NCBI RefSeq assembly: GCF_010500815.1
Contig: NZ_JAAAMG010000025.1
Coordinates: 1 to 64,000 of the forward strand
DNA: 64,000 nt
Origin: Jiella pacifica
GTDB lineage: Bacteria; Pseudomonadota; Alphaproteobacteria; Rhizobiales; Rhizobiaceae
Direction of reading: 5' to 3'
Below the pieces are notes generated by a model. That model made no database searches and was not told where the DNA came from. It saw only the letters and a program-made list of their open reading frames with translations. Below, one piece after another: positions 1-64,000 of this stretch. Both the position numbers and the translations under genes were made by a program. Each line of letters starts with the position of its first letter. Position 1 is the stretch's first letter.

Positions 1-74
1 CTCAGGCGATGATGCGCAACCTTGGTGGCCGCATCACGCGGCCCTGCGGACTTCCTTGATGGTGACGGTCCCAT
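1..74 (-). pseudogene. possible decayed LacI-family regulator start, truncated by window edge
   Basis: A minus-strand ATG at 74-72 has a good AGGAGG ribosome binding site eight bases upstream. The frame from this ATG stays open to the edge but reads a composition I do not recognise. One base out of phase the same DNA reads TVTIKEVRRAA followed by a TGA. This is very like the N-terminal helix-turn-helix start of LacI-family repressors (consensus VTIKDVARAAGVS). Inference: a LacI-type gene has lost a base just after its start. The alternative is an unrelated gene entering from the left. Only about 75 bases are visible, so this is a weak call. Confidence 0.3.
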
Positions 75-243
75 GGTTCGGTCCTCCTTCCCAAAAATAG
101 CATGGAAAGAAGATTAAGAGGACACGCCGTGCGGCCGGCATATGCCAAACATCAAATGCAGCAGCGATGGGAGGGGTGGATGCTTTGGGTCGGCGACGAC
201 CGCCGCACCGTCACTGCTCGAAACCGACTTTCATGGAGTCCCA

Positions 244-1923
244 ATGCCGACACCCGAGGAAATCGACAATCTTCGTCAAAGCGCCTTGGACGCTCGCAAC
301 GAAGGAGATCATGAAAAGTCGCTAGCGCAATTTCAAGAGCTGCTTCGTCTTCACCCTGGCGATCAACGTTCCTGGATCGACTCTGCGATTTCCCTTCGTG
401 AACTATCCCGGCATTCTGAAGCCCGCCACGTTCTTCTAAAATACTTAGCGACTGGACCGGCATCGAATTGGAGATCTCTGGCGATCGACAACCTGATTGG
501 CATCGTCTCCCATGAAGTCGGAGCGTTTCTGCGGGGGGGAAATCCCGACGCGGCCGTATCCGTCTTCGAGGGCCTGCTTGCCACTTTCTCAGAGGAAGAA
601 CTATCCCGTCATTCGCTCCGCATATGGACGATCAATTTCCAGATCCTCGGCTTCCTTGGCCTGGAGACAGCCCTCTACAAATTGAAACGAGCCGAATTGG
701 CTGTCGGCACCGTGAATCACGAGGGGCCAATCCGAACGTTACTTGCGAACCACGCCATCAACAACGGCTGGTTCGACGACGCTCGAACCTTGATCGTGCA
801 AGATGACGACGCCCTCGGCTTGCGTTTGCACCTCGCTGACGCGAGAGCTCGCACATCGATGGTCGATATCGACGATGAAGAACTTATCGAGAAGGCGAAA
901 CGGAGCGGCCGGGCCTCGTTTCGGAAAGCGGCGTGGAATCACGAACTTTATGCCGCGATGTATCGGCTCGACGGTCCAAGCATGGAACACGCGCTGACGG
1001 AAATCGATGCTTCTCTGTCGGTCAGCAATACCAATGACCGTCAACCTGCCGTCTCTGCGACCGATCGGTTTCGCAACGTCTACGCTCGGTCATTCCTTTC
1101 AGCGATCGAACTCATTCGGGACACGTCTGAAGAATCGCTGGAAGAGCGATCGAAATCATATCTCGCCCACGACAGGAATTGCCGGACGCATGAAGAGAGA
1201 GTCTCTCTCTCACAGTTCTACCTGTCGCATGTCGTCGACACCGACCACATCAAACAGCGGATGCTTCCCAATACCGCCGCCGCCGAGGAAGTGCCGCGCG
1301 CAATCGTGCAGTTTTGGGATAGTCGAACCCTCCCGGGCGATGTCGAGCGTTGCTGTAGGACATGGAAGGCCGTGGCACAGCGCGGCTTTCATTATTCCCT
1401 GTTCAACGAAGAGGATGCCGAAGACTGGCTGGCCCGCACCTATGGAAGCGAGGTCAGCGCGCGATTCAGGCGCGCCGGGCATCCGGCCATGAAAGCCGAT
1501 CTGTTCAGGATATTCTACCTGTACGAGAATGGCGGGATCTACATCGACGCCGACGAATTCTGCAAGTCACTACCGCCCTTCTTCGAAAAAGCCCTGCGGT
1601 GCGTCAGGCTTCAACGCATCGTTGCGCCGGTCGAACTGCCGAATATGTATTTGAGTTTGGCGAAGAAGGATCCCCTGCTGCATGAAGCCATGGAGATCGT
1701 CATAGGCATGCCGGAGGAGGAATTGTTCAACGGCCGAATCTGGTGGAACACCGGGCCCGGCTTGTTCTCGATCGCATTCGCGCGTCTCCATGCCAGGGCA
1801 GTACTTGGCCCGGAGAACAGCTTGCCTTGGCTCATCCCGATGCCTCTTTACACCCGGCATGTCTTTTCTCCGCAACTCGACTACAAATCGACCGCGAAAT
1901 CGTGGCAGTTCCAGCTGAAATGA
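244..1923 (+). CDS. TPR-like protein with C-terminal DXD glycosyltransferase domain
   Basis: A 559-residue protein if started at the ATG at 244, which has GGAG six bases upstream; an in-frame ATG at 142 lacks this. The N-terminal 70 residues look like tetratricopeptide helices (NLRQSALDARNEGDHEKSL and then another pair). The last third resembles the Gly_transf_sug / capsular-polysaccharide glycosyltransferase fold. It has a KADLFRIFYLYENGG stretch and the metal and nucleotide-sugar motif IDAD at about residues 434-437. The middle is helical and unrecognised. There is no signal peptide, so the protein is probably cytoplasmic and may act on a glycan or protein acceptor. It stands alone, with no polysaccharide cluster visible beside it. 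Domain call fairly sure; substrate unknown. Confidence 0.75.
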   Translation: MPTPEEIDNLRQSALDARNEGDHEKSLAQFQELLRLHPGDQRSWIDSAISLRELSRHSEARHVLLKYLATGPASNWRSLAIDNLIGIVSHEVGAFLRGGNPDAAVSVFEGLLATFSEEELSRHSLRIWTINFQILGFLGLETALYKLKRAELAVGTVNHEGPIRTLLANHAINNGWFDDARTLIVQDDDALGLRLHLADARARTSMVDIDDEELIEKAKRSGRASFRKAAWNHELYAAMYRLDGPSMEHALTEIDASLSVSNTNDRQPAVSATDRFRNVYARSFLSAIELIRDTSEESLEERSKSYLAHDRNCRTHEERVSLSQFYLSHVVDTDHIKQRMLPNTAAAEEVPRAIVQFWDSRTLPGDVERCCRTWKAVAQRGFHYSLFNEEDAEDWLARTYGSEVSARFRRAGHPAMKADLFRIFYLYENGGIYIDADEFCKSLPPFFEKALRCVRLQRIVAPVELPNMYLSLAKKDPLLHEAMEIVIGMPEEELFNGRIWWNTGPGLFSIAFARLHARAVLGPENSLPWLIPMPLYTRHVFSPQLDYKSTAKSWQFQLK

Positions 1924-2082
1924 TTCAGTGGCCTTCGTCGGGTCGTCAGACTGTTGTCGGAGGTCACGGCCAAAATCGAGAAAGCAGGGGCGTCGGCGTC
2001 CTCGATCGACTGCGGCTCAACCCGGCGGGCGGGTCAGATCCTCACCCGCCGCAGGAGTTTCGACCGCGCATGGTCGGAGAGA

Positions 2083-3555
2083 TCATCCCTCGCCGAGATA
2101 GGCCTTCAAGGTCGCCGCCGTCCCCTTCTCCGCCAGCATCGCCAGCCAATCGGCGAAGGGCTTGGCGAACCTCGGCTCGTCCTTCAGCGAACCATAGACC
2201 TCGCTCATCGCCAGCCAGGCCATCGGATCGGTCTCGGCCGCCTTGGCGCGCTCGACGAGGTGGCCCCAGTTCGGATCGTTCGGCTCGATCGTCTTGCCGC
2301 TGTCGGTCACGCCGCGGCAGTAGCGGCACCAGAGAGCCGACTCGAGCGCCAGGCCCACCGGGTCGCGGCCGGCCTTCAGATTGTCGAGGATCGACAGGAT
2401 GATGAATTTCGGCTGGCGGTTCGAGCCGTCGAAGCAGAGCCGGCGCACGGTGTCGCCGATCTTCGGATTGGCGAAGCGGCGCTTGATCAGCGCGTAGTAG
2501 TCGGCAAGGTCGGTGTCCGGCACCGGCGGGACGATCGGCAGGACCTCTTCGGCCTCGAGCTTGTCGAGGAAGCGGGCGACGAGGTCGGTCTCCATCGCCT
2601 CATGAACGAAATGGACGTCCATGAGGCCCGCCGGATAGGCGATGATGGCGTGGCCACCATTGAGGATGCGGATCTTCATGGTCTCGTAGGGTGAGACGTC
2701 CGGCACGAACTGGACGCCGACCTTTTCCAGCGCCGGGCGGCCGGCGGGAAAATCGTCCTCCAGCACCCACTGCTTGAATTCCTCGCAATAGACCGGCCAG
2801 GCGTCGTCGATGCCGAAGGTCTCCCGGCAATGGTCGATCTCGCGCTGGCTGGTGGCCGGGGTGATGCGGTCGACCATGCCGCTCGGAAATGCGACGGTCT
2901 GGTCGATCCAGTCGGCAAAGGCGGGATCGGACAGCCGCATGGTGCCGACGACGGCGTTGCGGCAGACCTTGCCGTTGTGCGGAATGTTGTCGCAGGACAT
3001 GACGGTGAAGGGTTGGATGCCGCGCTCGCCGCGCAGCTTCAGGCCGGCGCCGATCAGGCCGAAGACCGTCTTCGGCTGGTCCGGGTTCTGACCGTCGGCG
3101 GCGATCGCCGGATGGCTTGGGTCGAAGACGCCGTCGGAATCGATGAAGTAGCCGCCCTCGGTGACGGTCATGGAGACGATGCGGATCGCCGGGTCTGCCA
3201 GCTTCTCGACGATCGCCGCGGCATCGCCGACGGGCAGCATGTCGACCATCGGCCCGGTGACGCGGGCGCTGGTGCGGGCGTTGTCCTGCTCGACGACGGT
3301 GGTGAGGTAGTCCTGGCCCGCGAGCTTGTCGCGCATCGCGGCGTCGGACGGCATGACGCCGGCGCCGACGATGGCGAAGTCGTGCCCCTCGCCGGTCTCG
3401 AACAGATCGTCGAGATAGACCGCCTGATGGGCGCGGTGGAAGTTGCCGACGCCGAAATGCAGGATGCCGGGGACGAGCTTGGCGCGGTCGTAGCCGGGCA
3501 CGGCGGCCTTGCCGGCGATGTCTTCGAGGGTGGCGGCGGAAAGCCTAACGCTCAT
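2083..3555 (-). CDS. mtlK: mannitol/polyol 2-dehydrogenase (long-chain PSLDR family)
   Basis: A 490-residue NAD-dependent polyol dehydrogenase, full length for the family. It oxidises a polyol such as D-mannitol, D-arabinitol or D-sorbitol to the ketose in the cytoplasm. Visible signatures are GVGNFHRAH at about 35-43 in the nucleotide-binding domain and KIRILNGGH, giving K294, N299 and H302. These match the catalytic Lys, Asn and His of Pseudomonas mannitol 2-dehydrogenase, offset by one. It is the last gene of the minus-strand operon SBP-permease-permease-ATPase-dehydrogenase, 157 bases after the ATPase, as in Rhodobacter smo operons. A short GC hairpin (3589-3603) lies in that gap. The exact sugar alcohol cannot be told from sequence. 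Confidence 0.9.
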   Translation of the reverse strand: MSVRLSAATLEDIAGKAAVPGYDRAKLVPGILHFGVGNFHRAHQAVYLDDLFETGEGHDFAIVGAGVMPSDAAMRDKLAGQDYLTTVVEQDNARTSARVTGPMVDMLPVGDAAAIVEKLADPAIRIVSMTVTEGGYFIDSDGVFDPSHPAIAADGQNPDQPKTVFGLIGAGLKLRGERGIQPFTVMSCDNIPHNGKVCRNAVVGTMRLSDPAFADWIDQTVAFPSGMVDRITPATSQREIDHCRETFGIDDAWPVYCEEFKQWVLEDDFPAGRPALEKVGVQFVPDVSPYETMKIRILNGGHAIIAYPAGLMDVHFVHEAMETDLVARFLDKLEAEEVLPIVPPVPDTDLADYYALIKRRFANPKIGDTVRRLCFDGSNRQPKFIILSILDNLKAGRDPVGLALESALWCRYCRGVTDSGKTIEPNDPNWGHLVERAKAAETDPMAWLAMSEVYGSLKDEPRFAKPFADWLAMLAEKGTAATLKAYLGEG

Positions 3556-3712
3556 GGCAGGTCTCCTGAGGATCTTGTCGTTGCCGCGGCGGGACGATCC
3601 CGCGCGGGGGAGAATTCGATAGACGCCGCGGCCGCCCGGGGGAAGGCTCGCTCGGCAGCCGGGCTCGACGGAACTGGCGCGGGAAGAGCCCGCTCAAGGA
3701 GACGGCGCGGCG

Positions 3713-4738
3713 TCAGCCGATCGCCCGGCCGTTGCCCTTCATGGCGAGACCCTTGTCGTCGAAGCGGTGAACCTTGTCCGGTTCCGGCGTCAGATAGACG
3801 ACGTCGCCGGCATGCACCGGAAACTCGCCGCCGGCGCGCACCGTCAGCGGCTCGTCATGGACCGGCGATTCGACGTGCAGAAAGGTGTCGGAGCCGAGAT
3901 GCTCGGAAACCTTCACCGTGCCCTTCCAGGCGCCGTCCGCGGTCGACAGCCTGATGTGCTCGGGACGCACGCCCATGGTCGCCGCTTGATACTTCGCGGC
4001 CTCATTGCCGCCGAGGAGGTTCATCTTCGGCGAGCCGATGAAGCCGGCGACGAAGGTGTTGCGCGGATGGAGATAGAGCTCCAGCGGCGAGCCGACCTGC
4101 TCGATGTTGCCGGCCCTGAGGACGACGATCTTGTCGGCCATGGTCATCGCCTCGACCTGATCGTGGGTGACGTAGATCATCGTCGTCTTCAGCCGCTGGT
4201 GCAGCTCGGAGATCTCCAGCCGCATGCCGACGCGCAGGGCGGCGTCGAGGTTCGACAGCGGCTCGTCGAACAGGAACGCCTCCGGCTCGCGCACGATCGC
4301 CCGGCCGATGGCAACGCGCTGGCGCTGGCCGCCGGAGAGCTGGCCGGGCCGCCGGTCGATGTAGTTGTCGAGGTTCAGCGTCTTCGCCGCATAGTCGACC
4401 CGCTTGTCGATCTCGGCCTTGTCCATACCGGCCATCTTCAGCGGGAAGGCGATGTTCTTGCGGACGCTCATATGCGGGTAGAGCGCGTAGGACTGGAACA
4501 CCATGGCGAGGCCGCGCTTGGCCGGAGGCAGCGTCGTCGCGTCCTTGCCGTCGATGACGATCTTGCCGCCGGTGACGTCCTCGAGCCCGGCGATGAGCCT
4601 GAGCAGGGTCGACTTGCCGCAGCCGGACGGGCCGACGAAGACGACGAACTCGCCGTCCTCGATCTGAAGATCGAGTTCGGGAATGATGACGACGTCGCCG
4701 AAGGCCTTGCGGACCTTTTCGAGATGGATCTGTCCCAT
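3713..4738 (-). CDS. smoK: polyol ABC transporter ATP-binding protein (MalK/SmoK type)
   Basis: A 341-residue ATPase of the CUT1 sugar importer class. Walker [10 protein letters not shown] at 36-44, signature LSGGQRQR from 134, and Walker B FLFDEP at about 155-160 are intact. A C-terminal TOBE region (about 230-341) is typical of MalK-type subunits that also take regulatory signals. The ATG at 4738 gives the standard MGQIHLEKV start; the frame is open further upstream but runs into the permease gene. It follows the permease by 11 bases, so it is co-transcribed. It powers uptake with the two permeases and the binding protein encoded upstream. Confidence 0.92.
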
Positions 4739-4749
4739 GGCGGAATTCC

Positions 4750-5580
4750 TTACTTGACGGCGCCGAAGGTGAGGCCGCGCACCAGCTGCTTCTGCGAAAA
4801 CCAGCCGACGATCAGGATCGGGGCGATGGCGAGCATCGAGGCGGCCGAGAGCTTGGCGTAGAAATTGCCCTGGGGGCTGGAGAATGAAGCGATGAAGGCG
4901 GTCAGCGGCGCAGCGTTCGAGGTCGTCAGATTGAGCGTCCAGAACGCCTCGTTCCACGACAGGATGACGTTGAGGAGGATCGTCGAGGCGATCCCCGGCA
5001 CCGCCATCGGCGCCAGCACCTGGGTGATCTCCTTGCGCAGACTGGCCCCGTCCATGCGCGCCGCTTCCAGGATCTCGCCGGGGATCTCCTTGAAGTAGGT
5101 GTAGAGCATCCAGACGATGATCGGCAGGTTGATCAGGAACAGGACGACGATCAGCCCCAGCCGGGAATCGAGGAGGCCGAATCGGATGAACATCAGATAG
5201 ACCGGGATCAGCACGCCGACGGCGGGCAGCATCTTGGTGGACAGCATCCAGAGGAGGACGTCCTTGGTGCGCTTCGTCGGCGAGAATGCCATCGCCCAGG
5301 CGGCGGGGATGGCGAAGATCAGCCCGAGCGCCGTCGAGCCGAGCGACAGGTAGATCGAGTTCGCCATGAAGTGGAAGTAGTTCGACTGGGTCTGGATGGT
5401 CGCGTAGTTCTCCAGTGTCCAGTCGAAGCCGACGAAGACCGGCGGGATCGAGATCGCCTGCAGCTCGGTCTTGAAGGAGGTGAGGAAGGTCCAGAGGATC
5501 GGGAAGAAGATCACCAGCCCGACGAACCAGGCGAGGATGGTCGTGCCGATCTTGCGCCCCTTGGTGACGTTGCGTGCCAT
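4750..5580 (-). CDS. smoG: polyol ABC transporter permease (MalG/SmoG type)
   Basis: A 276-residue inner-membrane protein with about six hydrophobic segments. It carries the binding-protein-dependent transport EAA loop ([17 protein letters not shown] and following), which docks on the ATPase. Length and motif fit the second permease of CUT1 sugar importers. It lies between the first permease (13 bases upstream) and the ATPase (11 bases downstream) in the polyol operon. The smo assignment rests on the adjacent polyol dehydrogenase and the SorC regulator. Confidence 0.9.
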
Positions 5581-5593
5581 CTTCAGTCCTCCC

Positions 5594-6466
5594 TCACGCG
5601 TCCAGGTTCTTGCCGATGAGGCGGACGAGAAAAATCGCGACGATGTTGGCGAGGATGACGGCGACGATGCCGCCGGCCGACGCCGCGCCGATGTCGCCGT
5701 ATGAGGTCGCCTGCTGGGCCACGAGATAGGTGATGTTGGTCGACTGCGAGCCCGGCCCGCCTTGCGTCGTCACCAGGATCTCGGCGTAGATCGACAACAG
5801 GAAGATCGTCTGGATCAGGATCACCACGGTGATCGCCCGGCTCATGTGGGGAAGCGTGATGTACCAGAAGATCGACAGCGCCTTGGCCCCGTCCATCTCC
5901 GCGGCTTCCTTCTGATCCATCGACAGCGACTGCAGCGCGGTGAGAAGGATGAGCGTGGCGAAGGGCAGCCACTGCCAGGCGACGATGATGACGATCGACA
6001 GGAGCGGCACGTCGGTCATCCAGTCGATCGGAGCGAGGCCGATCGACTGGAGAAGCTGGCCGATGACGCCGTAGACCGGGTTCATCATCATGTTCTTCCA
6101 GACCAGCGCGGCGACCGTCGGCATGACGAAGAAGGGGGCGATCACCAGGAGCCGGACGATGTTGACCCCGTAGAAGTCCTGGTCGAGCAGCAATGCGATC
6201 AGGATGCCGCCGCCCACCGTGATGGCGAGGACGCCGAGAACCAGCACCAGCGTGTTGGCCAGCGCGGCGAGGAAGGTCGGATCGGTGAGGAAGTAGCTGT
6301 AGTTCTCGAAGCCGACGAAGGGCGTCGAGAACGGGTTGTAGAGCGTGTAGTTCAGCGTCGAGAAATACAGCGTCATCGCCAGCGGCACGATCATCCAGAT
6401 CAGGAGGACGATCACCGCCGGCGCCATCATCGCGCGCGCCGCGCTCTTGGTATGCAGGGTCGCCAT
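5594..6466 (-). CDS. smoF: polyol ABC transporter permease (MalF/SmoF type)
   Basis: A 290-residue permease if started at the ATG at 6466 (MATLHTKSAARAMMAPAV). An earlier in-frame ATG at 6589 would add an arginine- and alanine-rich stretch unlike the family, so I prefer the later start although its ribosome site is weak. It has about six transmembrane segments and an EAA loop (KEAAEMDGAKALSIFWYITLP). It pairs with the SmoG-type permease. A 301-base gap with a stem-loop separates it from the binding-protein gene upstream, as is common where the binding protein is made in excess. Confidence 0.88.
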   Translation of the reverse strand: MATLHTKSAARAMMAPAVIVLLIWMIVPLAMTLYFSTLNYTLYNPFSTPFVGFENYSYFLTDPTFLAALANTLVLVLGVLAITVGGGILIALLLDQDFYGVNIVRLLVIAPFFVMPTVAALVWKNMMMNPVYGVIGQLLQSIGLAPIDWMTDVPLLSIVIIVAWQWLPFATLILLTALQSLSMDQKEAAEMDGAKALSIFWYITLPHMSRAITVVILIQTIFLLSIYAEILVTTQGGPGSQSTNITYLVAQQATSYGDIGAASAGGIVAVILANIVAIFLVRLIGKNLDA

Positions 6467-6767
6467 GCCACTTGCCCGTTCTGCCGCCGCGCGCCGGCTT
6501 GAAGAGCGCGGATGAGAGGCAGCCGCGCATCGAAAGGCGGCCGCCGGTCTGCATCTCGCCTCGCCTCCGACCCTTCGGGCATTCGACATGCCGAAGGGCG
6601 GGGACGCAAGCGTATTGGGAGGATGGCGATGTCGGGAACGAATTCGGGGGCCGCCATTCGGCAGCGCTTTCAGAACTCGGCCTTCCTCCCTGAAGGTCTG
6701 GGGCCGGGCAGCTCGTTTGGCGGCCGCCCGTACCCGTCTCGTGATCGACGAGGTGATCGTCTCGCGA
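6467..6767 (-). other. intra-operon spacer between binding protein and permease genes
   Basis: A 301-base noncoding spacer inside the polyol operon. It holds one clear hairpin at 6571-6598 and, near 6735-6765, small overlapping inverted repeats. No reading frame here looks like a protein. Confidence 0.6.
6571..6598 (-). promoter_or_regulatory. stem-loop between binding-protein and permease genes
   Basis: The arms CCCTTCGGGCAT and ATGCCGAAGGG pair with a single bulged base around a five-base loop. There is no T-run, so it does not look like a strong terminator. Its place just after a periplasmic binding-protein gene matches the known REP hairpin after malE, which protects the upstream message and lowers permease expression. 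Confidence 0.5.
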
Positions 6768-8090
6768 TCAGTTCTTGATGTAACCGCCGCGGGTCATTTC
6801 GCGGGTGGCGAGCGCCTGGGCCTGCGTCAGCGCCTGTTCGACCGAGGTCGAACCGGAAAGCGCCGCCGCCATCTGCTGGCCGACCGCCGTGCCGAGACCC
6901 TGGAACTCAGGGATCGCCGCGAACTGCAGGCCGTAATAGGGCTTGTCGTCGGTCGGCGAGGGATCGGCGTGCTGGATGGCGTTCAGCGTCGCATCGGCGA
7001 AAGGCGCCGCCTCGGTGTATTTCGGGTTCTCGTAGAGCGAGGTGCGGGTGCCGGGAGGCACGTTGGCCCAGCCCTCCTTCTCGGCGACGAGCTCGAGATA
7101 TTCCTTCGACGTCGCCCAGGAGATGAAGGTCTGCGCCGCCTCGGCCTTCTGCGAGGAGTTCGGGATCGCCAGCGACCACGCCCACAGCCAGTTGAAGCCG
7201 TCGTTCGGGCAGCCTTCGACGCCGCAGGGCGCCGGCGCGAACCCGACCTGATCGGGCACCTGGCTCTGCTTGGGATCGGTCACGAAGGAGGCCGCGACGG
7301 AGGCGTCCATCCACATGCCGCACTTGCCCTGGCCGAACAGCTGCAGGTTCTCGTTGAAGCCGTTGGAGGCGGCGCCCGGAGGACCGTATTTGGTCATCAG
7401 GTCGACATAGAGGGTGACGGCCTTCTTCCAGCCCTCGCTCTCGAACTGCGGCTTCCAGTCGGCATCGAAGTAGTTGGCGCCGAACTCGCGGGCCATGTTG
7501 CCGAGGAAGGCCATGTTCTCACCCCAGCCCGGCTTGCCGCGCAGGCAGATGCCATAGACGCCGGCATCCTTGTCGGTGACCTTCTCGGCGGCTTCCGCGA
7601 TGAAGTCCCAGGTCGGCTTCTCGGGCATGGTCAGCCCGGCCTTCTCGAACAGATCCTTGCGGTAGAGCGTCAGCACGCTCTCGGCATAGAACGGCGCGGC
7701 ATAGAGCTTGTCGTCGGAGGACAGCGCCGAGCGGATCGCCGGGATCAGGTCGTCGACGTCGTAGTCGTCGCCGAGGCCGTCGAGCGGCTTCAGCCATTCC
7801 TGCTTGGCCCAGATCGGCACTTCGTAGGTGCCGATGGTCATGACGTCGAACTGGCCGCCGCCGGTGGCGATGTCGGTGGTGACGCGCTGGCGAAGGATGT
7901 TTTCCTCCAGCGTCACCCAGTTCAGCTTGATGTCCGGATGCGCCTTCTCGAATTCGGGCGTCAGACCCTGCATGCGGATCATGTCGGAGTTGTTGACGGT
8001 GCCGATCGTCAGCGTCGTCTGCGCTTGGGCGGACGTCGCCGCGACGGCGATCAGCGCGCATGCGCTCGCCGTCAGCATGGAAAATCTCAT
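6768..8090 (-). CDS. smoE: polyol ABC transporter periplasmic binding protein (SmoE type)
   Basis: A 440-residue extracytoplasmic sugar-binding protein, first gene of the importer operon. The ATG at 8090 has GGAGG six bases upstream and gives a clean signal peptide (MRFSMLTASACALIAVAATSAQAQ) with AQA cleavage. The mature part begins TTLTIGTVNNSDMIRM and shows the FEKAHPDIKLNWV stretch of cluster-1 sugar-binding proteins. Neighbours (two permeases, MalK-type ATPase, polyol dehydrogenase) indicate a polyol ligand such as sorbitol or mannitol. Transcription probably starts in the 296-base region after the SorC gene, which holds a palindrome at 8112-8125. Confidence 0.92.
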   Translation of the reverse strand: MRFSMLTASACALIAVAATSAQAQTTLTIGTVNNSDMIRMQGLTPEFEKAHPDIKLNWVTLEENILRQRVTTDIATGGGQFDVMTIGTYEVPIWAKQEWLKPLDGLGDDYDVDDLIPAIRSALSSDDKLYAAPFYAESVLTLYRKDLFEKAGLTMPEKPTWDFIAEAAEKVTDKDAGVYGICLRGKPGWGENMAFLGNMAREFGANYFDADWKPQFESEGWKKAVTLYVDLMTKYGPPGAASNGFNENLQLFGQGKCGMWMDASVAASFVTDPKQSQVPDQVGFAPAPCGVEGCPNDGFNWLWAWSLAIPNSSQKAEAAQTFISWATSKEYLELVAEKEGWANVPPGTRTSLYENPKYTEAAPFADATLNAIQHADPSPTDDKPYYGLQFAAIPEFQGLGTAVGQQMAAALSGSTSVEQALTQAQALATREMTRGGYIKN

Positions 8091-8111
8091 GGAAGCCTCC
8101 CAGCTCTGAGA

Positions 8112-8125
8112 TGAGCATTTGTTCA
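8112..8125. promoter_or_regulatory. candidate SorC-family operator
   Basis: TGAGCATTTGTTCA is an almost perfect palindrome (one mismatch), centred 28 bases before the binding-protein start codon. DeoR/SorC-type regulators bind TTGAAC- or TGTTCA-like half-sites. A SorC-family regulator gene lies next to it, so this is a reasonable operator guess. No second copy was found near the regulator start. Confidence 0.35.
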
Positions 8126-8386
8126 ATGGCGGGGCAAAACTTCACCGTCGGCGGCGGAATGTCAATCGAATTCCATGCGGCAGTGCAGCAGCCGAGCCTT
8201 CGACCCTCTGCCCAAACAGGGAACCAGACGTGCGGGTCAGATGCAATCGTGCAGTGCGATAGATGCGAGTGCCCGCGGCGCCAAAGCAGCCCCGCGCCAG
8301 CGAGGCTCATGACAGCGCCGAACCGTCTCGCCCGTCCCTCCCTGCCCTGGCCACAACCACGCATTTGCGCCCGATTTTGCGACGGC

Positions 8387-9340
8387 TCAGCCCAACAGCC
8401 GCTCGGCCGTCGCCTCGTCGGTGATCAGGCCGTTGATCAGCCCGCCAGTCGCGGCGGCCCGGATCGCCGAGGTCTTGGCCGGGCCCATGGCGACGGCGAT
8501 GACGTCGCCGTGGCGGGTCGAGGGAATGGGAGCGCTGGCCACCCGCTCGTTGAAGCGGCAGTCGATCAGCTGGCCGGACGTATCGAAAACCCAACCGACG
8601 ATCTCGCCGGCGGCGCCCTGCCGTGTCAGGTCTTCCTGCTCCTGGCCGGTGATGAAGCCGTCGAGGACGAGCGGCGCCTTGGCGGAGATCTCGCCGACGC
8701 CGACGAAAGTCACCTCGGCCTTTGCCGCGAGCTGCAGGGTCATCTCGACCACCTTCTGCTGATGCAGGAGCTGGCGCTCCTCCGGCGTCGAGACGACGAC
8801 CGGCAGCGGCATCGGATAATGCCGCGCATTGACCTGTTCGGCCATCGAATAGATGACGTTGTAGACCGAGGCCGAGCCGTCCGGGGCGATGTTGCCGGTG
8901 AGCGAGACGATGCGGTGCTGGGTCGCGGTCATCGGCGGCAGGTGCTCGACCGCCGCGCGCAGCGTCCGGCCGGTTCCGACGGCAAGGATCGTCGGCGCCT
9001 CCCGCTTCAGGTGCCGCTCCATCTCGGCGGCGCAGGCCTCGGCGACGCCGAGGGTCGTCGAGGCGGAGGCGGGATCGGACGGCACGACCTCGCAGTAATT
9101 GAGGGCGAAGCGCTGCTTCAGGCTCTCCGCCCGCTCGAGGCAGGCGGCGATCGGGTGGTCGATGCGCACGCGAACGAGGCCCGCCGACACCGATTGCGAG
9201 ACCAGCCGCTGGGCGGCCTGCCGGGAAATGCCGAGCTTGGCGGCGATCTGGTCCTGGGTGTTGCCGGCGACGTAGTACAGCCAGCCGGCCCGTGCCGCCT
9301 CGTCCAGCCGCGTCGTTCCCTCGTCCCGCATTTTTCCCAT
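8387..9340 (-). CDS. SorC/DeoR-family sugar-responsive transcriptional regulator
   Basis: About 317 residues from the ATG at 9340 (MGKMRDEGTTRLDEAARAGW). ATGs at 9367 and 9454 are also in frame and the start is uncertain; GGAGG lies 11 bases before 9340. An N-terminal helix-turn-helix (DQIAAKLGISRQAAQRLVSQ) is followed by a SorC-type sugar-phosphate-binding domain with LAVGTGRTLRAAVEHL and VGVGEI stretches. It sits directly upstream of the polyol importer operon on the same strand, so it most likely controls that operon in response to a phosphorylated or free polyol/ketose. Confidence 0.85.
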   Translation of the reverse strand: MGKMRDEGTTRLDEAARAGWLYYVAGNTQDQIAAKLGISRQAAQRLVSQSVSAGLVRVRIDHPIAACLERAESLKQRFALNYCEVVPSDPASASTTLGVAEACAAEMERHLKREAPTILAVGTGRTLRAAVEHLPPMTATQHRIVSLTGNIAPDGSASVYNVIYSMAEQVNARHYPMPLPVVVSTPEERQLLHQQKVVEMTLQLAAKAEVTFVGVGEISAKAPLVLDGFITGQEQEDLTRQGAAGEIVGWVFDTSGQLIDCRFNERVASAPIPSTRHGDVIAVAMGPAKTSAIRAAATGGLINGLITDEATAERLLG

Positions 9341-9600
9341 CGCCTGCCGGTCCTCCAAACCGGGCATGTGTAATGTGGGAGGACGGCCGCTGGCAAACCT
9401 TTGCAGCCAGAGCCGCAGCGGCGCCACCATCCGGCGAGGTCGTCGCTGCTGCATCGAACTGCTATAAACCTTGGCACACTCGGTCGTTCTGGCACTGCAA
9501 TATGATCAGATCTTAATCAATCTCACACAAATCGAAGGGATGGCTTGATTTTCCGCCAAATGGCTTTCTCTTTGACTGTGACCGTGGACGGAGGGTGCCA

Positions 9601-11013
9601 GTGAAATCATTCGACGAGATGCTGATTCCGGAGGGAGACGTCCGCGATCCCTATGCGCGATTCTACGAATGGTTCAGGGAACAGGACGCGGACGCGCTCG
9701 GCGAAAAGGCCGGCGAGGCGGAAGCCTTCTTCCGGCGCACCGGGATCACCTTCAACGTCTATGGGCAGGAGGAAGCGGCGGAACGGCTGATCCCGTTCGA
9801 CCTCGTGCCCCGCATCATGGCGAAGGCCGAATGGGACAACCTGGCCGAGGGGATCGAACAGCGCGTCACCGCGCTCAACGCCTTTCTCGACGATCTCTAC
9901 CACGATCAGGAAATCATCAAGGCCGGGATCGTGCCGGAACGGCTGATCGCCGGCAACGAGGCGTTTCTGGAGGAAATGCGCGGGTTTCGGCCGCCCGGCG
10001 GCGTCTACACTCACATCATCGGCACCGACATCGTGCGCTGCGGCGAGAACGAGTTCTACGTGCTGGAGGACAATGCACGCACCCCTTCCGGCGTCTCCTA
10101 CATGATCGAGAACCGGGAGACGATGATGCAGATGTTTCCCGAGCTGTTCGCGCAGAACCGGGTGCGGCCGGTCGAGACCTATCCTCACCACCTGCGCCGC
10201 TCGCTCGCCGCGGTCGCGCCGCCGGCCTGCGAAGGCACGCCGACGATCGCCGTGCTCACCCCCGGCATCTACAACTCGGCCTTCTTCGAGCACGCCTTCC
10301 TCGCCGACCAGATGGGCGTCGAGCTGATCGAGGGCTCGGACGTCGCCGAGATCGACGGGCGCATCCAGATGCGCACCACCGAGGGCTACAAGCCGATCGA
10401 CGTGATCTACCGCCGGGTCGACGACGCCTTCCTCGATCCGAAGGTGTTCAATCCCAATTCGGTGCTCGGCATTCCCGGCATCATGGAGGTCTACAAGAAC
10501 GGCGGCATCACCATCGCCAACGCGCCGGGCACCGGCATTTCCGACGACAAGGCGATCTATTCCTACATGCCGGAGATCGTCGAGTTCTACACCGGCGACA
10601 AGGCCAAGCTGCAGAACGTGCCGACCTGGCGATGCGCCGAGGACGACAGCCTGAAATACGTGCTCGAACATCTGGAAGAGCTAGTGGTCAAGGAGGTGCA
10701 CGGCTCCGGCGGCTACGGCATGCTGGTCGGCCCGACCTCGACGCGGGAGGAGCGGGAGATCTTCGCCGAGAAGCTGAAGAAGCGGCCGGCCAACTACATC
10801 GCCCAGCCGACGCTGGCGCTCTCCACCGTGCCGATCCTCGTCGACGGCGGGCTGGCGCCGCGCCACGTCGACCTGCGCCCCTTCGTCCTCGTTTCCGACA
10901 AGGTCCGCATCATTCCCGGCGGCCTGACCCGCGTCGCCCTCCAGGAGGGCTCTCTGGTGGTCAATTCCAGCCAGGGCGGCGGCACCAAGGACACCTGGGT
11001 TTTGAGGGACTGA
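9601..11013 (+). CDS. circularly permuted ATP-grasp type 2 protein
   Basis: A 470-residue member of the circularly permuted ATP-grasp family (CP_ATPgrasp type 2). The GTG at 9601 is chosen because GGAGG ends six bases before it; a GTG two codons earlier overlaps that site. Family stretches are visible: VLEDNARTPSGVSYMIENR, the STVP...RPFVL block, and VKEVHGSGGYGMLVGP near residue 365. The family is predicted to make amide or peptide bonds, possibly tagging. It is followed after 3 bases by an alpha-E gene and then an Anbu protease gene, a recurrent partnership. The substrate is unknown. Confidence 0.88.
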   Translation: MKSFDEMLIPEGDVRDPYARFYEWFREQDADALGEKAGEAEAFFRRTGITFNVYGQEEAAERLIPFDLVPRIMAKAEWDNLAEGIEQRVTALNAFLDDLYHDQEIIKAGIVPERLIAGNEAFLEEMRGFRPPGGVYTHIIGTDIVRCGENEFYVLEDNARTPSGVSYMIENRETMMQMFPELFAQNRVRPVETYPHHLRRSLAAVAPPACEGTPTIAVLTPGIYNSAFFEHAFLADQMGVELIEGSDVAEIDGRIQMRTTEGYKPIDVIYRRVDDAFLDPKVFNPNSVLGIPGIMEVYKNGGITIANAPGTGISDDKAIYSYMPEIVEFYTGDKAKLQNVPTWRCAEDDSLKYVLEHLEELVVKEVHGSGGYGMLVGPTSTREEREIFAEKLKKRPANYIAQPTLALSTVPILVDGGLAPRHVDLRPFVLVSDKVRIIPGGLTRVALQEGSLVVNSSQGGGTKDTWVLRD

Positions 11014-11016
11014 GCG

Positions 11017-11970
11017 ATGGCACTTCTCGGACGCACCGCAAACGGCCTGTTCTGGATGTTCCGCTACATCGAGCGGGCCGAAAACACCGCCCGCCTGCTC
11101 GACGCCGGCCAGCGCATCGCCCTCACCAACCTGTCCTCCGAGCCCGACGAGTGGCAATCGGTATTGGTCTCGGCCGGGGTCGAGGCCGCCTATGCCGCCA
11201 AGCACCAGGACCATGATCCCGACACCGTCGTCGACTTCATGCTGCGCGACCGGGACAACCCGTCGAGCGTGCGCGCCTCGCTGGAAACCGCCCGCACCAA
11301 CGGGCGCATGGTGCGCACGGCGCTCAGCCGCGAGCTCTGGGAGGCGGTGAACGAAAGCTGGCTGGTGATCCAGCGGCGGCTCTCCTCTCCCGTGACGGCG
11401 CGCGAGCTCCCTGCCGTGATCGACCTCGTCAAGCGGCAAGGCGCACTCATCCGCGGCACGTTCCAGACGACGATGCTGCGCAACGAGATCTTCGACTTCT
11501 GCAATCTCGGCGCCTTCATCGAGCGCGCCGACAACACCGCCCGCATCCTCGACGTCAAATACTGGCTGCTCCTGCCCGAGCATAGCCAGGTCGGCTCGGC
11601 GCTCGACAACTTCCAGTGGCGCTCGATCCTGCGCTCGGTCTCCGCGCACCGCTCCTATGCCTGGGAGTATGACGGCGAGTACCGGGCGGTGAACATCATC
11701 GACTTCCTGATGCTCAATCGCCGCATGCCGCGCTCGCTGGCCTATTGCTACACGGTGATCGAGGAAAGCCTGAAGTACCTCAACCGCAACTACGAGGTCC
11801 GCCACCCCTGCTTCGAGACGGCGACAGAGATCAACCAGCGGCTTTCCGACACGAGCGTCCGGCAGACCATCGACGGCGGTCTGCACGAATTCATCGAGGT
11901 GTTCATCCGCGACAACAATCGCCTCGCCCAGGAGATCGGCCAGAACTACCGCTTCTATCCGACCGCTTGA
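11017..11970 (+). CDS. alpha-E domain protein (DUF403)
   Basis: A 317-residue, helix-rich protein with the characteristic opening LLGRTANGLFWMFRYIERAENTARLLD, repeated in the middle as FIERADNTARILDVKYWLLLP. It has no catalytic motif that I can see. The family always accompanies the circularly permuted ATP-grasp protein and is thought to act with it. The start lies 3 bases after the ATP-grasp stop, so the two are translationally linked. In many genomes a transglutaminase-like gene follows; here it does not. Confidence 0.9.
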   Translation: MALLGRTANGLFWMFRYIERAENTARLLDAGQRIALTNLSSEPDEWQSVLVSAGVEAAYAAKHQDHDPDTVVDFMLRDRDNPSSVRASLETARTNGRMVRTALSRELWEAVNESWLVIQRRLSSPVTARELPAVIDLVKRQGALIRGTFQTTMLRNEIFDFCNLGAFIERADNTARILDVKYWLLLPEHSQVGSALDNFQWRSILRSVSAHRSYAWEYDGEYRAVNIIDFLMLNRRMPRSLAYCYTVIEESLKYLNRNYEVRHPCFETATEINQRLSDTSVRQTIDGGLHEFIEVFIRDNNRLAQEIGQNYRFYPTA

Positions 11971-12185
11971 ACGGGAAGCATTGAACCGCGCTCGGCCGCC
12001 CTCGTCGGCGGCCTCCGCCGACCGCCGGCGATCGTTTCCGGCACGGTAGGTGACACATTGTCGCCGCAGGGCATCAAAAAGGTTTTGGGCAAGTCTGATC
12101 TGTTAGTTGTCACCAGGCTTTTTTTCGCCGAATGATCGCCCCGAGCAGGGGCGACGTCCTCTGCACTGCGAGGCAACTGACTTCG

Positions 12186-12917
12186 ATGACCTACTGCGTT
12201 GGGCTTCTGGTGGAGCGCGGCCTGGTGTTCATGTCCGACACGCGGACGAATGCCGGCCTCGACAACATTTCCGTCGTCTCCAAGATGAAGACCTGGGAAG
12301 TGCCGGGCGAGCGCTTCCTTTGTCTGCTCTCGGCCGGCAATCTGGCGACGACCCAGGCGACCGTCTCGCTGCTCGACGAGCGCAAGCTGGCGCCGGCCGA
12401 ACGCCAGCCGAGCATCCTCACCCAGCCATCGATGTTCCAGACGGCGACCCTGATCGGCGAGACCGTCAAGGAAGTGATCTCCGGCAGCGCCCAGGGCGGC
12501 CAGAGCGCCGACGCGGTGTTCTCCGCCTCCTTCATCCTCGGCGGCCAGATCAAGGGCGGGCGCCCGCGCCTGTTCATGATCTATCCGGAAGGCAACTTCA
12601 TCGAGGCGGGCCGCGACAATCCCTTCTTCCAGATCGGCGAGCACAAATACGGCCGGCCGATCATCATCCGGACCTACGACCCGGAAATGTCGCTGGAGGA
12701 CTGCGCCAAGCTTCTGCTGGTCTCCTTCGATTCGACCATCAAGTCGAACCTCTCGGTCGGCCTGCCGATCGACATGCAGTTCTACGAAAAGGACAGCTGC
12801 GTCAAAGGCTACCGCCGTCGCTTCGACCAGCGGGACGAATATTATCGCACGATCTCCGACGGCTGGTCCGACGCGCTGAAGAGCGCCTTCGACGCCCTGC
12901 CCGCTTTCGAGCGGTGA
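12186..12917 (+). CDS. proteasome-type protease, Anbu family
   Basis: A 243-residue homologue of proteasome beta-type subunits (bacterial Anbu). The ATG at 12186 gives MTYCVGLLVERGLVFMSDTR, so that Met removal exposes Thr2 as the N-terminal nucleophile. The conserved SDTRTNAGLDN stretch and the later SFDSTIKSNLSVGLPIDM match the family. In-frame codons upstream to 12132 are unlikely to be used since they would bury the nucleophile. It lies 215 bases after the alpha-E gene and is probably in the same functional set. Anbu forms a ring- or helix-shaped hydrolase in the cytoplasm; its targets are unknown. Confidence 0.9.
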   Translation: MTYCVGLLVERGLVFMSDTRTNAGLDNISVVSKMKTWEVPGERFLCLLSAGNLATTQATVSLLDERKLAPAERQPSILTQPSMFQTATLIGETVKEVISGSAQGGQSADAVFSASFILGGQIKGGRPRLFMIYPEGNFIEAGRDNPFFQIGEHKYGRPIIIRTYDPEMSLEDCAKLLLVSFDSTIKSNLSVGLPIDMQFYEKDSCVKGYRRRFDQRDEYYRTISDGWSDALKSAFDALPAFER

Positions 12918-13098
12918 ACGAGGCGCCGAAAGACGCTGAAACCCGAACCTGCTTCGGGCTGTACAAGACGACCGCCAAACCCCTTGGTCGAGCCCGGCAG
13001 AGCTAATTCGGGAGCGTAGGCCCCGCTTCCTGAGGCCGCATTTGACGGCATGGCGACACGCTCACAACGCCGGTCATTTTCGAGATCGTACGAAAAAA

Positions 13099-13124
13099 GG
13101 CGCCCGCGGTTTCCCGCGGGCGCC
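13099..13124 (-). terminator. intrinsic terminator shared by two converging genes
   Basis: A perfect 11-bp GC stem (GGCGCCCGCGG with CCGCGGGCGCC) encloses a four-base loop. It is flanked by six A residues on the left and three T residues on the right. Read on the minus strand the A-run becomes a U-run, so it best ends the L,D-transpeptidase message, but it may work for the Anbu gene too. Confidence 0.8.
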
Positions 13125-13165
13125 TTTCGACGTGATCGGCGATGGCTAAAGCCTCAGCTCTGCCT

Positions 13166-14497
13166 TTACTGGAAGATGTCGTCGCCCTGGGCGTAAGGGT
13201 TCTGCTCGCCGCCGCTGTAGGCCGTGGCGGTCAGCTCGCTCATCGCCAGTTGCTCGGAACCGTCGCGGTGATAGATGTCGTCGCGGAACTGCACGACGTT
13301 CGGATCGGTCGCCCAGGCCGTGACATAGGTGAAGAAGACCGGCACCGGCGCAGTCAGGTCGATGTCCTGGCGCTGGCGCGAGGCGATCACCTGCTCGATG
13401 CGCTGGCGGTCCCAGCCCGGCTCGTCGCGGGCGATCCAGACGATCAGATCGCGGACGTTCTGGACGCGCACGCAGCCCGAGGAATCGAACCGCATGAGGT
13501 TGGAGAACAGGCCCTGCTGCGGGGTGTCATGCATATAGACCGCATGCGGGTTCGGGAAGTTGATCTTCACTGAAGCCATGGCGTTGTTCTTGCCCGGATC
13601 CTGGCGGAACAGGTATTTCACCGCGTCCTCGGTGTTCCAGTCGATCGTCTCGGGCGGGATCTCGTTGCCCTGGCCGTCATAGATGTGGATGTTCGATTCT
13701 TCGAGATATTTCGGATTCTTGCGCATCAGCGGGATGATGTCCTTGCGGACGATCGAGGCCGGCGCGTGCCAGTAGGGATTGAGATTGAGGTTGGTGATCT
13801 TCGATTCGAGGATCGGCGACTGGCGGTCGATCTTGCCGACGATCGCCGTATGGCGCTGGACGACCTGACCGTTCTCGACGGCCTCGACGGAAGCGGCTGG
13901 GATGTTGACCACGACGAAGCGATGGCCGAGATCCTTGGCCACCATCTCCTGCAGCCGGGCGACGTTGGTGATCAGCTGGTTGAGGCGCAGCTGGGCCGGA
14001 ACGTTGAGCGCCTTGTAGGTGGTCTCGCCGACGACGCCGTCCGCCGGCATGCCGTGCCTTGCCTGGAACCGCTTGACCGCCGCGTCGACATAGCTGTCGA
14101 AGACCGTCGAGGCGCCGGCCGAGGCCGAGAGATCGCCGGCGATCGCGAGGCGCCGGCGAAGCAACGGAACCACCCCCGATTCCGAGCCGATCCGCAGCTT
14201 TTCGTTGGCCGGCAGCTCGGGCCAGCCGCCCGAGGCCACGATGCCCTGATAGGCATTGACGGCGCTCTGGGTCGACATCAGCGTGTCTTGCGAAAAGATC
14301 GGCGTGTTCGAGGCGACCTGCCGGACATTCGATCCGCGGGTGTCGAACTGGTCGTCCCAGTTGCCGCGCGACGGCGTGTTGAGGAGATCGACCAGCGCAT
14401 TCTGCGCGAAGGCCGCCCCAGGCACCAAAGCCGCGCCGGCCGTTGCCGCACCCAGTAGAAACTGCCTGCGCGTCGAAGAAGTGCGATCGGTCGTCAT
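13166..14497 (-). CDS. L,D-transpeptidase (YcbB/LdtD type), Tat-exported
   Basis: A 443-residue cell-wall enzyme that makes 3-3 peptide cross-links in murein. It opens with a twin-arginine signal (STRRQFLLGAATAGAAL, cleavage near AFAQ). A peptidoglycan-binding segment (VKRFQARHGMPADGVVG) lies at about 141-157 and the YkuD catalytic domain spans about 190-380. Catalytic H323 (YMHD) and C342 (DSSGCVRV) are present. The large catalytic-domain insertion before the Cys is the LdtD-type arrangement. Export by Tat is less common for this family and suggests folding before export. It is a single-gene unit with its own terminator. Confidence 0.9.
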   Translation of the reverse strand: MTTDRTSSTRRQFLLGAATAGAALVPGAAFAQNALVDLLNTPSRGNWDDQFDTRGSNVRQVASNTPIFSQDTLMSTQSAVNAYQGIVASGGWPELPANEKLRIGSESGVVPLLRRRLAIAGDLSASAGASTVFDSYVDAAVKRFQARHGMPADGVVGETTYKALNVPAQLRLNQLITNVARLQEMVAKDLGHRFVVVNIPAASVEAVENGQVVQRHTAIVGKIDRQSPILESKITNLNLNPYWHAPASIVRKDIIPLMRKNPKYLEESNIHIYDGQGNEIPPETIDWNTEDAVKYLFRQDPGKNNAMASVKINFPNPHAVYMHDTPQQGLFSNLMRFDSSGCVRVQNVRDLIVWIARDEPGWDRQRIEQVIASRQRQDIDLTAPVPVFFTYVTAWATDPNVVQFRDDIYHRDGSEQLAMSELTATAYSGGEQNPYAQGDDIFQ

Positions 14498-15059
14498 TCA
14501 TGCCCCCGTTTCACGTCAAGATGGCCTTCAGAGCCTGCCCGAATCCTGCCAAGCCGCTTCCACGGAGCCGCCATCGAAAAGCCAAGCCATCGATCCCCGT
14601 CCGCGCTGCCTCATCCGAGACGTCATGCGCGGCCGAGATGCATATTCGCTCTGGCGGAACCTGGATCCTTCGCCACGATCCAACGTGACCGTGATCTTCC
14701 GGAGCGCCGCGGCCTGTCCTGGCGCGACGGCAACAGTTTACCGCCACGACGCCGGCATCCAATGTCCCTTCGCCGCGACCCGAAAGTCCCCTCGTCGCGT
14801 CGCAGGCAAACGGCGCCATCCGATCCCGGACCAAGGCAACCCCGAAAGGTTTCCACCTTCGCCTCAGGGTTAAGCCATGCAATATGGCCAAAGCGTGAAG
14901 ACCGGGGCGAAGATGGCCTGTTTGCGAACAAGCTGCCGTGATTTCCCGGCGCAAGCGTCCGGCTGGGTGACGCAGCGCCGCGGACTTTCTCTGCTATAGC
15001 TCTTGCCATAAGCGGCATCGTAGCTGCCGGATGCTATCGGCTGGTGAGGAGGAACGATG
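14498..15059. other. divergent intergenic region, no gene seen
   Basis: About 560 bases between the divergent L,D-transpeptidase and gamma-glutamyltransferase genes. Short frames exist on both strands but none has a ribosome site plus a protein-like composition. It presumably holds both promoters; I could not place them with confidence. Confidence 0.5.
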
Positions 15060-16646
15060 ATGCTGAATAGCGCCAGGGGGCTGAATGGATGCATCAGCGC
15101 CCCTCACACTGCCGCGGCGCTCGCCGGGCAGGCGGTTCTCGCCAAGGGGGGCACCGCCATCGAGGCGATGGTCGCGGCCGCCGCCACCATCGCCGTCGTC
15201 TATCCGCACATGAACGGCATCGGCGGCGACGGCTTCTGGATCGTCCACCGGCCGGGCGAGAAACCGGTCGGCATCTCCGGCTGCGGTCGGGCGGCCGGGC
15301 TCGCAACGCCGGAGTGGTATGCGACGCGCGGCCACGGCGAGGCGATGCCGACGCGGGGGCCGCATGCGGCGCTGACCGTGCCCGGCACGATCTCCGGGTG
15401 GCAGACGGCGCTGGGTCTCGTCGATCCGGCCCGCCGGCTTCCGCTCGAAGCGCTGCTCGAAGCGGCAATCGGCTATGCCGAAAACGGCATGGTGGTCACC
15501 GGCAACCAGGCCGACTGCACGGCGGCGAAGCTCGACGGCCTGAAGGACGTGCCGGGCTTTGCCGAGACGTTCCTCGTCGACGGGCGGCCGCCGCTGGCGG
15601 GCGCGATCCTGCGGCAGCCGGCGCTCGCGAGGACGCTGCGGAGCCTCGCCGAAGAGGGCCTCGACGCCTATTATCGCGGGCCGATCGCAAGGTCCCATGC
15701 AGCGTTCCTCGAAGACGTCGGCTCGCCGCTGCGGCTGTCCGACTTCGAGGCGTTCGCGGCCGAGACGGTCGAGCCGCTGTCGGTGGCGATCTCCGCCGGC
15801 CGGCTCCACAACATGGTGCCGCCGACGCAGGGCGCCTCGTCGCTGATGATCCTCGCCCTGTTCGACAAGCTCGGCGTGACGGCCGGCGAGAGCTTCGACC
15901 ATGTCCACGGGCTGATCGAGGCGACCAAGCAGGCCTTCATCGTGAGGAATGCCGAACTCGGGGATCCGGACCACATGGCGCGGCCGGCGACCGAATGGCT
16001 GAGCGAGGAGATCATCGGCGAGCTCGCGGCCAGGATCGACACGAAGACGGCCCTGTCCTGGCCGCACGTCGCCAAGGCCGGCGACACCATCTGGATGGGC
16101 GCGGCCGACAGGGACGGCACGGTGGTGAGCTTCATCCAGAGCGTCTTCTGGGAGTTCGGCTCGGGCCTGACCTGTCCGCAGACGGGCGTGTTCTTCCAGA
16201 ACCGCGGGGCGGGGTTCTCGCTCACCCCCGGCCCCAATCAGATCGGCCCGCGGCGGCAGCCGTTCCACACGCTGAACCCGGCGCTGGCCGAACTGTCCGA
16301 CGGGCGAGTGATGGCCTATGGCACGATGGGCGGCGAGGGCCAACCGCAGACGCAATCCGCGATCTTCACCCGCTACGCGCTGTTCGACCAGGGACTGCAA
16401 GAGGCGGTGACGGCGCCGCGCTGGCTGCTCGGCAGGACCTGGGGCGACGCGACGACGACGCTGAAGCTCGAGGACCGCTTCGATCCCGCCCTCGTCGCGG
16501 CACTGAAGGCCGCCGGCCACGAGACCGAGATCATCGCCGCCTTTTCCGACATGGCCGGCCATGCCGGCGCCGTGGTGCGCCATCCCTCCGGCGTTCTCGA
16601 AGGGGCGAGCGACCCGCGCGCCGACGGCGCGGCGCTGGCGTTCTGA
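15060..16646 (+). CDS. gamma-glutamyltransferase family protein (Ntn hydrolase)
   Basis: A 528-residue GGT-family protein. Two ATGs (15057 and 15060) follow GAGGAGG; the second has better spacing. It has the family opening (HTAAALAGQAVLAKGGTAIEAMVAAAATI) and GGIGGDGFW-like region, TGNQADCTAAKLDG, and the autocleavage region AGDTIWMGAADRDGTVVS. The presumed nucleophile is Thr343. Classical GGTs have TTH there; here it is TIW, so only the first Thr is kept. No signal peptide is visible, unlike periplasmic GGTs. It may be a cytoplasmic acylase-type member rather than a glutathione hydrolase. No functional neighbours. Confidence 0.82.
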   Translation: MLNSARGLNGCISAPHTAAALAGQAVLAKGGTAIEAMVAAAATIAVVYPHMNGIGGDGFWIVHRPGEKPVGISGCGRAAGLATPEWYATRGHGEAMPTRGPHAALTVPGTISGWQTALGLVDPARRLPLEALLEAAIGYAENGMVVTGNQADCTAAKLDGLKDVPGFAETFLVDGRPPLAGAILRQPALARTLRSLAEEGLDAYYRGPIARSHAAFLEDVGSPLRLSDFEAFAAETVEPLSVAISAGRLHNMVPPTQGASSLMILALFDKLGVTAGESFDHVHGLIEATKQAFIVRNAELGDPDHMARPATEWLSEEIIGELAARIDTKTALSWPHVAKAGDTIWMGAADRDGTVVSFIQSVFWEFGSGLTCPQTGVFFQNRGAGFSLTPGPNQIGPRRQPFHTLNPALAELSDGRVMAYGTMGGEGQPQTQSAIFTRYALFDQGLQEAVTAPRWLLGRTWGDATTTLKLEDRFDPALVAALKAAGHETEIIAAFSDMAGHAGAVVRHPSGVLEGASDPRADGAALAF

Positions 16647-16727
16647 CGGTCGCCGGCAGGCGCCCTGCCCCGTCGCCGGACAAGGCGCCGTGCGTTCCAC
16701 GAGCGGGACGCGTCCGTGCCGGCCGGC

Positions 16728-17261
16728 TCAATGCCCGTCGGATTTTTCCGCGGCGACGGTGCGCACGATCTCCCGCGCGCTGAACCTGGCGGCGCGGACG
16801 AAGGCCTCGTCGTCGTCGCCGCGAAACGAGATCATACGCTCGAAGACGAACTTGTTCTCGGCCACGTCAAGCACCAGGACCCGGCCCCCGCCGACGAGCG
16901 TGCTCATCTTGTGGACGCCGCCGAAGACCAGAAAATCCAACCCGGCCGCCCGGCACTCTGCCAAGAGATCGGCGGCCCGCATGGTCGAGATGGTGCAATC
17001 GCGTGCCATGCAGGGGATAGTCGCCGTATCGAGCGACCCTGCCTCGTCGAGATCGGCTTCGAGGGTCTTTCGAAACAGCGCGAGGCGGGCGGCATGTTCC
17101 GCCGTCTGATCCTCCGGCTCTCCGGAGGAGTCGGAATAGTCGAACGCGATCACGGCGACCTTGTGTGTCCCACTTGCTGCCGATACGCTTGCTGACATCA
17201 GCATCGCGCCCGTCATCAACAGCGATGCAAGGGCCGCTCTGACCTGTTTCGTCGATTTCAC
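16728..17261 (-). CDS. secreted protein of unknown function (DUF2380/DUF3280-like)
   Basis: A 177-residue protein starting with GTG at 17261, six bases after GGAGG. A signal peptide (RAALASLLMTGAMLMSASVSAASG) precedes a globular part with HKVAVIAFDYSDSSGEPED and DFLVFGGVHKMSTLVGGGRVLVLDV. This resembles alphaproteobacterial DUF2380/DUF3280 proteins. Two Cys (IPCMARDC) may form a disulphide in the periplasm. It is followed in the other direction by the DUF3047-like gene's end, with no operon evidence. Function unknown. Confidence 0.65.
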   Translation of the reverse strand: MKSTKQVRAALASLLMTGAMLMSASVSAASGTHKVAVIAFDYSDSSGEPEDQTAEHAARLALFRKTLEADLDEAGSLDTATIPCMARDCTISTMRAADLLAECRAAGLDFLVFGGVHKMSTLVGGGRVLVLDVAENKFVFERMISFRGDDDEAFVRAARFSAREIVRTVAAEKSDGH

Positions 17262-17348
17262 TGTGTCCTCCCAGTGCAGATGACGTTCATCGATCCTGTC
17301 CGAAGGGGTCGTACAGGGGATAGAGAGCTTCTCCGGCGGAGCGCCGCG

Positions 17349-18443
17349 TCACGGCCGCGGCCCGACCGACACGTCGCCTCCAGGATCTTCGATCCGGATC
17401 TTTGCGTAGTCGCAGATCCCGGTTCCGCGTTGGAATGGGCTGAGGGCGATCAGCCAGACGCCGACGATGCGGGAGGGGGCCTCGCCGCCGACGGCCTTGC
17501 GATAGTCGGCAAGAATGGAGCGCCGCTCATCGAGCCAGCGATGGAGATCCGCCGTTCCGGACCGAATGACGACATGCGTCTCATGCGCGTCCCACCAAGG
17601 AAGCGGGCAGCGGAACGACGTCTCGGGCGGAAGGCAGGAACTCCAGAAATAGGTGAGATCCTGACCGTTATCGAACTCGACGGCGATGGACAGATAGTCG
17701 TGCGTCGCCGCCTGATCCTCGGCGACGGCGGAGGGAAGGCTCTCGACGCGCCAGGACCATGCAAGCTGGGTGTCCGGGGTCAGCGAGACGTCGATCGGAT
17801 ATTTGAGGATGCCGGCGTCGGCCCGGCACCGGCAGGTGATCCTGGCAGGGCCCTCGCCGACCTCTTCGCAGAAGATTGACGCCCGGCCCACCCGCCACAG
17901 CGCCGACCATCCTTTCGGCACCGGCCGCTCGGTCGCCAGGCGCTCGATCTCGCCTGCGGCGAGCTTGGTTGCGTCGTGTTCCGCCAGCGCGGCGAGCCCC
18001 TCCCCGGCACCGCCATTCCAGACGATCGCGGCGACCGACAGGGCTCCCTCGGCCAGAACGGACGAAGGGTGGAAGCTGCCGCGCTCGTCCAGCCACTGGC
18101 CGGCGAGATGGTTGATGAGGAACAACGGCCCGCTGCGCTCCGCCCGAAAGCTGAACGTCGCGGCGACGACCTTGGCGATGGGGCCGTCGCCGATCCTGTA
18201 CCACAGGGCTAGGTTTGGCCCGACGCCGATGTTAGCCTCGCGGGCGATCCACAGGACACCATGCGACAGTAGAGAAACCTCCTGCCCTTCGAGCAAGTCG
18301 ATGCCCGTCGCCCGCCATTCGCCTTCGCAAGCCGGCAGCCGCATGACGGCGGATGTCCCGACGACGTCGGGAACCGCTCGCAAGGCGAGGCTCAACTTCT
18401 CCTCGACCGCCTCATGGTCGTGCGTCTGGCGCAACGGTTCCAT
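17349..18443 (-). CDS. DUF3047-domain protein of unknown function
   Basis: A 364-residue protein with GGGAGG seven bases before its ATG. There is no signal peptide. The C-terminal half (about 190-350) resembles DUF3047: LAWSWRVESLPS, then a YLSIAVEFDNGQDLTYFWS stretch and the ending RIVGVWLIAL. DUF3047 proteins are usually secreted, so a cytoplasmic two-part form with an N-terminal sandwich-like domain (GEWRATGIDLLEGQEVSLLS) is unusual. Enzymatic activity is not evident. It runs toward the DUF2380-like gene but on the same strand and 87 bases away. Confidence 0.6.
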   Translation of the reverse strand: MEPLRQTHDHEAVEEKLSLALRAVPDVVGTSAVMRLPACEGEWRATGIDLLEGQEVSLLSHGVLWIAREANIGVGPNLALWYRIGDGPIAKVVAATFSFRAERSGPLFLINHLAGQWLDERGSFHPSSVLAEGALSVAAIVWNGGAGEGLAALAEHDATKLAAGEIERLATERPVPKGWSALWRVGRASIFCEEVGEGPARITCRCRADAGILKYPIDVSLTPDTQLAWSWRVESLPSAVAEDQAATHDYLSIAVEFDNGQDLTYFWSSCLPPETSFRCPLPWWDAHETHVVIRSGTADLHRWLDERRSILADYRKAVGGEAPSRIVGVWLIALSPFQRGTGICDYAKIRIEDPGGDVSVGPRP

Positions 18444-18575
18444 CCGTCATCCTCCCGTCCCGTCGAAGCGGCGCTGGCTCCTCCCACCACCGGTCCGGCC
18501 AAAGACTGAGCCGGAACGCACGGCGTTTCTTGCCATTTCGCGCCACTGGGCGAGTTTCCGGCTCGGGCAGGCCAG

Positions 18576-19577
18576 ATGACGCTACCGGGCCTGACCAAGG
18601 CCCGATCCATGGGGCCTGTCGCGGATGCGGTCGAGCGGGCCGGCGGCAACGTCGCTCGGGTGTTTGCCAGGGCCGAGCTGCCGCTCAAGCTGATCGACCA
18701 GCCCGAGCGAATGATCCCGCTGCGCGATCAGCTCACCCTGCTGGAATGTGCCGCCCGAGAAGTCGGAGATCTCGCGCTGCCGGCGCGCCTGTCGCTTCAG
18801 GCGGGCGTCTCCGGGCTCGGTGCCTATGGCGAGTACGCCTTGGCCGCAAAGGGCCTGGAAGCCGCGATCGCGCGCGCCAGCCTGACGATGGGATCGCTTT
18901 TGCAATCCTCGACCAGCATGCAGTTCTTCGTCCGGGATGGCCTGGCTCACTGGTTCTACGTCGTGACCGAGCGCTGCGAAGTCGGGCGACAGAAGAACGA
19001 GATCCTGGCGCTCGGCTACATGCTGGATCTCACCCGTCGATTTCTCGGCCGCAACTGGACGCCGGCGCAAACGCTCCTCTCCGGGCCGGTGCTGCAATCG
19101 AGACGTTCGGTCGAACTCGTCCTCTCGACGGACCTGTCGCTCGGCACCATCGCCGGCCTCGTCTTTCCCGCGACGGGGCTCGCCGCAGCCAATCCGTCCG
19201 TTTCGGCGACGACCACGGCCCAGGCCCCGGAAGACGATCGCCACGATCCGATCGTCAACGACGTCGTCGCCTGCGTCGAACATCTGATCGGCCTGAGGCT
19301 GCTCGAATGCCGCCCGACGGTGGATTGGGTCGCCAACCGTCTCGGCATGCCGAAGCGGTCGCTGCAGCGGCGCCTCACCGAACATGGTCTCACATTCGAA
19401 ACGCTTCTCACGGCAGTGCTCGAACGCGAAGCCGAACGCCTCCTCGCCGACCGAGGATGCTCGATCGCACGAGCGGCCTTCGAACTCGGTTATGGCGATG
19501 CCGCACATTTCAGCCGGGCGTTCCTCGGCTGGAAAGGCGTGTCGCCCCGCACCTGGCGCGCGGCGGTCATTGGCTGA
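18576..19577 (+). CDS. AraC-family regulator with N-terminal arabinose-binding-type domain
   Basis: A 333-residue regulator. The first two thirds match the PF12625-type N-terminal domain (VERAGGNVARVFARAELPL, LAHWFYVVTER). The last 100 residues hold the two AraC helix-turn-helix motifs (VDWVANRLGMPKRSLQRRLTEHG and AAFELGYGDAAHFSRAFLGW). Related regulators such as OruR and ArgR control amino-acid catabolism. It converges on the hydroxyproline epimerase gene, so control of that cluster is plausible but not shown. Confidence 0.85.
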   Translation: MTLPGLTKARSMGPVADAVERAGGNVARVFARAELPLKLIDQPERMIPLRDQLTLLECAAREVGDLALPARLSLQAGVSGLGAYGEYALAAKGLEAAIARASLTMGSLLQSSTSMQFFVRDGLAHWFYVVTERCEVGRQKNEILALGYMLDLTRRFLGRNWTPAQTLLSGPVLQSRRSVELVLSTDLSLGTIAGLVFPATGLAAANPSVSATTTAQAPEDDRHDPIVNDVVACVEHLIGLRLLECRPTVDWVANRLGMPKRSLQRRLTEHGLTFETLLTAVLEREAERLLADRGCSIARAAFELGYGDAAHFSRAFLGWKGVSPRTWRAAVIG

Positions 19578-19708
19578 GATGGACAGGCAAGGACGCCGAC
19601 AGCCGCCCGTATGCCGCTGAACCGATGCCTTCCCATAATCGCGAGGTCGATCGCTGCCGGTTGCCTCGGACGGGCGGCGGCGAACCTCCCGTTTGATGTC
19701 CGTCGGCG

Positions 19709-20710
19709 TCAGACCACCTGGAAACCCAAGGCGAAGGGGTCGCGGTCGTCGACGAAGATGGTGTTGAGGCCGGTCATGCGGGCCCAGCCGGCGATGGACG
19801 GCACGACGGCGTCGCGGTCGCCGACCTTTGCTACGGATTCGACGCGGCCCTTGAAGAGCGAACCGATGATCGATTCATGGACGAAGTCGTCGCCCGGCTT
19901 CAGCTGGCCCTTCGCCGCCCATTGGGCGATGCGCGCCGAGGTGCCCGTGCCGCAGGGCGAGCGATCGATCGCCTTGTCGCCGTAGAAGACCGCGTTGCGC
20001 GCCGAAGCGCCGGGGACGGTCGGCGCACCGGTCCACAGAATGTGCGACAGGCCGGAGATCTCAGGCTTTTCCGGATGGACGAACGTGTAGCGCTCGTTCA
20101 GCGCCCGGCGCAGCTGGCCGGACATCGCGACGAGCGCGCCGGCCGTGAAGTCCGCCATGTCGCGGAAGTTTTCCTGCGGATCGACGATGGCGTAGAAATT
20201 GCCGCCATAGGCGACGTCGACCTCGAGCCTCCCGAGCGCGTCGCTTTCGACCTCCAGCTTCTGCGAATGCAGGAAGGCGGGCACGTTGACGAGGCGCACC
20301 TCCTCGACATGCGCGCCCTCCTGGCGATAGGTCGCGACGACGACGCCCGCCGGCGTGTCGAGCCGCAGGACGCCGGGCTCGCGCGGCGTGACCAGCCCGT
20401 GCTCGATGGCCATCGTCACCGTGCCGATCGTGCCGTGGCCGCACATCGGCAGGCAGCCGGAGGTCTCGATGAAGAGGATCGCGACGTCGCAATCGGCGCG
20501 CGTCGGCGGGTAGAGGATCGAGCCGGACATCATGTCATGGCCGCGTGGCTCGAACATCAGCGCGGTCCGGATCCAGTCGAATTCGGCGAGGAAATGCGCG
20601 CGCTTTTCGATCATCGTCGCGCCCGAAAGGTTCGGCCCGCCCCCGGCGACGAGGCGGACCGGATTGCCGCAGGTGTGACCGTCGATGCAGAAGAAGGAAT
20701 GGCGGGCCAT
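19709..20710 (-). CDS. 4-hydroxyproline 2-epimerase (proline racemase family)
   Basis: A 333-residue member of the proline racemase family. It carries both catalytic cysteines: C90 in PMCGHGTIG and C253 in SPCGTGTSARIA. Two Cys mark true racemases and epimerases rather than the 3-hydroxyproline dehydratases. With a D-amino-acid dehydrogenase and a DapA-family enzyme upstream, conversion of trans-4-hydroxy-L-proline to cis-4-hydroxy-D-proline is the likely reaction. It starts 14 bases after the dehydrogenase stop, in the same operon. The ATG at 20710 gives the canonical MARHSFFCIDGHTCGNPVR start. Confidence 0.9.
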   Translation of the reverse strand: MARHSFFCIDGHTCGNPVRLVAGGGPNLSGATMIEKRAHFLAEFDWIRTALMFEPRGHDMMSGSILYPPTRADCDVAILFIETSGCLPMCGHGTIGTVTMAIEHGLVTPREPGVLRLDTPAGVVVATYRQEGAHVEEVRLVNVPAFLHSQKLEVESDALGRLEVDVAYGGNFYAIVDPQENFRDMADFTAGALVAMSGQLRRALNERYTFVHPEKPEISGLSHILWTGAPTVPGASARNAVFYGDKAIDRSPCGTGTSARIAQWAAKGQLKPGDDFVHESIIGSLFKGRVESVAKVGDRDAVVPSIAGWARMTGLNTIFVDDRDPFALGFQVV

Positions 20711-20724
20711 GGGATCGGATCCTG

Positions 20725-21981
20725 TCAGAAGCGGCTCGGGCGAAAGGGTGAAAGATCGATGGCGGGCGGGCGGTCCGTCACGAGGTCGGCGACGAGGCGG
20801 GCGGTCGCCGCCGATTGGGTGAGGCCGAGATGGCCGTGGCCGAAGGCGTGAACGACGCGCGGACTGGCGGTGGAGCGGCCGATCACCGGGAGCGAATCCG
20901 GCAGCGAGGGGCGAAAGCCCATCCACTGCCGCCCGCCCTCGGTCCGCAGGCCGGGCAGGAAGCTCTTCGCCTTGCGGAGCATCGCCTCGGACCGCCGGAA
21001 GTTCGCCGGCAGATCGAGCCCGGCAAATTCCACGGCGCCGCCGACCCGGATGCCCGAGGAAAGCCGCGAGACGACGAAGCCGTGCCCGCCGAAGGTGAGT
21101 TGACGTTTCACGTCGAAGGCATCGGCCGGCAGCGTCGTGTTGTAGCCGCGCTCGGTGTCCAGCGGGATGCGATCGCCGAGCATGGCGGCGAGCGGCTTCG
21201 ACCAGGCGCCGGCCGCAACGACGGCGTGGTGGGCGCGGATGCGCGATCCGTCCGCCAAAGCGACCGTCACACCGTCTTCATCGGTCTCGATGCCGGAGAC
21301 CTCGCCCAGCCGATGCATGGCGCCGGCAGCGGCGGCGCTCTGCCAGAGCGCATTGGCATAGTCGTAGGGGTCGGAGATCGACTGCCATCCCGGCACGAAT
21401 GTCGCATGGGTGAAGCGCGGCGACAGGCCCGGCTGGTACTCGGCAATGGCCTCGCCGGCAAGATGGCGGAATTCGATGCCCTCGCGCTCGCGCGCCGCCC
21501 AGCTCGCCCGAGTCGCATCGAGCTCCCGGCTGGATTCGTAGAGTTCGAGATTGCCGTCGGAGCGCAGAAGCGACTGCAGACCAGCCGCCTCGATCAGCCG
21601 ATGGGTCTCGCTGCGGGCGAGCCGCATCAGTCCCGCCTGGGCGCGGGTGGAATGGCGGCATGCCTCGGCCGAACTGGCGCGCCAGAAGCGCCAGAGCCAC
21701 GGCGCGATCTTCGGCAGATAGGCGGGGCGAACGCTCAAGGGGCCGAGCGGATCGGCGAGCCAGCGCGGGGCCCGGCGCATGATGCCCGGAGAGGCGAGCG
21801 GCAGGATGTCGGAAAAGGCGAAGGCGCCGGCATTGCCGAAGCTGGCACCCCTGGCGATCTCGCCGCGCTCGACGAGGATGACGCTCGAACCCCTTTCCGC
21901 CAGCACATGGGCGGAGCAGATGCCGACGATGCCGCCGCCGATGACGACGGTTTCGGCATCTCGGTCGAGCGCTCTCTTCAT
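20725..21981 (-). CDS. FAD-dependent D-amino-acid (D-hydroxyproline) dehydrogenase
   Basis: A 418-residue DadA/DAO-fold flavoprotein. The Rossmann motif VVIGGGIVGICSA lies near the start and RGASFGNAGAFAF follows. A C-terminal GGRQWMGFRPSLPDSLPVIGR and VVHAFGHGHLGLTQSAATARLVADL are typical of DadA relatives. The ATG at 21981 is preceded by GAGGG. Set between the epimerase and the DapA-family enzyme, it most likely oxidises cis-4-hydroxy-D-proline to pyrroline-4-hydroxy-2-carboxylate, feeding the respiratory chain. Other D-amino acids cannot be excluded. Confidence 0.87.
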   Translation of the reverse strand: MKRALDRDAETVVIGGGIVGICSAHVLAERGSSVILVERGEIARGASFGNAGAFAFSDILPLASPGIMRRAPRWLADPLGPLSVRPAYLPKIAPWLWRFWRASSAEACRHSTRAQAGLMRLARSETHRLIEAAGLQSLLRSDGNLELYESSRELDATRASWAAREREGIEFRHLAGEAIAEYQPGLSPRFTHATFVPGWQSISDPYDYANALWQSAAAAGAMHRLGEVSGIETDEDGVTVALADGSRIRAHHAVVAAGAWSKPLAAMLGDRIPLDTERGYNTTLPADAFDVKRQLTFGGHGFVVSRLSSGIRVGGAVEFAGLDLPANFRRSEAMLRKAKSFLPGLRTEGGRQWMGFRPSLPDSLPVIGRSTASPRVVHAFGHGHLGLTQSAATARLVADLVTDRPPAIDLSPFRPSRF

Positions 21982-22001
21982 CGGCCTACCCTCGAGACGC
22001 G

Positions 22002-22943
22002 TCAGGCGCTCTTGCCCGACCAATCGGCGTACCAGGCCTTGAAGAGGGCATATTGCGCCTCGGCGAAGGCCTTTTGTGCGGGGCTCAGTTCATCGGTCTC
22101 GTTGAAGTGCAGTCGGTATTCCTCGTCGCCGTTCAACACCATCAGGTGCTTGTAGTACAGGACGAGATCGGTGCCTTCGTCGAAGCGCGACAGAACCATC
22201 AGCGCCTCGTCCAGCTCCTGGGCCTGCCGGCGCGCCACGGGATCGCCGGCGGCGGCCTTCTCGCAGAGCGAGACGAGCTGGAGCACCTCTCGCGGCAAGG
22301 CGTTGCCGATGCCGGTGATCGCGCCGCGCGCGCCGCAGCGGACGTAGCCGTGGACGACGTTGGTGTCGACGCCGACCATCAAGGTCAGGGCGTCGTCGCC
22401 CGACGTGATGGTCTCGGCGGCGTAGGAGAGATCCTGCGCGCCGCCGAACTCCTTGAAGCCGACGAGGTTCGGATGGGCGCGACGCAGCTCGAAGAAGAGG
22501 TCGGCGCGGGTGGCGAAGCCGTAATAGGGGCTGTTGTAGATGACCGCCGGCAGGTCGCCGCCGGCCTCCAGCACGGCCGAGAAGTGCGCCCTTTGCGCTG
22601 CCGGCGAGGTGCCGCGCGACAGGACGCGGGGAATGACCATCAGCCCTTTCGCGCCGACGCTCGCCGCATGCGCCGCATGTGCCGCGGCGATCTTGGTGTT
22701 GACCGCACCCGTCCCGACGATGGTCGGCACACCGGCTTCGACGAGATGTCGCACGCCCTCCATGCGCTGCTCGTCGGTCAGAAGCGGCCAGTCGCCCATC
22801 GAGCCGCAATAGACGACCGCGTTCATGCCGAGGTCGACGAGTTCGCGTCCCTTGCGAGCCAGCGCGACGAAATCGGGCGAGCGATCGGATTTGCACGGCG
22901 TCATCAAGGCCGGGATGACACCTTGAAATACATTCGATGACAT
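22002..22943 (-). CDS. DapA-family protein, likely pyrroline-4-hydroxy-2-carboxylate deaminase
   Basis: A 313-residue Schiff-base class I aldolase-fold protein of the dihydrodipicolinate synthase family. The catalytic Lys is in VGFKEFGG and the conserved Tyr in VIYNSPYYG. AAGGAG precedes the ATG at 22943. In hydroxyproline catabolism a DapA-family deaminase turns pyrroline-4-hydroxy-2-carboxylate into alpha-ketoglutarate semialdehyde, and the two downstream genes supply the two preceding steps. The final semialdehyde dehydrogenase is not in this cluster. Family is certain; the specific reaction is inferred from context. Confidence 0.82.
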   Translation of the reverse strand: MSSNVFQGVIPALMTPCKSDRSPDFVALARKGRELVDLGMNAVVYCGSMGDWPLLTDEQRMEGVRHLVEAGVPTIVGTGAVNTKIAAAHAAHAASVGAKGLMVIPRVLSRGTSPAAQRAHFSAVLEAGGDLPAVIYNSPYYGFATRADLFFELRRAHPNLVGFKEFGGAQDLSYAAETITSGDDALTLMVGVDTNVVHGYVRCGARGAITGIGNALPREVLQLVSLCEKAAAGDPVARRQAQELDEALMVLSRFDEGTDLVLYYKHLMVLNGDEEYRLHFNETDELSPAQKAFAEAQYALFKAWYADWSGKSA

Positions 22944-23000
22944 AGGGGCGCTCCTTGGCCGGCACACGGCAATCCGTGCTCATTCATAGACCTTACAGAT

Positions 23001-23032
23001 TTTGCATATTCATTGTCGACAAAAAATATGCA
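23001..23032. promoter_or_regulatory. candidate GntR operator region before the hydroxyproline genes
   Basis: This AT-rich patch between the GntR gene and the DapA-family gene holds a perfect palindrome TTGTCGACAA at 23013-23022. The FadR/FCD class of GntR proteins often binds TTGT-ACAA-type sites. Outer arms TGCATA (23003-23008) and TATGCA (23027-23032) bracket it. The ten bases TTTGCATATT at 23001-23010 recur exactly at 26316-26325. Confidence 0.45.
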
Positions 23033-23047
23033 CCCTTCTCGAACCGT

Positions 23048-23752
23048 TCAGAGCGCCGGATGCTGACGGGCGTCCGTCGCGAGCAGGCGCTGGATCTGCG
23101 CGACGATCTGGTCGGCATGAACGCGGGCAAGCCTGTCCGCCGCCTCGACGTCGCCACGGGCGATGGCGTCGATGATCTGCGCGTGCTCGTCGACGTATCG
23201 TTCGGGCAACCGGTCGTCGAACGACTGGTAATACAGCCGCAGGAGACGTCGCCCGTCGTCGAGCAGGCGGATCATCAACGAGTGGTAGTAGGGATTGCGC
23301 CCGGCCTTGGCGATGGCAGCATGAAACTCGCGGTTGGCGGCGATCATGCCGAGCGCGTCCTGTGACGCGACGGTCTGGGCGTATTTCTCCTGAAGGTCCC
23401 GGATGCGATCGAGATCGGCAGCGCTGTGCTTCTGCGCCGCCAGCCTGGTCGTCACCCGGTACATCAAGGTGATCGCATCGAAGAAGGTGTTGAGATTCAG
23501 GAAGTCGATGTTCGAGACCATCGTCGAACGATTGGGCAGCGTCTCGACCAGCCCCTCGCCCGCGAGCCGCACCAGCGCCTCCCGGATCGGCGTGCGCGAC
23601 ATGCCGAAGCGCTCGGCCAACTGAACCTCGTCGACGGGAGTGCCCGGCGGCAGGGCCAGTTCGAGGATCTCGTCGCGCAGGACGTCATAGACCCTTTTGA
23701 CGCCCGAGCCGCGCTTGCGCTCGGTCGGGGGACTATTGTCCTTGTCTTCCAT
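23048..23752 (-). CDS. GntR-family regulator, FCD domain
   Basis: A 234-residue regulator with AGGAGG six bases before the ATG at 23752. The winged helix (RVYDVLRDEILELALPPGTPVDEVQLAERFGMSRTPIREALVRL) occupies about 15-75. The FCD ligand domain follows, with the metal/ligand His and Asp pattern in ANREFHAAIAKAGRN and DEHAQIIDAI. It is directly upstream of the hydroxyproline-type operon on the same strand and probably represses it in the absence of substrate. Palindromes in the 104-base gap downstream are candidate binding sites. Confidence 0.88.
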   Translation of the reverse strand: MEDKDNSPPTERKRGSGVKRVYDVLRDEILELALPPGTPVDEVQLAERFGMSRTPIREALVRLAGEGLVETLPNRSTMVSNIDFLNLNTFFDAITLMYRVTTRLAAQKHSAADLDRIRDLQEKYAQTVASQDALGMIAANREFHAAIAKAGRNPYYHSLMIRLLDDGRRLLRLYYQSFDDRLPERYVDEHAQIIDAIARGDVEAADRLARVHADQIVAQIQRLLATDARQHPAL

Positions 23753-23942
23753 GAGGCCTCCTGGCGGGATCGCGTACGAACTTCTAGCTGTGGCGAGGCG
23801 CTCCAAAATCGAGGAAGCCTCGCCACGGACGTCATATGCGCGTTACACTCGAACTTCCCTCAATGCCAGCGCAACGAAGCGTTGCGTCAGAACAGGGAAG
23901 CCAGACCCGCGTCTCGATCGACGACCTCGATGGGGAAGCCGC

Positions 23943-25166
23943 TCAGGCCTCGTAGCCGAACGGGTCGTCGACGCTGTGGCTGGGCGTGGTGAACCAGCGA
24001 ACCCCGTCCTCGGCCATGTAGGCGCAATCCTCGAGACGGATGCCGAACTCGCCGTAGATGCAGATCATCGGTTCGATCGAGAAGCACATGCCGACCTCCA
24101 GCGGCCGCTTGTTGTTCCTGACGATGTAGCTCTCTTCGTGGACTTCGATGCCGATGCCGTGGCCGGTGCGATGCGGCAGGCCGGGGGTCTTGTAGTCCTT
24201 CTCGAAGCCGGGAGCGGCTTCGATCAGGCCGCGGGCGCCGGCATCCACCGCTTCGCAGGGCGCGCCCAATTGCGCGGCGGCAAAGCCCGCGAGTTGCGCG
24301 GCCTTCTCCAGATCCCAGACCTCGCGCTGGCGCGCATTCGCATTGCCGAAGACGTAGGTGCGGGTCATGTCGGACCGGTAGTCGCCGAGGAAGCAGCCGA
24401 GATCCAGGAGCACCATGTCGCCATCCTTCAGGGTCTGCGGATAGTCGACGCCGTGCGGATAGGCCGTGGCCTCGCCGAACAGGACGATCGGCCGGCCGGC
24501 CTGGGGCGCCTTGCCGCCCAGGCGCCGGAAGGCTTCGAGAATGAACTCCTCGACTTCGACCGTGCCGATGCCCTCGCGCATGATGCGGGCCGCGGCCTTG
24601 TGGACCTCCAGCGTGATCTCGTTGGAACGCTGCAAAAGGGCGATCTCGCGGGCGGTCTTGACCGAGCGACAGGCGCCGGTGATCGCGGCGCCGTTGACCA
24701 GTTCGTAGCGGTTGCCCGACCGGCGCAGGCCGTCGACGTTGAAGAACGGGGCATTGGGGTCGATCGCGAGCCGGCCGGCCGAAATGCCGAGACTCTCGAC
24801 GGTTTCGATGACCAGCGCGCTCGGATCCTCGTGCTCTTCCCAGACCCGGATGTCGCCGTCGATCTTGAGCATGGACCGCGTCTTCGGCTCCTCGAAGGCG
24901 GGGCTGAGATAGACCAGCGGCCCGTCGGCGGGAAGGATGGCGCCGTGAAGCCGTTCCGTGAGCTTCAGGTTCAGGCCGGTGAAGTAATTGAGATTGACCG
25001 TCGTATCGAGATAGAGGGCGTCGATCTTCTGCTCGCGCATCAGCGCCCGGGCCTTGTCCAGCCGTGCTTCGCGGTCGGCATTGTCGATGAACTCGACGCC
25101 GCCGGACATGTCCTGCATCTTCGCCAGTTCCTGCTCAGGCGTCGATCCGCCCACACCAATGGTCAT
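23943..25166 (-). CDS. M24 metallopeptidase, Xaa-Pro peptidase/prolidase-like
   Basis: A 407-residue creatinase/prolidase-type protein with no signal peptide. All five dinuclear-metal ligands of the pita-bread fold are visible: Asp in VLLDLG, Asp in YRSDMTRT, His in HRTGHGIG, Glu in SIEPM and Glu in RLEDCAY. The family cleaves Xaa-Pro bonds, or related C-N bonds such as creatine. It lies between the metallochaperone gene (69 bases) and the GntR gene (190 bases), all on the minus strand. Release of proline or hydroxyproline from imported dipeptides would suit the cluster. Confidence 0.85.
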   Translation of the reverse strand: MTIGVGGSTPEQELAKMQDMSGGVEFIDNADREARLDKARALMREQKIDALYLDTTVNLNYFTGLNLKLTERLHGAILPADGPLVYLSPAFEEPKTRSMLKIDGDIRVWEEHEDPSALVIETVESLGISAGRLAIDPNAPFFNVDGLRRSGNRYELVNGAAITGACRSVKTAREIALLQRSNEITLEVHKAAARIMREGIGTVEVEEFILEAFRRLGGKAPQAGRPIVLFGEATAYPHGVDYPQTLKDGDMVLLDLGCFLGDYRSDMTRTYVFGNANARQREVWDLEKAAQLAGFAAAQLGAPCEAVDAGARGLIEAAPGFEKDYKTPGLPHRTGHGIGIEVHEESYIVRNNKRPLEVGMCFSIEPMICIYGEFGIRLEDCAYMAEDGVRWFTTPSHSVDDPFGYEA

Positions 25167-25235
25167 CGTGGATTTTCCTCGTTCGATGGAATTTTGAGTT
25201 TCGCTCTGGCCGGGCGACGGTTTTTCGGCCCCGGA

Positions 25236-26261
25236 TCAGTTCAACCGACAGGCATCGAGCTCCGCCTTGAAAGCGGCATCGTCCACCTGCCCGCTGAGGC
25301 CGATGGCCACGAACACGCTTTCGGCCGCTTCGACGTCGGCAATCGCGGTCATCTGCCGGCGTTTGCCGACCTGCTGGAATTCGAAGATTTCCTCCGCACC
25401 GCTCTCGCCCCGCACGCGAAGCACCCCCTTGCCGCGCAGGAGGCCGGCGCCGACCCGCTTCAGGGCCGGGCGCAACAGCTTCTCGTCCAACGGAGCATCG
25501 CTTCGCCACGACCAGGAGGAAAAGTCCTTCGTGTGAGACTCGGCCAAATGGGCTGCGTCGCAGCCGCAGTCGGGCCCGTGAACGTGATCATGGTCCCCGT
25601 GATCATGGCTGCCATGGTCGTGATGACCGCCGCTTTCCTGCGCGACGCGCTCGCCGCGGGCGGGGCCGAGAAGGACGTCGAGCGGAACGTCGCCATGCCG
25701 TGAGGGGACGATGCGCAGATGCGGCGTCAGCCCGCCGAGCTGGGTGCGCAACCTCTCTTCCTCCTCTGACGTGACGAGGTCGACCTTGTTCAGGATGAGC
25801 AGGTCGGCGCCGGTGATCTGGTCGATCGCCAGCTCCGTCGTCGCGTAGTCGAGATCGGGAAACGCGGCGGCGTCGACGAGGCAGAAAATGCCGTCGAGCC
25901 TCACGAGGCCCTGCAGCTCTTCCGAGATCATCGTGTCCGCGAGGGGAAGCGATCGCGAGACGCCGCTGGCTTCGATGACGATGCGATCGAGATCCGGTTG
26001 CGACGCGATCAAGTCGCGAATCGCCGTCACCAGTTCGGATTGGATCGTGCAGCAAACGCAGCCATTGCTGAGCGTGACGCTGTTGGCGGAACCCTCGACG
26101 ATCAGTGCCGCGTCGATGTTGATCTCGCCGAAATCATTGACCAGGACGCCTATTCGCTGGCCGCGCGGATTGGCCAGGATTTCGCGGACGAGGGTCGTCT
26201 TCCCCGCTCCGAGAAACCCTGTCAGAACGGTCGCGGGCAGTGGGTCTCGATCAGGGCTCAC
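25236..26261 (-). CDS. COG0523/CobW-family GTPase metallochaperone with His-rich linker
   Basis: A 341-residue G3E-family GTPase. Walker A is GFLGAGKTT, the metal site GCVCC (CxCC) is intact, and NKVD specifies guanine. After the GTPase domain comes a His/Asp-rich segment (GGHHDHGSHDHGDHDHVHG) and then the CobW C-terminal domain. No ATG fits; GTG at 26261 gives VSPDRDPLPATVLTG. Such proteins deliver metal, often Zn, to client enzymes. The neighbours are three metal hydrolases (M24 peptidase and two amidohydrolases), which could be clients. The start faces the amidohydrolase operon across 192 bases. Confidence 0.87.
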   Translation of the reverse strand: MSPDRDPLPATVLTGFLGAGKTTLVREILANPRGQRIGVLVNDFGEINIDAALIVEGSANSVTLSNGCVCCTIQSELVTAIRDLIASQPDLDRIVIEASGVSRSLPLADTMISEELQGLVRLDGIFCLVDAAAFPDLDYATTELAIDQITGADLLILNKVDLVTSEEEERLRTQLGGLTPHLRIVPSRHGDVPLDVLLGPARGERVAQESGGHHDHGSHDHGDHDHVHGPDCGCDAAHLAESHTKDFSSWSWRSDAPLDEKLLRPALKRVGAGLLRGKGVLRVRGESGAEEIFEFQQVGKRRQMTAIADVEAAESVFVAIGLSGQVDDAAFKAELDACRLN

Positions 26262-26315
26262 AACTTCTGCCTTTCTTTTGCACAGTGCAAAATTCCAATG
26301 CAGCTCAGCTCTTGC

Positions 26316-26338
26316 TTTGCATATTATCTGTATGCATA
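26316..26338. promoter_or_regulatory. candidate operator in the divergent metallochaperone/amidohydrolase region
   Basis: An AT-rich inverted repeat, TGCATA (26318-26323) and TATGCA (26331-26336) with a seven-base spacer, lies in an otherwise GC-rich divergent region. The segment TTTGCATATT at 26316-26325 is identical to that before the hydroxyproline genes at 23001-23010. The same regulator, probably the GntR protein, may control both arms. It does not match the alphaproteobacterial Zur box as I know it. Confidence 0.42.
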
Positions 26339-26453
26339 ATCCGCGCAAGACGCCAATTGAACCCGACCGACGGGTCCGGCGATGGAAGTTTTGCCCGCAC
26401 GTCCTCGGCGCCGTCAGGCAGGCCGAGGGCTCGTGGCTTCGAGGAGGCGTAGC

Positions 26454-27686
26454 TTGGGAACGACGCTGTTTAAGAACTTCGCGATGCTCGATCCGGAGCA
26501 GGACGAGATCCGCCAGGGGCATTCGCTTCTGGTCGAAGGCGGCAGGATCCGGGAAGTTCGCGAAGGCGAGATCAGCGCGAACGGCGCCGACGTGATCGAT
26601 TGCGGCGGCGGCACCCTCATGCCCGGCCTCATCGACAGCCACGTTCACGTGGTTCTCAGCGAAGTCTTCATCCGCAACATGGAGAGCACGCCGATCACCC
26701 TGATGACGGCGAACGCCATGGCCGAGATGCGGGCGATGCTCGGGCGCGGCTTCACCACCGTGCGCGATACCGGCGGGGCCGATTGGGGGCTTCGTCAGGG
26801 CGTCGAACAGGGCCTAATCGCCGGCCCCCGGCTGTTCATCTCCGGCCGCGCCATCGGGCCCACCGGCGGCCACAGCGACGCCCGGCGCCGCACCGACACC
26901 TCGATCGGCTGCCCGTGCTGCGACGCGATGTCCTTTGCCATGGGCATCGCCGACGGCGAGACGGAAGTGCGCAAGGCCGTGCGCGAGGAGATGCGCCAGG
27001 GCTGCGATCACATCAAGATCATGATGTCGGGCGGCGTCGCCTCGCCCTACGATCCGCTCGATTCGCTTCAGTATTCCGAGCGGGAGATCCAGGCGGCGGT
27101 GCAGGAGGCGACGGCGTTCGGCCGCTACGTCACGGCGCATGCCTACACGCCGCAGGCCATCACCCGGGCCGCCCGGAACGGCGTCCGCTGCATCGAGCAC
27201 GGCAATCTGATCGACGAGCCTGCCGCCGCCCTGATGGCCGAAAAGGGCATGTTCATGGTGGCAAACCTCATCGCATATTACGCCATGAAGGAGCGCGCCG
27301 CCGATTTCGGCATGACCGCGGACATGCTGGAAAAGAACGACATGGTCATCGAGGGCGGCCTGCGCTCCCTGGAGATCTGCAAGCGCGCCGGCGTGCCGGT
27401 GGCCTACGGATCGGATCTTCTGGGGGCCTTGCGCATCGACCAGAGCCGCGAATTTGCCATTCGCTCGCAGGTGCTGCCGGCCATCGACATCATCCGCTCC
27501 GCCACCACGATCGGCGCACAGGTTCTGCGCAAGGAGGGCGAACTCGGGTGCCTGCGCGAGGGTGCCCTGGCCGACCTCATCGTGGTGGATGGCGATCCGC
27601 TGCAGAACCTCGAGCTCCTCGCGGGGCAAGGCCGCCATCTCAAGGCGATCATGAAGGACGGCGTCTTTCACAAATGCACCCTTTGA
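26454..27686 (+). CDS. metal-dependent amidohydrolase (prolidase/imidazolonepropionase-like)
   Basis: A 410-residue amidohydrolase of the COG1228 type. The start is probably TTG at 26454, six bases after GAGGAGG; an in-frame ATG at 26382 lacks a site. Metal ligands are visible: HVH (DSHVHVV), Lys in HIKIMMSGG, His in TAHAYTP, His in IEHGNLID and Asp in YGSDLLG. Characterised relatives hydrolyse Xaa-Pro or Xaa-Lys dipeptides and N-acylated amino acids. A CPCC segment before residue 165 is kept as CLCC in the adjacent paralogue. It is the first gene of a plus-strand operon with a Pot-type transporter. Confidence 0.85.
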   Translation: MGTTLFKNFAMLDPEQDEIRQGHSLLVEGGRIREVREGEISANGADVIDCGGGTLMPGLIDSHVHVVLSEVFIRNMESTPITLMTANAMAEMRAMLGRGFTTVRDTGGADWGLRQGVEQGLIAGPRLFISGRAIGPTGGHSDARRRTDTSIGCPCCDAMSFAMGIADGETEVRKAVREEMRQGCDHIKIMMSGGVASPYDPLDSLQYSEREIQAAVQEATAFGRYVTAHAYTPQAITRAARNGVRCIEHGNLIDEPAAALMAEKGMFMVANLIAYYAMKERAADFGMTADMLEKNDMVIEGGLRSLEICKRAGVPVAYGSDLLGALRIDQSREFAIRSQVLPAIDIIRSATTIGAQVLRKEGELGCLREGALADLIVVDGDPLQNLELLAGQGRHLKAIMKDGVFHKCTL

Positions 27687-27732
27687 CCCGCTTCCATCGC
27701 ATCTGCAGTGCGACCCGTAAGGTAGCCGTACA

Positions 27733-29001
27733 ATGAGCAAGACCAGCAGCCGGACCGGCACGCCGATCCTCTTGAAGAACCTTCTCCTGCTCGAGCCGTC
27801 CTTCGGCGAGACCCGTGGCGGATATGAGATTCTCATCGAGGGCGAGAAGATCCGCGAAGTCTCCGACACCCCGATCCAGAGCGCCTCGGCCGATTTGGTG
27901 GACTGCGCCGGCAAGGTGGTGATGCCGGGCCTGATCGACAGCCACGTCCATTCCATGCATTCGGAGGTGTTCACGCGCCGGCTGGAAGAGGTGCCGCTGA
28001 CGCTGGCCTCGGCCCGCGGCGCCAAGCGCCTGAAAGATATGCTCGATCGCGGCTTCACCACTGTGCGCGACGCCGGCGGCACCGACTGGGGCATGAAGCA
28101 GGCGGTCGAGCAGGGCCTGATCCCGGGCCCGCGGCTGTTCATCGCCGGGCGCTCGATCGGGCCGACCGGCGGCCACAGCGACGGGCGCAGCCGCACCAAT
28201 CCCGGCTACCCCTGCCTCTGCTGCAACGGACAGGCCTTCCTGCGGTTGATCGTCGACGGCGAGGATGCCGTGCGCAAGGCCGTTCGCGAGCAGATGCGGC
28301 AGGGCACGGACCACATCAAGATCATGGTCTCGGGGGGCGTCGCCTCGCCCTACGACCCGTTGATGTCGGAGCAGTTCTCCGATGCCGAGATCAGCGCCGC
28401 GGTGGAAGAGGCCGATGCGTTCGGCCGTTACGTCGCCGCCCACGCCTATTCGGCGAGCGCCATCACCCGGGCGGTGACCCTCGGCGTGCGCACCATCGAG
28501 CACGGCAACCTGATCGACGAGGCCGCCGCCGCCCTGATGGCCGAGAAGGGCGCCTATGTCGTCGCCAATCTCGTCGCCTACGTCGCCATGAAGGAGCGCG
28601 CCGCCGACTACGGGATGCTCCCGGAGATGCTCGAGAAGAACGAGATGGTCATCGAGGGCGGCTACCGCTCGCTGGAGATCTGCAAGGCGGCCGGCGTCAA
28701 GGTCGGTTACGGCTCGGACCTGCTCGGCGCATTGGCCGAGGACCAGAGCCGCGAATTCTCGATCCGCGCTGAGATCCAGCCGACGATCGACGTGATTCGC
28801 GCCGCGACGACGATCGGCGCCGAGATCGTGCGCCGGCCCGGCCAGTTGGGCACGATCGCGCCCGGCGCATGGGCCGACCTGATCGTGGTGGACGGCGATC
28901 CGCTCGCCGACGTCACCCTTTTGGAGGGACAGGGCCGGCACCTCAGCGCCATCATGAAGGGCGGCGCGTTCTACAAGAACCGTCTCGGGAAGGGCGCATG
29001 A
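27733..29001 (+). CDS. metal-dependent amidohydrolase, tandem paralogue
   Basis: A 422-residue paralogue of the preceding gene, clearly homologous along its whole length (shared SGGVASPYDP, TRA-x-GVR-IEHGNLIDE, MAEKG, MKERAAD). All metal ligands are kept: DSHVHSM, HIKIMVSGG, AAHAYSA, IEHGNL and YGSDLLG. It probably arose by tandem duplication and may have shifted specificity. Its stop codon overlaps the ATG of the permease gene (ATGA), which ties hydrolysis to transport. Substrate is probably a dipeptide or N-acyl amino acid; I cannot say which. Confidence 0.85.
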   Translation: MSKTSSRTGTPILLKNLLLLEPSFGETRGGYEILIEGEKIREVSDTPIQSASADLVDCAGKVVMPGLIDSHVHSMHSEVFTRRLEEVPLTLASARGAKRLKDMLDRGFTTVRDAGGTDWGMKQAVEQGLIPGPRLFIAGRSIGPTGGHSDGRSRTNPGYPCLCCNGQAFLRLIVDGEDAVRKAVREQMRQGTDHIKIMVSGGVASPYDPLMSEQFSDAEISAAVEEADAFGRYVAAHAYSASAITRAVTLGVRTIEHGNLIDEAAAALMAEKGAYVVANLVAYVAMKERAADYGMLPEMLEKNEMVIEGGYRSLEICKAAGVKVGYGSDLLGALAEDQSREFSIRAEIQPTIDVIRAATTIGAEIVRRPGQLGTIAPGAWADLIVVDGDPLADVTLLEGQGRHLSAIMKGGAFYKNRLGKGA

Positions 29002-29840
29002 GCACGGCCGGGTCGAGCCTCGGCGGAATGTTCTCCAACCGGCGGCTCGGCCGCTGGACGTTGAACGCTTTCGCCACCCTCGCCTTCGTCTTCGCCCTTT
29101 TGCCGCTGATCTTCGTGACGTGGCTGTCCTTCTACGAGCAGGAGATCCCGTCCTTTCCGCCGACGGGCTATTCATTGCAGTGGTACGCGCGGGCGATCGC
29201 CAACGAACGCTTCATCGACGCATTCTTTCTGAGTGCTCAGGTCGGCCTCGTCGCGACCGCAATCGGCCTCCTCGTCGCCATCCCCGCGTCGATCGCGCTG
29301 ACGCGCTACGCCTTCACCGGTCGCGGGGCGATCAACAATCTCCTTTTGATGCCGCTGGTCATCCCGGGCATCGTGCTCGGCTTCTCGCTCTACATCTTTC
29401 AGGTGGAAACCACGATCGCCACCGAGCTGCCGATCATGGGCTCGTTCTGGGGCCTCGTCTTCGGCCACGTTCTCCTGGTCATCCCGTGGAGCGTCAGGCT
29501 GATCACCGCCAGCCTCATCGGTTTCGACCGGACGCTGGAGGAGGCGGCGATGAATCTCGGCGCCGATCCGTTCACGGCTTTCCGGCGGGTGACCGTGCCG
29601 GGGATCCTGCCCGGCATCGTCGCCGGTGCGATGTTCGGCTTCGTCAGTTCCTTCGGCAATCTCGAGGTCAGCCTCTTCCTCGTCGTGCCGGGCCAGACGA
29701 CGCTGCCGATCGCCATCCTTCAATATCTCGAATGGAAGATCGACCCGACGATCGCGGCGATTTCCGTCCTGCAGATTCTGATCATCATCGCCGCGATGCT
29801 GATCACGGACCGTTTCGTCCGAATTAGCCGAGTGGTGTAG
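28998..29840 (+). CDS. ABC transporter permease (PotC type)
   Basis: A 280-residue inner-membrane permease starting at the ATGA overlap with the amidohydrolase gene. It has about six transmembrane segments and an EAA loop (LEEAAMNLGADPFTAFRRVTVPGILPG). The length and the opening membrane segment fit PotC-like subunits of polyamine/opine/organic-acid importers. It is separated from the other permease of this transporter by the ATPase and binding-protein genes. Confidence 0.88.
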   Translation: MSTAGSSLGGMFSNRRLGRWTLNAFATLAFVFALLPLIFVTWLSFYEQEIPSFPPTGYSLQWYARAIANERFIDAFFLSAQVGLVATAIGLLVAIPASIALTRYAFTGRGAINNLLLMPLVIPGIVLGFSLYIFQVETTIATELPIMGSFWGLVFGHVLLVIPWSVRLITASLIGFDRTLEEAAMNLGADPFTAFRRVTVPGILPGIVAGAMFGFVSSFGNLEVSLFLVVPGQTTLPIAILQYLEWKIDPTIAAISVLQILIIIAAMLITDRFVRISRVV

Positions 29841-29844
29841 CGAT

Positions 29845-30900
29845 ATGGCTGGCGTGAAACTTCAAGGGCTGTCCAAGCACTACGGCGACTTTCAGGCCGC
29901 CGAGGACGTGACCCTCGACATCGTCGATGGCGAGTTCCTGGTGCTGCTCGGGCCGTCCGGCTGCGGCAAGACGACCACCTTGCGCATGATCGCCGGCTTC
30001 ATCGAGCCGACGACGGGCACCGTCACGATCGGCGGCGCCGACGTTACCCGGCTGCCGCCGTGGAAGCGCTCCACCGGACTGGTCTTCCAGAACTACGCGC
30101 TGTTCCCGCACATGACCGTCGCCCAGAACGTCGCCTTCGGGCTGGAGATGCACAAGGTCCCGAAGGCCGAGATCGGCAGCAAGGTCGCAACCGCGCTGGA
30201 TCTCGTCCAGCTCGGGCACCTCGCCGACCGCTATCCCCGCCAGATGTCGGGTGGCCAGCAGCAGCGCGTGGCGCTCGCCCGCGCGCTCGCCTTCCAGCCG
30301 GACGTCCTCCTGCTCGACGAGCCCCTGTCGAACCTCGACGCCAAGCTGCGCCACGAGGTGCGCCACCAGATCCGCAGTCTCCAGCAGCGCCTCGGCATCA
30401 CCACGGTGATGGTGACGCACGACCAGGAGGAGGCACTGACCATGGCCGACCGGATGGTGGTGATGAAGGACGGGCGCATCCAGCAGCTCGGGACCCAGCG
30501 CGAACTCTACGACGATCCGACGAGCGAATTCGTCGCCTCCTTCGTCGGCCGTTCGAGCTTCATCAAGGGGCGCTTCAGCGGCGGACGCTTCGTCAGCCAT
30601 GGCGGCCTGGCGGTCGAGACCGAGCGGCGCCTGACGGGCGAGGCGGTCGTGGCGCTGCGGCCCGAGCGCATCCATCTCGGCGCAGATGCGGCGAGCGATG
30701 CGGGCAACACCTATCGCGGCAGGGTGGAATCGATCTCCTATCTCGGCAGCTCGATCGACGTCGAGGTGAAGCTGAACGAGATCGACAGCGTCATCGCCCA
30801 GGTCGTCAACAAGGGTCGCGACAGCGGCGCCTCGGTCGGCGACGAGGTCTCCGTCACCTTCCCGCGCGACGTGCCCGTATTTGCAGCCTCGCCCGCCTGA
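29845..30900 (+). CDS. ABC transporter ATP-binding protein (PotA type)
   Basis: A 351-residue ATPase with Walker A GPSGCGKTT, signature MSGGQQQR and Walker [15 protein letters not shown]-terminal TOBE-like domain (about 270-345, VVALRPERIHLG) is typical of PotA/FbpC relatives. It begins four bases after the permease stop. It energises import with the flanking permeases and the Tat-type binding protein. Confidence 0.9.
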   Translation: MAGVKLQGLSKHYGDFQAAEDVTLDIVDGEFLVLLGPSGCGKTTTLRMIAGFIEPTTGTVTIGGADVTRLPPWKRSTGLVFQNYALFPHMTVAQNVAFGLEMHKVPKAEIGSKVATALDLVQLGHLADRYPRQMSGGQQQRVALARALAFQPDVLLLDEPLSNLDAKLRHEVRHQIRSLQQRLGITTVMVTHDQEEALTMADRMVVMKDGRIQQLGTQRELYDDPTSEFVASFVGRSSFIKGRFSGGRFVSHGGLAVETERRLTGEAVVALRPERIHLGADAASDAGNTYRGRVESISYLGSSIDVEVKLNEIDSVIAQVVNKGRDSGASVGDEVSVTFPRDVPVFAASPA

Positions 30901-30949
30901 GGCGGGAACGATCCATGCCTCACGTGTAACAACCAACAGGAAGACGAAA

Positions 30950-32008
30950 ATGACCAGAGAATCGAAAAGCATGTCGATCAGCCGTCGCAGCTTTCTGGCC
31001 GGCACGGCTGGCGTGGCCGCGTCCTCCCTCATCCTCCCCGGCATGCCCGCCTTCGCGCAGGGCGGCGGCCGGGTGGTGGTCGGCACCTGGGGCGGCGACT
31101 ATGCCCGCCTTCTGACCGAGAACATCGACCAGCCGATCATGAACCCGCTCGGCTACGAGATCATCCAGGACCAGGCGGGCGATCCGGAGCGCCGCGCCAA
31201 GATGCTGGCCGAGCGCCGCCTGCCACGCGGCTCGATCGACACCAACGCCCTCCAGGACAGCTCGATGTACCAGGTCTTCGCCCAGGGGCTGGTCGAGGAA
31301 CTGGATTTCGACAAGATCCCGAACGCCTCCAAGCTTCTGCCCAACATGCGCCTGCCCTACGGAGTTCCCCAGATCTTCTCGGGCATGGTCCTCCTCTACA
31401 ATCCGGACAAGATGGACGCGCCTTCGGCCTATGCCGACCTGTTCAATCCGAGCAAGGCCAGCCGCATCGGCATCATCGACATCCAGTATCGGCACAACAT
31501 CGCCGTTGCCTCGCTGATCGCGGGCGGTTCGGTGACCGCCGTGGACAAGGGCAAGGCGCTTCTCATGGAGCTGCGCAAGGCCGGCATTCGCATCTACCCG
31601 ACCAACGAAGCCTTCGCCCAAGCTCTTCAAACCGAAGAGATCGACGGCGGCCCGATGTGGAAGGCGCGGTCGCTGCAGTGGCAGAAAGCGGGTATCAACG
31701 TTCTCGCGGCCGTGCCGTCGGAGGGAATGGTGCCCTACGTCTCGGGCTTCGTCATTCCGAAGAACGCCCCGAACAAGGACGGCGCCTACGCCTATCTCAA
31801 CGCTCTTCTGGAGCCCGAGGCGCAGATCGGCTTCGCCGAGAACATGGGTTACGCAGGCACGACCAATGTCGAGATGCCCAAGGAGCTGCAGGAGCGCGTC
31901 AGCTTCACGCCCGAGCAGATCGAAGCGATGAATCCGATCGACTTCGAGTTCTTCACCAAGAACGATCTCGACCTGAAGACCTGGTGGGACCGCGAATTCG
32001 TCGGCTGA
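30950..32008 (+). CDS. periplasmic substrate-binding protein (PotD-like, Tat signal)
   Basis: A 352-residue extracellular binding protein. The ATG at 30950 follows AGGAAG and gives a twin-arginine leader (SISRRSFLAGTAGVAASSL, cleavage near AFAQ). The mature part (GGGRVVVGTWGGDYARLL) is of the spermidine/putrescine-type SBP_bac_8 class. These bind polyamines, but also opines, thiamine, phosphonates and amino-acid derivatives, so the ligand is open. Given two peptidase-like amidohydrolases in the operon, a peptide-like or N-acylated compound is as likely as a polyamine. Confidence 0.87.
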   Translation: MTRESKSMSISRRSFLAGTAGVAASSLILPGMPAFAQGGGRVVVGTWGGDYARLLTENIDQPIMNPLGYEIIQDQAGDPERRAKMLAERRLPRGSIDTNALQDSSMYQVFAQGLVEELDFDKIPNASKLLPNMRLPYGVPQIFSGMVLLYNPDKMDAPSAYADLFNPSKASRIGIIDIQYRHNIAVASLIAGGSVTAVDKGKALLMELRKAGIRIYPTNEAFAQALQTEEIDGGPMWKARSLQWQKAGINVLAAVPSEGMVPYVSGFVIPKNAPNKDGAYAYLNALLEPEAQIGFAENMGYAGTTNVEMPKELQERVSFTPEQIEAMNPIDFEFFTKNDLDLKTWWDREFVG

Positions 32009-32016
32009 CCGCGCTT

Positions 32017-32071
32017 CGCCCGTCCCTCGATCATCCAACGTGACAACCATCCGACATCAGAGGGACGGGCG
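32017..32071 (+). promoter_or_regulatory. stem-loop that would sequester the ribosome site of the PotB-type permease gene
   Basis: Arms at 32017-32028 (CGCCCGTCCCTC) and 32060-32071 (GAGGGACGGGCG) are perfect 12-base reverse complements with a 31-base loop. The right arm contains the whole Shine-Dalgarno region and ends one base before the ATG at 32072. In the message this would hide the ribosome site unless opened, for example by a ribosome finishing the upstream gene or by a factor. Confidence 0.6.
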
Positions 32072-32938
32072 ATGAGCGCGAATGCCGCTTCCAGGCCTAA
32101 GATCTTGACCGCGGCATTCCTGATCGGGCCGGCGACCTTCATCGCCGCCCTCGGGGTCATCGGTCCGATGCTCTATCTCCTGCGATACAGCTTCAACCAG
32201 TACGACCCGATGGAGCTGATGATCGAGACCTTCACGCTGAGCAACTACGTGGAGTTCTTCACCAGCCCGTACTACCTCAGCGCCTACCTGACGACCTTGC
32301 GCGTCGGGCTGATCTCGACGGTGATCTGCCTCGTCGCCGGTTTTCCCCTCGCCTACGTCCTCGCCCGCTCGGGGTCGCGCTTCAAGAATCTGATGATCAT
32401 CGGCATCGTCGTGCCGCTGTTCGTCGGCAACGCCGTGCGCGCCGCCGGCTGGATGAGCTTTCTCGGCAGCCGCGGCCTTCTCAGCGTCACGCTGATGAAG
32501 CTCGGCTTCACCGACGGCCCGACGGATTTCATGTACACCGAAGGGACGGTGATCGTCGGCATCGTCGCGGTGAATCTGCCCTACATGGTGCTGTCGCTGC
32601 AGAGCGTCCTCGAGGGCATCAACCGCAACGTCGAGGAGGCCGCCTTCTCGCTGGGCGCGCCACCGCTCACCATGGCGCGCCGCGTCCTGCTTCCGCTGGC
32701 GCTTCCGGGGATCGCCGCAGGGACGATCCTGACCTTCATCCTGGCGATGAACGCCTACGCCACGCCGGTGCTTCTCGGCGGACCGAGCTTCAACATGATG
32801 GCCCCGCTCGTCTACGGCCAGTTCCAGCTGAACAACTGGCCCGGCGCAGCTGCCGTCGCCTTCGTCCTCATGGCGACGACGCTGCTTCTGACGATCCTCG
32901 TCGCGATCATCACGAGGCAGAAGTTCCGCGAGGGGTGA
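32072..32938 (+). CDS. ABC transporter permease (PotB type)
   Basis: A 288-residue permease with about six transmembrane segments and an EAA loop (VEEAAFSLGAPPLTMARRVLLPLALPG). It completes the Pot-type importer started by the permease, ATPase and binding-protein genes upstream. The order C-A-D-B is less usual than A-B-C-D. The ribosome site GAGGGA lies within the 3' arm of a perfect hairpin, so its translation may be limited relative to the binding protein. Confidence 0.87.
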   Translation: MSANAASRPKILTAAFLIGPATFIAALGVIGPMLYLLRYSFNQYDPMELMIETFTLSNYVEFFTSPYYLSAYLTTLRVGLISTVICLVAGFPLAYVLARSGSRFKNLMIIGIVVPLFVGNAVRAAGWMSFLGSRGLLSVTLMKLGFTDGPTDFMYTEGTVIVGIVAVNLPYMVLSLQSVLEGINRNVEEAAFSLGAPPLTMARRVLLPLALPGIAAGTILTFILAMNAYATPVLLGGPSFNMMAPLVYGQFQLNNWPGAAAVAFVLMATTLLLTILVAIITRQKFREG

Positions 32939-33072
32939 TCCAGGGGGCAGTGAAAGTGCCTCTCGGCTGAAGATCCGCTTCTGGCATCTCCGAGGGCCCA
33001 TCCCTTGCGCCCCCTGCCCCCCTCGCCTAAACACCGGCCCTCATCCGGAACAACTGGCAAAGCGGGCGGGCC

Positions 33073-34176
33073 ATGGCAGAGCGACAGACCCCCTATTACC
33101 TGATTGACGAGGCGCGGCTGCTCGCCAACATGCGCGTCATGGACGAGGTGCGCGAGAACTCCGGGGCGAAGCTCCTCCTGGCGCTGAAGTGCTTTGCGTC
33201 CTGGGCGGTATTTCCGCTGATGGCCGAGCACATGGACGGGACGACCTCGTCGTCGCTCTACGAGGTGAAGCTCGGCCGCAAGAAGTTCGGCGGAGAGACC
33301 CATGCCTATTCCGTCGCCTACGCCGATCACGAGATCGCGGAGGTGATCGCCAATGCCGACAAGATCATCTTCAACTCGATCTCGCAGTTGGAGCGCTTCG
33401 AGGCGGCGAGTGCCGGGATCACCCGAGGCCTGCGGCTGAACCCGGGCGTTTCCACTTCCTCCTTCGATCTCGCCGACCCGGCCCGGCCGTTCTCGCGGCT
33501 CGGCGAATGGGATGCGGAGAAGGTCGAGGCGGTGCTCGGCAAGATCTCCGGCTTCATGGTCCACAACAACTGCGAGAACGGCGATTTCGCCCTGTTCGAC
33601 GACATGCTCGGCGCGGTCGAGGCGCGGTTCGGCCATCTGTTCGAACGGGTCGAATGGGTCAGCCTCGGCGGCGGCATTCATTTCACCGGCGCGGGCTATC
33701 CGGTGGACGCCTTCTGCCGGCGGCTGAAGGACTTCGCCGAGAAATACGGCGTCCAGGTCTATCTCGAGCCCGGCGAGGCGGCGATCACGAAGACGACCAC
33801 GCTGGAACTGACGGTGCTCGACCGGCTGTTCAACGGCAAGGAACTGGCGATCGTCGATTCCTCGGTCGAGGCGCACATGCTCGATCTCCTGATCTATCGC
33901 GAGAGCGCCAAGCTGGAGCCGAACACCGGGCCGCACGAGGTGATGATCTGCGGCAAGTCGTGTCTTGCGGGCGACGTCTTCGGCACGTTTTCCTTCGAGG
34001 CGCCCTTGGAAATCGGCGACCGGATCTCCATTCAGGATGCAGCCGGTTATACGATGGTCAAGAAAAACTGGTTCAACGGCGTGAAGATGCCGGCGATCGC
34101 GGTGAAGCGGCTCGATGGCGAGATCGAGGTCGTGCGCGACTTCACCTATGACGACTTTGAAAACAGCCTCTCGTAA
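33073..34176 (+). CDS. nspC: carboxynorspermidine decarboxylase
   Basis: A 367-residue PLP-dependent, alanine-racemase-fold decarboxylase. The PLP Lys is K39 in LLLALKCFASW. Other conserved parts are VHNNCENGDF, SLGGGIHFTG, EPGEAAI and the dimer active-site block CGKSCLAGDVFG. It decarboxylates carboxynorspermidine or carboxyspermidine to norspermidine or spermidine. The next gene encodes the matching synthase, 35 bases downstream. The length equals the family norm and the ATG at 33073 gives the usual TPYYLID start. Confidence 0.93.
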   Translation: MAERQTPYYLIDEARLLANMRVMDEVRENSGAKLLLALKCFASWAVFPLMAEHMDGTTSSSLYEVKLGRKKFGGETHAYSVAYADHEIAEVIANADKIIFNSISQLERFEAASAGITRGLRLNPGVSTSSFDLADPARPFSRLGEWDAEKVEAVLGKISGFMVHNNCENGDFALFDDMLGAVEARFGHLFERVEWVSLGGGIHFTGAGYPVDAFCRRLKDFAEKYGVQVYLEPGEAAITKTTTLELTVLDRLFNGKELAIVDSSVEAHMLDLLIYRESAKLEPNTGPHEVMICGKSCLAGDVFGTFSFEAPLEIGDRISIQDAAGYTMVKKNWFNGVKMPAIAVKRLDGEIEVVRDFTYDDFENSLS

Positions 34177-34211
34177 GGCGGAGCCAAAACCTCCTGAAGG
34201 GGAAATCCTCA

Positions 34212-35459
34212 ATGAAGAAGAACGTGTTGATCATCGGCGCCGGCGGCGTGGCGCAGGTGGCGGCGCACAAATGCGCCCAGGCCAACGACCGGTTCGGCGA
34301 GATCCACATCGCCTCGCGCACGGTGGAGAAGTGCGACGCGATCGTCGCCTCCGTCCGTGAAAAGGGCGCGATGAAGGTGAAGGACGGGGTAATCGCGGCC
34401 CATCGCCTCGACGCGCTGGACATCCCCGCGACCGTCGCGCTGATCCGCAAGGTCGAGGCCGCGATCGTCATCAATGTCGGCTCGGCCTTCGTCAACATGT
34501 CGGTGCTCTCGGCCTGCATCGAGACGGGCGCGGCCTATATCGACACGGCGATCCACGAAGACCCGCTGAAGATCTGCGAGACGCCGCCCTGGTACGGCAA
34601 TTACGAATGGCGCCGGCGCGAGGAAGTCGCCAAGGCCGGGATCACCGCGATCCTCGGTGCCGGCTTCGACCCCGGCGTGGTCAACGCCTATGCGCGGCTT
34701 GCCGAGGACGAGTATCTCGACGAGATCACCGCGGTCGACATCGTCGACGTCAACGCCGGATCCCATGGCAAGTGGTTCGCGACGAACTTCGACCCGGAGA
34801 TCAATTTCCGCGAGTTCACCGGCGTCGTCTATTCCTGGCAGAAGGGCGCCTGGCAGACCAACCAGATGTTCGAGGTGCCGCGCGAATGGGACCTGCCGGT
34901 GGTCGGCAAGCGCCCGACCTACATGACCGGCCACGACGAGATCCACTCGCTCTCGGCGCGCTATCCGCAAGCCGACGTCCGGTTCTGGATGGGCTTCGGC
35001 GAGCGCTACGTGCAGGTGTTCACCGTCCTGAAGAATCTCGGGCTTCTATCGGAGCAGCCGATCCTGACCGCCGAGGGGCAGGAAGTCGTGCCCTTGAAGG
35101 TGGTCAAGGCCTGCCTGCCGAACCCGGCCGAACTCGCGCCGGAATACGAGGGCAAGACCTGCATCGGCGACCTCGTCAAGGGCAAGAAGGACGGCAGGGA
35201 CGCGGAAGTGTTCATCTACAACGTCGCCGACCACAAGGACGCTTTCAACGAGGTCGGCAGCCAGGGGATATCCTATACGGCGGGTGTGCCGCCGGTGGCA
35301 GCCGCGCTCTTGATCGCCGACGGGACGTGGGACGTGAAGAAGATGGTCAATGTCGAGGACCTGCCGCCCAAGCCCTTCCTCGATCTTCTGGGGAAGATGG
35401 GCCTGCCGACGCAGGTCAAGGTGAACGGTGAGGAAGCCGCGATCGATCTCGCGGCATAG
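34212..35459 (+). CDS. carboxynorspermidine synthase (saccharopine dehydrogenase family)
   Basis: A 415-residue Rossmann-fold enzyme starting KKNVLIIGAGGVAQVAAHKCAQ. It condenses a diamine with aspartate semialdehyde to carboxynorspermidine or carboxyspermidine using NADPH. The stretch ILGAGFDPGVVNAYARLAEDEY and NVGSAFVN match this clade rather than lysine-pathway saccharopine dehydrogenases. AAGGGG precedes the ATG. With nspC upstream it forms the SAM-independent route to triamines. A strong terminator follows. Confidence 0.92.
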   Translation: MKKNVLIIGAGGVAQVAAHKCAQANDRFGEIHIASRTVEKCDAIVASVREKGAMKVKDGVIAAHRLDALDIPATVALIRKVEAAIVINVGSAFVNMSVLSACIETGAAYIDTAIHEDPLKICETPPWYGNYEWRRREEVAKAGITAILGAGFDPGVVNAYARLAEDEYLDEITAVDIVDVNAGSHGKWFATNFDPEINFREFTGVVYSWQKGAWQTNQMFEVPREWDLPVVGKRPTYMTGHDEIHSLSARYPQADVRFWMGFGERYVQVFTVLKNLGLLSEQPILTAEGQEVVPLKVVKACLPNPAELAPEYEGKTCIGDLVKGKKDGRDAEVFIYNVADHKDAFNEVGSQGISYTAGVPPVAAALLIADGTWDVKKMVNVEDLPPKPFLDLLGKMGLPTQVKVNGEEAAIDLAA

Positions 35460-35481
35460 ACCGCGACGTCATGAGGAATGA

Positions 35482-35516
35482 GAAAAGGGGCGGGTCCGAT
35501 GGATCCGCCCCTTTTC
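35482..35516 (+). terminator. intrinsic terminator after the polyamine synthesis genes
   Basis: Arms GAAAAGGGGCGGGTCC and GGATCCGCCCCTTTTC form a 16-bp stem (one G-T pair) around a three-base loop. The A/T ends make it bidirectional. It separates the synthase gene from the opposing small membrane protein gene at 35538. Confidence 0.8.
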
Positions 35517-35537
35517 GCATCGACCCGGGCGGAAGAG

Positions 35538-35924
35538 TCAGAACGGCTTTGCCACCATCACCCAATAGACGAAGACGACGAGGGCGAGCATGGCGACCGA
35601 CAGACCGATCGCCGTCGTCTTTTCACCTGCCGCATAGGCCCGGCGACTTTTTGCACCGAGGATCGGATAGCCGACGAGGACGGCGAGGCCGACCCAGGTG
35701 AAGACCTGACCCATCCATTCCGGCATCATTGCCACCAGGACCAGGCCGAGAACACCGACCAGGCTGGTGAGCGCGACGGCGCCGACATAGACCGCCTTGC
35801 GCATCCCGCCGACGGCGCTGACGGCACCGGACGGCGCGGTCAGTGCGACGCCGGTCCAGCCGATGGACAGCAGCAGCGCCAGCATGGCGAGGCCGCCATG
35901 GGCCTTGACCAGAGTTTCATACAT
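35538..35924 (-). CDS. small four-helix membrane protein, SirB-like
   Basis: A 128-residue protein from the ATG at 35924, which follows AAGGA. It has four hydrophobic segments (LAMLALLLSIGWTGVAL; AVYVGAVALTSLVGVLGLVLV; VFTWVGLAVLVGYPIL; TAIGLSVAMLALVVFVYWVMV). The layout and size are like SirB-type inner-membrane proteins, but I am not certain of homology. It is a single gene facing the polyamine genes. Function unknown. Confidence 0.65.
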   Translation of the reverse strand: MYETLVKAHGGLAMLALLLSIGWTGVALTAPSGAVSAVGGMRKAVYVGAVALTSLVGVLGLVLVAMMPEWMGQVFTWVGLAVLVGYPILGAKSRRAYAAGEKTTAIGLSVAMLALVVFVYWVMVAKPF

Positions 35925-36359
35925 GTCGCGTCCTTGTTCTCGAAGTCTTCCAGATTCGGCCCGAGCCTTTCCACGTCGGCGGCATGCAATGCAAGGCCCA
36001 GTGCCGGCCCTCGTCAAACCGCCCGGCCGGTCCCATCGGCACCGGGCGCTCTGGTCGTGGGAGGTAATGGGAGGTGGTGAAAGCGAACCGCCTTCGAACG
36101 ATCATGCCAACGCCATCGGCGCGCCGGGTCTACCCCCGCGGCGAAACGTCCGACACGCCTGCCGGTCGCCATTCGTCTCCTCGCCCCGGCCACCCAGGGC
36201 CCGCCCCGCCCGCGCGCCTGCCGGAACGACCCCGCAAACGACCGCTGCCCCCGATTTTACACAGGGGAGAAGCCGTTCGGCGGCGGTGGACTCTTCCCTT
36301 CCCGTCGATCAAACCTATTGACGTAAGGACGGGCCGCGAGGCCAGCAGCGGAGACCGGC
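35925..36359. other. divergent intergenic region, no gene seen
   Basis: A 435-base C-rich spacer between the small membrane protein gene and the AGCS symporter gene. Frames present have repetitive Pro/Arg composition and no ribosome site. No riboswitch-like fold was recognised. Confidence 0.45.
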
Positions 36360-37805
<1,446 letters not shown>

Positions 37806-37900
37806 GGGGCCGTGCCGTATCGGCCGCCGCCTTTTCATTCCGGCCGCGTGCCCCTATCACGCTCCCTCACGCAACGGACCAAAACGACAGGGAGAGCGCC

Positions 37901-38821
37901 ATGGCAGAGGCACAGAGGATCGACGGCAAGGCGGCGGCGGCGCGGATCATCGAGACGGTGAAGGCCGGCACCAATGCGCTGACGGAGAAGACCGGGCTCG
38001 TCCCCGGCCTTGCGGTCGTCATCGTCGGCGAGGATCCGGCGAGCCAGGTCTATGTCGGCTCCAAGGCGAAGATGGCCAGCGAGTGCGGCTTCAAGTCGAT
38101 CAAGCACGAGCTGCCGGCCGAGACCAGCGAAGAGACGCTGCTGAAGGTCGTGCGCGATCTCAACGCGGACCCGCAGGTCCACGGAATTCTCGTCCAGCTG
38201 CCGCTGCCGAAGCACATCGACGAGGCCAAGGTCGTCCAGACCGTTGATCCGGACAAGGACGTCGACGGGTTCCACCTGATCAATGTCGGGCGGCTGTCGA
38301 CCGGCGACACCGCCGCCGCCTTCGTGCCCTGCACGCCGGCGGGTTCGATGCTGCTGATCCGCGAGGTGCTGGGCGACGATCTTTCCGGCAAGAGCGCCGT
38401 CATCGTCGGCCGCTCGAACATCGTCGGCAAGCCGATGGCGCAGCTGCTGCTCGCCGCCAACGCCACCGTCACCATCGCCCATTCGCGCACCAAGGATCTC
38501 GCCGCCGTCTGCCGCGGCGCCGACATCCTGGTCGCGGCGGTCGGGCGGCCGGAGATGCTGACCGCGGAGTATGTGAAGGACGGGGCGGTGGTCGTCGATG
38601 TCGGCATCAACCGCATCGAGGCGGCGGAAAAGGGCCTGAAGGAGGATGGCACGCCGAAAACGAAGCTCGTCGGCGACGTGAACTACGCCGAGGCCGCCGC
38701 AAAGGCCGCGGCGATCACGCCGGTGCCGGGAGGCGTCGGGCCGATGACCATCGCCATGCTGATGGCCAACACGCTGCGCTCGGCCTGCCGGTCGGCGGGG
38801 ATGGAGCCGCCGGCACTCTGA
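37901..38821 (+). CDS. folD: methylenetetrahydrofolate dehydrogenase/cyclohydrolase
   Basis: A 306-residue bifunctional one-carbon enzyme. The active-site pair Y51-x3-K55 ([13 protein letters not shown]) and the sites [27 protein letters not shown] and [11 protein letters not shown] are all present. It interconverts methylene- and formyl-tetrahydrofolate with NADP. The ATG at 37901 follows GGGAGAG. It converges on the Hint-domain gene 67 bases downstream. Confidence 0.96.
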
Positions 38822-38888
38822 TCGAGCTCACCGACGATCAACAGGGCCCGTGCCGAGCGAGGATCGCGCCGCCCGAGCACCCGGAAGA

Positions 38889-39812
38889 TCAAAGGGCGGC
38901 GTATTGTCCCGCCGTCGGCCAGGCGCACTGGGCCGAGAGACCGGCATAGAACAGGTCGGCGAGGCGCCTGCGCTCAGCCTCGACCAGCGGGCCGTCGATG
39001 GCGACGTCCCGGCAGCGGCCGTGCTGGCCGGCGGGGACAAGGTCTGGATTGGCGAGGACGTCGTCGAGGTCGTTGTCGAACCAGGCCCGCGAGCCCATGT
39101 CGAAGAAGCTCTCCGCCGGCAGGCCGTCCGCGAGCAGCACGTCGTGCTGGTCGAGCTCGACATGCCAATAGGTGACGCGGCTCAGCGTGGTTCGCTCGAT
39201 CGTCGTGCCGTTGATCAGGTTCATGATCGGCACCAGCACCTCGACGCCGTCCTGCTTCACCAGCACAGGGTGGCCGGGCGATAGGAAAACGTCGCGCTCA
39301 GGGACGCCGGCACCGAAGGCGTCTGCCCTAATTCGAATCGGTGCCATGTGAGCCCGTTCCCCGGCACAGTTGAGAACACGCCTGCCGATCCAGACGATCG
39401 GACGTCGTGCCCCCGAAGCGGTGACGGCCAGATCACCGACGGCCAGTTCCTCGATGGGTTTCGGACCATTGACGGTCTCTATCCGGGTGCCGGCGGAGAA
39501 ACAAATGGCAATCTCCGCATCCGTATCCAAAGTGAGGATATTACCATTCGCGTAGTACACTTTGGAATAAATCCAAGTTAGCGAACTTATAGGAGTAATA
39601 GATAAGCTGTTTGAGTTAAAAATATAGGTGTCAACGGCGCCGCTTCCTGAAAGATCGACCTGTTCATTTACTATATCGCCGATAACAGTCAAATCATCGC
39701 CATTTCCGTCATCGTATTCACTGATATAGTAAGGGATTCCCCAGTAACTCGTAACCGTATAGGTACCGTCATTGTTTGACTCGACATAAAAATTGTAGAA
39801 TTTCGTTGCCAT
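38889..39812 (-). CDS. Hint-domain (hedgehog/intein-like) protein
   Basis: A 307-residue protein with AGGAGG seven bases before the ATG at 39812. The N-terminal ~100 residues are Tyr/Asp/Asn-rich beta-like sequence. C104 (IAICFSAGTRIET) begins a Hint domain of the type common in alphaproteobacterial secreted proteins: ELAVGDLAVTASG, SPGHPVLV and a DGLPAESF-like ending follow. No splice acceptor Asn-Cys is seen, so splicing is unlikely; self-cleavage at C104 is possible. The N-terminal DNA (about 39530-39810) is strikingly AT-rich next to the GC-rich Hint part. There is no classical signal peptide. Confidence 0.82.
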   Translation of the reverse strand: MATKFYNFYVESNNDGTYTVTSYWGIPYYISEYDDGNGDDLTVIGDIVNEQVDLSGSGAVDTYIFNSNSLSITPISSLTWIYSKVYYANGNILTLDTDAEIAICFSAGTRIETVNGPKPIEELAVGDLAVTASGARRPIVWIGRRVLNCAGERAHMAPIRIRADAFGAGVPERDVFLSPGHPVLVKQDGVEVLVPIMNLINGTTIERTTLSRVTYWHVELDQHDVLLADGLPAESFFDMGSRAWFDNDLDDVLANPDLVPAGQHGRCRDVAIDGPLVEAERRRLADLFYAGLSAQCAWPTAGQYAAL

Positions 39813-40720
39813 CCTGCCCCTCCTGCTGCTGCGACCCGGTAGATGCAAGCTGACATTTTAAAATGATATGGCGCGAACCGGCTGCCGTTTTTCGACCAGA
39901 CAGGTGGCTGTGGGTCGCACTGCTGGCTTGAGGTTCGAAATTGCCGAGCACCGCGCCAATCTTAGTTAAAGCCATAGACTTTCATGTCGGCATATTATCT
40001 TGTTGTTACGAAATGTAAACCTTCTTGCAGAGGGGGACGGGTTGAATCGCCAACGATGCTGTATCGCAAAAACCCCGCCCGCAGCGTCGTTTCGGCTCTT
40101 CGTAGGGCGTCACCACCCGGCGTGTTCCGACCGTCTCTCACGCTCTGAATCGAGATGTGGGCGTCATCGGTTCAACACGGTACTCATAGATCGCTCATGG
40201 CAACCTTCTTCCACCGGTTCTCGATTCGGCAAAGGAATCGGCTAGCTCCTCTAGCCCCCAGATTAGGAGACCGTGCCGACGGGCCCAAAACGCGGCAACA
40301 AGAACCGGAGAACCGCCCTTGCAGAAAGCACGGCCTTCGTATCGGACGAAACGGCCTCGTGGAGCGATGAAGGCCCAGCCCGCGCGGCATGAATAAAGTG
40401 AGAAGATCTTCAAACGCCTCGCACACGCCTTGGCGCGAGCCAGTCGAGCTATGAGGGGGACGGTCCGCCCCCTCGAGGCCGGACCGTCCGAGTCGCCTCC
40501 CCGGCAACTCCCGCCGCGGCAACGCATTTGCTCGTTGCTCTCCGTGGGCTTCCACGATCTCGTCAATACTATGGCCCGCCACCCTGGGGTAGTGACAGGA
40601 ATCCCCTTCCCCAAGGATTTGGCAACTCTCGTTAATGAATGCCTAATTCATCCACAGGCAAATGCTGCCGGCCCTGCCATCCAGGGCGATGTGGAGCGGG
40701 GGCAGCACGGGCGGCCGCCC
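39813..40720. other. long noncoding or degraded stretch
   Basis: About 900 bases without a convincing gene. The first 200 bases continue the AT-rich segment of the Hint gene; the rest is of ordinary GC content. Several frames of 70-140 codons exist on both strands but have no recognisable family, weak starts and unnatural composition. I see no transposase, attachment site or tRNA. Confidence 0.45.
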
Positions 40721-41956
40721 TTACAGACGACCGGCGAGCGCCTTCGATGGCCAGCAGGTTTCCGGCAGGCCGAGCCTTGCCTCCGCCTCGCCGATCGAGC
40801 GGCGGGTCTTGAAGCCCGCGAGCCCGTCCACCGCGCCGACGTCCATGCCGCGCGCGACCAGCTTCTCCTGCATCCGGTAGACGTCACCGCGGGTCAGGCG
40901 ATCGGCCTTTCGCCATTGCCGCACCAGCGGCCCGGCACCCTGGATCCGATCGGCGAGATGGCCGACGAACAGGGCGTAGAGGTCGGAGTTGTTGTATTCC
41001 TTGATGACGTAGAAGTTCGGCGTGGCGACGAAGGCCGGGCCGAAGCGGCCGGCGGGAAACAGGAGATGGCCGGTGGTCGAGAGTTCGCCTTGCGGGAACT
41101 TGCGGCCGGCGACGCGCGAGGCGCCGGCATCGACGAGATCGGCGATCCGGAAGGCCTTGTCCGGCCCCTCGCCGCGGCAGGAGAGCGACGCCGGGATCTC
41201 GGCCTCGAAGCCCCAGTCCCGGCCACGCTGCCAGCCGGCGGCCTGCAGGTAGTTGGCGATCGAGGCGAGCGTGTCGGGCACCGAGTTCCAGATGTCGCGG
41301 CGCCCGTCGCCGTCGAAATCGACCGCGAACTTCAGGAATTTCGACGGCATGAACTGCGGCTGGCCGAGCGCGCCGGCCCAGGAGGACTTCATCTCCGACA
41401 CCTTCAGGTGCCCGTCGGCGACGATCTTCAAGGCGGCGATCAGTTCCGCGCGGAACATCGCCTTGCGACGCGACAGATAGGCCTTGGTGCCGAGCACCTC
41501 GAAGGCGTTCATCGGGATTTTCGCAGCGCCGAAAGCCGATTCGCGGCCCCATATGGCGAGGATGATCGGCGCCGGCACGCCGTAGCGCTGCTCGATCCGC
41601 GCCAGAAGGTCGCCATGGCGGGACCGCAGCTTTCGTGCCGTGGCGACGTTGCCGGCGACGGCGCGCTCCGACAGATAGTCGGCGCCGCTCTTGAACTCGG
41701 CCTGGAAGTTGATCTCGGCAACGGTGTCCTTGCCGCCGGGCAGGACGAGGTCGGGCAGCTTCGTGTTCGGCGAGACGCCCCTGAAGGCGGCCTCGAAGAC
41801 GGCGCGCGACACGCCTTCGGCCTTGGCCGCTGGCCATATATCGGCTTCGAGAAAGGCGCGGAAGCCGGCGTCGAGCGAGGCGGCGCGGACCGGCGCGGCG
41901 GCCGAGAGCGCGAGGAGGAGAATGGCGGCACAGAGGCGGCAGAGACGATCGGTCAT
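40721..41956 (-). CDS. lytic murein transglycosylase (MltB-like) with C-terminal PG-binding domain
   Basis: A 411-residue periplasmic enzyme. Signal peptide (RLCRLCAAILLLALSAAAPVRA), then an SLT_2/MltB domain (about 25-330) with catalytic Glu in IWGRESAFGA and the block SSWAGALGQPQFMPS. A peptidoglycan-binding domain closes the protein (about 345-405, VYRMQEKLVARGMDVGAVDGLAGFKTR). It cleaves the MurNAc-GlcNAc bond to 1,6-anhydro products. There is no lipobox, so unlike MltB it is likely soluble. No operon partner. Confidence 0.92.
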   Translation of the reverse strand: MTDRLCRLCAAILLLALSAAAPVRAASLDAGFRAFLEADIWPAAKAEGVSRAVFEAAFRGVSPNTKLPDLVLPGGKDTVAEINFQAEFKSGADYLSERAVAGNVATARKLRSRHGDLLARIEQRYGVPAPIILAIWGRESAFGAAKIPMNAFEVLGTKAYLSRRKAMFRAELIAALKIVADGHLKVSEMKSSWAGALGQPQFMPSKFLKFAVDFDGDGRRDIWNSVPDTLASIANYLQAAGWQRGRDWGFEAEIPASLSCRGEGPDKAFRIADLVDAGASRVAGRKFPQGELSTTGHLLFPAGRFGPAFVATPNFYVIKEYNNSDLYALFVGHLADRIQGAGPLVRQWRKADRLTRGDVYRMQEKLVARGMDVGAVDGLAGFKTRRSIGEAEARLGLPETCWPSKALAGRL

Positions 41957-42014
41957 GCCGGCAGTGATAACGGCGCGGCGGGCTCGCCGAAAGCCTCTTT
42001 CCGCGAGCGCCCGG

Positions 42015-42812
42015 TCAACGTCCCTTGAAGACCGGCCTTCGCTTCTCGCCGAACGCGGCGACGGCTTCGCGGAAATCCTCGCTGAGATAGGCCTTCAGGA
42101 TCAGGTCGCGGTCGCTCGCCCCGGCGCCGTCGCGGCGAAGTCGCCGCAGCGCCTCCTTGGTGGCCGACAGCGTGATCGGAGCGAGGCCGGCAATGGCTTC
42201 GGCCATTTCGGCGGCGGCCGCGACGAGGGCCTCCCGGTCGGCCACGACGCGCGAGACGAGGCCGCAGGCTGCAGCCTCGCGCGCATCGACCAGCCGGGCG
42301 GTGAGGAGGAGTTCGCGGGTGAGACCCATGCCGATCAGTTCGCCCACCCGGGCGAGATTTTCCACCGACAGCGCATTGCCGAGGGTGCGGGCGATGGGAA
42401 AGCCGAAGCGGAGATTGTCGCAGGCGATGCGGATGTCGGCCGCGCAGGCGATCGCCGCGCCGCCACCGGTCGCAGCGCCGGCCATCGCCGCGATAACCGG
42501 CACCGGGCAGGCCTCGATCGCCCCGAACACCCGCTCCATCAGCGCCTCGTAGGCGAGAACCGCCGCCTCTTCCGTGACGTCACGAAAGGCGGCGATGTCG
42601 GTGCCCGCGGCAAACGCCCTCTCGCCGGCGCCGAGGATGACGAGGCAGCGAAGATCGCCGTCCAGGGTCACTCCCTCGCAGATCTCGGCGAGCCGCTCGT
42701 ACATCGGCAGGGTCAGCGCGTTCATCGCCTGCGGCCGGTCGAGGGTGATCCAGCCGGTGGAACCGGCCTTTTCGAAGCTGAGCGTCTGAAGGCTGGGCGT
42801 CTCGTCCGGCAT
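42015..42812 (-). CDS. enoyl-CoA hydratase/isomerase (crotonase) family protein
   Basis: A 265-residue crotonase-fold protein. The oxyanion-hole stretches AFAAGTDIAAF and AGAATGGGAAIACAADIRIA are present. The two catalytic Glu of classical crotonases are absent: the first position reads GGGAAI rather than GGGCEL, and the second reads FGFPIA rather than FGxPE. It is therefore unlikely to be a normal 2-enoyl-CoA hydratase. It may act as an isomerase, thioesterase or other crotonase-type enzyme. It stands alone, 58 bases from the lytic transglycosylase gene. Confidence 0.8.
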   Translation of the reverse strand: MPDETPSLQTLSFEKAGSTGWITLDRPQAMNALTLPMYERLAEICEGVTLDGDLRCLVILGAGERAFAAGTDIAAFRDVTEEAAVLAYEALMERVFGAIEACPVPVIAAMAGAATGGGAAIACAADIRIACDNLRFGFPIARTLGNALSVENLARVGELIGMGLTRELLLTARLVDAREAAACGLVSRVVADREALVAAAAEMAEAIAGLAPITLSATKEALRRLRRDGAGASDRDLILKAYLSEDFREAVAAFGEKRRPVFKGR

Positions 42813-42903
42813 CTTCCCCCCTCGAACCCCGGCGCCTGCGGCGCGTCAAAAACCGCTCACGACATCAGCACGCATCGTTCCACCCGGCAAGCCGACGAAC
42901 AAC

Positions 42904-42928
42904 GGCCCGGCATCAGGGATGCCGGGCC
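42904..42928 (-). terminator. intrinsic terminator-like hairpin
   Basis: A perfect 10-bp stem GGCCCGGCAT / ATGCCGGGCC with a five-base loop. On the minus strand it follows the lipoprotein gene at 42967 and is trailed by a T-rich stretch (GTTGTTCG), so it probably ends that message before the crotonase gene. Confidence 0.6.
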
Positions 42929-42966
42929 GCAGTAAATCGGCATAAGCCTTTCGGGCCGCCTGCTTT

Positions 42967-43596
42967 TCAGGTGTTCATCTCACGAAGATCGGTGATGTAC
43001 TGCTCAGGCAGGTGCAACGGGCTCGGCGTCTTGAAGCCCATGTGACGGGCGATGTCGCCGACGAAGGAGCTGCAGTTGTAGGTGACGGCGTTCCACACCG
43101 GGCTGCGGTCCTGGAGGTCGTGGATATAGGCGACGATCTCGTTGTACTGGGCGGCGGTCAGCGGGATGGTCCATTCCGCCAGAAGATAGGCCTTCTCGGT
43201 GTCGCCGTCGCTGGCGCCGGTTTCCGAGGGAACCGGCAGGATGTGGCCGATCATGTAGGGCACGTTGCTGGTCGAGGCGGGGTGGAGACCCGCCACCTCG
43301 GTCATGCTCGGAATCAGCGTACCGGTGGAATCATAGGGGACGTTGCCGCGCGCATCGAACTTGCCGAAGACCACGAAAGTGTGGCCGTAGCTCAGAGCGT
43401 TTCGGGCGCGGAAGGAGATGAAATACGGCTTGGCCTGGGTCTCGGTCGGCGCATAGGCCGCCGGCTGCATGAGGCTCGCGGAGGTGACGGGGGCATTCGC
43501 CATCACCTTGCTGTGGGTAGAGGCCGTGGAGGTGCATCCGGCGACGGCGAGGCTCAGGAGAGCCGCGGCCGCGAGCCGAAGGAATGAGGGAAGCAT
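42967..43596 (-). CDS. lipoprotein with possible papain-like (permuted) peptidase fold
   Basis: A 209-residue lipoprotein with lipobox LAVAGC (Cys about residue 21). The mature part has RNALSYGHTFVVFGKF and later AVTYNCSSFVGDIARHMGF. A conserved His after Tyr-Gly and a Cys before Ser-Ser-Phe, in the order His then Cys, recalls circularly permuted NlpC/P60- or LRAT-like hydrolases. I cannot name the family. If active it would sit at the inner face of the outer membrane or on the inner membrane and might cut murein peptides or acyl bonds. A hairpin terminator follows. Confidence 0.62.
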   Translation of the reverse strand: MLPSFLRLAAAALLSLAVAGCTSTASTHSKVMANAPVTSASLMQPAAYAPTETQAKPYFISFRARNALSYGHTFVVFGKFDARGNVPYDSTGTLIPSMTEVAGLHPASTSNVPYMIGHILPVPSETGASDGDTEKAYLLAEWTIPLTAAQYNEIVAYIHDLQDRSPVWNAVTYNCSSFVGDIARHMGFKTPSPLHLPEQYITDLREMNT

Positions 43597-43904
43597 CGTG
43601 CCCGCCTTTCTCGAAAACGAAACGTGGTTACTCCGACCGGTCTTTCAGTCTGTCGAGCAACAATCATGACGCATCTATAGCGTTTACCGTCACTTGAGAG
43701 TGCGGCGTGGCGTCATGTCACGCTATCGGTACTCCAGCCATGGAGCGCAGCGCAGTCTTTTTGCCGAAGATCTCATCCGATCACATGGCCAAGAATGCGC
43801 TCAAGTCGTGTCGGTTCCGTCACCGACGACCGCCGGTCATGGGACCACGGCGGAAAATCAGATGAGGGAGGCCGCAAGCGACCTCCCCCAACGCCTGTAG
43901 GGGA
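43597..43904. other. intergenic region, no gene seen
   Basis: About 308 bases between two lipoprotein genes on the minus strand. It must contain the promoter of the 43596 gene. No convincing frame or hairpin was found. Confidence 0.4.
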
Positions 43905-44051
43905 TCAACCCTTGGTGACGTAAGCCGGCTCGGAGTAGACCGGCTCGGCGACCGGGGCCTTGCCCTTGCCCTTGCCGATGCCCTTGCCCATGCAGCCAGC
44001 GAAGGTTGCGAGAGCGAAGCACGCGACCGATGCGATGATGACTTTCTTCAT
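43905..44051 (-). CDS. very small lipoprotein, Gly-Lys-rich
   Basis: A 48-residue protein: MKKVIIASVACFALATFAGC, then MGKGIGKGKGKAPVAEPVYSEPAYVTKG. The lipobox TFAGC places the lipidated Cys at residue 20. The mature 29 residues are a basic GKGKGKG run followed by a Pro/Glu/Tyr tail. It resembles entericidin-sized lipoproteins in plan, not in sequence. AGGTAG precedes the ATG. Too short for routine gene finding but the signal peptide is convincing. Confidence 0.7.
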   Translation of the reverse strand: MKKVIIASVACFALATFAGCMGKGIGKGKGKAPVAEPVYSEPAYVTKG

Positions 44052-44507
44052 AGTGACTACCTATTCGTGTCTGTCGGTTTGGTTGCCGCAGTTCAAATTC
44101 CCGACGCGATTGCGGCCGGTGCGTTCGGAACCTGTTGCCAAAACACGCTACCGGCAAGTGCCCAAAAGCCACAGTTACCGCCGAACGTCAGAACTCTAAC
44201 CTACGCGTAGTTAACAATTTGTTTCAGACCTGCTTTTCGGCGTCAGAACAGCCCTCATCGCGGGGGTTTTACGCGGTCTGGCCGGCGCTCGGGGCGCTCC
44301 GGCGGGGCGTGGCCGGCGGGCCGCAGCGGCAGACAAATCGCGCGTTGCGAATCAACGACCTGACCGGCGACGAAAGAAGCTGCGACAACTTGGCACGCAA
44401 GCCGAGAACATGACGAATCGGGGCGTTGCCGCGCAACAGGGCGACACCGGCGGCAAGCAACGGCGGCTCTTTTGCTTGGCGATTATTTGTCGGCCCGCGC
44501 TTCGGCC
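44052..44507. other. intergenic region, no gene seen
   Basis: About 456 bases upstream of the tiny lipoprotein gene. A modest AT-rich patch at 44200-44230 (TAGTTAACAATTTG) might be promoter DNA. No protein-like frame was found. Confidence 0.4.
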
Positions 44508-45122
44508 TCAGCGCGAAAGCGGTGCCGGAGGCAGGATCTCGACGGGCGCTGCCGGCGATAGCCCGCCCCGCTCGGCCACTTCGGCTTCGGTTGTGAGCAC
44601 CGAGCCCGGCGGTCCCTTGATGACGACATGCGCCTCGCGGACGGCCGCCCGGTTCTGGTCGAGGACCATGTCGCGCTCGGCAGCGAGCAGTACCTCGGCG
44701 GGCTGAGCCGTGGCGGCGGTGAATGCGGTGCCGAGTTCCTCGCGGGTCTTGGCGCAGTTTTGATAGGCCGTGGCCGCCACGACGTCGTCGGGAAGCCCCG
44801 AGGTCACCTGCTTGACGCTTTCGTCGTAGTTGCAGAAGGCGTCGGCGCGAAGGGCGATGTCGAGATCCCCCGTCACCGGGCCGTAGCGCTGGGCGATCAG
44901 CGCCTTGCGGGCGTTGTAGTCGTTCAGATAGGTCTTGCGCAGGGCCAGCCGGCACTGGGCATAGACCAGTTCGCCGGGTCGGATGAGAAGGCTCTGGCAA
45001 TGGGCGTCGTCGGCCGGATCCTCGGGATTCATCACCTCGTCGAGATCGCCGCCAGTGGCGAGGCACCCGGACAGGGCACCGGAGAGAACCAGGGAAGCGG
45101 CGGCGAAGGCCATCAGGCGCAT
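44508..45122 (-). CDS. lipoprotein of unknown function
   Basis: A 204-residue lipoprotein from the ATG at 45122 (MRLMAFAAASLVLSGALSGC); the TTG three codons earlier is less likely. The lipobox is LSGC. The mature part is helical with several Cys (HCQSLL, YAQCRLAL, FCNYDES, YQNCAK) that could pair in the periplasm. The C-terminus is Pro-rich. I do not recognise a family. It is alone on its strand. Confidence 0.6.
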   Translation of the reverse strand: MRLMAFAAASLVLSGALSGCLATGGDLDEVMNPEDPADDAHCQSLLIRPGELVYAQCRLALRKTYLNDYNARKALIAQRYGPVTGDLDIALRADAFCNYDESVKQVTSGLPDDVVAATAYQNCAKTREELGTAFTAATAQPAEVLLAAERDMVLDQNRAAVREAHVVIKGPPGSVLTTEAEVAERGGLSPAAPVEILPPAPLSR

Positions 45123-45360
45123 GGCGGTCAATCCATAGGGGCGTCGGTCCCTCCGACGGCCAGCAGTTGTTCGAGACGAGGCGAGCGGCCGGCCACCCTT
45201 CGGGAATGGCCGTCCTGGATCCCTGCCCCGAAGCCCGCGCGATCAGGACACAGCCGCGACCCTGCGGGTCGGCGGCCGGGGCCAGACCTCGTGAAGTTCA
45301 TTGCGGCGAAGGTGTGGCGCTGCACGCCTCCGCGCCTTGAATCAAAAGGAAAAACTTCGG

Positions 45361-45729
45361 CTATTGCGCGGGAACCACGTCGCGCACGGCTGATTCCAGC
45401 GCGTCGGTCATCTTCTTGGCGGCGCAGGTGCGCGTCGGACTGACGACCGCCTGCTGCTCGAGGTCCCCCCGATCGATCGGGCAGACCTCGCGGGCGACGC
45501 GCGACGGCACCTTGACCGTCAACGGGATCTCGGAGACCTTGCGCGACAGCTTCGAGGCGAGAGAGGTCTTCACCCCCCAATCGCCGAGCGAAACCTCCAC
45601 CAGCATCGACTGCTCGTCGGAAGCGAGGGGATCACTCGTCGAGGACGTCTCCGTCTGGGCCGAGGCAGGCGATGCCGCGAACGCGAACGCCAGCGCCACG
45701 CCAACGAGCCGGCGGCGCGCTTGCGGCAT
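45361..45729 (-). CDS. small secreted protein of unknown function
   Basis: A 122-residue protein if started at the ATG at 45729, giving a clean signal peptide (RRRLVGVALAFAFAASPASAQ). An ATG at 45762 would extend it by 11 residues. The mature part contains LVEVSLGDWGVKTSLASKLSRKV and a pair of Cys (EVCPIDRG, RTCAAKK) that may form a disulphide. Not recognised. Confidence 0.5.
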   Translation of the reverse strand: MPQARRRLVGVALAFAFAASPASAQTETSSTSDPLASDEQSMLVEVSLGDWGVKTSLASKLSRKVSEIPLTVKVPSRVAREVCPIDRGDLEQQAVVSPTRTCAAKKMTDALESAVRDVVPAQ

Positions 45730-46263
45730 TCTTTTCCGCCCATCCTCAATCAGCGTGTCCATCGCCTCCGCGCTCCATACAGTGTTGCGTCCCACGAAGG
45801 GGGGACCTTTCGTCTCGTCGTTGCCTCGCCGGGCGAGGCGACATCGACCTTTGGTTTGGCCTCATCAGCGCCGACAAATGTCGGGATCGACGGGACCGTT
45901 GGCAAGTTCGTGGCAGGTAAGTTTGCCGAGCGGCGGTCACCACCGGCAGAGCGCCCGCGAGGGTCGATCGCTCCATCGTCCGGCCGGTTCATGCCGCGCC
46001 AAGGCTGGCGCTCGCGGTCGTAAAGTCAATCTTCCCTAGAGGAAATTTCCGGTCGTCATGCTGCGCCGCATCATCGAGGGATGCCCTTGCTTGCAATGGG
46101 ATGACGCGCAGAAGCGGCCGTCCCGGCTTGATCGATCGGCTCGATCACCCAATAGAGATTGGCCGTTCGGGCGAAATATCATGGCTGCCATGCCATTGTG
46201 CACCGCAGCATGAAGGGATATCTCTGGCTTCAACACCGTCCCACTGAAGTAACGAGGTATCCG
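45730..46263. other. divergent intergenic region, no gene seen
   Basis: About 530 bases between two small exported protein genes pointing away from each other. Overlapping short frames exist on both strands but none has a clear ribosome site with protein-like sequence. Confidence 0.4.
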
Positions 46264-46614
46264 ATGAAGACGAAATTCATCACCGCAACTGCATTCATCA
46301 TCGCCGCCGCGACGACGGGTGCCGCCGCTGGCGACCTGAAGCCGACGGCCGGCCACGCGATTCATCTCGGCAACGTCCAGGGCGCGGCCTATTACACCGT
46401 CGAAGACGACGGCCTTCGGCTGGTGGCGACGGTCGCCGGCGGCGAAGCCGGCGATTCCGTCCGCTTCGTCTCCACCCTGTCCGACGGCCAGACGATGGTC
46501 ATCGAAGTTCCCCGGACCGCGGACCACAACGCCGAGGCCCTGACCTTCAAGCGGGTCGGCGACCATGTCGTGGTCGAGGGCGCCCCGGACCTGCGCGCCG
46601 CGATGATCGACTGA
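46264..46614 (+). CDS. small periplasmic protein of unknown function
   Basis: A 116-residue protein with signal peptide (MKTKFITATAFIIAAATTGAAAG) and a beta-rich mature part (GDLKPTAGHAIHLGNVQGAAYYTVEDDGLRLVATV). The start at 46264 is chosen for this signal; GAGG lies eight bases upstream. The form (DGLRLVATVAGGEAGDSVRFVSTLSDGQ) suggests a single small beta-barrel or sandwich. No function can be assigned. Confidence 0.65.
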   Translation: MKTKFITATAFIIAAATTGAAAGDLKPTAGHAIHLGNVQGAAYYTVEDDGLRLVATVAGGEAGDSVRFVSTLSDGQTMVIEVPRTADHNAEALTFKRVGDHVVVEGAPDLRAAMID

Positions 46615-46644
46615 TCGGGAGGGGCGACGCCGCCACTCCCTCCT

Positions 46645-46672
46645 GGCCGGCGCGAAGGGGCGCGCGCCGGCC
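46645..46672 (+). terminator. terminator-like hairpin after the small periplasmic protein gene
   Basis: A 10-bp stem GGCCGGCGCG / CGCGCCGGCC with an eight-base loop, 31 bases past the stop codon and followed by a pyrimidine stretch (CTTCTTCG). Without a full T-run it is only a moderate candidate. Confidence 0.5.
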
Positions 46673-46746
46673 GGCTTCTTCGCGGACGGCGCCACCCGCC
46701 CGCAACGACGCTTTCGTCCCGGCACTTTTGCTGGCATTCTTCGGCC

Positions 46747-47379
46747 ATGATCGAGATCCGCTCCGGCGACGCCCTCCTCATCGTCGACGTCCAGAACGAC
46801 TTCTGCGCCGGTGGAGCGCTCGCCGTGCCGGACGGCGACGCCGTGGTGCCGATCGTCAACCGCCTCGCCACGGCCTTTCCCGTCACAGTCCTGACGCAGG
46901 ACTGGCACACGCCCGGCCACGCCTCCTTCGCCTCGACCCACGGTCGAGAGCCCTTCGACACGCTCGAACTGGGATACGGCCCCCAGGTGCTCTGGCCCGA
47001 TCACTGCGTCATGGGCTCTGAGGGCGCAGCCTTCCATTCCGAACTCGCCGTGCCGACAGCCCAGATGGTGGTCCGCAAGGGCTTCCACCCGCAGGTGGAC
47101 AGCTACTCCGCCTTCGTGGAGGCCGATCGCCGGACCCCCACCGGCCTTGTCGGCTACCTGCGGGAGCGCGGCGTCGAACGCGTTTTCATCTGCGGCCTCG
47201 CCACCGACTTCTGCGTCGCATGGACTGCGATGGACGGGCGGAACGCCGGCTTCGACGTCATCGTCATCGAGGACGCCTGCCGGGCGATCGATCTGGACGG
47301 CTCGCTCGCCAAGGCATGGGACGACATGACCCGGCTCGGCGTCGGACGGATCGGAGCGAGCGACCTCGTGGCGGCATGA
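46747..47379 (+). CDS. pncA: nicotinamidase/pyrazinamidase
   Basis: A 210-residue isochorismatase-fold hydrolase converting nicotinamide to nicotinate. The catalytic triad D14 (LIVDVQNDFC), K111 (VRKGFHP) and C156 (ATDFCVAW) is complete, as are the metal ligands D52, H54 and H86. Its stop overlaps the ATG of the sirtuin gene (ATGA). The sirtuin makes nicotinamide, so the pair forms a closed NAD salvage step. Confidence 0.94.
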   Translation: MIEIRSGDALLIVDVQNDFCAGGALAVPDGDAVVPIVNRLATAFPVTVLTQDWHTPGHASFASTHGREPFDTLELGYGPQVLWPDHCVMGSEGAAFHSELAVPTAQMVVRKGFHPQVDSYSAFVEADRRTPTGLVGYLRERGVERVFICGLATDFCVAWTAMDGRNAGFDVIVIEDACRAIDLDGSLAKAWDDMTRLGVGRIGASDLVAA

Positions 47380-48074
47380 CGGCTTCGATCTTCATCCTGA
47401 CCGGTGCGGGCATCTCGGCCGAATCGGGCGTCGCGACCTTTCGCGACGCGGGCGGCCTGTGGTCGAAGGTCAAGCTGGAGGACGTCGCGACGCCGGAAGG
47501 CTTTCTTCGCGACCCGGCGGCGGTACACGCCTTCTACAACGCCCGGCGGGCGAACCTCCGCGAGGTCGAGCCGAACGCCGCCCACTACGCCCTCGCCCGG
47601 CTTCAACGGGACTATGAGGGCGAGGTGACCCTCGTCACCCAGAACATCGACGATCTACACGAGCGGGCCGGTTCCCGGTCGGTCATCCACATGCATGGCG
47701 AGTTGAGCCTTTCCCTCTGCGCCCATTGCGGCGCCAGGGCCAAGGCCGAAAGCGACCTTTCTCTCACCCTTTCCTGCGCCGCCTGCGGCACCGCAAGCAG
47801 CCTCAGGCCGGACGTCGTCTGGTTCGGCGAGATGCCTTACCGAATGAACGAGATCTACGACCGGCTGATGGATGCCGACCTGTTCGTCTCGATCGGGACG
47901 TCGGGAGCGGTCTATCCTGCGGCGGGCTTCGTCGCCGAGGCGCGCACGGCCGGGATCCGCAGCCTCGAACTCAATCTCGAGCCGTCGGACGGCACCTTCC
48001 TGTTCGACGAGGCCCGGCACGGCCCCGCCTCGAAGCTGGTGCCGGCGTTCGTCGAGGCGGCGCTCGCGTCGTAG
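47376..48074 (+). CDS. Sir2-family NAD-dependent protein deacylase
   Basis: A 232-residue sirtuin (CobB-like). It has GAGISAESGVATFRD, the QNIDDLHERAG motif, catalytic H107 (IHMHGEL) and zinc cysteines C115/C118 and C134/C137. Y54 and R57 (AFYNARR) are the pair that marks class III sirtuins able to remove succinyl and malonyl groups. It overlaps pncA by four bases, so the two are translated together. Confidence 0.93.
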   Translation: MTASIFILTGAGISAESGVATFRDAGGLWSKVKLEDVATPEGFLRDPAAVHAFYNARRANLREVEPNAAHYALARLQRDYEGEVTLVTQNIDDLHERAGSRSVIHMHGELSLSLCAHCGARAKAESDLSLTLSCAACGTASSLRPDVVWFGEMPYRMNEIYDRLMDADLFVSIGTSGAVYPAAGFVAEARTAGIRSLELNLEPSDGTFLFDEARHGPASKLVPAFVEAALAS

Positions 48075-48446
48075 CGGGTCCGTGGTGTCCGTCGCCGCGC
48101 TTCGCTGCCCTTCCGAAAGCAAGCCGATCAGCCGGCCGACGCCGCGAAAGTGCCGCTTTCAGCGATCACTTTTTCCGTGCGACGCTTCGCCAGCTTGATT
48201 TGTCACCGGCTCTACGCGAGACTCTTTCGCATCGCACAAAGCGCCGGGTCCAACGCCCGGTTGCCTGGGGGGAGCGCCTGCCCGCCCCCGGACGAGGCGT
48301 GTCGACCAGCCCTCACACAGTTGCGATTTAATGATTTGAATCAGTCATTTGACTTGCGCTCAGCCCGTCCTGTGCCCACACTAGCCTAACCCCGAGGGGG
48401 CTTCGGAGGCGCAAGCGCTTTCCGACGAGGCGAATGGAGGTGGGTG
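48075..48446 (+). other. leader region of the prkA operon
   Basis: A 372-base noncoding region upstream of prkA with no protein-like frame. It contains an AT-rich patch at about 48320-48360 with a perfect dyad at 48332-48343. It presumably holds the operon promoter; -10 and -35 boxes are not obvious, which would fit activator-dependent or alternative-sigma transcription. Confidence 0.45.
48331..48344. promoter_or_regulatory. candidate FNR/FixK-type box upstream of prkA
   Basis: ATGATTTGAATCAG contains the perfect core TGAT-N4-ATCA of the CRP/FNR superfamily (FNR/FixK consensus TTGAT-N4-ATCAA). It lies 103 bases before the prkA start codon, a usual activator distance if the message has a 60-base leader. 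Flanking bases differ from the full consensus by one in each half. Confidence 0.45.
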
Positions 48447-50384
48447 ATGAGCGCATTGTTCGACCAGTACGCCAGGAGCTACGAGCAGCGACGCGAGACC
48501 GTGATGTCGCTGTCCCAATATCTCGACGACTGCCGGACCGATCCGATCCTCTATGCCGGCCCGCACGAGCGGCTGCTCGCGGCGATCGGCGAACCGGAGC
48601 TGGTGGATACGTCCACGGATTCCCGGCTCGGGCGGATCTTCCAGAACCGCACGATCCGGACCTACAAGGCGTTTCCGGACTTCTACGGCATGGAGGAGAC
48701 GGTCGAGCGGATCGTCGCCTTCCTGCGCCAGGCGGCGCAGGGGCTCGAGGAGCGCAAGCAGATCCTCTACCTGCTCGGTCCGGTCGGCGGCGGCAAGTCG
48801 TCGCTGGCGGAGCGCATCAAGGCGCTGATCGAGAACCAGCCGATCTACGTGCTGAAGGCCGGCGACGAACTCTCGCCTGTCTTCGAAAGCCCGCTCGCCT
48901 TGTTCGATCCCGAAACCATGGGCGAGATGCTGGAGGCCGAATACGGCATTCCCCGCCGCCGGCTGTCCGGCCTGATGAGCCCCTGGTGCGTCAAGCGGCT
49001 CGACGAGTTCGGCGGCGACATTTCCAAGTTCAAGGTCGCCAAGCTGACGCCCTCGCGGCTGAAGCAGATCGGCGTCGCCAAGACCGAGCCCGGCGACGAG
49101 AACAACCAGGACATCTCCTCGCTGGTCGGCAAGGTGGACATCCGGCGGCTGGAGACCTTTGCGCAGAACGATCCCGACGCCTATTCCTATTCCGGCGGCC
49201 TCAACCGGGCAAACCAGGGCGTGCTCGAATTCGTCGAGATGTTCAAGGCGCCGATCAAGATGCTGCATCCGCTGCTCACGGCGACGCAGGAAGGCTCCTA
49301 TGTCGGCTCGGAGAATATCGGCGCGATCCCCTTCACCGGCATGATCATGGCCCACTCCAACGAATCGGAGTGGAAGAGCTTCAAGAACAACAAGAACAAC
49401 GAGGCCTTCATCGATCGCATCTACGTGATCAAGGTGCCCTACTGCCTCCGGGTGGACGAGGAGACCAAGATCTACGAGAAGCTCGTGTCGGGCTCCGAAC
49501 TCGCCGAGGCGCCCTGCGCGCCCGACACGCTGTCGATGCTGGCGCGCTTTGCCGTCCTTTCCCGGCTGAAGCCGCACGAGAACTCCTCGCTCTACGCCAA
49601 GATGCGCGTCTACAACGGCGAGAGCCTGCGCGAGGTCGATCCCAAGGCCCGCACCCTGCAGGAATACCGGGACGCCGCGGGCGTCGACGAGGGCATGAAC
49701 GGCATCTCGACGCGCTTTGCCTTCAAGGCGCTGTCGGCGACCTTCAACCACGACACCGAGGAGGTGGCGGCAGATCCCGTCCATCTGATGTACGTGCTCG
49801 AACAGGCGGTGCGCCGCGAGCAGTTCCCCGAAGACGTCGAGAGCGACTATCTGGAATTCATCAAGGCCGAGCTCGCGCCGCGCTATGCCGAGTTCATCGG
49901 CAACGAGATCCAAAAGGCCTATCTGGAAAGCTATCACGACTACGGCCAGAACCTCTTCGATCGCTACGTCTCCTATGCCGACGCCTGGATCGAGGATCAG
50001 GACTACAAGGATCCCGACACCGGCCAGTTGCTCGACCGCGATCTGCTCAACCAGGAACTGACCAAGATCGAGAAGCCGGCGGGCATCGCCAATCCGAAGG
50101 ACTTCCGCAACGAGGTGGTGAAGTTCTCGCTGCGCTCGCGGGCGGCCAATCGCGGCCACAACCCCTCCTGGACGAGCTACGAGAAGATCCGCGACGTCGT
50201 CGAGAAGCGGATGTTCAGCCAGGTCGAGGATCTCCTGCCGGTCATCTCCTTCGGTTCGAAGAAGGATTCGGAGACCGAGAAGAAGCACAACGAGTTCGTC
50301 GAGCGGATGGTCGAGCGCGGGTTTACGCCGAGGCAGGTGCGACGTCTCGTCGAATGGTATATGCGTGTGAGGCAGGCGAGCTGA
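48447..50384 (+). CDS. prkA: PrkA-family serine protein kinase / AAA+ protein
   Basis: A 645-residue protein starting MSALFDQYARSYEQRRETVMSL, six bases after GGAGG; a GTG one codon earlier is less likely. The AAA+ Walker A GPVGGGKSS follows the YLLGPV block, and LFDPETMGEMLEAEYGIPRRRL, SGGLNRANQGVLEFVEMFKAPI and MAHSNESEWKSF are conserved PrkA stretches. The C-terminal kinase-like region begins near residue 430. The length matches E. coli YeaG. It is the first gene of prkA-yeaH-spoVR, known to respond to starvation and stress in E. coli. Confidence 0.95.
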   Translation: MSALFDQYARSYEQRRETVMSLSQYLDDCRTDPILYAGPHERLLAAIGEPELVDTSTDSRLGRIFQNRTIRTYKAFPDFYGMEETVERIVAFLRQAAQGLEERKQILYLLGPVGGGKSSLAERIKALIENQPIYVLKAGDELSPVFESPLALFDPETMGEMLEAEYGIPRRRLSGLMSPWCVKRLDEFGGDISKFKVAKLTPSRLKQIGVAKTEPGDENNQDISSLVGKVDIRRLETFAQNDPDAYSYSGGLNRANQGVLEFVEMFKAPIKMLHPLLTATQEGSYVGSENIGAIPFTGMIMAHSNESEWKSFKNNKNNEAFIDRIYVIKVPYCLRVDEETKIYEKLVSGSELAEAPCAPDTLSMLARFAVLSRLKPHENSSLYAKMRVYNGESLREVDPKARTLQEYRDAAGVDEGMNGISTRFAFKALSATFNHDTEEVAADPVHLMYVLEQAVRREQFPEDVESDYLEFIKAELAPRYAEFIGNEIQKAYLESYHDYGQNLFDRYVSYADAWIEDQDYKDPDTGQLLDRDLLNQELTKIEKPAGIANPKDFRNEVVKFSLRSRAANRGHNPSWTSYEKIRDVVEKRMFSQVEDLLPVISFGSKKDSETEKKHNEFVERMVERGFTPRQVRRLVEWYMRVRQAS

Positions 50385-50416
50385 GCGGCAACCTCACGCT
50401 TTCCACGGGATCAACC

Positions 50417-51721
50417 ATGCACATCATCGACCGTCGTCCCGACCCCGGGGGCAAGAGCCTCGCCAACCGCCAGCGCTTCATGCGGCGGGCGAGGGCTCTG
50501 GTGAAGCAGGCGGTGCGCGAGGCTTCCGGCAGCCGCAAGATCCGCGAGATCGACGGCGGCGGCGCCGTGACCATCCCGGCCGACGGCGTCCACGAGCCGA
50601 GCTTCCATGCCGGCCGCGACGGCGGGATGCGCGACTACGTCCTGCCCGGCAACAAGAAGTTCGTCTCCGGCGACCGCATCGAGCGCCCGAAACAGGGCGG
50701 CGGCTCCGGCTCGCAGGGCAGCGCCGACGGCGAAGGCGAGGACAATTTCCGCTTCGTCCTGTCGCGGGAGGAGTTTCTCGACCTGTTCCTGGAAGATCTC
50801 GAACTGCCCAATCTCGCCAAGCGCCAGGTGATGGGTGATGCCATCGAGAGGCGTCATCCCGCGGGCTTCAAGACCTCCGGCCCGCCCTCCTCGCTGTCCG
50901 TCGGCCGGACCATGCGGCGCAGCCTGTCGCGACGGGTCGCGCTGAAGCGGCCGAACCCGCGAGAGCTGGAGGCGATGCGCCGCGAACTCGCCGAACTCGA
51001 GGCGGACGCGGACGATCATACGCGGATCGCGGCGCTGAAGGCCGAGATCGAGCGGCAGGAGCGTCGCGCCAAGGTCATCCCCTTCATCGACCCGGTCGAC
51101 CTCAGATACCGGCGCATCGAGGTGACGCCGGAGCCGATCGCAAGGGCGGCGATGTTCTGCCTGATGGACGTCTCGGCGTCGATGGACGAGCACATGAAGG
51201 ATCTCGCCAAGCGGTTCTTTTCGCTGCTCTATCTGTTCCTCACCCGGCGCTACAAGCAGGTCGAGATCGTCTTCATCCGCCACACCCACGAGGCCAAGGA
51301 GGTCGACGAGGAAACCTTCTTCCACTCGCGCGAATCCGGCGGCACGGTGATCTCCTCGGCACTGATCGAAATGGCGAAGATCGCCAAGGCTCGCTATCCG
51401 GCCGATCAGTGGAACATCTACGCCGCCCAGGCGTCCGACGGCGACAACCTCTCCTCGGACAACGCCCGTTCTCTGGCGATCCTGCGCGAGACCATCCTGC
51501 CGATGGCGCAGTACTACGCCTATCTGCAGGTCGGGCGCGGCGACTACGACCGCGAGGACGGCGTCTTCGCCCGCCAGGAGACGACGCTCTGGCGCGCCTA
51601 TCAGGAACTCATCCGGCCGAACCTGCCGATGGCGATGCGCAAGGTGAACGACCGGCGCGACATCTATCCGGTGTTCCGCGAACTCTTCGAGCGCCGCGAC
51701 GAGGCGGCGGAGGCACGCTGA
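50417..51721 (+). CDS. yeaH: YeaH/YhbH family protein (DUF444, VWA-like)
   Basis: A 434-residue protein starting MHIIDRRPDPGGKSLANRQRF at the ATG at 50417, 32 bases after prkA. The family opening, the Gly/Ser-rich linker (QGGGSGSQGSADGEGED), and a von Willebrand A-like part with the metal motif DVSASMDEHM are present. It partners PrkA (YeaG) and YcgB/SpoVR in many proteobacteria. The stop overlaps the next start by one base (TGATG). Confidence 0.93.
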   Translation: MHIIDRRPDPGGKSLANRQRFMRRARALVKQAVREASGSRKIREIDGGGAVTIPADGVHEPSFHAGRDGGMRDYVLPGNKKFVSGDRIERPKQGGGSGSQGSADGEGEDNFRFVLSREEFLDLFLEDLELPNLAKRQVMGDAIERRHPAGFKTSGPPSSLSVGRTMRRSLSRRVALKRPNPRELEAMRRELAELEADADDHTRIAALKAEIERQERRAKVIPFIDPVDLRYRRIEVTPEPIARAAMFCLMDVSASMDEHMKDLAKRFFSLLYLFLTRRYKQVEIVFIRHTHEAKEVDEETFFHSRESGGTVISSALIEMAKIAKARYPADQWNIYAAQASDGDNLSSDNARSLAILRETILPMAQYYAYLQVGRGDYDREDGVFARQETTLWRAYQELIRPNLPMAMRKVNDRRDIYPVFRELFERRDEAAEAR

Positions 51722-53292
51722 TGGCAAGAGCCAAGACGACGCCCCCGGTTGCGGCTCCGACGACAGCGAAGCGCGAGCCCCTCTTCACCGGCCGGGACTG
51801 GGATTTCAACCTGCTCGACCGCGTCTACGGCGCGATCCAGGAAATCGCCGAGACCGAGCTGAAGCTCGACACCTATCCCAACCAGATCGAGGTGATCTCG
51901 TCGGAACAGATGCTCGACGCCTATGCCTCGACCGGCATGCCGCTGTTCTACAAGCACTGGTCCTTCGGCAAGCATTTCGTGCGCAACGAGACGCTCTATC
52001 GCAAGGGCTGGCAGGGCCTTGCCTACGAGATCGTCATCAACTCCTCGCCATGCATCGTCTACGTCATGGAGGAAAACTCCGCGACGATGCAGACTTTGGT
52101 CCTGGCCCATGCCGCCTTCGGCCACAACCACTTCTTCAAGAACAACTACTGCTTCAAGCAGTGGACCGACGCGACCAGCATTCTCGACTACCTGTCCTTC
52201 GCCAAGAAATTCGTCGCCTCCTGCGAGGACCGCTACGGCCAGGAGAGCGTCGAGCAGATCCTCGACGCCGCCCATGCCCTGATGAGCCACGGCGTCCACC
52301 GCTATCCCGGCAAGCACGCGCTCGACCTCAAATCCGAGCAGCGCCGGCTGGAAGAGCGCCAGGCCTTCGCCGAAAAGCATTTTTCCGACCTCTGGCGCAC
52401 TTTGCCGAAGACCGCCAGCCGCAAGAAGCGCGACGGCGAGGACGAGCGGCGGCGCCAGATGCTCGGCCTGCCCGAGGAGAACATCCTCTATTTCCTCGAA
52501 AAGAACGCCCCGCGCCTCGCCCCGTGGCAGCGCGAACTGATCCGCATCGTCCGGCAGATCGCCCAGTATTTCTATCCCCAGCGCCAGACCAAGGTGATGA
52601 ACGAGGGCTGCGCCACCTTCAGCCATTACCGGCTGATGACGAGGCTGCACGAGAGCGGCCAGATCACCGACGGCTCCTTCATGGAGTTCCTGCACTCCCA
52701 CACCAGCGTCGTCTTCCAGCCCGAATATGACGACCCGCGCTATTCGGGGATCAACCCTTATGCGCTGGGCTTCGCCATGATGGAGGACATCGAGCGGATC
52801 GCCATCGCCCCGACGCCGGAGGACCGCGCCTTCTTCCCCGACTTCGCCGGCTGCGGCGACGGCTACGGCGTCCTGCGCGACGCCTGGGAGAATTTTCGCG
52901 ACGAGAGCTTCATCCTGCAGTTCCTCAGCCCCAACGTCATCCGCAAGCAGAAGCTCTTCCGGCTGGTCGACGATTCGGAGGACGACGAGATCGTCGTCGC
53001 CTCGATCCACGACGAGCGCGGCTACAAGGCGGTGCGGCAGTCCCTGTCGCGGCAGTTCGACGTCGGGCGGCAGGATCCGGACATCCAGGTGGCCGACGTG
53101 GACCTTGCCGGCGACCGCAAGCTGATCCTCCACCACAACGTCGTCGACGGCATCACCCTCGACGGCAAGGACGCCGCCAAGGTGCTCCACCACCTCGCCA
53201 ATCTCTGGGGCTACGACGTCAAGCTCTTGGAGATCGAGGACGGCGAGACCGTCGCGGCGCACGACGGCTCGCCGTCGCGGGCGTTCCGGTAG
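51721..53292 (+). CDS. SpoVR family protein (YcgB-like)
   Basis: A 523-residue SpoVR-family protein. Conserved blocks include YPNQIEVISSEQMLDAYASTGMP, HWSFGKHF, NHFFKNNYCFKQWTD, MSHGVHRYPGK and NEGCATFSHYRLM. It completes the prkA-yeaH-spoVR set and begins in the TGATG overlap with yeaH. The biochemical function is still unclear in the literature I know; the set is linked to stationary phase and nitrogen stress in enterics. Confidence 0.94.
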   Translation: MARAKTTPPVAAPTTAKREPLFTGRDWDFNLLDRVYGAIQEIAETELKLDTYPNQIEVISSEQMLDAYASTGMPLFYKHWSFGKHFVRNETLYRKGWQGLAYEIVINSSPCIVYVMEENSATMQTLVLAHAAFGHNHFFKNNYCFKQWTDATSILDYLSFAKKFVASCEDRYGQESVEQILDAAHALMSHGVHRYPGKHALDLKSEQRRLEERQAFAEKHFSDLWRTLPKTASRKKRDGEDERRRQMLGLPEENILYFLEKNAPRLAPWQRELIRIVRQIAQYFYPQRQTKVMNEGCATFSHYRLMTRLHESGQITDGSFMEFLHSHTSVVFQPEYDDPRYSGINPYALGFAMMEDIERIAIAPTPEDRAFFPDFAGCGDGYGVLRDAWENFRDESFILQFLSPNVIRKQKLFRLVDDSEDDEIVVASIHDERGYKAVRQSLSRQFDVGRQDPDIQVADVDLAGDRKLILHHNVVDGITLDGKDAAKVLHHLANLWGYDVKLLEIEDGETVAAHDGSPSRAFR

Positions 53293-53306
53293 GGGTGGCT
53301 TCGAAC

Positions 53307-53933
53307 CTACTGCTGCGGATGGTCCGAGGCGATCCGGTCGCCGAGTTCGACGATCACTGACACGTCCTGACCCGTAATCGGGGCATCAAGCTGTCCGTGC
53401 GCCAGTGCATTCCGTTTGCGGGAGAGTTCCAGCAGCCGCCGGTGTTCGTCCTGACTGATCTCGCCAGCGTCGAGAAGGGCCAACAATCGCGTCGAAACCG
53501 GCCCTTTCGCCTCGGCCGGAAACCTTTGTCTGAGAGCCGCTTCAAAGGCGGCCCACGCGAGAAGGAACGCCGCCCGCGCATTTTGCGCCAAGAGTTGAGC
53601 GGCAGAGAAAAAGGCGCTCTTGATCCACTCGGTCGCGACCGGCTCAACGAGCGGCGTCTCGGATGGTGCATAGAGAATTTCGAGCCGCCAATCGTTGCGG
53701 CCCTTGAGAAGTTCTTGAAGCATACGAAGCTGGTACTCAGCTGCGTTGCTGCCGGGCCGCTGGACCTCGATCAAAAGCGATGGATCACGCCCCACGGCGA
53801 TTGCATCGGGGCGAAATCCTCCGAAGAACTTTGGCACCTGCGCCTCCGTCGGCTCCCGGATTACGGTATAGCCTCGCGCCGTCCAGTGGGGCTCCATCGC
53901 GTCGATTACGCCCCGTTCGGTAATGGCGAGCAT
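53307..53933 (-). CDS. REase-like nuclease fused to a HEPN-like domain
   Basis: A 208-residue two-domain protein. The N-terminal part (about 1-90) looks like a PD-(D/E)xK nuclease: D43 (GFRPDAIAV) and E56-x-Q58 (LLIEVQRPGS), with a Gln at the usual Lys place. The C-terminal part (about 105-200) is an all-helical HEPN-like domain with R174-x4-H179 (RKRNALAHG), the RNase motif of that superfamily. GAGGAG lies eight bases before the ATG at 53933. It overlaps the RusA-like gene by 28 bases, so the two proteins are made together. This is inference from motifs; no known family name is claimed. Confidence 0.62.
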   Translation of the reverse strand: MLAITERGVIDAMEPHWTARGYTVIREPTEAQVPKFFGGFRPDAIAVGRDPSLLIEVQRPGSNAAEYQLRMLQELLKGRNDWRLEILYAPSETPLVEPVATEWIKSAFFSAAQLLAQNARAAFLLAWAAFEAALRQRFPAEAKGPVSTRLLALLDAGEISQDEHRRLLELSRKRNALAHGQLDAPITGQDVSVIVELGDRIASDHPQQ

Positions 53934-54349
53934 CGCTGCAACTCCTCGTGAAGATCGTCGGTGATTCTCAGATAGACGACCGGCCCTTCCGAATTCATCG
54001 CCTCAGCAAGATCCCTGCTCGCGGCCGAGAACGAGAAGATGGCGTCAGGTTCGAATTTTTGCACAACAATCCGATGTATCTGCCTGTCCTCCAAATACAC
54101 AACTCGCGTCATCGCATCGAGTATGTGCTTCACGCGGTTGTCGATGTCTCCCGGAAGAACCGTTGCCGGAAAAATATAGATGGTCACCGCGAGTGGTTGA
54201 AGTAAAAGCCAGGCATCGAGCGGAATGACGGCACGCGCCGCCTGCCGAACGCGCTCCTGCCACTCATCGCGTGATCGCGCCGACCCTTGCAGGCTTGTCG
54301 GCGTGCCCTGGACAAGGAACTCCAACGGCAGAGGAGGTTCGAGAGACAA
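53906..54349 (-). CDS. RusA-family Holliday junction resolvase-like endonuclease
   Basis: A 147-residue protein from TTG at 54349, which has a perfect AGGAGG five bases upstream; an ATG at 54421 has no good site. It begins with the RusA signature LEFLVQGTPTSLQ. The active-site set D68, D70, N71, K74 and D88 (PGDIDNRVKHILDAM, then LEDRQ) aligns with D70, D72, N73, K76 and D91 of E. coli RusA. RusA proteins are usually phage-borne, yet here no phage gene is near. It is transcribed with, and overlaps, the nuclease-HEPN gene. Confidence 0.8.
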   Translation of the reverse strand: MSLEPPLPLEFLVQGTPTSLQGSARSRDEWQERVRQAARAVIPLDAWLLLQPLAVTIYIFPATVLPGDIDNRVKHILDAMTRVVYLEDRQIHRIVVQKFEPDAIFSFSAASRDLAEAMNSEGPVVYLRITDDLHEELQRCSPLPNGA

Positions 54350-54612
54350 TTGAACCTCCTTTGCGATCGAACATGCGCCGAGATTAACGTTCTGGTTACA
54401 CACTGGCAAACCATTCCTCATGCGTGCATCGCCCCCCTACAGGCGAGCGATAGGCCGAAATCGCGCCTTCACCTCGCCGAGCGAAACGGCTATGAGCCGA
54501 TCTCAGTTTATGTGCCGGAAGATCATCCCATCAGATGGGAACGGCCGCAGCACGCAGGCGGGTCGTCGCACTGGCGCGGCCCCGCGGCAGCGATGACGAA
54601 GGAGCGGATTGG

Positions 54613-55620
54613 ATGACGATCGGTTTGAAGCAAACAGTCGTTCTGTTCGGCGGGTCCGGCTTTCTCGGGCGCTACGTCGCGCGGGCGCTCTGTCGGCGCG
54701 GGCACCGGGTCCGGGTGGCGTGCCGCCGGCCGGATCTCGCCTATCATCTGCAGGTCGCCGGAAACATGGGGCAGATCCTGCCGATCCAGGCCAATCTGCG
54801 CTATCGCTGGTCGGTCGACCGGGCGGTGGAAGACGCCGACCACGTCGTCAACCTCGTCGGCATTCTGGCCGAAAGCGGACGCCAGAGCTTCGACGCGGTG
54901 CAGAAATCCGGCGCCCGGGCCGTGGCGGAAGCCGCCAGAGGCGTCGGCGCCGGCATGACCCAGATCTCGGCGATCGGTGCCGATGCCGGGTCCAAGTCGC
55001 GCTACGCCCGCTCCAAGGCCGCCGGCGAAGCGGCCGTCTTTGAAGCGATCCCCGAAGCGACGATCCTGCGCCCTTCCATCGTCTTCGGTGCCGAGGACCA
55101 GTTCTTCAACCGTTTCGCCCAGATGTCGCGGTTTTCGCCGTTCCTGCCGCTGATCGGCGGCGGCAAGACACGTTATCAGCCGGTCTTCGTCGGCGACGTC
55201 GCCGAGGCGGTCGCCGACACCGTCGAAGGCAAGGTGCCGAACGGCCGGATCTACGAGCTCGGCGGGCCGGAGGTGCTGACCTTCAAGGAGATGATGGAGG
55301 AGATGCTGCGGGTGATCGGCCGCAAGCGCCGTTTCGTCACGATTCCCTTCGGCGCCGCATCGACCATGGCCGGGCTGATGCGCTTCCTGCCGGGGGCTCC
55401 GCTCACCGAGGATCAGGTCGAACTCTTGAAGAGCGACAACGTCGTTTCGGAGGAGGCGAAGGCCGAAGGCCGGACGCTCGACGCCTTCGAACGGATGCCG
55501 CGCACCCTCGACGCCATTCTGCCGACCTATCTCGTTCGCTTCCGCCCGCAGGGCCAGTTCACCCAGCCGCAGCCGCAGGCCGGCGGTCTCGACGCCGAGA
55601 ATCAGGACGGCCTCGCCTGA
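54613..55620 (+). CDS. complex I NDUFA9-family NAD(P)-binding protein
   Basis: A 335-residue atypical short-chain dehydrogenase. The Rossmann motif VVLFGGSGFLGRYVARAL starts at residue 8; VVNLVGILAESGRQSFDAVQ and HSRYARSKAAGE-like (SKSRYARSKAAGEAAV) follow. These are typical of alphaproteobacterial homologues of the mitochondrial complex I subunit NDUFA9. The ATG at 54613 follows AAGGAG. It is not beside nuo genes here. It sits upstream of TauE and converges with uppP, an arrangement seen in Hyphomicrobiales. Confidence 0.88.
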   Translation: MTIGLKQTVVLFGGSGFLGRYVARALCRRGHRVRVACRRPDLAYHLQVAGNMGQILPIQANLRYRWSVDRAVEDADHVVNLVGILAESGRQSFDAVQKSGARAVAEAARGVGAGMTQISAIGADAGSKSRYARSKAAGEAAVFEAIPEATILRPSIVFGAEDQFFNRFAQMSRFSPFLPLIGGGKTRYQPVFVGDVAEAVADTVEGKVPNGRIYELGGPEVLTFKEMMEEMLRVIGRKRRFVTIPFGAASTMAGLMRFLPGAPLTEDQVELLKSDNVVSEEAKAEGRTLDAFERMPRTLDAILPTYLVRFRPQGQFTQPQPQAGGLDAENQDGLA

Positions 55621-55650
55621 TCCAGATCATGATCGAAGCATGATGCGGCG

Positions 55651-56409
55651 ATGACGGCAGCGCTCTTGCCCGCGGGCCTGTCGCCCGGCGCCGCGATCTT
55701 CCTTGCCGTCGTCAGCTTCCTCACCTCGGCGCTGACGGCAGCCTTCGCGCTCGGCGGCGGGGTGACGCTGCTGGCGATCCTGAGCCTGTTCCTGCCGATC
55801 CAGGTGCTCGTCCCAGTCCACGGCATCGTCCAGTTCGCCTCCAATTTCGGCCGGGTGATGGTCCAGCGCCGGGCGGTCGAATGGTGGGTGATCACGCCCT
55901 TCTTCGTCGGCGCGGTGATCGGGGCGGCGATCGGCGCCCGCTTCGTCGTCGCCCTGCCAGAGCCGGTCCTGCATTTGACGCTCGGCGTGTTCCTGCTGAT
56001 CGTCACCTTCGCCAGACTGCCGCAGCTTGCCGCGATCGGACCGCTCGGCCTCGGGCTCACCGGCCTTGCGACGACATTCCTGTCGATGTTCGTCGGCGCC
56101 ACCGGGCCGATCAACGTCGCGATGTTTTCGAAGATCTTCGCCGACCGCAGGTCGCTCGTCGCGACGCTCGCCGCGATCACCGCCATCCAGCATGCCTTGA
56201 AGGCCGTGGCCTTCTTCGCGCTCGGCGTCGCCTTGTCGGCCTATCTCGGCCTGATCGTTCTTCTCGTCGTTGCGGGCTTTGCCGGAACGCTGGCGGGCAC
56301 CCATCTCCTGCAGCGCCTCGACGAGCGGATCTTCCGCCTCGTCCTGAAGGTCATCCTCGCCGTTCTCGCGGCCGACCTGATCCGCCGCGGGATCACTGGG
56401 CTCTGGTGA
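55651..56409 (+). CDS. TauE/SafE family sulfite/organic-anion exporter
   Basis: A 252-residue membrane protein with about eight hydrophobic segments, including [23 protein letters not shown] and [22 protein letters not shown]. The glycine-rich repeat pattern is that of the TauE/SafE (4-TMS duplicated) family. It may export sulfite or a related anion. It lies 30 bases after the NDUFA9-like gene, and its 3' end overlaps that of uppP by 17 bases. Confidence 0.85.
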
Positions 56410-57337
56410 CGCGCGGGCTCTTGCCGGCCGCTGCATGGTCCGTCGGCAGTCCGACCTCCTCGCCGATCACGTCCTCGACGCTGAGCGAGCCGTCCAGCTG
56501 GACGGGGGAAGGCCGACCAGCATCGGCCGCCGGCGCGACGGTCAGGAGCAGCACCATGCCGAGCGTGCCGACGGCGATGCGCCACCAGGCGAAGGGCGCA
56601 AAACCGTGGCGGGAGACGAAGTCGAGCAGCGAGCGGACGACGAACAAGGCCGAAACGAAGGCGAGAACGAAGCCGACGGCGATCAGACCGGCATCGTCCA
56701 TCGACAGGACGTCGCGGTTCTTGAAGACGTCGTAGGCGACGGCGCCGGCCATGGTCGGCATCGCCAGAAAGAAGGAGAACTCGGCGGCCGAGCGCTTGTC
56801 GGTGCCCATCAGCAGGGATCCGGCGATGGTGGCGCCCGAGCGCGACGTGCCGGGGACCATGGCGAGGCACTGGAAGATGCCGATGGCCAGGCACAGCGAC
56901 AGCGGATAATCCATCACGTCGTCGTAGCGCACCTTGCGCGGCAGCTTGTCGATGACGAGGAGCAGGATGCCGCCGACGACGAGGGCGATGCAGATCACCA
57001 TCGGCGTTTCGAAGAGGACACGCTTGATGAAGTCGTGGGCGATGACGCCGACGACGGCTGCCGGCAGGAAGGCGATCAGGATGCCGAGGACGAAATGCCG
57101 GCTGCGCGGGCTGGTCGGCAGGGTGACGAAGAGCTGCCAAAGCTTGGCGAAATAGACCAGCAGGATGGCAAGGATCGCGCCCAGCTGGATGACGATCTCG
57201 AAGGTGCGGGCGGTGGAATGGAAGCCGAGGAAGTGGCCGAGCAGCAGGATGTGCCCCGTCGACGAGACGGGGATGAACTCGGTGAGACCCTCGACGATGC
57301 CGAGAATCGCCCCGTCGACATAGGCTCCAAGATCCAA
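56393..57337 (-). CDS. uppP: undecaprenyl-diphosphatase
   Basis: A 314-residue integral membrane phosphatase recycling undecaprenyl pyrophosphate for cell-wall synthesis. The two BacA motifs are clear: [14 protein letters not shown] at about 16-29 and [11 protein letters not shown]. About eight transmembrane segments. The C-terminal ~35 residues ([19 protein letters not shown] onward) extend past the usual 270-residue core and end in the overlap with the TauE gene. Overproduction gives bacitracin resistance in E. coli. Confidence 0.94.
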
Positions 57338-57775
57338 GTGCGATCTCCCTCATACCAACGGCCGAGGACGCACCGCGTCCACCCGGCGAACATCCGCCAT
57401 CCGGCGGCATGGAAGTCCAGCCGACCAGCTTTCGACCCGGCGACCTTCGTCACCACGTGTCCGGCCAAATTGCGGCGTGCAGCGCGATTCACGCCCGGTG
57501 AAGCGCCCGCTCTTTGAGCTTCGAGTCTGGCGCCGGGCTGACCTCTCACGGGTGCAAAGGGGAACCAAGCCTTCGCCTCGCGCATTCGTGAGCCAACTAC
57601 CAAGGGAGCCTCCACTGCCGCTATTTGAACAAAAACCAGGCCTTTCCAATCTGTTGACGATTTTGTGCGATGTTTCCGCCAATGCCCCGGCTGCGACTCG
57701 TGCGAGTGCCTGCGCGAGCCTCGTCAGTTGCTCAATGCCGCAGCCGCAGCCGTTCAGAACCCGATTTCAGGCGAA
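57338..57775. other. divergent intergenic region, no gene seen
   Basis: About 438 bases between uppP and the GST gene. A TTGACG hexamer occurs at about 57653 without a good -10 partner. Frames here run into the GST gene in another start but are not supported by ribosome sites. Confidence 0.4.
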
Positions 57776-58468
57776 ATGTTGAAACTGCACCACCATCCGA
57801 TGTCCGCCGCCTCCCGCTTCGTTCGGCTGGTCCTTGCCGAATATGGCGAGCGTTGCGAACTGGTGGAGGAGCGGCCCTGGGAACGGCGTCGCGACTTCCT
57901 GATGCTCAATCCGGCGGCCACCCTGCCGATCCTGATCGAGGACAACGGCCCGCCGATCGTCGGCGGCATCGTCGCCGGCGAATATCTGGACGAAACCCGG
58001 GGCGCCTTTCAGCGCGACAAGCGGCTGATGTCGGAGAAGCCGCTGGAGCGGGCCGAGGCGCGGCGCCTGACCGAGTGGTTCCTGAAGAAGATGGAGAGCG
58101 AGGTTACCCGCTATCTCATCCGCGAGCGGGTGTTCAAGCTGGAGATGCGGCAGGAGGACGGCGGCGGCGCGCCGGACGCCTCGGCAATTCGCGCGGCCAG
58201 AGCCAATCTCAAGCATCACCTTCGCTATCTCGGCTGGCTGGTCGAGGCGCGGGACTGGCTCGCCGGGCCGAAGCTGACCTATGCGGACATGGCGGCAGCC
58301 GCGGCGCTCTCGACCCTCGACTATATCGGCGAAGTGCCTTGGGATTCCGAGCCGCAGGCCAAGGACTGGTACATGCGGATGAAATCCCGCCCCTCCTTCC
58401 GCACGCTCCTGACCGAGCGCGTGCGCGGCCTGCCACCCTCGCTGAACTACGCCGAACTCGACTTCTGA
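57776..58468 (+). CDS. glutathione S-transferase family protein
   Basis: A 230-residue GST. The N-terminal thioredoxin-like part (LKLHHHPMSAASRFVRLVLAEYGERCELVEERPW) ends in NPAATLPILIEDNG, with the cis-Pro at LPIL. Helical C-terminal domain contains KLTYADMAAAAALSTLDYIGEVPW. The place of this gene beside NDUFA9/uppP fits the GST called FtsZ1-type neighbour in Hyphomicrobiales. Substrate unknown. The frame is open upstream to 57665, but the ATG at 57776 gives the normal start. Confidence 0.88.
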   Translation: MLKLHHHPMSAASRFVRLVLAEYGERCELVEERPWERRRDFLMLNPAATLPILIEDNGPPIVGGIVAGEYLDETRGAFQRDKRLMSEKPLERAEARRLTEWFLKKMESEVTRYLIRERVFKLEMRQEDGGGAPDASAIRAARANLKHHLRYLGWLVEARDWLAGPKLTYADMAAAAALSTLDYIGEVPWDSEPQAKDWYMRMKSRPSFRTLLTERVRGLPPSLNYAELDF

Positions 58469-58556
58469 CGCTCCGCCGACCACGAGGCGCGGGTCAAGGG
58501 CTGGTCGAACCGCCCGGCTGCCGCATTTCTCCCGGTGATATCCGAGGAGAAACCAG

Positions 58557-59549
58557 ATGCATCAGCGAAAGCTCGGTTCCGACCTTTCAGTTTCGGCAAT
58601 CGGCCTCGGCTGCATGGGCATGAGCCACGCCTATGGCGGCCAGGACGAGGCCGAATCGATCAAGACCCTGCACCGCGCCGTGGAGATCGGCGTCACCTTT
58701 TGGGACACGGCCGAAGTCTACGGTCCCTTCACTAACGAGGAGCTGGTGGGCAAGGCGCTGAAGGGGCGGCGCGACAAGGTGGTCGTCGCCACCAAGTTCG
58801 GGTTCACGATCGCCAAGGAGGCGGGCGGAGCCGGCACGCGGGGCAGCGGTACGGATTCGCGGCCCGAGCACGTCAAGCAGGTCTGCGAGGAAAGCCTCGC
58901 CCGGCTCGGCATCGAGACGATCGACCTGTTCTACCAGCACCGCGTCGACCCGGACGTGCCGATCGAAGAAACGGTCGGGGCGATGGCCGATCTCGTCAAA
59001 GCCGGCAAGGTGCGGGCGCTGGGGCTTTCGGAGGCCGGACCGGAGACCATTCGCCGGGCCCATGCGACCCATCCGATCGCCGCGCTGCAGAACGAATATT
59101 CGCTTTTCACCCGCGACCCGGAGGAAAAGATCATCCCGCTCTGCGAGGAGCTCGGCATCACGCTGGTGCCCTATTCGCCGCTCGGGCGCGGCCAACTGAC
59201 CGGCGGGTTGACCAGCCCCGACCAGATCGCCGAGGGCGACTTCCGCAAGAACCTGCCGCGGTTTCAGGCCGAAGCGATGGCCGCCAACGCCGCCCTGGTG
59301 GAGACGCTGAAGGCGCTCGCCGCGGCCAAGGGCGTGACGGCGGCGCAGTTGGCGCTGGCCTGGCTCCTGTCGCGCAAGGACTTCGTGGTGCCGATCCCCG
59401 GCGCTCGCAAGATCAAACACCTGGAGGAGAACGCCGCCGCCGCCGACATCACATTGACGCAGGCCGAGCAGGCCGAGATCGGCGAGAAGCTGGCAAATGT
59501 CGCCGGCGCGCGCTACCGTCCGGACCAGCTGGCGATGACCGGGCGCTGA
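58557..59549 (+). CDS. aldo/keto reductase
   Basis: A 330-residue AKR with the full tetrad: Asp and Tyr in FWDTAEVYGPF, Lys in VVVATKFG and His in DLFYQHRVD. GVTFWDT, LGLSEAGPETIRRAH and VPIPGARKIKHLEENA are typical of AKR13-like enzymes. It uses NADPH to reduce aldehydes or ketones in the cytoplasm. GAGGAG lies before the ATG. Single gene. Confidence 0.92.
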   Translation: MHQRKLGSDLSVSAIGLGCMGMSHAYGGQDEAESIKTLHRAVEIGVTFWDTAEVYGPFTNEELVGKALKGRRDKVVVATKFGFTIAKEAGGAGTRGSGTDSRPEHVKQVCEESLARLGIETIDLFYQHRVDPDVPIEETVGAMADLVKAGKVRALGLSEAGPETIRRAHATHPIAALQNEYSLFTRDPEEKIIPLCEELGITLVPYSPLGRGQLTGGLTSPDQIAEGDFRKNLPRFQAEAMAANAALVETLKALAAAKGVTAAQLALAWLLSRKDFVVPIPGARKIKHLEENAAAADITLTQAEQAEIGEKLANVAGARYRPDQLAMTGR

Positions 59550-59656
59550 TCCCGGGCCGATGATCGCCGGCCGCCGCTCTGCGGCACCTGTTCCAAAGTC
59601 CGGGCGGTCGAGCGGCGGCTATCCGCCGGCCGGCCGGACCGTCTTCAGAGGCAACG

Positions 59657-60133
59657 ATGGCACGAGACTGGAAACTTCCCCGCAAGGGCAGCTGCCGCTG
59701 CGGCGCACTGGCTTTCGAGGTGACGACGGCGCCGATGATCACCGCCGCCTGCCACTGCCGTGGCTGCCAGAAGATGGCCTCCAGCGCCTATTCATTGACG
59801 ATGATGGTGCCGGAGGACGGTTTCGCGGTGACGTCCGGCGAACCCGTGCTCGGCGGGATGAAGGGCGAGGAGGTGCAGCACTTTTTCTGCCCGTCCTGCC
59901 TCACCTGGGTGTTTTCGAAACCGCAACGGATCGCCGGCTTCGTCAATCTGCGAGCGACGATGCTCGACGATACCGGCGACATCGCCCCCTTCATCGAGAC
60001 CTGGACGGATGAGCGGTTGCCCTTTGCCGAAACCGGCGCCCCGAAGAGCTTTCCGCAGTTTCCGCCGCCGGATGAATTCGGACCGCTGCTCCAGGCCTTC
60101 GCGGCATGGGAAGATGGGTCCCGCAGGGGCTGA
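59657..60133 (+). CDS. GFA family zinc protein
   Basis: A 158-residue protein of the glutathione-dependent formaldehyde-activating enzyme-like (GFA/CENP-V) fold. The zinc cysteines are in CRCGAL, CHCRGCQ and CPSC. The real GFA enzyme activity has been questioned, and many paralogues have unknown roles. The ATG at 59657 follows AGAGG. Single gene converging with the GNAT gene. Confidence 0.87.
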   Translation: MARDWKLPRKGSCRCGALAFEVTTAPMITAACHCRGCQKMASSAYSLTMMVPEDGFAVTSGEPVLGGMKGEEVQHFFCPSCLTWVFSKPQRIAGFVNLRATMLDDTGDIAPFIETWTDERLPFAETGAPKSFPQFPPPDEFGPLLQAFAAWEDGSRRG

Positions 60134-60172
60134 CGAGGGGCCCCTCGCGCACCGTCTCGGGCCCATTGCGGA

Positions 60173-60844
60173 TCAGGCGAATCGCAGGGGGTTCGCCTGC
60201 CTGCCCTCGGCGTCGAAATTCGCCGGATCGAGCCAGGTATCGTAGCCCGCCTTCAGCCGCGGCCAGTCCCGGTCGAGCATGGCGAACCAGGCGGTGTCGC
60301 GGTTCTCCCCCTTCACCACCATGTGCTGGCGGAAGACGCCCTCGAAGGCGAAGCCGAAACGCTGCGCCGCGCGCTTCGACGGTGCGTTGCGATCGTTGCA
60401 CTTCCATTCGAAGCGGCGGTAGCCGAGGGTCTCGAAGACGTAATCCGCCGTCAGATAGAGGGCCTCGGTGGCGATCCGCGTGCCGGCGATCCCCTCCCCC
60501 CAGAGAATGTTGCCGATCTCGATCACCCCATGGTCCGGGGTGATCCGCATCAGCGACTGCCGCCCCCCGGCCCGGCCGGCCGCCCTGTCGACGACGACGT
60601 GGAACAGCGGATCGGCGGAGGTGGCAACCCGCTCCATCCATTCGCGCAGGGCCTCGGGTGTTTCCGGCGCATGGTCGAAGAGCCAGCGATGGCGGGTGTC
60701 GGCATCGGAAACGATCGCGGCGAACAGATCATTCGAATGCCGTGCCGGATCGAACGGCTCAAGCCGCGCATAGCGGCCTTCGAGGACGATGGGCTCGGGC
60801 TTTGCCGCGGGAACGCGAATGGGGACGTCGTCTGCCTCGATCAT
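60173..60844 (-). CDS. GNAT-family N-acetyltransferase (RimJ/RimL-like)
   Basis: A 223-residue acetyltransferase of the Acetyltransf_3 type. It starts MIEADDVPIRVPAAKPEPIVLEG at the ATG at 60844; the frame extends upstream but without family similarity. Characteristic parts are EIGNILWGEGIAGTRIATEALYLTADYVFETLGYRRFEWKC and the coenzyme A loop region NAPSKRAAQRFGFAFEGVFR. The likely substrates are protein N-termini or amino-acid-like small molecules. Confidence 0.85.
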   Translation of the reverse strand: MIEADDVPIRVPAAKPEPIVLEGRYARLEPFDPARHSNDLFAAIVSDADTRHRWLFDHAPETPEALREWMERVATSADPLFHVVVDRAAGRAGGRQSLMRITPDHGVIEIGNILWGEGIAGTRIATEALYLTADYVFETLGYRRFEWKCNDRNAPSKRAAQRFGFAFEGVFRQHMVVKGENRDTAWFAMLDRDWPRLKAGYDTWLDPANFDAEGRQANPLRFA

Positions 60845-60940
60845 GCGCCAAATCCTGCTCGTCGAGCCAACGTTGCCGCGCCGGCGCGGGGCCTCGAAAT
60901 CGTCGATAGCAGGCAGGCTTGTGGGCAGGCATCTGCAAAA

Positions 60941-60972
60941 ATGTGCCGGCGACACGAATGTCGCCGGCACAT
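60941..60972 (-). terminator. intrinsic terminator of serA
   Basis: A perfect 14-bp stem (60941-60954 with 60959-60972) around the stable loop CGAA. The A-run to its left becomes a U-run on the minus strand, 42 bases past the serA stop codon. Confidence 0.85.
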
Positions 60973-61013
60973 GGCTCGTCTCGGGAGGACGAAGATTTTG
61001 GGCTTGAGCCCGA

Positions 61014-62621
61014 TCAGGCGGTGACTTCCGCGACGTCGAAGGTCAGCGGCTTGGCGCTGGCGATCGCCTTATGGGCGCGGACCTTGTCGAGCACCTCTTC
61101 CGGCACCGGCGAGTCGACGTAGAGGAGCGCGATGGCATCGCCGCCCGGCCGGTTGCGGCCGAGCTGGAAGTTGGCGATGTTGACGTCCGCATTGCCGAAC
61201 ACCGTGCCGAGCAGGCCGATGATGCCCGGCGCGTCGTTGTTTGTGGTGTAGACCATGTAGCGGCCGATCTCGGCGTCGAGATTGATCCCCTTGATCTGGA
61301 TGAAGCGCGGCTTGCCGTCGGAGAACACGGTGCCGGCGACGTCGCGGGTCTGCTTCTCGGTGGTGATCGTCAGCTTGATGTAGGTCTCGAAGACGCCCGA
61401 CTGGTCGCGGCGCGACTCCGTCACCTGGATGCCGCGTTCCTTGGCCATCACCGGCGCCGAGACCATGTTGACGTCCGGCGTCTGGCTCTTCATCAGGCCG
61501 GCGAGCGCCGCCGAGGTCAGTGCCCGCGTGTTCATCGACGCGACGGCGCCGTCATAGACGATCTCGACCGACTTGATCGGCTCCTCCGTCACCTGGCCGA
61601 CGAAGGCGCCGAGGCATTCGGCGAGCTTGACGAAAGGCGTCAGGATCGGCGCCTCCTCGGCAGTGATGGAGGGCATGTTGATGGCGTTGGAAACCGCGCC
61701 GCGCAGGAGATAGTCCGACATCTGCTCGGCGACCTGCAGGGCGACGTTCTCCTGAGCTTCCGAGGTCGACGCGCCGAGATGGGGCGTGCAGACGACGCCC
61801 GGAAGGCCGAAGAGGACGCTCTCCTTGGCGGGCTCGGTCTCGAAGACGTCGACGCCGGCCCCGGCCACCTTGCCGGACTTGATCGCTTCGGCGAGATCGG
61901 CCTCGACGACCAGGCCGCCGCGGGCGCAGTTGATGATGCGTACACCGTCCTTCATCTTGGCGATGGCCGCCTTGTTGATGATGCCCTTGGTCTTGTCGGT
62001 CATCGGCGTGTGAAGCGTGATGAAGTCGGCGCGCTTGAAGAGGTCGTCGAGTTCGACCTTCTCGATGCCGAGCTGGGCGGCTCGCTCGGCCGACAGGAAC
62101 GGATCGAAGGCGACGACGCGCATCTTCAGGCCGACACCCCGCGAGGCGACGATCGAGCCGATATTGCCGCAGCCGATGACGCCGAGGGTCTTGCCGGTGA
62201 TCTCGACGCCCATGAAGCGGTTCTTCTCCCACTTGCCGGCCTGGGTGGAGGCATCGGCGGCGGGAAGCTCGCGGGCGACGGCGAACATCAGGGCGATGGC
62301 GTGCTCCGCCGTGGTGATCGAGTTGCCGAAGGGCGTGTTCATCACGATGATGCCCTTGCGGCTCGCCGCCGGGATGTCGACGTTGTCGACCCCGATGCCG
62401 GCGCGGCCGATGACCTTCAGATTGGTCGCCGCCTCGATGATCTTCTCGGTGACCTTGGTGGCCGAGCGGATGGCGAGGCCGTCGTAATTGCCGATGATCT
62501 CGAGCAGCTTGTCCTTGTCCTTGCCGAGCTGCGGCTGGAAGTCGACCTCGATGCCGCGATCCTTGAAGATCTGGACGGCGGTTTCGGAAAGGGCGTCGGA
62601 TACGAGAACGCGAGGTGCCAT
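61014..62621 (-). CDS. serA: D-3-phosphoglycerate dehydrogenase
   Basis: A 535-residue enzyme, the long form with an intervening domain and a C-terminal ACT domain. It catalyses the first step of serine synthesis. VGRAGIGVDNVDI-like (VIGRAGIGVDNVDIPAA), the NAD site LGVIGCGNIGSIVA, Arg in INCARGGLV, Glu in FETEPA and His in CTPHLGAST are intact. The ACT domain (NNDAPGIIGLLGTVFGNADVNIANFQLGR) binds serine in feedback-inhibited homologues. AAGGAC precedes the ATG at 62621. serC lies upstream on the same strand across a repeat-rich gap. Confidence 0.96.
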   Translation of the reverse strand: MAPRVLVSDALSETAVQIFKDRGIEVDFQPQLGKDKDKLLEIIGNYDGLAIRSATKVTEKIIEAATNLKVIGRAGIGVDNVDIPAASRKGIIVMNTPFGNSITTAEHAIALMFAVARELPAADASTQAGKWEKNRFMGVEITGKTLGVIGCGNIGSIVASRGVGLKMRVVAFDPFLSAERAAQLGIEKVELDDLFKRADFITLHTPMTDKTKGIINKAAIAKMKDGVRIINCARGGLVVEADLAEAIKSGKVAGAGVDVFETEPAKESVLFGLPGVVCTPHLGASTSEAQENVALQVAEQMSDYLLRGAVSNAINMPSITAEEAPILTPFVKLAECLGAFVGQVTEEPIKSVEIVYDGAVASMNTRALTSAALAGLMKSQTPDVNMVSAPVMAKERGIQVTESRRDQSGVFETYIKLTITTEKQTRDVAGTVFSDGKPRFIQIKGINLDAEIGRYMVYTTNNDAPGIIGLLGTVFGNADVNIANFQLGRNRPGGDAIALLYVDSPVPEEVLDKVRAHKAIASAKPLTFDVAEVTA

Positions 62622-63077
62622 GGTGTCTGGTCCTTTTCGGTGCGACGACGGCGTATTGCTCGGTCGCCGCTGGAAGATCGTTCGCCGACTTTTCCGATCG
62701 TCATCCCGGCCTTGAGCCGGGATCCATTCCTCGGCCTCTTGACGGGTAGCCGGCCGAGAACAACCTCGGCCCGATCGGTTCATGCTCGGCGGTTTGGCAT
62801 GGATCCCGGGTCAAGCCGGGGATGACAAAGCGTTGGAGTTCGGCGCAGGGCCGGTAAAGCAAAGCAGCGCAACCGCTTGGAGGTCCGGACGCCGTGACGT
62901 CGAAGCTCGGCGCCGGACGCTCGTTTCCCTGAGGCCCTCATCCTGAGGTGCGAGCCGGCCAAAGGCCGGTGAAGCCTCGAAGGGCGAGGGCCGGGACGTA
63001 GCGCCTGTCATCCCTCGCCCTTCGAGGCCGCCTGCGGCGGCACCTCAGGATGAGGGATGAAGAAACGCTAGCGGCCC
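62622..63077. repeat. serA-serC spacer with two inverted-repeat pairs
   Basis: The 456-base spacer holds two palindrome pairs. The first is 62701-62727 with 62799-62825, matching at 24 of 27 positions when one is reversed. The second is 62935-62990 with 63012-63056, sharing CCCTCATCCTGAGGTG and CTCGAAGGGCGAGGG ends in reversed order. Both look like the dispersed palindromic repeats common in alphaproteobacterial intergenic DNA. Folding could stall or stabilise transcripts between serC and serA. Confidence 0.75.

Positions 63078-64000
<923 letters not shown>

Follow-up and report, generated by a model that had tools for sequence, protein, structure and literature searches.

A RusA-type endonuclease gene and a gene coding for an AHJR-HEPN fusion protein, which overlap on the minus strand of Jiella pacifica DNA, form a conserved two-gene module, and there is very little doubt that the pairing is real. 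The pair lies in contig NZ_JAAAMG010000025.1, in a stretch of 64,000 nucleotides referred to here as the window, and the range of the module extends from Alphaproteobacteria to Bacteroidota and Chloroflexota. Sequence comparisons suggest a mobile module of defence type, a candidate anti-phage or anti-element system, for which the chances appear evenly balanced; that its main role is directed against mobile elements is moderately probable.

The RusA-type gene (53906..54349, minus strand, 147 amino acids), recognized by reading of the open frame, Pfam, alignment and Foldseek, starts with TTG and is preceded at a distance of 5 nt by the ribosome-binding site AGGAGG (54355..54360, minus). The fusion gene (53307..53933, minus, 208 amino acids, ATG start), identified from its open frame and Pfam, overlaps the RusA gene by 28 bases, and its ribosome-binding site GAGGAG (53942..53947, minus), 8 nt upstream of the ATG, is placed within the last RusA codons (HEEL). 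The preliminary description, made from the sequence alone, had reported two overlapping minus-strand frames with this overlap and with ribosome sites, and both frames and both sites were found as reported. The 28-base overlap is a peculiarity of this genome, caused by a longer RusA end: among the 56 pairs measured an overlap of stop and start occurs in 41, mostly of the usual 4 or 1 bases. The RusA C-terminus of two genus mates reads ...DDLHEELR.

Downstream of the pair the convergent spoVR gene ends at 53292, 14 bases from the fusion gene, and upstream an epimerase gene begins at 54535. The protein families of the flanks, prkA, DUF444 and spoVR on one side and the epimerase, TauE and UppP/BacA on the other, agree with the earlier placing of the pair among housekeeping genes without phage neighbours. 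Scans for promoters, terminators and Rfam families in the vicinity of the pair gave no match.

RusA enzymes cut branched DNA. The window protein matches the Pfam RusA family (PF05866) with 36.6 bits (cut-off 22.8, E 7.8e-9), and its predicted catalytic residues D68, D70, K74 and D88 are in place, which upholds the RusA-like endonuclease with a complete predicted active site described previously; in E. coli RusA the catalytic residues are numbered D70, D72, K76 and D90. The single-chain AlphaFold model (pLDDT 92.0) matches E. coli RusA (1q8r) in Foldseek with E 1.6e-6 and probability 1.00, the sequence-profile match to RusA is 1.1e-4, and in PHROGs RusA families are matched, the best being the phage family PHROG 140 (4.6e-8).

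The fusion protein begins with an REase-like domain of the AHJR class (Hjc-like, PD-ExK fold; 53634..53921, minus), which matches the Pfam AHJR-like family (PF18743) over residues 5–100 with 55.7 bits (cut-off 26.1, E 4.6e-15). It is followed by a HepT-like HEPN domain (53325..53612, minus, about residues 108–203), where the match to DUF4145 (HEPN, PF13643; residues 110–197) reaches 18.3 bits and stays below the cut-off of 23.1. NCBIfam gave for both proteins weak matches, all far under the cut-offs, and PHROGs nothing better than 0.02 for the fusion protein. The single-chain AlphaFold model has a pLDDT of 92.8 and a pTM of 0.73. No Foldseek match of this model was found at E <= 0.001; ranked by E, a clamp-loader chain (probability 0.21) stands first, followed by REase-fold nucleases (R2 retrotransposon, Bax1) and then Hjc resolvases with probabilities up to 0.97. 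HepT chains match the second half of the protein (probability up to 0.99, TM 0.57 by target, best E 0.16), and the sequence-profile matches are to the ST1444 Hjc (1.6e-4) and, for the HEPN part, to HepT (0.06). The models thus support the RusA, REase-type and HEPN folds, the last mainly by agreeing weak matches together with an invariant motif, and AlphaFold modelling, which had been proposed as a check on the REase and HEPN folds, speaks for both.

HEPN domains often act as RNases, and the R-x4-6-H motif is present in the window copy as R174-N175-x3-H179, so that the HEPN-like domain named in the preliminary description is retained, its HepT fold matches being weak but agreeing. The PD-(D/E)xK-like domain named there stands as to its REase-type fold, given the AHJR profile and the Hjc matches, but not as an active nuclease: D43 and E56 are present, the lysine position 58 is occupied by Gln (IEVQ), and the active site is incomplete.

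The same division is seen across the family. In a motif alignment of 72 fusion and 67 RusA rows, the counts of which take in near-duplicate loci, two odd loci (L085 and L087) and the RusA pieces of frame-broken loci, D68 and D70 of RusA are found in 67/67 rows, K74 in 64/67 and D88 in 66/67, and R174 and H179 of the HEPN domain in 71/71 each, one fusion row being gapped there. Of the AHJR residues, D43 is found in 70/71 rows, E56 in 59/71 and K58 in 32/71. A tree of 63 rows, with 28 of its 60 inner branches open and used only for this count, requires a minimum of 14 changes in the K58 column, and four genomes of the genus have Q, Q, K and M at residue 58. E131 of the fusion protein occupies all 72 rows of the alignment, yet it is Gln in two genus mates. 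Comparison of the genus mates indicates purifying selection, with dN/dS of 0.13–0.18 for RusA and 0.15–0.32 for the fusion gene, as calculated with our own Nei-Gojobori script at dS values up to 1.6. RusA and HEPN are read as two putative conserved catalytic centres, with the AHJR domain probably serving mainly for binding; this domain more probably reads DNA than cuts it, because the catalytic lysine is kept in under half of the copies and is Gln in the window.

The pairing was examined from the side of each gene. Among 297 genomes of the order, eight have matches to the fusion protein, and in 8/8 the RusA gene is directly upstream (frame-broken in genome G218). At the level of the phylum 19 of 398 genomes match, and the six full-length matches, three of them already in the order set, all have RusA upstream. 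The other 13 of these 19 genomes hold HEPN-only matches without an adjoining RusA, many of them DUF86/HepT by eye, and were excluded as members; one such match (L018) is a longer multidomain protein. Among the loci in named genomes a RusA gene is detected by profile upstream of the fusion gene in 53/58, a count that takes in the frame-broken RusA of L065, of L067 (the G218 genome) and of L087 (a metagenome bin). In the remaining five the RusA core is deleted (L031, L036, L056), only about 120 bases of contig are present upstream (L072) or the HEPN protein is a different one (L085). In plasmids this RusA occurs in 6 of 72,556 records, and the same six carry the adjoining partner.

Starting from RusA, the same 297 genomes give eight strong matches, all in the genomes already found with the fusion protein, and three weak generic ones without the partner. 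Among 385 genomes of the class there are seven strong matches, comprising two known pairs, four new intact pairs and one genome (G837) with both genes broken, and eight weak ones, all lacking the partner. In 249 genomes of another order 5/5 strong matches are paired (one, in G583, was already in the phylum search), and the subtype is sharply set apart, the weakest paired match being 2.7e-35 and the next, unpaired one 1.1e-13; the 25 weak-match loci examined there, from 186 genomes with weak matches only, contain no pair. Taken together, the RusA subtype was found in 18 genomes, of which 16 have both genes intact, G218 has only the partner intact and G837 neither, and in none is an intact RusA left without an intact partner; intactness here means profile coverage, frames being read base by base only in the named loci.

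Distances between RusA proteins and between fusion proteins correlate over 57 pairs with r 0.80, a value attained in 0 of 2000 permutations, as expected of genes that are inherited jointly. The co-occurrence check proposed in the preliminary description therefore holds from AHJR-HEPN (8/8, 53/58 and 6/6 plasmids) as well as from RusA (18 genomes), and a chance overlap of two reading frames is ruled out by co-occurrence in both directions. Within the genus, RusA of three loci is closest between L117 and L118 (dS 0.38), and the fusion gene between L118 and L120 (dS 0.41), a mismatch that hints at recombination between the two genes.

A separate observation concerns the generic RusA without a HEPN partner, to which the weak matches in 186/249 genomes of the order of genome G314 belong. 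It adjoins what is presumably a class II fumarase-like gene in L156, L157, L170 and probably L161 (3–4 of 5 loci; not in L158), and in that order it may belong to the core chromosome rather than to phages.

The distribution of the module is patchy, as the 8/297 genomes of the order indicate, and the same is true at a single site. Just downstream of spoVR in ten genomes of the genus, the full pair is found in three, a RusA-less copy in one (G658) and nothing homologous within ~1.5 kb in six, one of which (G649) has no match elsewhere in its genome either. The RusA-less copy of G658 is identical over the compared bases to that of Aurantimonas sp. 22II-16-19i (L031), and the spoVR-polA junction of G661 lacks 755 bases found in G658. 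The stretch past spoVR (window 53293 onward; L117–L126) differs among most of these ten genomes, and forms a gene-turnover spot beside prkA-DUF444-spoVR. A decayed copy with both genes broken (L141, in G837) suggests that the module may be lost as a whole.

The GC3 of the pair is under the median of its neighbours in 54/55 loci for RusA and in 55/60 for the fusion gene (median difference -0.18 and -0.17, correspondingly), the controls being -0.005 as the median of 271 small neighbour genes (18 at or below -0.17) and 0.0 for 191 genes within two places; since the gene calls reward high GC3 and low-GC3 neighbours are under-called, this contrast is partly built in and overstated. The pair may accordingly be regarded as having a foreign codon composition, to a degree smaller than these values imply.

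No relative of the fusion protein was found among 50,697 phage records at E 0.1, the RusA relative from L009 as a query found none in the phage records at E 1e-3, and of 10 candidates that a pattern taken from the fusion alignment picked out in viral contigs, none was confirmed. Seventeen RusA relatives are present in viral contigs, all without the partner. The earlier statement that the pair lies outside any prophage agrees with these searches, as no relative of the pair is present in the phage and viral collections searched. An origin as a prophage remnant is not supported, fusion relatives being absent from the phage records and viral RusA relatives being unpaired.

The preliminary description had further inferred a small anti-phage or genome-maintenance module and proposed a search for defence-island enrichment. 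A link to defence is borne out in part: known defence systems stand beside the pair in at least 7 of 58 loci, a figure that comes from 20 hand-picked proteins of nine loci and stands without a clean background rate, but the window is not among them and its own neighbours include no defence genes. Nor does PADLOC 2.0.0 (2023; 5,027 models) hold a family matching either protein at E up to 10. In L037 the pair is flanked by PD-T7-1 and CBASS on one side and, with one gene intervening, by Gabija on the other (CBASS cyclase 3.7e-201, 2TM effector 3.3e-78, PD-T7-1 2.5e-59, GajA 6.9e-221, GajB 2.6e-177). Elsewhere its neighbours are a helicase together with a type IIG restriction enzyme (L038, 3.9e-279), AbiEi and AbiEii (L083, 4.4e-57 and 8.5e-94), a dCTPase gene (L080, 4e-157), a DNA methyltransferase (L054, MTase_II 6.4e-96) and LmuA (L055, 6.1e-40). 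L084 of Hymenobacter has SspC (4.4e-273) and SspD (4.2e-112), and there (6169-12770) the pair is located between SspC and SspD/SspB-like phosphorothioation defence genes, as if in an effector slot. No named system appears among the PADLOC matches listed for L043 and for L009, the latter outside the 58 loci.

In the Ti plasmid locus L009 (6646-8580) and in the Rhizobium defence island L037 (10645-12570) the pair is immediately followed by an ATPase-like gene in convergent orientation, related between the two loci. In PADLOC it has only a weak REase_II match (about 1e-9), and it is possibly a further linked defence gene.

At 1e-5, PADLOC families number 125 for 148 genes within two places of the pair, 22 for 140 genes five to eight places away and 3 for 51 window genes, a rough contrast, as one gene can match many families and family counts are not gene counts. 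The near set is made of 148 of 165 genes after 12 entries, redundant or odd and including the window, were dropped and genes of <90 or >700 residues excluded, and the distant one of 140 of 261 genes, mostly a random draw. Strong matches occur in the distant control as well, with a phospholipase effector model at 1.3e-105 in 2/140 among the matches listed. The commonest Pfam families among the 148 neighbours are metabolic and transport ones, and the first 45 neighbour clusters contain common enzyme and transporter families and the synteny of close kin, with no specific third gene.

How the two proteins would work together can be proposed tentatively. They would act jointly on invading DNA, where RusA and the AHJR domain, mainly the DNA-reading part, would recognize DNA that is branched or recombining in a replicating phage or plasmid, and RusA would cut it. 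The HEPN RNase, quiet in uninfected cells, would be set free, and its cleavage of RNA would stop growth or the invader. Such a junction-gated immunity, in which RusA and a catalytically relaxed Hjc-like domain read the branched DNA of the invader and license the HEPN RNase, with RusA also destroying DNA, is a possibility to which we give less than even weight, and the proposed order of trigger and effector is doubtful to the same extent.

A direct restriction of DNA is the less probable of two ways in which the same parts could serve defence, though a plausible minority reading: RusA as the effector would cut foreign branched DNA, and AHJR-HEPN would target or restrain it, RNA cleavage being regulatory or minor. 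RusA is indeed the best conserved part, with a mean identity of 40% as opposed to 29% for AHJR and 33% for HEPN, and wherever it is intact among the 18 genomes located through RusA, the partner is intact too. Natural knock-outs bear on the same point. RusA is lost alone in several loci, as would be expected if it is costly: its core is gone and its last codons are kept in L031, L036 and L056, and its frame is broken in L065, L067 and perhaps L087. The retained tail would be explained by its HEEL codons (GAGGAG), which in the window sequence serve the fusion gene as its ribosome-binding site. All of these copies keep R and H of the HEPN domain, as do all 71 aligned rows, so the RNase chemistry seems to matter, contrary to a minor role. 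In L077, a metagenome bin, an intact RusA stands beside a HEPN domain with an internal stop, and five losses of RusA against one of HEPN are too few to give a direction, the asymmetry being suggestive only. Since the RusA-broken loci keep AHJR-HEPN, the HEPN protein is tolerated without RusA, which suggests that AHJR-HEPN alone may be non-toxic.

A role as an accessory to host recombination or repair, that is, as an alternative junction resolvase that brings a regulator of its own, is improbable. Both proteins have junction-resolvase folds, and on a Ti plasmid the neighbourhood of the pair includes imuA, a ligase and two polymerases, one of the Y family and one error-prone. Such a role is made less likely by the rarity of the pair, both in the order and at the spoVR site of the genus (three of ten genomes and one RusA-less copy), and by the RuvC of the genome itself (4.8e-44), in which no second RusA match was found. 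The HEPN RNase would, moreover, have no obvious place in repair. The genome-maintenance role suggested in the preliminary description loses weight for these reasons, and the pair as a substitute for RuvC is similarly weakened by the presence of RuvC.

Least probable is a toxin-antitoxin or addiction pair in which HEPN would be the toxin and RusA the antitoxin, for although the two genes are small and overlapping, the HEPN domain is related to the HepT toxin fold and some copies are on plasmids, five loci keep AHJR-HEPN with its R and H despite a deleted or frame-broken RusA, which weakens the case for RusA as an antitoxin, the catalytic residues of RusA are kept, needlessly for an antitoxin, and the window has neither a nucleotidyltransferase partner nor the HxY motif of MntA-HepT.

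The module would link a DNA-junction nuclease and an RNase within a single unit. Whether bacteria sense the branched DNA of invaders could be tested on it directly, and suitable controls seem to be available in its conserved active sites and in the copies that naturally lack RusA. If the proposed gating of the HEPN RNase by branched DNA is true, this would be an immunity triggered by intermediates of recombination or replication and built from a resolvase family known from phages.

Part of this architecture has been described. In the portion of the survey by Anantharaman et al. (2013, PMC3710099) that was consulted, HEPN-M (DUF86) domains are occasionally fused with an archaeal Holliday junction resolvase-like REase, and REase fusions are listed for DUF4145; RusA has no occurrence in the searched main text of that article. 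It has none in the consulted text of PMC12839542 either, and in PMC12737573 and PMC11980593 the match is an author name. No description of the RusA/AHJR-HEPN pair was found in the literature searched, which includes few subscription journals and no preprints. As far as these sources and the sequences go, what appears to be new is the RusA pairing, while an AHJR-type REase fused to HEPN, of the HEPN/nuclease conflict kind, was known already. From the AHJR-HEPN proteins in the consulted part of PMC3710099 the present one differs in its RusA partner and, in the window copy, in the absence of the PD-ExK lysine.

Compared with the PF05866 family, the RusA of the pair has the same profile (over the cut-off), fold (probability 1.00) and conserved catalytic D, D, K and D, but unlike generic RusA it forms a separate subfamily, is paired with AHJR-HEPN and is absent from the phage records searched. 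The AHJR domain is similar to the archaeal Hjc resolvases (ST1444, Sso and Afu Hjc), as the profile match of 1.6e-4 to ST1444 and the fold matches indicate, and is different in that its catalytic lysine is missing in 39/71 copies and that it is fused to HEPN. With the MntA-HepT toxin-antitoxin system the module shares the HEPN fold and the R-x4-H motif, HepT chains being the best structural matches of the HEPN part. The partner, however, is RusA and not a nucleotidyltransferase, and the MntA-HepT motif RxxxxHxY, with the Tyr two residues past the His, is not reproduced, as the corresponding column holds Tyr in 1/71 copies.
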